Positions 1-36,855 of a DNA stretch of 36,855 nt are shown here, piece after piece. Below the pieces are notes generated by a model. It did no database searches and had not been told where the DNA came from. It saw only the letters and a list, made by a program, of their open reading frames with translations. The stretch covers positions 1-36,855 of the forward strand of contig DAOWFP010000074.1 in assembly GCA_030637895.1 (NCBI GenBank). The letters run 5' to 3'. The first letter of the stretch is position 1. Each line of letters opens with the position of its first letter. The position numbers and the translations under genes are program-made. This DNA is from Bacteroidota bacterium. GTDB taxonomy: Bacteria; Bacteroidota; Bacteroidia; Bacteroidales; GCA-2748055.

Positions 1-13
1 AAAACAAGCTAAG

Positions 14-757
14 ATGCGTCAGTTCGGACTGATCGGATATCCATTAGGGCACAGTTTTTCAGCCTCCTTCTTCAATAAGAAGTTCAAAGCGGAGAAGATA
101 GACGCAGAATACAGAAATTTTCCCCTGGAAAATATCGAAGAATTTAAAACCCTGGTGAAAAGGGAGAAGACCCTGGTGGGATTGAACGTGACCGTACCCC
201 ATAAGCAGGAGATTATTCCCTTCCTCACTTCCTTGAGCGCAACTGCAGAGGCGATCCAGGCAGTGAACACCATCTCCTTTAAAAGGATTGATGATAAGCT
301 GGTTCTTGAAGGCAACAATACCGATGTAATAGGCTTCAGGCGCTCCCTGGAGCAATTTCTTAAACCCCACCACACTTCAGCACTGGTGCTGGGAACGGGA
401 GGATCATCTAAAGCGGTACTCCATGTACTTGAACAGCTGGGAATCACTTACACCAGGGTGAGCCGCACTACCGGAGACAAGCGAATCACTTACAGTGAAC
501 TTGATGGCAAATTGGTGGGTGATACATCATTGATAATAAATACAACACCACTGGGTATGCACCCAGAGCAGGAGACATTCCCGCCTCTTCCCTATGAAGC
601 ACTACATGCCGAGCATCTGCTATTTGATCTGGTCTATAATCCTGCAAAAACAGCTTTTCTGACCAGGGGAGAGAAGTATGGGGCACAAATAGTGAACGGT
701 CATGATATGCTTATTTATCAGGCAGAGGCGTCGTGGGAGATCTGGAATCAAGGTTAA
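14..757 (+). CDS. aroE: Shikimate dehydrogenase
   Basis: This is a 247-residue NADP-dependent shikimate dehydrogenase, which reduces 3-dehydroshikimate to shikimate in cytoplasmic aromatic amino acid synthesis. The N-terminal substrate-binding domain shows GYPLGHS (residues 8-14), the catalytic lysine K64 in NVTVPHKQ, and its partner D104 in GNNTD. The nucleotide-binding loop follows as LVLGTGGSSKAV (about residues 125-136). Length is slightly below the usual 270 or so but all landmarks are present. It begins 14 bases into the window, so its promoter is not visible. The stop lies inside a short tandem heptamer that runs into the next gene, 22 bases away, so the two may be co-transcribed. The assignment is secure from motifs. 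Confidence 0.96.
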   Translation: MRQFGLIGYPLGHSFSASFFNKKFKAEKIDAEYRNFPLENIEEFKTLVKREKTLVGLNVTVPHKQEIIPFLTSLSATAEAIQAVNTISFKRIDDKLVLEGNNTDVIGFRRSLEQFLKPHHTSALVLGTGGSSKAVLHVLEQLGITYTRVSRTTGDKRITYSELDGKLVGDTSLIINTTPLGMHPEQETFPPLPYEALHAEHLLFDLVYNPAKTAFLTRGEKYGAQIVNGHDMLIYQAEASWEIWNQG

Positions 758-779
758 TGGTTAATAGTTGATGGTTAAG
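752..779 (+). repeat. Four-unit tandem heptamer across the aroE stop
   Basis: Four adjacent 7-base units read ggttaat, ggttaat, agttgat and ggttaag. The array contains the aroE stop codon and ends one base before the preferred ATG of the thioesterase gene. Its function is unknown. It could be slippage-derived spacer or a copy of a dispersed intergenic repeat. Confidence 0.7.
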
Positions 780-1520
780 ATGGCAAATATTTTCAACAAG
801 GAGTTTACAATCTCATCCTATGATCTGAATCCAAAGGGGAGGGCAAGATTGACTACCATGGCCAATTTTTTCCAGGAAGTGGCGTACCACCACGCCAGTG
901 AGCTGGGCCTGGGCTACCATGATATGAAGAGCAGGAAGACCACCTGGGTACTTTCCAGGATGAGAATTCATATGAAGCGATATCCGGCATGGAACGAACG
1001 GATCAAACTGGAGACCTGGCCCAGTGGCGCAGAAAGACTCTTTGCACTCAGAGATTTCAGGGTCATGGATAGCAAAGGTGAGGTAATTGGAATGGCCAGT
1101 ACCGCCTGGCTGATTCTCGATATAGATACCCATCGCCTGATCCGTCCTAAAGAGATGATTGAACAATTTAAGATGATTGTTCATAATGAACAGATGTTTG
1201 AAGCACCCCTGGATAAGATTGCAGTTCCCCAGGAAGCCAGGCTAATGAACCAACATGTAGTAGTATATTCGGATCTGGATATCGTTGGTCATGTGAACAA
1301 TGTGAAGTATATGGAGTGGTGCATTGATGCTAGTAGTTCACATGAAAACGCAGAAAAGGAGATTTGCCAGTTGGAGATCAACTTCAATCATGAAGCACTG
1401 ATTGACGACCGCATCAATATTTCCGCTTATGAATCCGATGATGGTGAGACATTATTTCTAGCCACACGTGAGGGAGATGGGAAGGAGATTATCCGCGCAA
1501 GCTTGAAACGGGAAAATTAG
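780..1520 (+). CDS. Acyl-ACP thioesterase family protein
   Basis: This is a 246-residue double hot-dog protein of the acyl-ACP thioesterase family (FatA/FatB-like), which releases fatty acids from acyl carrier protein in the cytoplasm. The first hot-dog half covers about residues 1-135 and includes VLSRMRIHMKRYPAWNE and the ERLFALRDFRV strand. The second half carries the active-site segment DIVGHVNNVKYMEW, resembling the plant Asn/His catalytic motif. In-frame TTG (768) and ATG (771) starts lie upstream inside a heptamer repeat. ATG 780 gives MANIFNKEF and was chosen because it leaves the repeat untranslated. The last 32 bases overlap the convergent truA gene. Chain-length specificity cannot be read from sequence. 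Confidence 0.88.
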   Translation: MANIFNKEFTISSYDLNPKGRARLTTMANFFQEVAYHHASELGLGYHDMKSRKTTWVLSRMRIHMKRYPAWNERIKLETWPSGAERLFALRDFRVMDSKGEVIGMASTAWLILDIDTHRLIRPKEMIEQFKMIVHNEQMFEAPLDKIAVPQEARLMNQHVVVYSDLDIVGHVNNVKYMEWCIDASSSHENAEKEICQLEINFNHEALIDDRINISAYESDDGETLFLATREGDGKEIIRASLKREN

Positions 1521-2262
1521 GATATCCTATTTCAACCAGGAAGAGACCTTTTGCAGGAGCAGATGAACCCGCTTGCGAACGGTCTTTCGCCTCCACAATC
1601 TTCTTAAATCCTCCAAGATCCAATTTTCCGCGACCCACATTCAGAAGGGTGCCTGTCAATGATCGTACCATATTCCGAAGGAAACGATCGGCTGTTATTT
1701 CAAAAAGATATCCCTGGTCCACATGTTTCCACCGGGCATGTGTAACCCTGCAATTATTGGTAAGGACATCGGTATGCAGTTTGGCAAAACTTGTGAAATC
1801 GGTGGTCTTAATGATCACTTTGCAGCACTTATTAATAGCCTCCGTGTCGAGTTCTCCATAAACATGGTGGCAGTATTCGCGCTTGTAGAGCGGTTTGATG
1901 GAGGAAATATGATAATGATAAGTTCTGTATGTGGCAGAAAAGCGGGCATGCAGGTCTTCCGGAACCGGGGTGATTTTATAAACCACTATATCGGGAGGCA
2001 GGAAGCGGTTCAACTTGAAAAGGAACTGATCGGTAGACGGAAGATAATCGTGAGAGGTGCTTTCCAGGTCAAAATGTGCTATATAGTGAGAAGCGTGTAC
2101 GCCTGTATCGGTACGTCCTGCCCCCGTTACAGGAATCTCCCGTTTCAGTAGGGTGGATAGGGCATGTGCAATAACCTGCTGGACGGTAGGCTCATTTGGC
2201 TGAATCTGCCAGCCACAATAATCGCTGCCATCGTAGGCCATATGAATAAAAAACCTGCTCAT
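1489..2262 (-). CDS. truA: tRNA pseudouridine(38-40) synthase TruA
   Basis: This is a 257-residue pseudouridine synthase that isomerises U38-U40 in the anticodon stem-loop of tRNAs. The N-terminus (MAYDGSDYCGWQIQ) and the catalytic segment TGAGRTDTGVHA, with D52 as the nucleophile, are diagnostic. RFLRNMVRSLTGTLL near the C-terminus is also typical of TruA. The protein runs about ten residues past the usual VEIGYP ending, and this extension creates the 32-base convergent overlap with the thioesterase. A perfect TAnnTTTG box lies 18 bases upstream of the ATG. Confidence 0.96.
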   Translation of the reverse strand: MSRFFIHMAYDGSDYCGWQIQPNEPTVQQVIAHALSTLLKREIPVTGAGRTDTGVHASHYIAHFDLESTSHDYLPSTDQFLFKLNRFLPPDIVVYKITPVPEDLHARFSATYRTYHYHISSIKPLYKREYCHHVYGELDTEAINKCCKVIIKTTDFTSFAKLHTDVLTNNCRVTHARWKHVDQGYLFEITADRFLRNMVRSLTGTLLNVGRGKLDLGGFKKIVEAKDRSQAGSSAPAKGLFLVEIGYPNFPVSSLRG

Positions 2263-2280
2263 TTCATTCTAAAAAGTAAA

Positions 2281-2288
2281 CAAATTTA
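2281..2288 (-). promoter_or_regulatory. Bacteroidota -7 box for truA
   Basis: On the minus strand this reads TAAATTTG, an exact match to TAnnTTTG, 18 bases before the truA ATG. The predicted transcript start is near 2276. No convincing -33 element was identified. Confidence 0.6.
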
Positions 2289-2344
2289 CCCTTTTCTTAA
2301 CATTTTTTAACCCCCCAATCCTTTCTAATGGTGAATTTCGCTGC

Positions 2345-2352
2345 TATTTTTG
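2345..2352 (+). promoter_or_regulatory. Bacteroidota -7 box for the bat operon
   Basis: The sequence TATTTTTG matches TAnnTTTG exactly. It lies 58 bases upstream of the moxR ATG, predicting a leader of roughly 50 bases. No other good box was seen within the tightly packed operon, so this may drive all nine genes. Confidence 0.6.
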
Positions 2353-2410
2353 TTCTGCCTTACTGAAGAGTGATTAACAAGATGATTATTAACATAAAAG
2401 AATCCATCAT

Positions 2411-3406
2411 ATGAGTCAGGAAGTAAATATCAAAGAGCTCAACGAAAGGATCAAGCAGGAGAGTGAGTTTGTGGATCTGATCACCCTGGAGATTCGAAAG
2501 GTGATTGTGGGACAGAAAGGATTGGTAGACAGGTTGCTTATTGGCTTATTGTCGGACGGACATATTTTGCTTGAAGGGGTTCCCGGATTGGCCAAGACCC
2601 TGGCCATTAGTACGCTTTCACAAACCATTGACGCTGCGTTCAGCAGGATTCAGTTTACCCCCGATCTTCTGCCAGCTGACCTTCTGGGTACCATGATTTA
2701 CAGCCAGAAGAAGGAAGAGTTTATTGTGAAAAAGGGGCCCGTTTTCGCCAACCTGATCCTTGCAGATGAGATCAACCGATCTCCCGCAAAGGTACAGAGC
2801 GCCCTGCTGGAGGCCATGCAGGAGAAACAGGTAACCATTGGTTCGACTACCTATAAACTGGAACGTCCTTTTCTTGTGATGGCTACTCAGAATCCCATTG
2901 AACAGGAAGGTACGTATCCACTGCCCGAGGCTCAGGTGGACCGCTTTATGATGAAGGTGGTGGTAAACTATCCCGGCAGGGAAGAGGAAAGACTTATTGT
3001 CAGGGAGAATCTTGCAGACGAGTTCCCTGTGGCCAACAGTATTTTAAAACCCGCAGATATAATGAAGGCGCGTGCTGTTGTAAAGGAGGTATACCTGGAT
3101 GAAAAGATTGAAAACTATATCCTGGATATCGTTTTTGCCACACGTGATCCAGCGAAGGCAGGACTGGCACAGTTTGTGCCTCTGATACAGTATGGAGGAT
3201 CGCCGCGCGCAAGCATCAACCTGGCAAGGGCAGCCAAAGCATATGCCTTTATTAAGCGTAGGGGATATGTGGTTCCCGAAGATATCAGGGCCATCTGTCA
3301 CGATGTAATGCGCCACCGGATCGGATTAACTTATGAGGCCGAGGCAGAAAATATTACCACGGAGAATATTATCTCTGAGATCCTCAATCATGTGGAGGTA
3401 CCTTAA
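2411..3406 (+). CDS. MoxR-family AAA+ ATPase
   Basis: This is a 331-residue MoxR-family AAA+ ATPase, thought to act as a chaperone that matures or activates von Willebrand A domain partners. Walker A is GVPGLAKT (residues 56-63) and Walker B is LILADE (115-120), followed by INRSPAKVQSALLEAMQE and the sensor-1 stretch VMATQNPIEQEGTYPLPEAQVDRF. The C-terminal lid begins around residue 240. It is the first gene of the Bat aerotolerance operon, where MoxR with DUF58 and VWA proteins is the standard arrangement. The next ORF starts inside its 3' end (17-base overlap), suggesting translational coupling. Confidence 0.95.
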   Translation: MSQEVNIKELNERIKQESEFVDLITLEIRKVIVGQKGLVDRLLIGLLSDGHILLEGVPGLAKTLAISTLSQTIDAAFSRIQFTPDLLPADLLGTMIYSQKKEEFIVKKGPVFANLILADEINRSPAKVQSALLEAMQEKQVTIGSTTYKLERPFLVMATQNPIEQEGTYPLPEAQVDRFMMKVVVNYPGREEERLIVRENLADEFPVANSILKPADIMKARAVVKEVYLDEKIENYILDIVFATRDPAKAGLAQFVPLIQYGGSPRASINLARAAKAYAFIKRRGYVVPEDIRAICHDVMRHRIGLTYEAEAENITTENIISEILNHVEVP

Positions 3407-3812
3407 AATATATGCTTTAGCAGCAATATTGCTATTGCTTGCTGACTTAACTCTGAAGGGACAGTCGATGATCGATCTGACCAAAGAGGAAGTACGCGTG
3501 ATAGTGAAAGATAAACATAAGGAGTTCAGGCGAGACAAAGCGGTGGTGAATCAGCGATTTAACTACCTGAAGTATGTGAACGGACTCCGGACACGCACAT
3601 GGATAATATACTTTACAGATGAGGATATCTGCAGAAGTACGAAGTTGGTTTGTGATTACGGCGAATATGATAAGATACTGGAAGATTTAAACGAAAGTTA
3701 TAAAAAAGTTGGTGAATCGGAGTGGAGCTATCAGTTGAATCACGATTCGATTCATGTTGTCCTGGCCAGGCAAGAATGGTATTTTACGGTGAGAGAAGCA
3801 AGAAATAAGTAA
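3390..3812 (+). CDS. Small secreted protein of the bat operon, unknown function
   Basis: This is a 140-residue protein not assigned to a named family. It starts with a clear signal peptide (ALAAILLLLADLTLKGQ, cleavage near residue 25). The mature part is a compact charged domain with a mix of predicted strands and helices (RTWIIYFTDEDICRSTKLVCDYG, then WYFTV near the end) and two cysteines about seven residues apart. The 3333 in-frame start was rejected because it lies deep inside moxR and would bury the signal peptide. ATG 3390 overlaps moxR by 17 bases. The stop is directly abutted by the GTG of the next gene. The position suggests a periplasmic accessory of the Bat complex, but this is inference. 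Confidence 0.82.
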   Translation: MWRYLKIYALAAILLLLADLTLKGQSMIDLTKEEVRVIVKDKHKEFRRDKAVVNQRFNYLKYVNGLRTRTWIIYFTDEDICRSTKLVCDYGEYDKILEDLNESYKKVGESEWSYQLNHDSIHVVLARQEWYFTVREARNK

Positions 3813-4676
3813 GTGGAAACAAAAGATCTCCTTAAAAAGGTACGTAAAATAGAGATTAAGACCCGTGGGCTCTCCAGGCAAATCTTTGCTGGTGAGTACC
3901 ACAGTGCTTTCAAAGGCAGGGGTATGACTTTCTCAGAGGTGAGAGAGTACCAGTATGGTGATGATATAAGGAACATCGACTGGAATGTGACAGCACGCTT
4001 TAACCACCCCTATGTGAAAGTATTTGAAGAGGAGCGGGAACTCACCGTTATGCTGCTGATCGATGTGAGCGGATCGGGCGATTTTGGTACCCAGGTGCAG
4101 ATGAAACAGACCCTGATTACAGAGATTGCAGCCGTACTCTCCTTTTCAGCCATTGAAAATAATGATAAGATCGGCGTGATCCTGTTCAGTGACCGCATTG
4201 AAAAGTTCATTCCGCCAAAGAAGGGACGGAAACATATACTTAGAATCATCAGAGAATTACTGGAGTGTAACCCGCAGGGTAAAGGTACCGATATATCGGA
4301 AAGTCTGAGGTTCTTAACCAATGCCATTAAAAAGCGGTGTACTGCTTTTCTTATATCTGATTTCAGGGACAAAGGATATGCACGTTCACTGCAGATTGCA
4401 AACAACAAACATGATGTGGCAGCGCTGCATGTTTTCGACAGACGCGAAACTTCGCTGCCCCCAGTAGGCCTTTTAAGGGTACTTGATGCCGAAACTGGTA
4501 TGGAACGCTGGATCGATACATCAAAAAACCGGATCAGGGAGAATTATGCCATGAAGTGGGACAGTCACCTGGAGATCATGAAGGAAATCTTTTCAAGGGC
4601 CGGGGTGGATAGTGTTTCGATTCACACAGGTGAAGACTATGTAAAACCTCTCATCAGGCTTTTCAAGCAAAGGTAG
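3813..4676 (+). CDS. DUF58 domain protein
   Basis: This is a 287-residue DUF58 protein with a VWA-like fold, predicted cytoplasmic because it has no signal peptide or membrane segment. The family signature EVREYQYGDDIRNIDWNVTA (residues 42-61) is intact. It is followed by the MIDAS-like LLIDVSGSGDFG (81-92), where D84, S86 and S88 could hold a metal ion. The start is GTG, immediately after the TAA of the preceding gene. DUF58 proteins are characteristic partners of MoxR ATPases, so a MoxR-dependent adaptor or assembly role is likely. The direct biochemical role is unknown. Confidence 0.93.
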   Translation: METKDLLKKVRKIEIKTRGLSRQIFAGEYHSAFKGRGMTFSEVREYQYGDDIRNIDWNVTARFNHPYVKVFEEERELTVMLLIDVSGSGDFGTQVQMKQTLITEIAAVLSFSAIENNDKIGVILFSDRIEKFIPPKKGRKHILRIIRELLECNPQGKGTDISESLRFLTNAIKKRCTAFLISDFRDKGYARSLQIANNKHDVAALHVFDRRETSLPPVGLLRVLDAETGMERWIDTSKNRIRENYAMKWDSHLEIMKEIFSRAGVDSVSIHTGEDYVKPLIRLFKQR

Positions 4677-4677
4677 C

Positions 4678-5661
4678 ATGGACATCTCTAGCGACATACG
4701 GGGTGTAAAGGGGCTGTTTTTGACTGCCCTGTTTCTGCTACTGCTTACGCCGGCAAAGGGACAGCTGATCAGTGTGCAGTCACTTCTTAGTCGCGATTCC
4801 CTTATGATAGGAGAGCAAATCAACTATACACTCCGGGTGGAAGCAGCTACTGAGCTTGAATTTATACTACCGTCAATCCAGGATACCTTAAGCAGCACCC
4901 TGGAGGTTATCTCCCATCTCTCCACCGATACCACTTTAAGAGATGGCAGAAGGGTGGTGGAACAGCATTATAACATAACTGGATTTGAATCGGGATCCCA
5001 TATTGTACCCTCACAGGAAGTGATCTACAGGAGAGGAGGAACAGTCGACACAGCAAGAAGCATGCCTCTGATTATCAATCTGTATGATCCGATCGTTGAT
5101 ACTACTCAACTAATAAAACCAATAAAACCACCCATCAATACTCCCTTATCTTTTAAAGAAGTGCTTCCATGGGCTGCGGCTGGATTGGGAGGATTGATAA
5201 TTGCAGGTGCAGTGATCTGGTTGATTAGGAGGTATCTGAAACGAAAGCGAGATCCGGAGGGATTCTCACAAAAGCCTCTGGAACCAGCACATGTGATTGC
5301 CTTCAGGGAACTGGACAAACTTAAAGGGGAGAAGATCTGGACCAAAGGAGAGGTGAAGCAGTACTATACTCGTCTGACCGAAATAACAAGGCATTATATT
5401 GAACGGCAATATGAAATACCAGCCATGGAGAGCACGACAGAGGAGATCATCCATGCATTCAAAAGGGCCAACCCGGAAGATATACTGCTCGATGAGATAC
5501 TGAAGGATTTGCTTGAATTGGCCGACCTGGTAAAATTTGCTCGGGAAGATCCCCTGCCGGTCGATAATCAGACCAACCTGAACAACGCCTATATATTTGT
5601 GCAGAAGACTTATCCTCAGTTTTATGCTTTGGATGAGAAAAAAGAAGCAAGTGATGAGTAA
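4678..5661 (+). CDS. BatD-like single-pass membrane protein
   Basis: This 327-residue protein has a signal peptide (to about Q29) and a periplasmic immunoglobulin-like domain (LISVQSLLSRDSLMIGEQINYTLRV and following strands). One transmembrane helix spans about residues 163-185, followed by the basic RRYLKRKRD stop-transfer. The cytoplasmic part (about 195-327) is helical and resembles the C-terminal region of BatD/DUF4381-type proteins (KGEVKQYYTRLTEITRHYIERQY). It starts one base after the DUF58 stop and overlaps batA by 8 bases. It probably scaffolds the MoxR/VWA complex at the inner membrane. The exact function is unknown. Confidence 0.82.
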   Translation: MDISSDIRGVKGLFLTALFLLLLTPAKGQLISVQSLLSRDSLMIGEQINYTLRVEAATELEFILPSIQDTLSSTLEVISHLSTDTTLRDGRRVVEQHYNITGFESGSHIVPSQEVIYRRGGTVDTARSMPLIINLYDPIVDTTQLIKPIKPPINTPLSFKEVLPWAAAGLGGLIIAGAVIWLIRRYLKRKRDPEGFSQKPLEPAHVIAFRELDKLKGEKIWTKGEVKQYYTRLTEITRHYIERQYEIPAMESTTEEIIHAFKRANPEDILLDEILKDLLELADLVKFAREDPLPVDNQTNLNNAYIFVQKTYPQFYALDEKKEASDE

Positions 5662-6649
5662 CATTGAATTTACATATCCGGCTTTCTTTTATGCCCTGGC
5701 TCTGATTCCCATGATGGCTGCATGGTATCTATGGAAGGGAAGAAAAGGGACTGCTCCCCTGAAGCTGTCTGGATTTGAAAACCTGGATGAACACAAAGGA
5801 TCTACCAGGGTCTGGCTGCGTCATCTTTTGGCTCTGCTCAGAATGGCTGTGGTAAGCCTGATCATCGTGGTGCTTGCCAGGCCACAATCGTCCAACCAGT
5901 GGGAACAGGTAACTACTGAGGGTATAGATATAGTACTCTGTATGGATGTGTCTGGTAGTATGGGTGCTATGGATTTCAAGCCCAACAGGCTGGAGGCTTC
6001 AAAAAATGTGGGTATTGAATTTGTGCATGCCCGTGAGGACGATCGCTTTGGACTGGTAGTGTTTGCCGGTGAGAGTTTTACTCAGTGTCCCATGACCACC
6101 GACAGGGCTGTGGTGGTTAATTTTCTTAAGGAGGTCGATTTTGGCGTAATTGAAGATGGCACTGCCATAGGAATGGGACTGGCTACGGCGGTTAACCGCA
6201 TCAAAGAGAGCAAAGCCAAAAGCAAGGTGATTATTCTACTTACCGACGGGGTAAACAACAGGGGAGATGTGGGACCGGTAACCGCTGCCGAAATAGCAGC
6301 AGGTTATGAGATCAGGGTCTATACCATTGGTGTGGGTTCCAAAGGAAATGCACCCATTAAGGTGCAGGATATGTTTGGAAGGACCGTCATCAGGGACATG
6401 CCCGTTGAAATAGACGAAGATGTATTGAAACGAATTGCAGAGACTACCGGGGGAACATATTTCAGGGCCACCGATAACAACAAACTTAGAGAAATATACC
6501 AGGAGATTGATCAACTTGAGAAAACAAGACTCGATGTCAAACAATTTAGCAAGAAAAAAGAAGAGTACTTTCCTTTCCTGCTGGCGGCCATGTTAATTTT
6601 ATTACTTGAGATACTCCTCAGATACACCATTTTCAGAACAATTCCTTAA
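5654..6649 (+). CDS. batA: BatA, VWA-domain aerotolerance protein
   Basis: This 331-residue inner-membrane protein has two N-terminal transmembrane helices (about 8-26 and 56-75), then a VWA domain whose MIDAS begins CMDVSGSMGAMD (D98, S100, S102). A C-terminal helix follows (YFPFLLAAMLILLLEILL). The LLTDGVNNRGD loop supplies a further MIDAS acidic residue. The in-frame 5597 start was rejected because it reads deep into the preceding gene. ATG 5654 lies in a ...ATGAGTAA... 8-base overlap. In Bacteroides the bat operon supports oxygen tolerance, but the molecular mechanism is unresolved. Confidence 0.93.
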   Translation: MSNIEFTYPAFFYALALIPMMAAWYLWKGRKGTAPLKLSGFENLDEHKGSTRVWLRHLLALLRMAVVSLIIVVLARPQSSNQWEQVTTEGIDIVLCMDVSGSMGAMDFKPNRLEASKNVGIEFVHAREDDRFGLVVFAGESFTQCPMTTDRAVVVNFLKEVDFGVIEDGTAIGMGLATAVNRIKESKAKSKVIILLTDGVNNRGDVGPVTAAEIAAGYEIRVYTIGVGSKGNAPIKVQDMFGRTVIRDMPVEIDEDVLKRIAETTGGTYFRATDNNKLREIYQEIDQLEKTRLDVKQFSKKKEEYFPFLLAAMLILLLEILLRYTIFRTIP

Positions 6650-6651
6650 GC

Positions 6652-7695
6652 ATGATCCAATTCGCACATAAGGATATATTATGGTTCTTGCTGGCCGCGG
6701 GATTAATGATCGTCGGATACATGCTCTATTGGAGTCACCGTAGGCGTTCACTGGTCTTACTGGGTGATAGTGCCTTGCTTGAAGAGCTGATGCCGGAGGC
6801 CTCCGGTGGAGCTCTGCACTGGAAATTTTTTCTACTGTTTACGGGTACAGTACTTCTGATTATTGCTGCATCCGGACCTAGAATTGGATCCAGATTGCAG
6901 GAGGTAGAGCGTAAGGGAAGGGAGATCATCATAGCACTTGATGTTTCTAACAGTATGTTGGCTGAAGATATTAAACCATCCAGGCTTGAGCGGTCCAAAC
7001 AGATGATCAATCGGATGGTCGACCGGATGTCAAATGATAAGATTGGCTTGATTGTCTTTGCGGGGGACGCTTACACGCAGATTCCTATTACAGATGATTA
7101 CCCCAGCGTCAAGATGTTTCTTTCCGGAGCTGGGCCTGATATGGTATCAAAACAGGGCACTGCCATTGGTTCAGCCATTCATCTTGCAGTCCGTTCATTT
7201 TCTACTGATGAAGGGGGCCGCATGGCAGGAGAGCGTGTTCCCAGCCAGGCAATTGTTGTGATTACTGATGGGGAGAATCATGAGGATGATGCAGTGGGCG
7301 AAGCTACACGTGCTGCAGAAAAAGGCATTAGGGTATATACGGTTGGATTGGGAGATCCCAATGGTGTACCGATACCTCTCTCCCCAGGCAGCAGTGCCAC
7401 ACGGCGGGATCGTGACGGGAATGTTGTGGTCAGTAAACTGAATGAAAAATTACTAAAGGAAGTGGCAACAGAGGGCCGGGGTGCCTACATTCCGGGCGAC
7501 CGGATCAACAGTCTGATTGATGAATTGGATAAGCTGGAAAGAGCCGAACTGAAAACCCGTGTATTTGCCGAGTTTGCGGAGCGCTTCCAGTACTTTGCCG
7601 GTTTTGCACTTTTCTTTCTCTTGCTTGAATTTTTTATTCGCTCAAGGAAGAACCGCTTTTTACTTCGCCTGAACCTGTTTAAAACGAATAAATAA
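6652..7695 (+). CDS. batB: BatB, VWA-domain aerotolerance protein
   Basis: This 347-residue paralogue of the preceding BatA shares its topology. Two N-terminal helices lie at about residues 10-27 and 58-74, a VWA domain has MIDAS ALDVSNSMLAED (D97, S99, S101), and a helix sits near the C-terminus (FAGFALFFLLLEFFI). The second MIDAS segment appears as VITDGENHEDD. The DxxxPSRLERSK stretch after the MIDAS is shared with BatA (DFKPNRLEASK), pointing to tandem duplication. It starts two bases after batA and likely forms a complex with it. Confidence 0.93.
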   Translation: MIQFAHKDILWFLLAAGLMIVGYMLYWSHRRRSLVLLGDSALLEELMPEASGGALHWKFFLLFTGTVLLIIAASGPRIGSRLQEVERKGREIIIALDVSNSMLAEDIKPSRLERSKQMINRMVDRMSNDKIGLIVFAGDAYTQIPITDDYPSVKMFLSGAGPDMVSKQGTAIGSAIHLAVRSFSTDEGGRMAGERVPSQAIVVITDGENHEDDAVGEATRAAEKGIRVYTVGLGDPNGVPIPLSPGSSATRRDRDGNVVVSKLNEKLLKEVATEGRGAYIPGDRINSLIDELDKLERAELKTRVFAEFAERFQYFAGFALFFLLLEFFIRSRKNRFLLRLNLFKTNK

Positions 7696-7701
7696 GAGCA
7701 T

Positions 7702-8454
7702 ATGAATAAGAGATCATGTCTGATATTGATGGTGCTGATGGTGGTCATCTCCGCTTATGGTCAAAATGAGCGAAAGGTGATTCGGGATGGTGTCAGGGCA
7801 TATGAAGAAGGGGAGTATGCTAAGGCCGAGGTTCAGTTTCGTAAGGCAGAGAATATAAATCAGGAGTCCTTTGAAGCAGATTTCAATACAGGGGCTGCTC
7901 TGTACGGTCAAGAGAAATATGAAGAGACTGTAAAACAGTACGAATCACTGCTGGCTCAGGCCGATGATGCAGAAAAGGCAGCCCAGATATGGCACAATAT
8001 TGGGAACAGCCTTCTGGAAGCTCAGCAGTATGAGCCTAGCATTGAGGCGTATAAGAATAGCCTGCGGAAAAATCCCGCTGACGAAGATACCAGATACAAC
8101 CTGGCGTATGCAAAACAGAAGCTGAGGGAGCAACAACAGCAACAACAAGACCAGGATCAGGATAAGGATCAGGATCAAGACCAGGATCAGGATCAGGATC
8201 AAAACCAGGATAAAAATCAAGATCAGCAAGAGCAAGAGCAGGAACAGGATAAGAGTGAGGATCAGCAAGAGCAAGAGCAGGAACAGGATAAGAATGAGGA
8301 TCAGCAGGACCAACAGCCTGCGCCCAGGGAGATATCCAAAGAAGATGCGGAGCGTATGCTGAATGCCATTCAGCAGCAAGAAAAGGATGTGAAAGAGAAA
8401 GTTGATAAGAAAAAAGCAGCAGCAGCCAAGGTTAAAACAGAAAAGGATTGGTAA
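7702..8454 (+). CDS. batC: BatC, periplasmic TPR protein with Q/D-rich tail
   Basis: This 250-residue secreted protein has a signal peptide (to about G20) and three TPR-like helix pairs at residues 22-143. Next comes a Gln/Asp/Glu/Lys low-complexity segment (about 144-205) and a charged helical end rich in K and A. TPR units include YEEGEYAKAEVQFRKAE and IWHNIGNSLLEAQQYEPSIEAYKNSL. BatC in other Bacteroidota also carries an acidic or glutamine-rich tail. The tail here is encoded by hexanucleotide repeats plus a 39-base tandem duplication. Its likely role is periplasmic protein-protein bridging in the Bat complex. Confidence 0.9.
   Translation: MNKRSCLILMVLMVVISAYGQNERKVIRDGVRAYEEGEYAKAEVQFRKAENINQESFEADFNTGAALYGQEKYEETVKQYESLLAQADDAEKAAQIWHNIGNSLLEAQQYEPSIEAYKNSLRKNPADEDTRYNLAYAKQKLREQQQQQQDQDQDKDQDQDQDQDQDQNQDKNQDQQEQEQEQDKSEDQQEQEQEQDKNEDQQDQQPAPREISKEDAERMLNAIQQQEKDVKEKVDKKKAAAAKVKTEKDW
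8131..8316 (+). repeat. GAYCAR hexamer array and 39-bp duplication inside batC
   Basis: A run of degenerate GAYCAR-type hexamers (about 8149-8226) encodes alternating Asp-Gln. Two 39-base copies follow, 8221-8259 and 8260-8298, differing at one base and encoding DQQEQEQEQDKSE and DQQEQEQEQDKNE. Frame is preserved throughout. Confidence 0.9.
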
Positions 8455-8463
8455 TTTCAGACC

Positions 8464-10284
8464 ATGGGTAAAAAGATACTCATATCGCTTACAGGACTAA
8501 TTGTATTAGGTGTACTGCTGAACGCTCAGGATGGTTTTACAGCTTCGGCACCCCCTGTGGTCAGAGTTGGTGATCAGTTCCATTATGTGGTGGAGGGCTC
8601 GGAACGTGGCGATGTAAGAGTTCCTGCCATGGACAATTTTCAATTGCTGGGCGGACCCTACTCCTCTTTCTCGTCCCATTCACAATGGATCAACGGGAAG
8701 ATGACCCAGAAAACCCTGGTAGCCTACACCTATGTTTTCAGTGCTGTTTCCGAAGGTAATTTTGCCATTCCGGCAAGCACAATTAGGGTAGGAAGGAAGG
8801 AATACAGAACCAATGTAGTTGAGATAGTTGTAAATGCGGCAGGTACCGGAAGAGCTGAGCAGGGAGCTAATGAGGCTGGGACTGTGGTAAGCTCCTCTGA
8901 AGATGATCCGGTTTTCCTAAGGGTGATCCCTTCCAAAAAGGAGGTCTACGTGGGAGAGCAGTTTGTGTCCGAATTAAAAGTCTATACCAGGGTAAATACC
9001 CGGCCAGGTTCATCGGCCAGTGATTTACCCTATGAAGGATTTTACAAAAATAATCTCGATCCTGATGCCACAGCACAACAACAGGAGATCGACGGTCAGG
9101 TTTTTGTGACCCAGGTAATTAAGCGACATATATTGATTCCGCAGAAGAAGGGTAAGCTGGAGATTGCTCCTTACAAATCCGAATGGATGGTGCAGCAAAG
9201 GGTGCAGCGGCAGAGAAGCAACAATCCCATTGATAACTTCTTTGATGATCCATTCTTCAACAGTCTCCAGGAGGTGCCGGTCACCCTATCTACACTTCCG
9301 GTGACCATCCATGTGAAGCCATTGCCTTCAGGAGAGCCAGTGGGTTTTACCGGAGCAGTTGGCGATTTCCAGATGAAAGCGGCGCTCTCATCCACTGAAA
9401 TTGGAGTGAATGAAGCTCTCAGCCTGAAAATCACCATTAGCGGAACAGGCAATCTTCCCTTGTTGAGTGAACCCGAGGTAAACCTGCCACCCGACCATGA
9501 CCTTTATGATGTAACACGCTCTGTTCAAACCAGCACATCCGGGAATCGGATTTCAGGCTCTGTTACTTTTGAATATCCTATTATCGCCAGACATGCTGGA
9601 CGTTTTAGAATTGCGCCAGTGCAGTTTGCGTGGTTTGATCCGAAAGTGGGTGTCTACCTTACATCGCTTACGGACGAATTCAACTTCACAGTGGTAAAAG
9701 GAGAAAATGATGATATATCAGGTGATGTCTATGTACCGGGTGTGGTACATGAGAGTGTCAGGGACCTTGGAACTGATATCCGGGACATAAGCCGTGAATC
9801 TCCGGTTTTCACTTCTGTAAAAAGATCCCTGTTTGGAAACCGGTGGTACAGGTTATTCTACCCCTTCGCTCTTCTTCTTACGCTTATACTGATTGTTTTT
9901 ATCAGTGTCGTTGCCAGGAGAAATGCAGATCTGACACTTGTAAGAAATCGCTTGGCTGGAAGATCGGCTCGTGCCAGGTTGAAGAAAGCCGATCGCTTTA
10001 GAAAATCTGGTGATCCGGATAAATTTTACGAGGAGATTGGGAAAGCCATATGGGGATACCTCTCCCATAAGTTGAATATCGAAACCTCCGGGCTTTCACG
10101 GGAGGTGATTCTGGAACATCTGGAGAAACGAAATGTTCCCCGGGAGCAGCGAAGCGAGCTGCTTAGAATCCTCGAAGAGAGCGAGTTTTCCAGGTTCGCA
10201 CCTAGCTCTGAGAGAAGCGATATGAACATCCTATACAGCGAAGCTGCACAACTAATCAGAAACCTAGAAAACAATCTGAAATGA
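8464..10284 (+). CDS. batD: BatD oxygen-tolerance protein
   Basis: This 606-residue BatD protein has a signal peptide (to about A21) and a large periplasmic region of repeated Ig-like beta domains (VRVGDQFHYVVEG; VYVGEQFVSELKVYTR; IGVNEALSLKITISGTGNLP). One transmembrane helix lies near residues 462-484 (LFYPFALLLTLILIVFISVVARR), followed by a cytoplasmic helical C-terminus (about 495-606). The repeated V/IGVNE/VGEQ strand openings are typical of the family. The last codons overlap batE in an ATGA. It probably links the periplasmic TPR proteins to the membrane VWA proteins. That role is inferred from topology. Confidence 0.92.
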   Translation: MGKKILISLTGLIVLGVLLNAQDGFTASAPPVVRVGDQFHYVVEGSERGDVRVPAMDNFQLLGGPYSSFSSHSQWINGKMTQKTLVAYTYVFSAVSEGNFAIPASTIRVGRKEYRTNVVEIVVNAAGTGRAEQGANEAGTVVSSSEDDPVFLRVIPSKKEVYVGEQFVSELKVYTRVNTRPGSSASDLPYEGFYKNNLDPDATAQQQEIDGQVFVTQVIKRHILIPQKKGKLEIAPYKSEWMVQQRVQRQRSNNPIDNFFDDPFFNSLQEVPVTLSTLPVTIHVKPLPSGEPVGFTGAVGDFQMKAALSSTEIGVNEALSLKITISGTGNLPLLSEPEVNLPPDHDLYDVTRSVQTSTSGNRISGSVTFEYPIIARHAGRFRIAPVQFAWFDPKVGVYLTSLTDEFNFTVVKGENDDISGDVYVPGVVHESVRDLGTDIRDISRESPVFTSVKRSLFGNRWYRLFYPFALLLTLILIVFISVVARRNADLTLVRNRLAGRSARARLKKADRFRKSGDPDKFYEEIGKAIWGYLSHKLNIETSGLSREVILEHLEKRNVPREQRSELLRILEESEFSRFAPSSERSDMNILYSEAAQLIRNLENNLK

Positions 10285-11108
10285 AACGAGCAGCCATATT
10301 CCTGATCATATTTTTTACTTGCATGTCACTGTTACCGGGGTCAGAAAAAGAAGTTGAGCTAAAGAATGTTTTGCTTGAAACAGCTTCACCACAAATAAAT
10401 CTTGATCATGCAAATATTGATTCCCTGTATCTTATTGCTAACACTTTGTACCAGCAGGGTCAGTTTGAGCCGGCATTGGAGAAGTACAACACCGTAATTC
10501 TCAGTGGAAAGGAGTCCGCAGATCTCTATTACAATATGGGCAATGCGGCATACCGTTCCAATAGCATAGGTCATGCAATTCTCTATTATGAGAAAGCTCT
10601 TAAACTGGAGCCCACTCACGATGATGCCGTACATAACCTGGACTTCGTTTCACGATATCGGCTCGATACTTTTGAAGAAGTGCCGGTACTGTTCCTTGGC
10701 GCCTGGATCACTGGATTTGTTCAGCTGTTTCCTGAACAAACTTGGAGCATTCTGGCACTGATCTTTTTTATAATCATCCTTGTTGGACTCATGATCTATT
10801 TATTTTCCAGACATCTGACCATGAAGAAATTGGGTTTTATAAGTGGCCTGGCCGCCCTGTTGCTGTTTGTGATCACACTCTCTTCAACTATTTCCAGGCA
10901 CAGGGATATTATAAATCCGGATTCAGGTATTATACTTGCCCCGTCGGTAGTGGTTCGCAGTTCACCCAGTGAAAGTGGAACAGAGCTATTTATCTTACAT
11001 GAAGGAAGCAAAATCAAGGTGAATGAAGAAGTAAGCGGCTGGCAAAACATCAGGCTTATTGATGGACGAGAAGGGTGGATAATAGCAGACGATTTTGAAT
11101 CAATTTGA
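10281..11108 (+). CDS. batE: BatE, TPR plus SH3-like membrane protein
   Basis: This 275-residue protein has a signal peptide (to about residue 20) and TPR motifs (about 47-125, including SADLYYNMGNAAYRSNSIGHAILYYEKALKLEP). Two transmembrane helices follow (about 155-175 and 184-204), then a C-terminal bacterial SH3 domain (about 216-275; VVVRSSPSESGTELFILHEGSKI...GWIIADDFE). It is the last gene of the bat operon and starts by a 4-base ATGA overlap with batD. A hairpin lies just after its stop. The TPR-TM-SH3 order matches the BatE family. Confidence 0.9.
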   Translation: MKRAAIFLIIFFTCMSLLPGSEKEVELKNVLLETASPQINLDHANIDSLYLIANTLYQQGQFEPALEKYNTVILSGKESADLYYNMGNAAYRSNSIGHAILYYEKALKLEPTHDDAVHNLDFVSRYRLDTFEEVPVLFLGAWITGFVQLFPEQTWSILALIFFIIILVGLMIYLFSRHLTMKKLGFISGLAALLLFVITLSSTISRHRDIINPDSGIILAPSVVVRSSPSESGTELFILHEGSKIKVNEEVSGWQNIRLIDGREGWIIADDFESI

Positions 11109-11113
11109 AAGGG

Positions 11114-11138
11114 AAAGCTGCCCGCCCTTAGCAGCTTT
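11114..11138. terminator. Hairpin between convergent bat operon and acylphosphatase
   Basis: An 8-bp perfect inverted repeat (aaagctgc / gcagcttt) with a 9-base loop starts six bases after the batE stop and ends four bases before the end of the convergent acylphosphatase gene. There is no long T-run, so efficient intrinsic termination is uncertain. The placement fits a bidirectional terminator. Confidence 0.5.
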
Positions 11139-11142
11139 AAGT

Positions 11143-11415
11143 CTAATAAATAATCTCAAAGGGATTCAGGTGTTCCGGTTTCATTTCCTTAATGTCAACT
11201 CGTTCAACCCAGCTATATCCGCTTCCCTCTCTGCACCACTTGATAAAATGGGCACAGTGCTCCGAATCTCCGCTGACCACTGCTCTCACTGATCCATTAG
11301 CCAGGTTCTCTACCCAGCCTTTCAGCCGCAGGGATCTGGCCTGCCTTCTTGCAGCTGCTCTGAATCCAACTCCCTGGACCCTTCCGGATACTTTGATTTC
11401 GAACTGACTGAGCAT
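11143..11415 (-). CDS. Acylphosphatase
   Basis: This is a 90-residue acylphosphatase, a small cytoplasmic enzyme that hydrolyses carboxyl-phosphate anhydrides. The signature GRVQGVGFR carries the phosphate-binding R19. GWVENLANGSVRAVVSGD carries the catalytic N37. The longer ORF start at 11463 was rejected because it reads back into the upstream sensor gene. ATG 11415 gives the standard family length and N-terminus. It lies ten bases after the sensor stop, so the two are probably co-transcribed. Confidence 0.93.
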   Translation of the reverse strand: MLSQFEIKVSGRVQGVGFRAAARRQARSLRLKGWVENLANGSVRAVVSGDSEHCAHFIKWCREGSGYSWVERVDIKEMKPEHLNPFEIIY

Positions 11416-11425
11416 ATATAAGTGT

Positions 11426-13681
11426 CTACAGAATAATAAGTGTGTAGAGCAATTCGTCAACAAGGTCGGTGCTGATCAACATAAGGCTTGCCTGTTCGGT
11501 CTGCCTGCCAGGTACTGCAAGTTCCTGTCCCTTAAAGATTCCTTTGTTTTTGGACCTGGCCGGATTGATAAATCCGGAGATTACCTCCGAAGTGTTTTCA
11601 GCCGGAAAGAGTTTCTCCACACGACTTCCAAGGACCTCCTTTTGCTTCATTTTCCACCGCTTTTCGGCATGCCTGTTAAAGAAGAGCACAAATCCCAGGT
11701 TGTTTATGGTAATGACGCTGTAGGGCAGTTCTTCCAACACATGGATATACTGTCTGAGCTCCTTTCCAAACTTCTCGATTTCTTGCTTCCTTAATTGCAC
11801 TGTTTCTTCCAGCTTCTTCTTCAGGTCAAGTGTTGCAAGGCGCTGATCCTCCTCTTTTCTGATCAGTTTGTCATGCTGTTTCCTGGAGACAAGTTCCATC
11901 TCTTTCTCCTTGGTCATTTCACTGGCCAGAAAGATCACCTTTTCCACCTCACCATACATGTCATTTACAGAGAGAAAAGTGGCTCTGAACCACAGCTCCT
12001 CCTCAAATTTAGACTGCATTTTCAGCTGCCCCTGGAAGGCCTCACCGCGGATCACCTTTTCCCAGATTTCAGTGAATCGCTCCTGTTCAGCAGTCCCGAA
12101 AAAATCAAAAACATTCATTTGGACCTGTTCCAGTTCGGTATATTTCATTGCGCTTCCAAACAGGGTGTTGCTAAGTTGAAGTTTTCCATCGAGTGAGAAG
12201 ATCGCCTTGGCATTGAGACGGTCAATAGCTTCAATCTGCCCCTCATAGTCAATACTTTGTTTCTTCTGCTCTGTGGAATCAATGGCCAGAAAGAGGATCT
12301 TCTCCACACTGCCATCGTCATGCCTTACGCAGGTGTAAGTAGCCATGGTCCAGAGATCCTGACCCATCTTTGTCTCATGCTTCATATAACCTTCAAAGTG
12401 CCTTCCGCCCTTTGAAAGCTGCTCCCAGAGAGAATTAAACCATGCGTGGTCCTTTTCATTGATAAACATAGAGATATGTTTTCCTTCAATCTCCCTGTTT
12501 CCCGAATAACCCAGTTTCTTCAGAAACCTTGTATTTGCATAGATCAAATTCCCGTCCGTATTATAATCTGCACGCATGAGAGTGTGGTTAACCGTATTGG
12601 TAAAACTGATAAAAATCTCTGCCTGCTTGGCACGCTCATCCTGGGCCAGTTTCAGGGCTTCCATATTCTGTCTGACTTGCTCTTCCTGGACCAGTAGTTG
12701 ATCTGCCTGTGCCCTGGTCTCCTTCAGGAGCTGTTCTGTGCGCAGATTACTATCCATGGTAGAGATGGTGGTGGCTATGTTCTCAGCCACACGCTGCACA
12801 AACTGGATCTTGTAGTCTTCCATCCGGTTGAAGGTGGCAATTTCAATGATGCCGAATACCTGGTCATTCCACACCAGGGGCTCAATTAAAAGATATCTGG
12901 GATTAGCTTTGCCCAGGCCCGATGTAATGGTCAGGTAGCCGTCGCTGATTTTATCTGTATAGTATCCTTTTCTCTCCACCGCAGCAGCCCCGATCAGTCC
13001 ATCGCCCCATGCCACCCGCTTGCCCGGAAATTTCTTTCGGTCATAAGCATAGCAGGCCACCATCTCCAGGTAACGGTCGCTTTCATCCTCACGCACAAGA
13101 AACAGAGCTCCCTGGTTAGCTTCAAGATATCTGATCAATCCTGAGATCACTGCATAGGTCATGGTCTCCATCTCCAGCGAGTTCTTTCGCAGGATATCCC
13201 CGAACTCAGCCAGACCTTCTGAGGTCCAGTTTCTCTGGCGTTCATCGAGACGGCGTTGCCGCTCCATCTTCCTGTTTCGTGAGAGTGAATCTTTCAATTC
13301 ATTCAGGGTTTCAGAAAGGGATTGATCAATAAGAGTCAACTCCACAGAATTATGTAGTTCCCCTGCGATCAGGGAGTGGATAAATCCTTTGATCTCCTCG
13401 TTTTTATCTGTCTCCTGACCAATCTTTTCGGAAAGTGTATGGAGCTGTTTAAAACGCCAGTTGGCAATCCACGCACCGAACAGAAGAGCGGGAAAGGCAA
13501 GCGAATCGAGAAGGAACAGAATGGGGAGATCGCCATGCAGTTGTGCAATTGCTCTAAATGAGAAGGGTGTTTCCAGGACATGGAGGAGCAGGGCGTATTG
13601 TGTGATCGTTAGAACCATTCCCAGTACAAAGCCAATTGCACTGTAACGGATGATCATCTCCTTTTTATTCAGTTCTTGCAT
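11426..13681 (-). CDS. Membrane GAF/multi-PAS sensor without kinase domain
   Basis: This 751-residue protein has two N-terminal transmembrane helices (about 11-32 and 48-70), a short linker, and a GAF domain (about 170-305). Three PAS-type domains follow (about 355-470, 480-590 and 645-745), joined by coiled coils rich in K, E and Q. PAS hallmarks include ANTRFLKKLGYSGNREIEGKHISMFI with a PAC-like VEKILFLAIDSTEQKK, and VITINNLGFVLFFNRHAEKRWKMKQKEVLG. No H-box, N-box, G-box, GGDEF, EAL or methyl-accepting signature was found, and the protein ends in the last PAS domain. A receiver-only regulator is divergently encoded 72 bases away and acylphosphatase lies directly downstream. It may signal through a separate kinase. 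The ligand is unknown. Confidence 0.85.
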   Translation of the reverse strand: MQELNKKEMIIRYSAIGFVLGMVLTITQYALLLHVLETPFSFRAIAQLHGDLPILFLLDSLAFPALLFGAWIANWRFKQLHTLSEKIGQETDKNEEIKGFIHSLIAGELHNSVELTLIDQSLSETLNELKDSLSRNRKMERQRRLDERQRNWTSEGLAEFGDILRKNSLEMETMTYAVISGLIRYLEANQGALFLVREDESDRYLEMVACYAYDRKKFPGKRVAWGDGLIGAAAVERKGYYTDKISDGYLTITSGLGKANPRYLLIEPLVWNDQVFGIIEIATFNRMEDYKIQFVQRVAENIATTISTMDSNLRTEQLLKETRAQADQLLVQEEQVRQNMEALKLAQDERAKQAEIFISFTNTVNHTLMRADYNTDGNLIYANTRFLKKLGYSGNREIEGKHISMFINEKDHAWFNSLWEQLSKGGRHFEGYMKHETKMGQDLWTMATYTCVRHDDGSVEKILFLAIDSTEQKKQSIDYEGQIEAIDRLNAKAIFSLDGKLQLSNTLFGSAMKYTELEQVQMNVFDFFGTAEQERFTEIWEKVIRGEAFQGQLKMQSKFEEELWFRATFLSVNDMYGEVEKVIFLASEMTKEKEMELVSRKQHDKLIRKEEDQRLATLDLKKKLEETVQLRKQEIEKFGKELRQYIHVLEELPYSVITINNLGFVLFFNRHAEKRWKMKQKEVLGSRVEKLFPAENTSEVISGFINPARSKNKGIFKGQELAVPGRQTEQASLMLISTDLVDELLYTLIIL

Positions 13682-13699
13682 CCACTCCTTCTGTGAGCA

Positions 13700-13709
13700 C
13701 TAAATTTAG
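13700..13709. promoter_or_regulatory. Palindromic near -7 element upstream of the PAS sensor
   Basis: The perfect palindrome ctaaatttag contains TAAATTTA on both strands, one base from TAnnTTTG, 19 bases before the sensor ATG. A second near match, TATTTTTA (13721-13728), could serve the response regulator on the plus strand. Either may instead be an operator. Confidence 0.4.
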
Positions 13710-13753
13710 TTAATATTTTCTATTTTTATCACCTGGAATAAAATGTACACGGC

Positions 13754-14122
13754 ATGCTGAGGATCCTTGTTGTAGATGATATATATACCAATCGCTACCT
13801 GCTTTGCGAGTTAATCAAATTAACAGGACACGAGGCTATCTCTGCTGAAAACGGGGAACAGGCCATTGAAATCCTGAAGGATCAGGAGATTCATATGGTA
13901 TTTATGGATATTGAGATGCCGGTGATGAATGGTATTGAAACAACCCAGTATATCCGTAATGAGATGGATGCACCACTGAATGCCATTCCGATTATCGCAC
14001 TTACCGCTCATAACCCGGAACTTTTTTTCGAGGATTATTCAGATGTTGGATTTGATGAACTGGTTACCAAACCCTATTCGGTAGAGAAGATAAGGGCCAA
14101 AATAAGTGAGCTGGCTGCATAG
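13754..14122 (+). CDS. Single-domain response regulator (CheY-like receiver)
   Basis: This 122-residue stand-alone receiver domain has the complete phosphorylation site: acidic pair D8/D9, phospho-acceptor D52 in MVFMDIEMP, switch T84 in IALTAH, and K106 in VTKP. No DNA-binding or enzymatic output domain follows. It is divergent from the PAS sensor and converges with fRMsr, with 10 bases between stops. A role as a phosphorelay intermediate or in protein-protein signalling is likely. The cognate kinase is not obvious here, because the adjacent sensor lacks a kinase core. Confidence 0.93.
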   Translation: MLRILVVDDIYTNRYLLCELIKLTGHEAISAENGEQAIEILKDQEIHMVFMDIEMPVMNGIETTQYIRNEMDAPLNAIPIIALTAHNPELFFEDYSDVGFDELVTKPYSVEKIRAKISELAA

Positions 14123-14132
14123 AACCTCTTAC

Positions 14133-14600
14133 TTAGAACTTCTTATATATCAATTCCAGAATCTCTGTCAAGGCAAGACTATCCACCTCGCTAAATGAAT
14201 CAAGGTGATCAGAATCAACATCAAAGATGGCCACAATCTCCCCGTTTGAATTATAAACTGGTAGTGTAATCTCGGATTTAGACCTGGAATCACAGCTTAC
14301 ATGTCCGGGGAAGGCATGGACATCGGGCACAACAACAGGTGCCCCCTCATTCAGAGCTGCCCAGCAAACTCCCTTGTCTTTTTCAAGTTCCTGACAGGCT
14401 ACGGGACCCTGGTAGGGACCCACCACTAATTTCCCCGATTTAGACAGGTAGAATCCTGTCCAGAAAAAGTGATCCATTTTATGGTGCAGCACCGCACAAA
14501 TACTTGCCATCCTGGCAAGTGGATCCTCAGTTTTCACAAGGAGTGATTCCAACTGCTTGTGTATTCTGGCGTAACGTCCTTCCTTTTTACTCTCCTCCAT
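14133..14600 (-). CDS. msrC: Free methionine-(R)-sulfoxide reductase (GAF fold)
   Basis: This 155-residue GAF-fold protein matches the free-methionine-(R)-sulfoxide reductase family (E. coli MsrC/YebR). The enzyme reduces free Met-R-SO in the cytoplasm with thioredoxin. All three family cysteines are present: C69 in GPYQGPVACQ, C79 in DKGVCWAA and C103 in HVSCDSRSKSE, the last being the expected catalytic position. The end FDVDSDHLDSFSEVD is also typical. It is transcribed divergently from prfC with promoters 8 bases apart. It fits the oxidative-stress content of the neighbourhood. Confidence 0.92.
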   Translation of the reverse strand: MEESKKEGRYARIHKQLESLLVKTEDPLARMASICAVLHHKMDHFFWTGFYLSKSGKLVVGPYQGPVACQELEKDKGVCWAALNEGAPVVVPDVHAFPGHVSCDSRSKSEITLPVYNSNGEIVAIFDVDSDHLDSFSEVDSLALTEILELIYKKF

Positions 14601-14624
14601 ATATATTTCAATTTAATGGGCTCC

Positions 14625-14632
14625 CAAAAATA
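14625..14632 (-). promoter_or_regulatory. -7 box for the fRMsr gene
   Basis: The minus strand reads TATTTTTG, an exact TAnnTTTG match, 24 bases before the ATG. It is back to back with the prfC box on the other strand. Confidence 0.55.
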
Positions 14633-14640
14633 GGAATTAT

Positions 14641-14648
14641 TATCTTTG
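14641..14648 (+). promoter_or_regulatory. -7 box for prfC
   Basis: The sequence TATCTTTG matches TAnnTTTG exactly, 16 bases before the prfC ATG, predicting a leader of about a dozen bases with AAGG next to the start. Confidence 0.65.
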
Positions 14649-14664
14649 CCGCTCATTTTCAAGG

Positions 14665-16242
14665 ATGAAGTTAAAAGAAGAAATAGAGAGGCGGAGAACT
14701 TTTGCCATTGTCAGTCACCCCGATGCAGGTAAAACCACACTGACCGAGAAATTTTTACTTTTCGGGGGAGCCATCAATGTGGCCGGCGCTGTCAAGTCCA
14801 ATAAGATCAAAAAGACTGCCACTTCCGATTTCATGGAAATTGAGAAGCAGCGGGGGATTTCTGTGGCGACCTCTGTTATGGGCTTCGAATACGGCGGAAA
14901 GAAAATCAACATCCTGGATACACCAGGTCACCAGGACTTTGCTGAAGATACCTTCAGGACACTTACGGCGGCCGATAGTGTCATTATTGTGATCGATGGT
15001 GCCAAGGGGGTGGAGGCCCAGACCAGAAAACTTATGAATGTCTGCCGGATGCGAAAAACACCGGTGATGGTATTTGTTAACAAGCTGGACCGTCCGGCAC
15101 TGGACCCATTCGAGCTCATGGACGAGATCGAACAAGAACTGGAGATTCATGTACACCCTTTAAGCTGGCCCGTTAGTATGGGACCCGATTTCAGGGGAGT
15201 CTACAACCGCTTCGAAGGTAAATTTCGTTCCTTCAGCAGTAACAGCAAGCAGACTATTGGTGAAACGGTGGAATTCAATGACCTGGAAGACCCGGAATTT
15301 CAAAAGTGTATTGCACCACATTCCCAAGTTCTAAAAGAGGATCTTGAACTCATTGGAGGGGTCTATCCTGAATTTAACCGGGAAGACTACCTGGCTGGAA
15401 GCACGGCTCCGCTTTTTTTTGGAAGTGCCCTGAATAATTTTGGGGTCCAGGATATTCTGGATTGTTTTATCCAGATTGCCCCTTCACCCGGCATTATCGA
15501 GACTGAACAGCGAATGGTCGAGCCCTATGAAGATAAGTTTTCAGGTTTTGTTTTTAAGATCCATGCCAATATGGATCCCAATCACCGCGACCGGATTGCG
15601 TTCATTAAGATCGTTTCCGGCAAGTTTGAACGAAACAAAACCTATGTGCATGTAAGGAGTGGCAGAAAGATGAAGTTTTCAAGTCCCACCTCTTTTATGG
15701 CAGAGAAGAAATCCGTAATTGATGAGGCCTGTCCGGGCGATATCGTAGGAGTACATGATACGGGTAACTTTAAGATCGGCGATGCGGTTACGGAAGGGGA
15801 GAAGCTGCAGTTCCAGGGAATGCCCAGTTTTTCGCCTGAGATGTTTCGTTATGTGGAAAATAACGATCCCATGAAATTTAAGCAGCTGGCCAAAGGACTG
15901 GAGCAATTGATGGATGAGGGAGTTGCACAGCTTTTTATAAGTGTGGCCAACGGCCGGAAAATTATTGGTACAGTGGGCGCACTACAGTTTGATGTGATCC
16001 AGTACAGGCTTGAGCACGAATATGGAGCAAAATGCAGATATGAGCAACTCCCCATGCACAAGGCCTGCTGGATTGAAACAGATCACTTAGTGAAGCTGAA
16101 AGATTTCAGACTCAGGAAGTACCAGCAACTGGCTACCGATAAAGAAGGTCGCGAGGTCTATATGGCCGAATCGCCCTATGCCCTGCAAATGGCCCGTGAT
16201 AATTTCCCGGAGATCAACTTTCACTTCACATCAGAATTCTGA
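14665..16242 (+). CDS. prfC: Peptide chain release factor 3
   Basis: This 525-residue translational GTPase recycles RF1/RF2 from the ribosome after peptide release. G1 is SHPDAGKTT (17-25), the effector region includes DFMEIEKQRGISVATSVMGF, G3 is DTPGHQDF (85-92), and G4 is NKLD (139-142). The RF3-specific spacing after G3 (AEDTFRTLTAADSVIIVIDGAKGVEAQT) and the C-terminal domain (YEQLPMHKACWI) separate it from EF-G. Length equals the family norm. The gene appears to be monocistronic from its own promoter. Confidence 0.97.
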   Translation: MKLKEEIERRRTFAIVSHPDAGKTTLTEKFLLFGGAINVAGAVKSNKIKKTATSDFMEIEKQRGISVATSVMGFEYGGKKINILDTPGHQDFAEDTFRTLTAADSVIIVIDGAKGVEAQTRKLMNVCRMRKTPVMVFVNKLDRPALDPFELMDEIEQELEIHVHPLSWPVSMGPDFRGVYNRFEGKFRSFSSNSKQTIGETVEFNDLEDPEFQKCIAPHSQVLKEDLELIGGVYPEFNREDYLAGSTAPLFFGSALNNFGVQDILDCFIQIAPSPGIIETEQRMVEPYEDKFSGFVFKIHANMDPNHRDRIAFIKIVSGKFERNKTYVHVRSGRKMKFSSPTSFMAEKKSVIDEACPGDIVGVHDTGNFKIGDAVTEGEKLQFQGMPSFSPEMFRYVENNDPMKFKQLAKGLEQLMDEGVAQLFISVANGRKIIGTVGALQFDVIQYRLEHEYGAKCRYEQLPMHKACWIETDHLVKLKDFRLRKYQQLATDKEGREVYMAESPYALQMARDNFPEINFHFTSEF

Positions 16243-16264
16243 TCCGCTTCATAACGCTGCGGAA

Positions 16265-17800
16265 TCAATCAAAAACCAGGTCAAGATATTCAAGCCGACC
16301 TTGGGTCCACTGAGTGAAGTAAAGGAGTTCGTAATCCATATCGATATCCACGCTCTCCCATCTAAGGTTTTCTCGTTCAATGGCCCCGCTCCTTTTCAGA
16401 AGATCGGTATAAAACCGGGCAGGTGCCAGCAGTGCGTCCAGTTTAAAGATCGATTCCCTGTAACGCTCCCATCCGTCTTCAAGCAAATCGTTGAACTCCT
16501 CCACATCCTGCTCCATAAGCCGCTTATAGAGATTGTTTTCAAGCATGCCACTGGAAGTGCTTTCTTCTCCATGCCACATGATTCCCCAGGAAGCCTCCAG
16601 GTCCCAGGGAAGCATCAGGAAATGGGATTCATCCGCATACCTGGCCAGGAAGTAATTCTTAATGATATTATCATGTGCTAAAATCAGGTTGGTAAAAAGG
16701 TAGTAGTCGGCTGCAGCGGACAGATTTAGCAGAGTGTCAATACGCTCTGAAAAAACTTCATCCTCCGCAAAGACCACAGTTTTTCTAAGTTCAGCTAGGG
16801 GTTCCCAACAAAAGAGATGATCCGGATAGACCTGTTCCCAGCCCTCCCATATTATGGACGTATCTGGTTCACTGTTGTAAGTTTGAAAAGCGGTGGCGCC
16901 TCCGGCCCATGTAATGGCTTTGTACAGGACTCCCTCCGATCCGGGCTGACCCTGAGAAAGCTTGATCAATTTTTCATCCAACTTTTCTGAGAGGCAATAG
17001 AGCCCCATATATCTCTGATTGATAAACAGTTCTATGTATTTGCACTGAATACCGGGCTTCAGTGTTCTAAATGGTGTTTCGCTCTTACTGTCCCACATCT
17101 TCTCCCAAATTTCAAAGGAGAGCTTATTACGCATACGGAGGCGATCCACATACATGGCATCCAGGATCCAGTCTTCCCCATACCTCATACCAAGCAAAGG
17201 CGCTTCATGATCATTCCCATACCTGTCCGCCCATAGCTCCAGGCCGTAGGACTTCTTTTCATGTGCGGCAGAGGTCCTGCCACGGATCTCAATTCCGGCG
17301 TAGCTTGTATATAGTCGCGTTTCAGCTGCTCCGTCTTTCTCATTGGCATACGCTAACTCCACCCAGGAAAGGACCTTGGGTTCATCCGGAATTTTTGTTT
17401 CTGTATTAATTTGAAGCAGGGGAAGGTTTGTGAAATAGAGTTGAAATGTATGAGTCCCTTCACTGTTACGGGCAACAACAGTATAGGGACGATTCACCAC
17501 TACCTCCCCAAGATCATTTTCCTCATCCGCTTTCAGTTTGATGCCATCAATCTCCACGTCGTGATAAGAGCCAAAGCCAACATGGGGCGTAAATGAATTA
17601 AGAGTATCTGAAGGCAGGGGATAAAGTAAGAGCTTGGATTTCAGATCGGCAAAGGCAAATACCTGGTCAAATTCAAGTACCTCTTCGGATACGACCTGCA
17701 CTTCAGGCTCATCGATTTCCTGCTCCATATAACAAGCCCTGAGGAGTCCAATACTTAAAATTCCCAGGGCAAGAAGCTGATTATGAGAAGCGATTGCCAT
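16265..17800 (-). CDS. CotH-kinase-fold lipoprotein (second copy)
   Basis: This 511-residue protein belongs to the CotH kinase family, atypical protein kinases first shown in Bacillus spore coats. The N-terminus has a hydrophobic segment ending LLRAC (C23), a likely lipobox. Before the kinase fold lies a beta-rich region with an FTP-like domain. Family motifs are all visible: IEIRGRTS...EKKSYGLEL (lysines 182/183), MYVDRLRMRNKLSFEIW, YIELFINQRYMGLYCLSEK (E272), the catalytic-loop-like ILAHDNIIKNYFL (D377), and metal-binding MLPWDLEASWG (D400). ATG 17800 shares one base with the upstream TGA (TGATG), so it is translationally coupled. A TTG at 17803 is less likely. The substrate is unknown. Confidence 0.86.
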   Translation of the reverse strand: MAIASHNQLLALGILSIGLLRACYMEQEIDEPEVQVVSEEVLEFDQVFAFADLKSKLLLYPLPSDTLNSFTPHVGFGSYHDVEIDGIKLKADEENDLGEVVVNRPYTVVARNSEGTHTFQLYFTNLPLLQINTETKIPDEPKVLSWVELAYANEKDGAAETRLYTSYAGIEIRGRTSAAHEKKSYGLELWADRYGNDHEAPLLGMRYGEDWILDAMYVDRLRMRNKLSFEIWEKMWDSKSETPFRTLKPGIQCKYIELFINQRYMGLYCLSEKLDEKLIKLSQGQPGSEGVLYKAITWAGGATAFQTYNSEPDTSIIWEGWEQVYPDHLFCWEPLAELRKTVVFAEDEVFSERIDTLLNLSAAADYYLFTNLILAHDNIIKNYFLARYADESHFLMLPWDLEASWGIMWHGEESTSSGMLENNLYKRLMEQDVEEFNDLLEDGWERYRESIFKLDALLAPARFYTDLLKRSGAIERENLRWESVDIDMDYELLYFTQWTQGRLEYLDLVFD

Positions 17801-18513
17801 CAAAACTTATAGGTGTAATTGGCTCTTAACATGTAGATCATGGCTGGTTCTACTTCGTTTATTTCTCTGTTGAATCCAAGGGCAAAGCCAAAAACTCCAA
17901 ATTTTCCCGGCTCGTATTTGACGCCTCCCTGAATACGGAAATACTCGAATTCAGGGGTTTGATTGGGTGAGAACAGCTGGAAAATCTCCGCTGAAACATA
18001 GGGTTTGAACTTCTTAAAATCGTCATATCTGATCCGGATACGGTTCCGCACATACTTCTCATAATCCACCCCCTGATCAAGGAGATTAAAACCCTCCACC
18101 TCTTTCTGATACCTCAGTCGGTAGTGGATACTAATATAATCCAATTGCCCCTTGTACCTCAGATCAAGGTTGTAACGGGTCAGTGTTTCATAGGTGCCGT
18201 CAGATTTCCTATCCCTGGTATACCTGTATCCAGCCTCCAGTGCAAAATTTTTATTGATTCTGTACCGGACTCCGGCATCGGTAAAATAGTTATTAATTTC
18301 GCTGATATCCTTCTTGAATCTGATCTCCTCAGCAAGAGAAAAGGTCCAGTCCTTTCCCACTTTCTTTTCCAGAGCAACACCTGTCCAGAGTTGCAGGTCA
18401 CGCACCACCTTAGTTTCCTGACCGGCCAGTGGCAGGACGGAAAGCAGGATGATGGTTAATATCAGGAGTCTGACACCTGAGTTTTCATATTTCATTGCAG
18501 TGCTAATTTTCAT
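17800..18513 (-). CDS. DUF2490 outer-membrane beta-barrel-like protein
   Basis: This 237-residue secreted protein has a signal peptide (LLILTIILLSVLPLAGQ, cleavage near residue 31). The rest is almost entirely alternating amphipathic strands (LQLWTGVALEKKVG, GVRYRINKNFALEAGYRYTRDR, YISIHYRLRYQKE, FGVFGFALGFNREI). It terminates in aromatic F (ANYTYKF), the usual C-terminal signal of outer-membrane barrels. The pattern fits DUF2490. ATG 18513 overlaps the upstream stop by 11 bases; an in-frame ATG at 18495 would also preserve the signal peptide. As the only predicted barrel in the CotH cassette it could anchor or export the partner lipoproteins. This is inference. Confidence 0.83.
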   Translation of the reverse strand: MKISTAMKYENSGVRLLILTIILLSVLPLAGQETKVVRDLQLWTGVALEKKVGKDWTFSLAEEIRFKKDISEINNYFTDAGVRYRINKNFALEAGYRYTRDRKSDGTYETLTRYNLDLRYKGQLDYISIHYRLRYQKEVEGFNLLDQGVDYEKYVRNRIRIRYDDFKKFKPYVSAEIFQLFSPNQTPEFEYFRIQGGVKYEPGKFGVFGFALGFNREINEVEPAMIYMLRANYTYKF

Positions 18514-20188
18514 AAAGGAGCAATTCGGGATATAGCGGATTTGGGATGCTAACCCTTACATTCTCAAAGGACATTTGTATGATATCAGCGGCCCAGTGTT
18601 CCCTGTTCATGTTCCAGACATCATACACATGGTTGTCCAGGCTTTCTGAGTTGGCAACATGGATGAAACCATGATGCGGGAAATCGTAACAGTCACCGTA
18701 CCTGATTCCAATTCCGTTCCCGATAAACCTGCACGATTCCACTTCCACCAGGTGGTTTGGACTGCTGTAGCCCAATTCAAGTCCCTGACCATTGTTGGTG
18801 AAGAGTGAATTGCTTATCTGGTGCAGTTTTATCACGGAATGGCCGCTGGAAAGGGCTGCTCCCTCGTGAAAGTTCGCTTCAAACCTGCAGTTGTTAATAC
18901 GCACTTCCCCACCTCCGCTGGCCCCGCTGTCCAATCCATCATCCTTGGCATACATAAAAACACAGTTGTTTATGGATGCATTGCATTCACTCAGGTAGAG
19001 TCCATCGTTGTCCTCATCCCTGTAATCGTAGCTATCATCTGGAAAATCAGTAAAGACACAGCGATTCATAACAAGTTCCGATTGGTTCATCTGCCCCCCG
19101 GTTTTGGCCCTCTGTACCAGACAATCACTCAGTTCAAGAGTACATGAAACAGGATAAAAAACCTGTCCGATATGATCGTTTATATAACAGTGGTCCAGCG
19201 CCAGTTCTCCGTTTTCGCTATAAAAGAGCGCTTGTCTTCCGGCATGACCATAGTTGTATCCATCACCGCTATGGTAACCGCTCCTGCTAAAGATGGTATA
19301 GCTTGCTTCCACACGGTTTCCTGCTGAGCTTCCAATAAAGCCGCCCCAATAGTTCTCCTCATCGCTGCAGGTGACTGTAAGTGGGGCGTCGGCTGATCCG
19401 TCCAGGATTAGCAGGCCATTATTGATGATATTGACTTCCGGGTCGATGGTAATAAAGGATCCGCTGCCTATACTTAAAGTGATGCCTTCCGGAATGCTTA
19501 ATTGCGAAGGGACATGTATATAACTTCCCGGGGGAATATATGTATCGCCTTCAAGTTCGCCGCTCAGCAACAGGGGAGGTGTCTCAATGGGGCTGATATT
19601 CACAAAAAAGTTCCTGTGATCGATTATCAGTGCTGTTTCACTATTGCTTCCCGGTATCTGAAGTGAACCCACGCCTCGCTTGATCCTGAACTTGAGGGAG
19701 CCAAATTCAGCATCCAGGTTGCTATCCGAATGGGTGAGTTCTTCACCAAGCAGAACAATCAGTGGAACAGCAACTCCCTGGGGAGCTGCAGCCGTATAAA
19801 TTAGTTTAACCGTCTGATCCCCGATTTCTCCGGCTACAGGCTCCAGCGGAGTCCAGGGTGGTAGTCCCCATTCTGTGTTTCCCCGTTCCGGATCCAGAAT
19901 TACCAAACGTATCACCTCCGGTGTGTTTTGACCAGAACGCTTCAGGTAGATCTCTAAATGGTAGTATCCTGCTGTTTTGAGTTCAAGCAGATTCAGGTTG
20001 TGGACTTCCGAACCATTCACCACAAGCCGATCCACCTTTTTTCCCTTATATGATAAACAATTCACAAGCATACCGCTGGTATAGTCCTTTTTGTCGCTTA
20101 GATCATCCAGGGATAGTCCCAGGGGACCTGTCTCACATGAAAAAAGGAAAACAAAAAGGGCTAATACGTTCAATCTCCAATCCCTCAT
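18503..20188 (-). CDS. Right-handed parallel beta-helix lipoprotein
   Basis: This 561-residue protein starts with a lipoprotein signal (LALFVFLFSC, lipid-modified C18 expected). The first 230 residues are beta-rich with no family I recognise. Residues about 230-530 form a right-handed beta-helix with repeated short strands and Asn/Cys ladder positions: LALDHCYINDHIG, LELSDCLVQRAKTGG, LVMNRCVFTDFPDD, ASINNCVFMYAKDDGLDSG, VRINNCRFEANFHEGAALSSG, VEVESCRFIGNGIGI. Such folds bind or cleave polysaccharides or act as adhesins, but no pectate-lyase catalytic set was recognised. It is coupled by ATGA overlap to the upstream CotH gene and by an 11-base overlap to DUF2490, so it is a candidate substrate or partner of the CotH proteins. 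Confidence 0.82.
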   Translation of the reverse strand: MRDWRLNVLALFVFLFSCETGPLGLSLDDLSDKKDYTSGMLVNCLSYKGKKVDRLVVNGSEVHNLNLLELKTAGYYHLEIYLKRSGQNTPEVIRLVILDPERGNTEWGLPPWTPLEPVAGEIGDQTVKLIYTAAAPQGVAVPLIVLLGEELTHSDSNLDAEFGSLKFRIKRGVGSLQIPGSNSETALIIDHRNFFVNISPIETPPLLLSGELEGDTYIPPGSYIHVPSQLSIPEGITLSIGSGSFITIDPEVNIINNGLLILDGSADAPLTVTCSDEENYWGGFIGSSAGNRVEASYTIFSRSGYHSGDGYNYGHAGRQALFYSENGELALDHCYINDHIGQVFYPVSCTLELSDCLVQRAKTGGQMNQSELVMNRCVFTDFPDDSYDYRDEDNDGLYLSECNASINNCVFMYAKDDGLDSGASGGGEVRINNCRFEANFHEGAALSSGHSVIKLHQISNSLFTNNGQGLELGYSSPNHLVEVESCRFIGNGIGIRYGDCYDFPHHGFIHVANSESLDNHVYDVWNMNREHWAADIIQMSFENVRVSIPNPLYPELLLYEN

Positions 20189-21432
20189 GGTTGAATATCT
20201 TCAAGTTGTTCTTTCATGGCAGAAAGCCGCTCTTTAAGCATAGCCTTTTTTTCTGCCATGTTTTCTTCCCAGAGTTTGAAGCTCGTTTCATGCTGATCAA
20301 ACTGTGATTGAAAAATCACTTCCTTATTATAATAAAAGGGGGTCAGTTCATTTTTTACCTGCTCAAATATCTGATCAATATCTCCTGCGCTCATCTTTTC
20401 CAGCATGACCGCCACGCTGCTTTCATAGCGGCCATACATATAGGGATCCATAGCGATGGCATAGTCCAGGTCGTCTTCAATGGAAAAGATCAATTTGTTC
20501 CCAATCTCATTCAGAATATCCTGGTGGGAACCATAATAGCGATCTCCAAAGAGATGGCCTGATCCCCAGGTGAGGCCCACTTCATGAGGATAGCTCCGGA
20601 AGAGGTCATCGTAATCCCAGGGAATGATGCTGAACCTGATCTGATCCTGCTGGACCAGGGCATAGAAAAAGACCTCATCTGTATAATCGCCATTTTGCAG
20701 AAGGTAATCAATAGCCATCTTCCTGAAATATTGGTCCATATCCATTCTTAGATTCAGTGCATTGTACAGTTCTTCTCCCTGGAGAAGGGGTAGCTTACTG
20801 TATATCTCCCTGAATCTTGTTTCATAATTTTCTCTTGGAATGGAATGGTAGGAGGGTTCATATTCAGCATCTGCAATGCTGTTGTAGTATCCCCGGCGAA
20901 GAATATATTCTGAACCATGCTCCTTGTAGTATTTTTCAGGATCTTCAACCAGCAGATAGACTCCCTGGCTGATTCCATTGATTTTCAATTCCACATACCT
21001 GTAAAACAGTGGCATGATCTCCTGCTTCTCCAGGATTCCATATCCTATCCTGTTCTCTATGTAGGTATAATCCATGGCCATGGCAATCAACTTGAATCTA
21101 CTGAGCTTTTTTATCTCGGATCCGTTTATTGCGGTCAGAGCCACAGCCTGGTTTAAGTTCACCATATAACTTTTCCGCTGAAACCGCAGGGCACTTTTAC
21201 CTCGGGTTCTGATTTCCTTCAGGTCCAGTGGCCAGTTATCCAATGAAAATGTCATTTGCGGCTCATAAATGGTGTAGCTTGTATCCCTGCTGTCATAGAT
21301 GAATTCCTGCATCTCCGGACTGACCGACAGCTCAAACACAGCACCACTGTATAGGGGTACTTCCACCTCTTTATAGCATGAGCTAATCCAAATAAGAAAT
21401 ATAGCTGGTATAATGAATCTGAAATATCTCAA
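20185..21432 (-). CDS. CotH-kinase-fold lipoprotein (first gene of cassette)
   Basis: This 415-residue CotH family protein has a lipoprotein signal ending WISSC (C19). Motifs in order are IRTRGKSALRFQRKSYMV (R75, K87), MDYTYIENRIGYGIL, YVELKINGISQGVYLLVED (E163), LLQNGDYTDEVFFYAL (D249/D252) and FSIIPWDYDDLFRS (D273), so ATP and metal positions look intact. The C-terminus is a charged coiled coil. The start is TTG: an in-frame TAA lies five codons upstream, the next Met would delete the signal peptide, and AGAGG sits four bases before the TTG. It shares little obvious identity with the second CotH copy, so this is not a recent duplication. It heads the four-gene cassette. Confidence 0.85.
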   Translation of the reverse strand: MRYFRFIIPAIFLIWISSCYKEVEVPLYSGAVFELSVSPEMQEFIYDSRDTSYTIYEPQMTFSLDNWPLDLKEIRTRGKSALRFQRKSYMVNLNQAVALTAINGSEIKKLSRFKLIAMAMDYTYIENRIGYGILEKQEIMPLFYRYVELKINGISQGVYLLVEDPEKYYKEHGSEYILRRGYYNSIADAEYEPSYHSIPRENYETRFREIYSKLPLLQGEELYNALNLRMDMDQYFRKMAIDYLLQNGDYTDEVFFYALVQQDQIRFSIIPWDYDDLFRSYPHEVGLTWGSGHLFGDRYYGSHQDILNEIGNKLIFSIEDDLDYAIAMDPYMYGRYESSVAVMLEKMSAGDIDQIFEQVKNELTPFYYNKEVIFQSQFDQHETSFKLWEENMAEKKAMLKERLSAMKEQLEDIQP

Positions 21433-21456
21433 TTTTCCTCTTTGAATTTATGACAG

Positions 21457-21464
21457 CAAAGAAA
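21457..21464 (-). promoter_or_regulatory. Probable -7 box for the CotH cassette
   Basis: The minus strand reads TTTCTTTG, one mismatch from TAnnTTTG, about 24 bases before the TTG start. It is the only candidate found ahead of the four overlapping genes. Confidence 0.4.
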
Positions 21465-21541
21465 GTAAAAATGGTGCATATGGAACTGTTCTATTAGCGG
21501 ATATGACTATATTCGTAACTCTCATTTATAACAAATATTGC

Positions 21542-23131
21542 ATGAAATATCGTTCACTTTTCTCAGTTTCATTCTTAATGTTTTCCGTGCTACTCTCGGC
21601 TCAGCGAGCAGATTGGGTTGCAGGGTATGCAGACGGATGCACCTCCATCACCGTAGGAAAAGCAGCAACCATCGATGGATCGGTAATTACTTCACATACC
21701 GACGACAGTCACCGTACCCGCTCATGGATGGATGTTGTTCCGGCACGTACGCACGAAAGCAATGCTACGAGCACCATGTATAAAAGGGTAGCCTCTGATT
21801 CATTTGCCATGCCCACATACAGTCACCTCCCCATTGGGGAAATTCCTCAGGTAGAAGAGACCTACCAATTTCTCAATACAGCCTATCCATCCATGAACCA
21901 GTATCAGCTGGGTATTGGAGAATCCACATTTGGAGGGAGGGAGGAGCTACAATCAGATGCCGGTCTGATCGACTGTCAGCGGCTCTGCCGCCTTATGCTT
22001 GAACGTTGTAAAACAGCCCGGGAAGCCATCGAACTGGCCGGAGAGCTGACGGGCAAATATGGCTGGAACGATTATGGTGAGGTGCTGACCATTGCAGATA
22101 AGAAAGAGGTCTGGCACCTGGAAATTCTGGGTCCCGGAAAAGGAAAGACCGGTTCCGTATGGGTGGCCCAGCGAGTCCCTGACGATCATGTTGCAGTGAA
22201 TGCGAATGCCAGTACCATCAAGGAGATTAACCTGGAGGACCGGGACCACTTTATGGCCAGTGAGAATATATATAGTTTGGCTGAAGAAGCAGGCTGGTGG
22301 ACCAAAGGGGAACCCTTTCTCTTCTGTTATGCTTATGCCCCCAACAGCCGAACCTCCCTGGCAGCCAGGAGAAGAGAATGGCGGGTTTTTGATCTGCTGG
22401 CTCCTTCACTGAAACTGGATCCAAATGCTGAGAACCACCCTTTTTCTGTGAAACCAGACAACCTGGTCTCACTGGCAGATCTTCGCATGATTTTCTCGGA
22501 CTATTACGAGGGTACTCCCTTCGATATGACCAAAGATTTGCTGGTAAGTGATGAGCAGGGAAAGAGCATGATTTCTCCATTGGCCAATCCACACCTTCCC
22601 TACGATATGAATAAACTTCTCCGCATTAATGGGGGATGGGGATGGCGTGGTGAAAGAACCATCGCCCGATGGTACACCATGTATGCCACAATTATACAGT
22701 GCAGGGATTGGCTGCCAGATGAAATAGGGGGCGTGGTCTGGCTGGCCCAGGATAATGTGGCCACTTCCATTTATGTACCGGTCTACTGTTCGGGCACTGA
22801 TCTGCCCTCATCTTATAAAACTCCTGGGCGTCCCAATGGATATACCCATGAGTCAGCCTGGTGGGCTTTTAACAGACTGGGGACGCTTACAGCCCAACGC
22901 TGGGGCGATATGCGTTACGATGTGAACAAGGTTTGGGACAGCTGGCAGGAAGAACTCTTCCTCGGACAGGCTGAATTTGAAGAGCAGGCCCTTGATCTTT
23001 ATAAAAGGGGCAAGAAAGAGGAGCTTGTCTCTTACCTGACAGGGCATACCCTGGAGTGGGGCGACAAAGTGGTAGACCAAGCGTGGAAGCTGGGAGATAT
23101 GCTTTGGACCAGGTATGATGAAAAATTTTAA
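21542..23131 (+). CDS. Secreted C69-family dipeptidase
   Basis: This 529-residue peptidase of the C69 (PepD-like) Ntn-hydrolase family has a signal peptide (SVSFLMFSVLLSAQ). A short pro-segment follows before the nucleophile C33 in YADGCTSITVGKAATIDGS. The conserved SHTDDSH and DVVPARTH segments come next. Processing to expose Cys at the N-terminus is known for the family and expected here. The in-frame start at 21503 was rejected because it adds a non-signal extension. It likely acts in the periplasm on dipeptides. It is three bases upstream of threonine aldolase, so the two probably form an operon. Confidence 0.9.
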   Translation: MKYRSLFSVSFLMFSVLLSAQRADWVAGYADGCTSITVGKAATIDGSVITSHTDDSHRTRSWMDVVPARTHESNATSTMYKRVASDSFAMPTYSHLPIGEIPQVEETYQFLNTAYPSMNQYQLGIGESTFGGREELQSDAGLIDCQRLCRLMLERCKTAREAIELAGELTGKYGWNDYGEVLTIADKKEVWHLEILGPGKGKTGSVWVAQRVPDDHVAVNANASTIKEINLEDRDHFMASENIYSLAEEAGWWTKGEPFLFCYAYAPNSRTSLAARRREWRVFDLLAPSLKLDPNAENHPFSVKPDNLVSLADLRMIFSDYYEGTPFDMTKDLLVSDEQGKSMISPLANPHLPYDMNKLLRINGGWGWRGERTIARWYTMYATIIQCRDWLPDEIGGVVWLAQDNVATSIYVPVYCSGTDLPSSYKTPGRPNGYTHESAWWAFNRLGTLTAQRWGDMRYDVNKVWDSWQEELFLGQAEFEEQALDLYKRGKKEELVSYLTGHTLEWGDKVVDQAWKLGDMLWTRYDEKF

Positions 23132-23134
23132 ACT

Positions 23135-24172
23135 ATGAGCACTTCCCCAAATCGTCGTGGATTTGCAAGCGACAACAATGCAGGTGTACACCCCAATATC
23201 CTGAGGGCATTAGCAGAGGTAAATGATGGCCATGTGATCGCCTACGGTGACGATCCCTATACGGAAAAGGCAAATACTAAACTCAGGGAGATCTTTGGAC
23301 AGGAGGTTGAACCATTTTTTGTATTTATCGGCACAGCAGCCAATGTATTGGGTCTCTCAACCATTACCCAGCCATATCATGCCGTCATCTGTCCCGAAAC
23401 AGCTCATATCAATGTGGATGAGTGTGGTGCTCCGGAAAAGTTCACGGGCTGTAAATTACTGAGCTGCAGCACACCCGACGGGAAGTTGACTGTTGATATG
23501 ATCGCTACTCATATGCATGGGATCGGTTTTGAACATCATGTACAACCCAGGGTGGTATCCATTACCCAGGCAACAGAACTGGGTACTGTATATACAATCG
23601 ATGAGATCAGGGAGATTGCCAGCTACACACACAAGCATGGCATGCTGCTCCATATGGATGGAGCCAGGATCAGTAATGCTGCTGTTTCACTTGGGTGTGG
23701 ATTTTATGAGATGACCGGTGGGGCAGGAGTGGATGTGCTTTCCTTCGGGGGGACCAAAAATGGGATGATCTATGGTGAAGCGATTATTTTTTTCAACCAG
23801 GCCCTCTGTGAAGATTTCAAATACAGACGGAAGCAGGGGATGCAGCTGGCCTCAAAAATGAGATACATTGCTGCCCAATTCAGTGCCTTCCTGGAAAATG
23901 ATCTCTGGAAAAACAACGCCAGTAATGCAAACAGGATGGCACAGAAACTATATGAAGCTGTGAAGGATATTCCTGGCGTAGAAGTGACCCGCCTGGTGGA
24001 GTCCAATGCGGTTTTCGCAAAGGTTCCTCCGCACATTGTACCAACATTACAGGAGGAATTCTTCTTCTATGTATGGGATGAGGAGAGTTCGGAGGTAAGA
24101 TGGATGTGCTCCTTTGATACAAGTGAAGAGGATATAGAATCTTTCGCTTCCCTGCTCAGGTCCCTGCTTTAA
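23135..24172 (+). CDS. ltaE: Low-specificity L-threonine aldolase
   Basis: This 345-residue PLP enzyme cleaves threonine or allo-threonine to glycine and acetaldehyde. It begins RRGFASDNNAGVHPNIL and has YGDDPYTEKA, typical of the aldolase class. The PLP lysine is K208 in DVLSFGGTKNGMIYGEA, and LLHMDGARISNAAVSLG carries the cofactor-binding Asp. Length and domain order match the family. It is encoded directly after the dipeptidase, suggesting shared amino acid catabolism. The stop abuts the convergent queA stop with no intervening base. Confidence 0.93.
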   Translation: MSTSPNRRGFASDNNAGVHPNILRALAEVNDGHVIAYGDDPYTEKANTKLREIFGQEVEPFFVFIGTAANVLGLSTITQPYHAVICPETAHINVDECGAPEKFTGCKLLSCSTPDGKLTVDMIATHMHGIGFEHHVQPRVVSITQATELGTVYTIDEIREIASYTHKHGMLLHMDGARISNAAVSLGCGFYEMTGGAGVDVLSFGGTKNGMIYGEAIIFFNQALCEDFKYRRKQGMQLASKMRYIAAQFSAFLENDLWKNNASNANRMAQKLYEAVKDIPGVEVTRLVESNAVFAKVPPHIVPTLQEEFFFYVWDEESSEVRWMCSFDTSEEDIESFASLLRSLL

Positions 24173-25387
24173 TCAGGGAATCAGAAGAGAACTGTCCCCG
24201 TAACTCAGGAAGCGGAATCCCTCCCCGAGCGCATAGTCATAGACTTTTTTCCAGTCTTCTCCTATCCACGCTGCAATCAAAAGCAGCAGGGTGCTTCCCG
24301 GCATATGGAAATTGGTAAGCAGACCACTGATGGTTCTGAAGCGATATCCCGGTACAATCATCAGCTGGGTGGAAAAGTGCAAATACTCCAGTTCGTGCTG
24401 TTCACAATATTCCAACAGGGCTTCGATACTCTCAGACAAAGGGATTTCCTGCGGTAAATTCTCATTGTCCCATTGCAGGATGGACAGTGTTGATGGGGCG
24501 GCCGGAGCCTGCTCCTTTATTTTTATACCCAGCCAGTAGAGCGATTCCAGACTGCGGGTACTTGTGGTGCCCACAGCAATCAATCCATCGCTTCTTTTCA
24601 ACCATTGCTCCAGAAAACTCCTGGTCACCACCACCAGTTCCGAATGCATGGAGTGGTCCCTGGCATTCTTCTCCTTTACAGGAACAAACGTGCCGGCACC
24701 CACATGGAGCGTTACATGGGCCAATGGGATTTTCTCCTGCTCCAGCTGCTGCATCATCTCACCTGTAAAGTGCAAACCTGCTGTGGGTGCAGCTACCGAG
24801 CCATTATTCAAACTGTATATGGTCTGGTAACGCTCCCTGTCGCTTTCCTCAGCTTTCCTGTTCAGATAGGGTGGGATCGGAGTGCTTCCCGACTGTTCAA
24901 TGATCTCTCCAAACGTCACTCCGCTTTGCTGCCAGCGAAACTCAACCTTGAATCCTTCACCGCTTCTTTCAATGAGATAGGCCTGCAACTTTAGCGCTGC
25001 ACCATTGATAGTGGTGTGCAAAGAGACCGGACCACTCTTCCATTTTTTTGCATTTCCAACCAGGCAAAGCCAGGTGGCTGTGGTTTCGGCCTGGAAGGAC
25101 AATTCATAGTCAGCAGGATTGATGGGCTCCAGGCAGAAAATCTCAATGCGTGCCCCTGTTTCTTTTTTAAAGTTGAGACGGGCCTGGATGACCCTGGTAT
25201 TGTTAAAGACCAACCATGCTCCTGAGGGCAAGTGTTCCGGCAAAGTGCTAAATCGGTCCTGTGAGATGTCCCCCTTCTCATAAAGCAATAATTTGGATGC
25301 TGATCTGTCGGCCAGAGGATACCTGGCAATGCTGGATTCGGGCAGCCTATACTTGAAGTTCTCAATATGGGTGCTTGGCTCAGGCAT
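24173..25387 (-). CDS. queA: tRNA preQ1(34) S-adenosylmethionine ribosyltransferase-isomerase
   Basis: This 404-residue QueA transfers and isomerises ribose from SAM to preQ1-tRNA, forming epoxyqueuosine. Landmarks are the N-terminal YRLPESSIARYPLADRSASKLLLY, VFNNTRVIQARL, the glycine-rich AAPTAGLHFTGEMM, HVTLHVGAGTFVPVK and the terminal LLTNFHMPGSTLLLLIAAW. It is longer than the roughly 350-residue norm because of a middle insertion near the AAPSTLSILQWDNENLPQEIP stretch, as seen in some Bacteroidota. It is transcribed divergently from rnpB with fused promoter boxes. Confidence 0.95.
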   Translation of the reverse strand: MPEPSTHIENFKYRLPESSIARYPLADRSASKLLLYEKGDISQDRFSTLPEHLPSGAWLVFNNTRVIQARLNFKKETGARIEIFCLEPINPADYELSFQAETTATWLCLVGNAKKWKSGPVSLHTTINGAALKLQAYLIERSGEGFKVEFRWQQSGVTFGEIIEQSGSTPIPPYLNRKAEESDRERYQTIYSLNNGSVAAPTAGLHFTGEMMQQLEQEKIPLAHVTLHVGAGTFVPVKEKNARDHSMHSELVVVTRSFLEQWLKRSDGLIAVGTTSTRSLESLYWLGIKIKEQAPAAPSTLSILQWDNENLPQEIPLSESIEALLEYCEQHELEYLHFSTQLMIVPGYRFRTISGLLTNFHMPGSTLLLLIAAWIGEDWKKVYDYALGEGFRFLSYGDSSLLIP

Positions 25388-25406
25388 GTTTTATGAATGA
25401 TGTCGG

Positions 25407-25414
25407 CAAAATTA
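25407..25414 (-). promoter_or_regulatory. -7 box for queA
   Basis: The minus strand reads TAATTTTG, an exact TAnnTTTG match, 19 bases before the queA ATG. It is the mirror image of the rnpB box, two bases away. Confidence 0.6.
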
Positions 25415-25416
25415 AC

Positions 25417-25424
25417 TAATTTTG
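25417..25424 (+). promoter_or_regulatory. -7 box for rnpB
   Basis: TAATTTTG matches TAnnTTTG exactly, 18 bases before the first P1 stem base. The primary 5' end would be near 25430, implying a short leader that is trimmed or left unpaired. Confidence 0.55.
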
Positions 25425-25442
25425 CATAGTTCTTTAAAATTT

Positions 25443-25770
25443 TGCAGTAGTTGATCCTGTCGCTGCAGGCTTCGGCCTGTGGAGGAAAGTCCGGGCAGCT
25501 AAGGGTACCGCACTGTTGAAAAACAGATGTCTGTGAGGGCATGGGTGCAAAGAAGAAAATAACCGCCTCCTCACGGAGGTAAGGGTGAGAAGGTGGGGTA
25601 AGAGCCTACCAGTGTGGCGGGTGATCGTTACAGCTGTTTGTCCTGCGGGCTGAAAGGCCATGTATACCGGCATTATAAAAGCTACCCGCTTCTGCCGGGG
25701 GGTAGGCCGCTTAGAAAAATGACAGGGATCCTTTAAACAGGATACAGAACCTGGCTTAACAACTACTGCA
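25443..25770 (+). ncRNA. rnpB: RNase P RNA, bacterial type A
   Basis: This is the catalytic RNA of RNase P, which matures tRNA 5' ends. The ends form a perfect 11-bp P1 helix (tgcagtagttg at 25443-25453 with caactactgca at 25760-25770). The universal core is present: ggaggaaagtccgggc (25481-25496, P4 5' strand and CRI), a gggtgagaaggtggggtaagagcctacc segment for P10-P12 near 25586-25611, and acagaacctggctta (25744-25758, P4 3' strand and CRV). Total length of about 328 bases is normal. A T-run follows immediately. Confidence 0.96.
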
Positions 25771-25777
25771 TTTTTTT
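25760..25777 (+). terminator. P1 strand plus T7 run ending rnpB
   Basis: Seven T residues (25771-25777) follow the 3' P1 strand. The stem partner is at the far 5' end of the RNA, so this is not a classic local hairpin. The T-run overlaps the stop codon region of the convergent gene. Confidence 0.45.
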
Positions 25778-26495
25778 ATTCTACAGCAGGTTTCCCAAAA
25801 AGAGCGGAATCCAGTGCTTTATTGAATTCAATGGATTCGAAGGTAATAGTACTGAAAAGCTGTCCACTCATTTTCGATCCCATATAGTGAGCCACAGGTA
25901 CACCCTTTATGGTTTTATAGTCTTTCATCTCCATTTCAATCTCAGTATCCATCCCGTTAACTGACTGACGTGTAATAACTTTAGACAACAGGGAGCTTTC
26001 CTTGGAGATAAAGATGACCATCTCATCCCCTTCAGCTTTGGTAAGTTTAATCTTATATGCAGATCCGTCTTCGCTGGTTCCTAGCAATTCAAGATTATTT
26101 CCCATTTCCTTATAGTTCAAGAGAGGACTGTCCATATTGGCCTGATCGAGGACAACTTTAATTTCATTAATTCCCATTTCCTTGGGTTCGGTAACCCCCA
26201 TGGCCGGGGCATAGGTCCAGCCTGTGGTGCCATTGTAAGTTGTGACCATCTGAGATCCCATTAAGGCCATTTCCATCCTGAAATTGCTGGGTCTGGCATG
26301 ATACATGGTCATCTCTGTCTCCATTCCCATAGCAACTATGTTTAGCTTACCTTTCATTACGGTGGAGGTGATATTTGACATTTTATCCTGGGCCGAAGCT
26401 TTGAAATGATCGTTTAGTATTTTATCCAGGTCCTGTGCTGCCAGGGAGCTAAGTGCAAAAGCTGCAAGAACGAGAGAAATAGTAAGTCTGCGCAT
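25776..26495 (-). CDS. LolA-like periplasmic protein
   Basis: This 239-residue secreted protein has a signal peptide (LVLAAFALSSLAAQ). The rest suggests the half-barrel fold of LolA/LolB and related outer-membrane lipoprotein-sorting proteins: repeated strands such as GKLNIVAMGMETEMTMYHARPSNFRMEM, TYNGTTGWTYAPAMG, YKIKLTKAEGDEMVIFISKESSLLSKVITRQ and IEMEMKDYKTIKGVPVAHYM. It is unusually methionine-rich. It is probably not canonical LolA but a member of the broader superfamily with unknown ligand. It sits 29 bases downstream of kdsA with its own -7 box. Confidence 0.75.
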   Translation of the reverse strand: MRRLTISLVLAAFALSSLAAQDLDKILNDHFKASAQDKMSNITSTVMKGKLNIVAMGMETEMTMYHARPSNFRMEMALMGSQMVTTYNGTTGWTYAPAMGVTEPKEMGINEIKVVLDQANMDSPLLNYKEMGNNLELLGTSEDGSAYKIKLTKAEGDEMVIFISKESSLLSKVITRQSVNGMDTEIEMEMKDYKTIKGVPVAHYMGSKMSGQLFSTITFESIEFNKALDSALFGKPAVE

Positions 26496-26519
26496 GGTAA
26501 TAAAGTTTTAAGTTGAAAT

Positions 26520-26527
26520 CAAAATTA
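26520..26527 (-). promoter_or_regulatory. -7 box for the LolA-like gene, containing the kdsA stop
   Basis: The minus strand reads TAATTTTG, an exact TAnnTTTG match. Its first three bases are the TAA stop codon of kdsA, and it lies 24 bases before the next ATG. Confidence 0.5.
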
Positions 26528-27361
26528 CATATTAATTACGACATCTCGAAGTCGCTTCAGTTTTCTTAATAGTTCGTCCAGGAGTGCCATCCGGAGCATA
26601 TTTGCCCCATCCGATTTGGCCTTCGAAGGATCGGGATGGGTCTCCAGGAAAATACCATCTGCACCAACCGCTATTCCCGCTTTAGCCAGGTTTTCGATTA
26701 GTTCTGGTTTGCCCCCTGTTATACCACTGGCCTGATTGGGTTGCTGCAGGGAATGGGTTACATCCAGAATGACCGGATAACCAAAGAGTTGCATCTCCGG
26801 GATTCCCCTGAAATCAACCACCAGGTCCTGGTATCCAAAGGTGGTGCCACGCTCGGTGATCAATACCCTGTTATTGCCCGATTCGACTATTTTATCCGCA
26901 GCAAACTTCATGGAGCCGGGCGACAGAAACTGCCCCTTTTTAACAGATACAGCACGTCCTGTTCGGGCACATGCAACAAGAAGATCGGTCTGCCGGCACA
27001 GAAAGGCAGGAATCTGCAGAACATCAACATATTCAGCTGCTCTTTCTGCCTCTTCAGGACTATGTACATCTGTGATTACGGGCAATGAAAATTGCTCTCC
27101 TACCTCCTTCAGTATTTTCAGGGCTTTGTCATCACCGATCCCCGTAAATGAATCAATGCGGGAACGGTTGGCCTTTCTGTATGAGGCCTTAAAAACAAAT
27201 GGAAGCTGATATTTTTCGCTCAGTCCATTGATATGTTCAGCAATATTCATGACCATATCCCTGTCTTCCACAACACATGGTCCGGCTATCAACAGGAACC
27301 CGTCTCCATCGCCATATCGAATGGAAGGAATCACATCTCTAAAATCCTTACTTTTTACCAT
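26525..27361 (-). CDS. kdsA: 3-deoxy-8-phosphooctulonate synthase
   Basis: This 278-residue KDO-8-phosphate synthase condenses phosphoenolpyruvate with arabinose-5-phosphate for lipopolysaccharide core synthesis. Motifs are LLIAGPCVVEDRD, FKASYRKANRSRIDSFTGIG, LQIPAFLCRQTDLLVA, GTTFGYQDLVVDFR and FLETHPDPSKAKSDGANML. C29 in AGPC, H203, E240 and D251 sit where metal-dependent KdsA enzymes hold their metal, whereas E. coli KdsA has Asn at the Cys position. It overlaps the end of rarA by 14 bases, so it is probably read from the rarA transcript. Confidence 0.96.
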   Translation of the reverse strand: MVKSKDFRDVIPSIRYGDGDGFLLIAGPCVVEDRDMVMNIAEHINGLSEKYQLPFVFKASYRKANRSRIDSFTGIGDDKALKILKEVGEQFSLPVITDVHSPEEAERAAEYVDVLQIPAFLCRQTDLLVACARTGRAVSVKKGQFLSPGSMKFAADKIVESGNNRVLITERGTTFGYQDLVVDFRGIPEMQLFGYPVILDVTHSLQQPNQASGITGGKPELIENLAKAGIAVGADGIFLETHPDPSKAKSDGANMLRMALLDELLRKLKRLRDVVINM

Positions 27362-28673
27362 AATTTTTCATCTCTTTCCACATCTTGTCCAGTCGTGCTC
27401 GCATCTCCTCTTCGCGGGGATTCTCTCCCGGCTGGTAAAATTGTGGTGTTTCCAGATTCTCCGGAATGTAGTTTTCCCGGACAAAATGATCTTTGTAATT
27501 GTGAGCGTACTGATAATTCTCTCCATAACCAAGGTCCTTCATCAACGACGTTGGTGCATTCCTTAGATGGAGTGGTACCGCCAGATTCCCTGTCTTCTGT
27601 ACCGTTTGCAGTGCCTCGTTGATGGCTGCATAGGCTGAATTGCTTTTGGGTGAAGCGGCCAGGTAGATCGTTGTTTCCGAGAGTATGATCCTGGACTCAG
27701 GCATTCCGATCATATTAACCGCCTGGAAACAGTTGGTGGCCATTAACAGGGCATTTGGATTGGCCAGGCCTATATCTTCCGATGCAAGGATAACAAGGCG
27801 GCGGGCAATAAACTTTATATCTTCACCTCCGGCAAGCATTCTGGCCAGCCAATAAACTGCCGCATCGGGATCGCTCCCTCGCACCGACTTAATAAAAGCG
27901 GAGATAATGTCATAATGCATCTCACCATTTTTATCATAAATGGCCATATTCTCCTGTAGCCGGTCAGTGACCATGGCATCGGTGATTTCAATGACCTGCT
28001 CCAGGCTAAAATTCTCATCGGAACTTTCCGATTTAACAACCACCTCCAGGGTATTCAATAACTTCCTGGCATCGCCACCTGAGTATTGAAGCATGGCCTT
28101 ATTCTCCAGGATAGAGATCTTCAGCTTTTTCAGGTAGGGGTCCTTTTCCAGAGCACGCAGGAGAAGCGATTCAAGGTCCTCCTTCGATAAGGAATTCAGG
28201 ATATAGACCTGGCAACGTGAGAGCAGGGGGGATATCACCTCAAAAGATGGATTCTCGGTGGTGGCCCCTATCAATGTTACAATGCCCTGTTCAACTGCTC
28301 CCAGCAAAGAATCTTGTTGGGATTTTGAGAAACGGTGAATCTCATCGATAAAAAGAACAGGATTGGGCTGGTTGAAAAACTGGTTTTTTTTTGCCTTCTC
28401 AATAGTCTCCCGAACATCCTTAACGCCTGACTGAATAGCACTTAAACCATAAAAGGGACGGTCGAGCTGTTTTGAGATAATAGCGGCCAGGGTGGTTTTG
28501 CCCACACCAGGGGGTCCCCATAGAATAAATGAGCTAAGGGAACCCGAGAGTACCATTTTACGTATAACCGCATTGGGACCCACAAGATGCTCCTGTCCGA
28601 TATAGTCCTCCAGGGTCACTGGACGCATACGATCGGCAAGAGGTTGATTGGGGAACTGAAATGCGGGAGACAT
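27348..28673 (-). CDS. rarA: Replication-associated recombination protein A (AAA+ ATPase)
   Basis: This 441-residue RarA/MgsA/WRNIP1-family AAA+ ATPase acts at stalled replication forks. Signatures are QPLADRMRPVTLEDYIGQEHLVG, Walker A GPPGVGKT (53-60), Walker B LFIDEIHRF, and GATTENPSFEVISPLLSRC. The C-terminal tetramerisation region includes SFIKSVRGSDPDAAVYWLARML and LVILASEDIGLANP. An ATG at 28718 is in frame but lies upstream of the -7 box at 28679-28686. ATG 28673 matches the usual family N-terminus and was preferred. It forms the head of the rarA-kdsA pair. Confidence 0.95.
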   Translation of the reverse strand: MSPAFQFPNQPLADRMRPVTLEDYIGQEHLVGPNAVIRKMVLSGSLSSFILWGPPGVGKTTLAAIISKQLDRPFYGLSAIQSGVKDVRETIEKAKKNQFFNQPNPVLFIDEIHRFSKSQQDSLLGAVEQGIVTLIGATTENPSFEVISPLLSRCQVYILNSLSKEDLESLLLRALEKDPYLKKLKISILENKAMLQYSGGDARKLLNTLEVVVKSESSDENFSLEQVIEITDAMVTDRLQENMAIYDKNGEMHYDIISAFIKSVRGSDPDAAVYWLARMLAGGEDIKFIARRLVILASEDIGLANPNALLMATNCFQAVNMIGMPESRIILSETTIYLAASPKSNSAYAAINEALQTVQKTGNLAVPLHLRNAPTSLMKDLGYGENYQYAHNYKDHFVRENYIPENLETPQFYQPGENPREEEMRARLDKMWKEMKNYGKK

Positions 28674-28678
28674 GCTAG

Positions 28679-28686
28679 CAAATTTA
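28679..28686 (-). promoter_or_regulatory. -7 box almost touching the rarA start
   Basis: The minus strand reads TAAATTTG, an exact TAnnTTTG match, only 5 bases from ATG 28673. If used, the transcript would be leaderless or nearly so. Confidence 0.5.
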
Positions 28687-28693
28687 GGTTTTT

Positions 28694-28701
28694 TTTCTTT
28701 G
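28694..28701 (+). promoter_or_regulatory. Possible -7 box for the DUF6588 gene
   Basis: TTTCTTTG is one mismatch from TAnnTTTG, 20 bases before the first ATG. It lies back to back with the rarA box. Confidence 0.35.
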
Positions 28702-28721
28702 TCGCGAATGTAAACCATATT

Positions 28722-29828
28722 ATGATGAAACGAATTTATATAAGGGCCAGGTTGATTTTATCAATCGTAGCAGGAGGACTATTGAGTCCCTTGCTATCCC
28801 AGGCACCCTCGGCGGAGTTTATTTCAGGAGGTGTAGAAGATTCGGAGACGATTTTGCAGGAGTATCTGAAACCTTATGCCAATATACTGGGTTCGGACTT
28901 GAATGCCGGCTGGTACAATACAGCCAAGCCACATGAGCTTGGCGGATTGGATGTAACAGCCACAGTTAGTTGGGCCACAGCCCCGGCATCAGCACTCTCT
29001 TATGATCTGGCTACATTGGACATCAATGGTAGCATTGAACCAAATCCTGGTACTGTTGCACCTACTATTGCCGGAGAACAGGAACCTCGCCCCGGCCTCT
29101 CTTATTCAACTTTGGTCGACATGGGAGGGGGGAACATGCAGGAAGTGGTCTACTCCAGCATTACTGTACCCGATGGGACAGGGGTCGACTTATTCCCGCT
29201 TCCCATGGCCCAGCTAACGGTTGGGCTGCCCGTCGGAACTGATGTATCTGTCCGCTTCATCCCAACGGTAGGATACAAAGATTATGGAGAAATCGGACTT
29301 TGGGGTGTAGGGGGGAAGCACTCTATTTCTCAATGGCTGCCCTTTCTTAAAGAGATGGAATTTCTCGATATAAGCGTACAAGGAGGATATACAAAGGTCT
29401 CTTCATCGGTTCATGTAGTGGTTGAACCCCAAGCCCTGGTGGAAGTGGATAACTATCCCGATTATGACTGGGTCGACCAGAATATTACACAGAAGGTGGA
29501 GGGGTGGACTCTCAACCTGATTGCTTCTCAAACCTTTCCGGTGATCACTTTCTATGAAGGGCTAGGCTATGCCAGTTCCATGGTGGAGTTGCTCCTGGAG
29601 GGTCACTATCCCATTAATTATGTGATCCTGGATGAGACCAGCGACGATTTCGGAAAGGTCAGCTACGAAATAGAGGAGAACCCCATAGAATTGAAATACA
29701 ATAACTTTAACAACCTGCGTGTGAATGTGGGGGCAAGGATCAAGCTTGGAGTTCTGACCCTCCATTACGACTTTACCCATACACTTTATTCCACCCATTC
29801 GGTGGGCATTGGGATAAGCTTCAGGTAA
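28722..29828 (+). CDS. DUF6588 family outer-membrane-type protein
   Basis: This is a 368-residue protein from ATG 28722 (a second ATG follows at 28725). A signal peptide (LILSIVAGGLLSPLLSQ) precedes a family-characteristic opening: YLKPYANILGSDLNAGWYNTAKPHELGGLDVTATVS. Later strands include MAQLTVGLPVGTDVSVRFIPTVG, WGVGGKHSISQWLPFLKEMEFLDISVQGGYT, and a C-terminal IGISFR ending in the aromatic-plus-one pattern of barrels. This matches the Bacteroidota DUF6588 family, of unknown function. The upstream in-frame ORF extension lies antisense to rarA and was rejected. The gene converges with the transporter, 18 bases between stops. Confidence 0.85.
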   Translation: MMKRIYIRARLILSIVAGGLLSPLLSQAPSAEFISGGVEDSETILQEYLKPYANILGSDLNAGWYNTAKPHELGGLDVTATVSWATAPASALSYDLATLDINGSIEPNPGTVAPTIAGEQEPRPGLSYSTLVDMGGGNMQEVVYSSITVPDGTGVDLFPLPMAQLTVGLPVGTDVSVRFIPTVGYKDYGEIGLWGVGGKHSISQWLPFLKEMEFLDISVQGGYTKVSSSVHVVVEPQALVEVDNYPDYDWVDQNITQKVEGWTLNLIASQTFPVITFYEGLGYASSMVELLLEGHYPINYVILDETSDDFGKVSYEIEENPIELKYNNFNNLRVNVGARIKLGVLTLHYDFTHTLYSTHSVGIGISFR

Positions 29829-29846
29829 GAGGTGTACTACAGGAAA

Positions 29847-31448
29847 TTAAAAACCATTCAGACTCATCGTTACAGTTGGGATCAAAAGGAGCCATCCCAG
29901 GAAGATTAAAATGGCCATGAATGGCAAAACCCACTTTAACCACTTTTCATAAGGTATTTTAGCAACACCCAGTACACCTATTAGCACAGGGGAGGTGGGT
30001 GTGATCATATTGGTAAATCCATCACCCAATTGAAAAGCCATCACAGTGGCCTGCCTCGATACACCAATGAGATCGGAGAACTGTGACATGATTGGCATGG
30101 TAAGTGCCGCCTTTGCCGAACCGCTGGGAATTACAATATTGATAAAGGTCTGGATCATATACATCATGCTTACCGAGGCCAGCTTGCCGAACTCCTGCAT
30201 CGATTGGGCAATACTGTACAACATAGAGTCGATGACCTTTCCATCCTCCAGGATCACAAGGATTCCTCCTGCGAGTCCAACCACCACAGCAGCCGAGAGA
30301 ATGTCCCGCATCCCCTCAATAAAAAGCTTTGTGATCTGATTAGCACTCCTGTTCATGGCCATTCCTGAAAAAATTCCCATTACCAGGAACAGGGTGGCAA
30401 TCTCTTTGACGAACCAGCCATATCCCATAACCCCTACGATCAGATATATAATGGTGAAAACCAAGATATTCAAAATAAAGAAATGAACCGATTTGCGAAG
30501 CGAAACAACTCCCGATATGGCAAATAACCCGGCTATGACCGGTAAAAAGCTGAAGGTATATTCGTTGTTTCCAATGCGAAGGGTAGATATGGGCTCCAGG
30601 ATAGCAAAAACAGTCATTCCCGCCAATAGGATAGCGAATGTGATCCATGCCATCACAGGTGTCCTGTGCTCCAGGTGATCCAGATCAATCCCCTCTTTAC
30701 CCCTCCAGTAGCTGTCCGATTCATACACGGGGGAAGCCTTGGGATCCTTTCGGATACGTGCTGCATAACGAAGCACCCAGGCAATTCCAACAAGGTTTAC
30801 AACTACCCATACGAAGAGTCTGTATTCTATTCCTGAAAAAAGTGGCAGGCTGGAAAGTCCCTGGGCAATGCCAATGGTGAACGGATTCAGCAGCGCCCCG
30901 GCAAATCCCAAACCGGCACCAACAAAACACATACTTAGTCCGACAATGGAGTCATAGCCCATGGAGATGGCAAGAGGAACAAAAATGATGATAAATGCAA
31001 TGGTCTCTTCACTCATCCCAAAAGTTGCTCCAAACATGCTGAATACCAGCATGATCATTGTGATTATCATATTGTCTACACCCAAAAATCTGAAAAAGCG
31101 GTAACGCTCCAGCTTCCTGACCTGCGCCAGGAATGACTGGATCCCCACATCGATTGCTTTGCTGTCATTCATGATCCAGAAGGCACCACCTATGATCAGG
31201 ATGAAAACGATGATATCGGCCTTGCTGGCAAATCCGTCAAACAGGGCGCTGAATAATTGCCATGTTTGGGGATGTTTCTCAGCGTCATGAAAAGATCCTT
31301 CTACTATGACCTCCCGCATAGTCCCATTCACATCCACAAGCTCTCTGTCAAACTCCCCTCCTGGAAGTATCCATGTAAGTACCACCGCTGCTGCGATAAA
31401 GAAAAAGATGATTACATAGGTATGCGGGATAGCAATTTTTTTGGCCAT
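29847..31448 (-). CDS. YfcC-family membrane transporter
   Basis: This is a 533-residue multipass carrier of the YfcC/DcuC-like group in the ion transporter superfamily. About 12-13 hydrophobic segments are visible, opening IPHTYVIIFFFIAAAVVLTWILPGGEFDRE with a periplasmic loop. Two re-entrant-like segments are recognisable: MIQTFINIVIPSGSAKAALTMPIMS and GDGFTNMITPTSPVLIGVLGVAKIPYEKWLKW. The latter is typical of the family. Members have been proposed to move basic amino acids, dicarboxylates or peptides. The substrate here cannot be told. It is encoded alone, divergent from the TPR kinase. Confidence 0.87.
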   Translation of the reverse strand: MAKKIAIPHTYVIIFFFIAAAVVLTWILPGGEFDRELVDVNGTMREVIVEGSFHDAEKHPQTWQLFSALFDGFASKADIIVFILIIGGAFWIMNDSKAIDVGIQSFLAQVRKLERYRFFRFLGVDNMIITMIMLVFSMFGATFGMSEETIAFIIIFVPLAISMGYDSIVGLSMCFVGAGLGFAGALLNPFTIGIAQGLSSLPLFSGIEYRLFVWVVVNLVGIAWVLRYAARIRKDPKASPVYESDSYWRGKEGIDLDHLEHRTPVMAWITFAILLAGMTVFAILEPISTLRIGNNEYTFSFLPVIAGLFAISGVVSLRKSVHFFILNILVFTIIYLIVGVMGYGWFVKEIATLFLVMGIFSGMAMNRSANQITKLFIEGMRDILSAAVVVGLAGGILVILEDGKVIDSMLYSIAQSMQEFGKLASVSMMYMIQTFINIVIPSGSAKAALTMPIMSQFSDLIGVSRQATVMAFQLGDGFTNMITPTSPVLIGVLGVAKIPYEKWLKWVLPFMAILIFLGWLLLIPTVTMSLNGF

Positions 31449-31535
31449 AGTTATGCTTATTCAAGAATACAAATATGAATGAAAATTTTAAAGGGAATAA
31501 AATTTCTTAAATTTATCCCCTCTAAACAGCCTCCT

Positions 31536-33812
31536 ATGTTGTTGCTCCGTACGCTCTGCACCTATGCCCTGGTTCTTCTTTCCTTTCATTTACCTGCAAT
31601 AGATCAAACCAGAGTTGATAGTCTGAAGGCCCAGATTGAGGGGAATGTTCCAGACTCGACCCGTTCCCGCTTGCTCTTTGACCTGGCAGAAGAGCTGGGG
31701 GCCTCAGATACACTCCTGGCATTCTCCAGCCTGGAAAGAGGGAAGGAGATTGTGGAGAGTCTCAACGATATTGAGGGACTGGGACGGTACTACAAAGTGC
31801 TTGGTAAGATTGAATCCCGTTGTGGACTCTATGATCAGGCGATCCTGCACTATGACCGTGCTATGGCCTATTTCAATGAAGCAGATGATCAGCTGAGTTT
31901 CTATGAAACGGTCAAGGAGAAAGGAAATGTTCATCTCCGCAGGTCAGAATATCCCCAGGCCATGAACCACTACGAGTCAGCCCTGGACTATTACAGGAGA
32001 AGTAACAATTTGATCGGTGTCAGCCGTTGCCTGAACAATATGGGTATTATTTATAAAAATAAGGGTGATTACGTGGAAGCACTGTCTGCCTACCAGGAAT
32101 CTGTAGTCTACCTGGACAGTATCCGGGATGCATATGATATTTCACAGGCCTATATAAATATGGGCAATCTGTTCGTCCTGCATGGGATCTACGAGAGAGC
32201 ACTTGAGTATTATGGCAGGGCTCTTGAGATTGCAGAAAGAAATAATTACCAGAATAATATATCACTCTTACTCTCCAATTCAGGCGTGATACAGAATAAA
32301 ATAGGAAACTATGACGAAGCGCTCAACCTGTACCAGCATTCCCTCAGGGTCAGCCGATCACTTAATGACCCTGTACAGATAGCCAACTGCCTGATCAATA
32401 TTGGTACCAATTATGCTGATATGGGTGAGCCAGAAAAGGGGCTTGAATATGTGCAGGAGGGCATGGATATAAAAATAGAACTGGGAGATGACAGGACCAT
32501 TTCCAACTGTTACATCCACCTTGCGGATATCTATTCTATTATGGAGGAGCATGAGAAAGCAATTGAGCTTTTAAACAGGGCCATTCCCATAAAGGAGCAG
32601 CTGGATGAACCTGACGGGCTTATCAGGTGCTACCTGGGGCTGGGTTCCATTGCGCTTGAACAGGGACGTTCTTCTGAGGCAGTCCGGATGGCAGATATGG
32701 CGCTGGAGATTGCCCGGGAGATTCGAGCCATGGAGTATATTGCTGAGGGCTACCTGATTAAAAAAGAGATTGCGCTTATACAGGGTAATTATCGTTCGGC
32801 CTACCAGTTTGAAATACAGCATCAGCTCTATCGTGATAGCCTGATGGATGAAGCTACCGCCAAAGCTGCCATGGAGATGGAGTTCAGGATGCGTTCAAGG
32901 ACGCTTCAGCAGGAAAATGAAAATCTGAAGATTCAATCCAACCTGGACCAGTTGCTGATGCGAAAAAGAACCATGGTATTTCACTCCAGCCTGGTGATTG
33001 TCTCTGTGCTGATACTAGCTTTGATCCTGGTGCTTTACTTCATGCGCCGTCATAAAAATACCTCCCTTAAACTGGAAGAGAAGAACCTGGTAATCACCAA
33101 ACAGAACCTGGAGCTGGACCAGGTGAATAAAACCAAAGACCGGATGATGTCAATTATTGCCCATGATCTGAGGGGGACCATTGGCAACCAGTTAACTGCC
33201 GTGGAGGTATTGAACAGGATAGAAGGAGATGACAAGGTTGAGATAGACCGAAAAAGGCTGCTGGGCAACCTCAAGAATTCTGCTTCCTATTCTCTGGAAT
33301 TACTGGAGAACCTGCTGCACTGGTCACGTCTTGAGGAGGGAGCATCCAACTACCACCCGGAAGAGGTGAAGCTAAATACACTGGTTAGCAACTGTCTGTC
33401 ACTATACAGCGAAAGCGCTAAAAATAAGCAGCTTACTTTTGTCAAGGAAATCGAAGACACCTTCATCTGCTTTTCCGATAAAATTATGATGGAGACCATC
33501 TACAGGAACCTGATCTCCAATGCCATCAAGTTTTCAAATCCAGGTGGGACCATCACCATCAGACTTCGAAAGGTGGAGGGGATGATCCATTTTAGTGTGG
33601 TGGATCAAGGGATCGGCATGAGCAAAGAGGAAGCACATAAAGTGGCACAAAACGGTGGCATTACACGAAGGGGGACCGCCAATGAAAAGGGAGCGGGAAT
33701 GGGATTGACCCTGATCAAGGAGTTTACAAAAATTCATAATGGGGAGCTTTCCATCACGAGCGAAGCAAACAAAGGCTCCACCTTTGAAGTTATAATTCCC
33801 TGCATAAATTAA
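31536..33812 (+). CDS. TPR-domain sensor histidine kinase
   Basis: This is a 758-residue hybrid of a periplasmic TPR solenoid and histidine kinase. A signal peptide (LCTYALVLLSFHLPA) is followed by about eight TPR units (about 30-420; each with N..G or A.....YEKAL-type spacing, e.g. NNMGIIYKNKGDYVEALSAY). A coiled coil and transmembrane helix (about 481-503) come next, then HisKA with phospho-acceptor H543 in SIIAHDLRG. HATPase_c shows N662 in RNLISNAIKFS, VDQGIGM and GAGMGLTLIKEF. An in-frame ATG at 31479 would add 19 residues before the signal peptide; ATG 31536 was preferred but not proven. No response regulator is adjacent. Confidence 0.9.
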   Translation: MLLLRTLCTYALVLLSFHLPAIDQTRVDSLKAQIEGNVPDSTRSRLLFDLAEELGASDTLLAFSSLERGKEIVESLNDIEGLGRYYKVLGKIESRCGLYDQAILHYDRAMAYFNEADDQLSFYETVKEKGNVHLRRSEYPQAMNHYESALDYYRRSNNLIGVSRCLNNMGIIYKNKGDYVEALSAYQESVVYLDSIRDAYDISQAYINMGNLFVLHGIYERALEYYGRALEIAERNNYQNNISLLLSNSGVIQNKIGNYDEALNLYQHSLRVSRSLNDPVQIANCLINIGTNYADMGEPEKGLEYVQEGMDIKIELGDDRTISNCYIHLADIYSIMEEHEKAIELLNRAIPIKEQLDEPDGLIRCYLGLGSIALEQGRSSEAVRMADMALEIAREIRAMEYIAEGYLIKKEIALIQGNYRSAYQFEIQHQLYRDSLMDEATAKAAMEMEFRMRSRTLQQENENLKIQSNLDQLLMRKRTMVFHSSLVIVSVLILALILVLYFMRRHKNTSLKLEEKNLVITKQNLELDQVNKTKDRMMSIIAHDLRGTIGNQLTAVEVLNRIEGDDKVEIDRKRLLGNLKNSASYSLELLENLLHWSRLEEGASNYHPEEVKLNTLVSNCLSLYSESAKNKQLTFVKEIEDTFICFSDKIMMETIYRNLISNAIKFSNPGGTITIRLRKVEGMIHFSVVDQGIGMSKEEAHKVAQNGGITRRGTANEKGAGMGLTLIKEFTKIHNGELSITSEANKGSTFEVIIPCIN

Positions 33813-33813
33813 T

Positions 33814-33821
33814 TACTTTTG
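33814..33821 (+). promoter_or_regulatory. -7 box setting the relA-family start
   Basis: TACTTTTG matches TAnnTTTG exactly, directly after the kinase stop. It contains the TTG at 33819 that would otherwise be the longest in-frame start, so translation must begin at ATG 33840, giving a leader of roughly 14 bases. Confidence 0.6.
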
Positions 33822-33839
33822 CCATGCAAAGCAACCTGC

Positions 33840-36047
33840 ATGGATATCATTAAAAAATATTCCCCAGCCCTGCAGAAGGAGATTCTTGTTCACTTCAAGG
33901 AACTCATGCGCATTTGCGTCGATGAGTACGATAAACGATCCCTGGCTCTGGTGAAGAAGTCTTTTGGATTCCTTATGGAGCATACGGAGGAGGCACAGGA
34001 GTTTAATGGCATTCATCTGGTGAAATTTTCGGCAGGATTAGCGCAGATGGCGGTGAAGGAACTTGGCATGGATGCCATCGGAGTCTCTGCCGCACTCTTA
34101 TTACACTGCGCAGAGCTAAATCAAATTCCGATTAAAGATATTGAATCGGATGTGGGGGAGCGAACCGCCACTGCTATTGAGGAGTTCTTAAAGATCAGTA
34201 AGCTGGATACCACCATTAATCAGGGACAGGCAGAGAACATGAGGAACCTGATTCTGACACTGGCAACCGACTTTCGTGTGATCCTGGTGAAAATAGCAGA
34301 GAGGCTCTACCTGATGAGACAAATGGAGCTCCACAATGAACAAGAGCGAATCGAGCTCTCTTGCGAATCGAGATTTATCTATTCTCCACTGGCCCACAGG
34401 CTTGGATTATACAATGTAATGTCAGAAATGGAGGATATCTCCATGAGTGTTCTGGAAGAGGAGGAGTATAAGTCCATTGCAGAAAAGCTTAAGGCTTCCA
34501 CCCAACGAAGAAACCGGTTTATCAAGGAGTTTATTCAACCTCTTCAGGAGGACCTGGATAAGGAAAGGTTCCGGGCAGAAATCAAGGGAAGGCCCAAAGC
34601 GATCTCTTCTATCTGGAGGAAAATGAAGAAACAGAAGGTGGAGTTTGAAGAGGTCTATGACAAATTTGCCATCCGGATTATTATCGACACCCCTTTTAAA
34701 AAAGAGAAAGCTGACTGCTGGAAAGTATACAGCCTGATTACAGACCATTACCAACCCAATCCTGAACGCCTGCGTGACTGGATTTCAGCACCCAAGTCCA
34801 ATGGTTATGAATCTTTGCATACAACTGTAGTAGTTCCCGGAGGTGAGTGGGTAGAGGTGCAGATCAGAACTGCCCGTATGAATGAGATTGCAGAAAAGGG
34901 ACTGGCTGCACATTGGAAATATAAAGGGATCAAGGGACAGGCTGGTATTGATAAGTGGATCGAGCGGGTAAGGGAGACGCTTGAAAACTCTGAAATGGAC
35001 GCTTCAAACCTTATGGAGGACCTGAAACTGAGCCAGTTCAGCAAAGAGATATTTGTATTCACTCCCAATGGCGATCTGAAAAAGTTTCCTGAGAATGCTA
35101 CGGTGCTGGACTTTGCATTTGATATTCACACAGACGTTGGAGCCTCCTGTGCAGGAGCACGGGTCAACAATAAAAATGTCCCCATCCGTTACCGCCTGCA
35201 GAACGGCGATAAAGTGGAGATTCTGCGATCTAAGATGCAGAAACCCAAAATGGACTGGCTTAACGTGGTGGTCACTTCCAAAGCCAAGGGGAAAATCAAG
35301 CTGGCGCTGAAAGAGGCCAAGTTGAAGGAGGCTGAAAATGGCAAGGAGATCTTAAAAAGAAGGTTCAAGAACTGGAAGGTTGAATTTGACGACAGCAGTA
35401 TCCGTAAGGTGATCCAGCACTTTAAATACAGGGATGCCATCGACCTCTATTTCGATGTGGCCACCGAGAAGGTAGAATTACTCCAGATCAAAGAGTTGCT
35501 TACCAGCAGCGAGAAAGCGCTTGAAGTTAAACCTGAAAGGATTGAAGAGACTACGGTTGACAGACTTGTGAAAACTGCCTCCAGGCAGTCGGGCGATTTC
35601 CTGGTCATTGATGAGAAACTGGCCAACGTTGAATACAAGCTGTCCCCATGCTGCAATCCCATCCTGGGCGATGCCATTTTTGGATTTGTGACCATTAGCT
35701 CAGGTATCTCCATACACCGGACCAACTGTCCCAATGCCCAGCAAATGCTCTCCCGTTACGGCTACAGGGTTGTGAAAGCACGCTGGAGCAGCAATGATAA
35801 AGATGTTTTTTTCCCTGTTACCCTGCTAATAACCGGGATGGATGACCTGGGGATCGTTAGCAATATTTCGGATGTGATTTCCAAGGACCTGCAGGTCAAT
35901 ATGCGATCCATATCCATTGAATCCATTGACGGGATGTTCGAGGGTAGCATAACGCTTTTTGTTAAGGATACCCAGCATCTTGAAGCGCTTACCCGTAAAC
36001 TGAAGAAGGTAAAGGGGGTTTTGAATATCAAAAGGCTGGATACTTAG
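33840..36047 (+). CDS. relA: RelA/SpoT family (p)ppGpp synthetase with degenerate hydrolase
   Basis: This is a 735-residue long RelA/SpoT homologue. The N-terminal HD hydrolase region has lost its catalytic residues: LLHDVVEDT is replaced by LLHCAELNQ (H89, C90) and ADRLHNMR by AERLYLMR. The synthetase domain (about 235-365) is intact: KGRPKAISSIWRKM, FAIRIIIDT, PKSNGYESLHTTV, the catalytic Glu E339 in VEVQIRT, and AEKGLAAHWKYKG. The charge motif is RLRD (310-313), nearer the RXKD of bifunctional enzymes than the EXDD of RelA. TGS (about 402-462), a zinc-finger-like YKLSPCCNPILGD...HRTNC, and a C-terminal ACT domain follow. It is probably a synthetase-only enzyme. The convergent DnaE2-like gene overlaps its stop. 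Confidence 0.93.
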   Translation: MDIIKKYSPALQKEILVHFKELMRICVDEYDKRSLALVKKSFGFLMEHTEEAQEFNGIHLVKFSAGLAQMAVKELGMDAIGVSAALLLHCAELNQIPIKDIESDVGERTATAIEEFLKISKLDTTINQGQAENMRNLILTLATDFRVILVKIAERLYLMRQMELHNEQERIELSCESRFIYSPLAHRLGLYNVMSEMEDISMSVLEEEEYKSIAEKLKASTQRRNRFIKEFIQPLQEDLDKERFRAEIKGRPKAISSIWRKMKKQKVEFEEVYDKFAIRIIIDTPFKKEKADCWKVYSLITDHYQPNPERLRDWISAPKSNGYESLHTTVVVPGGEWVEVQIRTARMNEIAEKGLAAHWKYKGIKGQAGIDKWIERVRETLENSEMDASNLMEDLKLSQFSKEIFVFTPNGDLKKFPENATVLDFAFDIHTDVGASCAGARVNNKNVPIRYRLQNGDKVEILRSKMQKPKMDWLNVVVTSKAKGKIKLALKEAKLKEAENGKEILKRRFKNWKVEFDDSSIRKVIQHFKYRDAIDLYFDVATEKVELLQIKELLTSSEKALEVKPERIEETTVDRLVKTASRQSGDFLVIDEKLANVEYKLSPCCNPILGDAIFGFVTISSGISIHRTNCPNAQQMLSRYGYRVVKARWSSNDKDVFFPVTLLITGMDDLGIVSNISDVISKDLQVNMRSISIESIDGMFEGSITLFVKDTQHLEALTRKLKKVKGVLNIKRLDT

Positions 36048-36855
36048 TAGCGGGGATCGGGCCTGTAAGGGAGCCTGGCCATCTTCTCCACCGTCATCCC
36101 CGGAAATCCAAACTCTTCGGTAATTTTGCCATAAAGCAGGTAGATGCCATTTCCCCTATAGGGGTGACGCTTCAGTGAATCTGGAAAGTTGACCACATCA
36201 AAGAATTCGCCCTCCACATCCAGGAAGGTACCAAAATTCATCCACTGTTTTTGCTTGGTCCGCACATGTTTGACGGTAACAAGATTGCCAAGCATACGTA
36301 CTTTTTTACCCAGGTGCTCCATCATCTGTCGGGAGAGGATCTCCCCCCGGAAAGTGGTCTTTAGCAGCTCAAAAGTGGGAATGGTCACTGCAAAACCAAG
36401 GATCTCCAGCTCATCATAGCTGTTTTCAAGAGAGGTCTGTTCAAGTTCGGGCAGGATGAATTCCCGTTTCTGTACTGGAAACAGCTCCCTTATGGGATCC
36501 CTCTTTTTGCGGTTCCCCAGTATCAGGTGGGCATCCCATAAAAGCTCCTTCTTGCTCTTCCCGGTAAAGCGGAACGCAGAGATACGGATCAGGATAATCA
36601 GCTGATCAAGCCCAAGGGGCACGCGCTCGAGGAAATCCTCCAGGCTGCTGAATAGCCCGTTTTGTTCCCGCTCCCCCTTAATCATTCCCGCAACCTGCTG
36701 TTCCATATTCTGAATATGGATGAAGCCAATAAAAATATCTTTACCACTTATGGAAGTAAGATGATCACTCCGGTTCACGCAGGGAAGGTGGATGATGCCC
36801 CCCCAGCGGCGTGCTTCGTTAAAATAGACCCAGGTGCGGTAATATCCCCCGAAAT
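36044..36855 (-). CDS. DNA polymerase III alpha subunit, DnaE2-like (partial, C-terminal part)
   Basis: The reading frame is open to the window edge: beyond the GTG at 36778 it continues back through FGGYYRTWVYFNEARRWGG..HLPCVNRSDHLTS, which is the polymerase tail region, so the start lies outside. The visible 270 residues hold a helix-hairpin-helix-like segment (GLFSSLEDFLERVPLGLDQLIILIRISAF), the GKSKKELLWDAHLIL phrase resembling error-prone DnaE2/ImuC, and a C-terminal OB-fold (RMLGNLVTVKHVRTKQKQWMNFGTFLDVEGEFFDVVNFP). It ends KMARLPYRPDPRY. The DnaE2-like call is inferred from the tail; the catalytic palm is outside the window. The stop overlaps relA by 4 bases, convergently. Confidence 0.85.
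   Translation of the reverse strand, partial: FGGYYRTWVYFNEARRWGGIIHLPCVNRSDHLTSISGKDIFIGFIHIQNMEQQVAGMIKGEREQNGLFSSLEDFLERVPLGLDQLIILIRISAFRFTGKSKKELLWDAHLILGNRKKRDPIRELFPVQKREFILPELEQTSLENSYDELEILGFAVTIPTFELLKTTFRGEILSRQMMEHLGKKVRMLGNLVTVKHVRTKQKQWMNFGTFLDVEGEFFDVVNFPDSLKRHPYRGNGIYLLYGKITEEFGFPGMTVEKMARLPYRPDPRY

Follow-up and report, generated by a model that had tools for sequence, protein, structure and literature searches.

A probable bidirectional promoter between a queA paralogue and rnpB in Bacteroidales, apparently taken over by the RNase P RNA gene after loss of its former partner

The 18-mer caaaattaactaattttg occupies positions 25407-25424 of the window (the whole stretch of 36,855 nt of Bacteroidales DNA analyzed here) and lies in the 56 bp that separate a queA-family gene, queA2, from rnpB. 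Each of its halves is an exact TAnnTTTG, the Bacteroidota -7 box, and the two boxes stand back to back. We think it very probable that this 18-mer forms the core of a housekeeping promoter working in both directions, one half of which was captured by rnpB, gaining a leader with it, after the loss of a gene hereafter called X, encoding a protein with DUF2027 and Smr. The features of the locus are the following:

24173..25387, minus strand: queA2, a divergent QueA paralogue of 404 aa (PF02547, 309 bits), with its start codon at 25387
25407..25414, minus strand: -7 box TAATTTTG of the putative queA2 promoter, an exact TAnnTTTG whose consensus positions are invariant in 17/17 genus loci
25415..25416, no strand: 2-bp spacer (ac), variable in its bases and fixed in its length (2 in 17/17 genus loci)
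25417..25424, plus strand: -7 box TAATTTTG of the putative rnpB promoter (ancestrally, it appears, that of the DUF2027-Smr gene), an exact TAnnTTTG found in 17/17 genus loci
25444..25773, plus strand: rnpB, RNase P RNA class A (RF00010, 186.5 bits versus a cut-off of 100)

The original prediction had described this site as two exact -7 boxes on opposite strands, 2 bases apart, and as perfectly palindromic. The first description is accurate. The second is accurate for the 8-bp arms, which are exact reverse complements, but not for the central "ac", which is not self-complementary; the 18-mer is thus an inverted repeat with a 2-bp spacer rather than a full palindrome, and among the loci of the genus the arms are perfect in just 5/17. 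A lone box carries little information, since the window holds 27 single TAnnTTTG boxes versus 23 expected. The window contains the double box in this register a single time, and 0/100 shuffled versions contain it.

The name queA given to the left-hand gene also needs qualification. Its product passes the QueA equivalog models (NF001140, 332.6 with a cut-off of 324; TIGR00113, 292 with a cut-off of 267), but most genomes of the family encode two QueA paralogues, of which the copy beside rnpB is the divergent, lower-scoring one (~310 versus 445 bits). In the window's own genome, an incomplete metagenome assembly (59% complete), queA2 is the sole QueA copy found. Because relatives carry a QueA of higher score elsewhere in their genomes, the enzymatic role of queA2 is uncertain. 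At the other end of the locus, rnpB finishes with a T run (window 25767-25778), 3 nt from the stop of a convergent gene at 25776-26495.

Conservation of both boxes between queA and rnpB, the check attached to the promoter reading when it was first put forward, came out in its favor. We compared 18 genomes of the genus, with rnpB detected in 15 and the locus cut by a contig end in 2 more, and found CAAAnnTA-N2-TAnnTTTG in the queA2-rnpB gap of all 17 loci. In the eighteenth genome (G003) there was no match to the double box and none to rnpB, and its sole QueA is the high-scoring canonical copy; the locus was therefore not found in that assembly. The consensus bases of the double box are invariant at 12/12 positions across the 17 loci, and the variable positions are the nn and the center. 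Mean identity in the genus alignment is 91% for the element, 41% for the left flank, and 66% for the leader. In the 14 genus loci whose sequence reaches far enough, the 100 nt preceding rnpB hold no other TAnnTTTG.

The history of this arrangement can be followed in the sister genera. In two of these, g2 and g5, the genes run queA2 (-), X (+), rnpB (+). Here the double box separates queA2 from X, as CAAAATTAATTAAATTTG with a spacer of 2 in g5 and as CAAAAATACTAAATTTG with a spacer of 1 in g2, and rnpB has a single box of its own, 13-14 nt 5' of the RNA. In position and form, the putative X promoter of the sister genera matches the rnpB-side box of the 18-mer. In g6, queA2 and X diverge across CAAAATTAGCTAAATTTG or a form of it with one mismatch. 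X was found in 8/10 genomes from other genera of the family and in 91/119 genomes of the order, and in 0/18 genomes of the window's genus, two of them 98-99% complete. Ancestrally, then, the double box would have separated queA2 from the divergent DUF2027-Smr gene. The simplest account of these gene orders is that the loss of X joined its half of the bidirectional promoter to rnpB, which, having no upstream box of its own in the window's genus, would use the former X half. Such an outcome is not inevitable where rnpB adjoins queA2. In another lineage, labelled Bacteroides sp. (L216, L217, L235, and L241), the two genes also lie head to head and X is undetected, yet the gap is wider and rnpB retains a box, TAATTTTG or TAATTTCG, directly 5' of the RNA, that is, a separate promoter.

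These comparisons bear on the proposal that transcription of rnpB and of the queuosine gene is coupled on purpose, by co-regulation or mutual exclusion, both products acting on tRNA. The head-to-head queA2-rnpB pair is indeed kept throughout the genus. However, it derives from a queA2/DUF2027-Smr promoter through the loss of one gene, the Bacteroides sp. loci have the same pair with no fused promoter, and the queA copy concerned is a paralogue of putative role. Given that queA2 first had a different partner and encodes the divergent QueA paralogue, we regard deliberate coupling as improbable. The link suggested by the original prediction is probably accidental, the partner in the sister genera and in the order being the DUF2027-Smr gene, and the synteny of the sister genera rules out a functional queA-rnpB linkage as the origin of the arrangement. 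An apparent functional coupling, here two tRNA genes on one promoter, can thus be a by-product of gene loss.

We extended the comparison to the order; the named organisms among the matches are Bacteroidales and related Bacteroidota, mostly uncultured assemblies. The scan covered 60 queA2-X pairs, which are phylogenetically non-independent samples. Exact boxes with a spacer of 2 were present in 22/60 pairs (shuffled mean 0.01), and allowing at most one mismatch in 40/60 (shuffled mean 0.22, maximum 2). A spacer of 1 was seen in 8 pairs, and every remaining spacing in 2 or fewer. On these sequences, we conclude that the double box between queA2 and X is ancestral in the order. At queA2 loci without detected X, the plus-strand box was found in 0/45 and the minus-strand box in 10/45, a pattern that would follow from each half serving the gene on its side; X was detected here with a single X protein as query, so that diverged copies may be missed. 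In other orders of the class, those with transcript-start maps, queA2 stood beside X in none of 15 loci. The spacing of 2 bp is no general rule. Genome-wide in the order, double boxes with spacer 2 gave 140 matches and those with spacer 3 gave 141 (reversed-pattern controls, 73 and 75, respectively); this parity led us to reject a general preference for 2 bp and makes the fixed spacing particular to the queA2-X locus.

The same counts allow us to weigh a chance juxtaposition of two AT-rich boxes. Such an origin would fit the unremarkable frequency of single boxes in the window and the parity of spacers 2 and 3 across genomes, but not the failure of 100 shuffles to produce the double box, nor its presence in every one of the 17 genus loci amid otherwise diverged flanks, nor its recurrence at spacer 2 in two-thirds of the queA2-X pairs. 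Conservation already refutes it, and we consider its probability negligible.

The inverted repeat could instead, or in addition, be an operator, as had also been proposed; it would then serve a dimeric regulator acting on both genes. Its near-symmetry and fixed 2-bp spacing across the order are what such a site might show, and 10 bp, close to one helical turn, separate the centers of the halves. Against this, conservation falls exactly on the bases of the -7 consensus, the gap offers no alternative consensus box for rnpB, and the right half is missing where queA2 has no detected X. The arms do not covary at the nn positions (0.41 versus 0.38 permuted in queA2-X pairs, P 0.24), and besides being rarely perfect in the genus they are so in 5/40 double boxes of the order. 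An operator should keep its symmetry, whereas promoters predict the pattern found, with the consensus kept and the symmetry not. With symmetry neither kept nor covarying, an operator is not needed, and we hold it to be unlikely. Two independent promoters would nevertheless not account for the spacing being fixed across the order, and an additional bound factor may play a part. In a subgroup of the queA2-X pairs (L228, L243, L258, L236, and L239), the core is fully symmetric, CAAAAGTAC[GT]TACTTTTG, or near it.

Two other double boxes were noticed. At window 14625-14648, a divergent pair of exact -7 boxes has an 8-bp spacer, and the identical 24-mer occurs in genome G011. This pair is flanked by what we take to be a GAF-domain-like gene (14133-14600, minus strand) and a prfC-like gene (14665-16242, plus strand). 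A second spacer-2 double box conserved in the genus, CAAAAGTATTTATATTTG, is found at locus position 1501-1518 in L022, L027, L029, and L034-L038, between a mutY-like gene and a gene for an HU-like DNA-binding protein (names given from sequence).

Under the favored reading, that of a bidirectional promoter core, the primary sigma factor of Bacteroidota would recognize each half as a -7 element. The boxes, their spacing and conservation, the loss of X and the lack of another consensus box are seen in the sequences themselves; the starts, use of the boxes by polymerase, occlusion and any function of the leader are inferred. The box of Flavobacterium psychrophilum spans -12 to -5 (PMC9723704), and the same rule gives the predicted starts listed here together with two motifs of the rnpB leader:

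25402..25403, minus strand: predicted queA2 transcript start
25429, plus strand: predicted rnpB transcript start
25429..25439, plus strand: boxA-like leader GTTCTTTAAAA, resembling ATAGTTCTTTGAAAATATTGAA of the 16S rRNA leaders of family members
25437..25444, plus strand: AAATTTTG, one mismatch from a -7 box, possibly (and speculatively) a relic of an old rnpB promoter

The predicted starts are ~27 bp apart, and by analogy with E. coli (PMC12825309) it is sterically plausible that polymerases placed there would overlap. In E. coli, exclusion counts only with one direction strongly active, and basal activity was too low for competition in five tested bidirectional promoters (PMC12825309). As the two sites abut in the 18-mer, a polymerase at one should obstruct a second at its neighbor. 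Cells usually contain much RNase P RNA, so that rnpB could limit queA2; strong initiation toward rnpB may in effect cap the output of its neighbor.

The predicted rnpB start precedes the 5' end assigned by Rfam by 15 nt, which would give the RNA a leader of ~15 nt, and a G is present at this position in 17/17 genus loci. The boxA-like motif is degenerate in some of these (L007, L009, and L015). Across rnpB upstream regions, G[ATC][TA]C[TA]TT[GA]A occurs in 12/51 (shuffled mean 0.34). A boxA-like motif just 5' of rnpB was also seen in the order, in L039, L040, L042, L053, and L056, and some rnpB loci with such a motif have no consensus -7 box directly upstream. We considered whether rnpB might in truth use AAATTTTG at 25437 as its promoter and rejected this, since its first base departs from the consensus and the start would cut into helix P1.

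A bolder version of the model would treat the paired boxes as a unit whose spacing is under selection across the order, with one polymerase choosing its direction; in the window's genus, rnpB would then set the output of queA2, and the boxA-like leader would place RNase P RNA under an elongation control of the rRNA kind. The strict 2-bp spacing is a clue that the choice of direction may be under selection. We put this version forward tentatively, as a possibility with the odds against it.

The simpler model, of a bidirectional promoter core with one captured half, describes a case in which an essential ribozyme RNA gene captured a promoter and the steps can be traced, from an ancient bidirectional promoter through the loss of a partner to the rewiring of rnpB, with all stages apparently readable in living relatives. 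The literature that we searched gave nothing direct on the promoters of rnpB or queA, on boxA with rnpB, or on bidirectional promoters in Bacteroides, and no description of bidirectional promoters in Bacteroidota.

Known systems offer three points of comparison. The boxA of rRNA leaders is an antitermination site that binds NusB/S10 and aids elongation. The rnpB leader GTTCTTTAAAA is like it in resembling the GTTCTTTGAAAAT that 16S leaders within the family carry; unlike that boxA, it is degenerate in several genus members, and it is the likeness of sequence that identifies it. The 18-mer is like the promoters of the Bacteroidota primary sigma factor (PMC7366714, PMC9723704), for which TAnnTTTG is expected at about -7, in that both halves have the exact consensus at a suitable distance from both genes. 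It differs in having its boxes doubled back to back and in showing no -33 motif: no conserved TTG (or TTTG) was seen at that distance in the genus alignment, and likewise in johnsoniae. With the bidirectional promoters of E. coli and other prokaryotes (Warman et al. 2026, PMC12825309), the 18-mer shares a short, near-symmetrical core with core elements close together on both strands, divergent starts (predicted here), and presumably the exclusion of one polymerase by another. The E. coli promoters have a shared or overlapping -10 element and starts commonly 10, 18, or 23 bp apart, whereas the 18-mer has two complete Bacteroidota -7 boxes with a 2-bp gap between them and more widely separated predicted starts, and thus falls outside that type. 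It also differs in that one of its arms would serve a ribozyme RNA, having been captured from a gene since lost.
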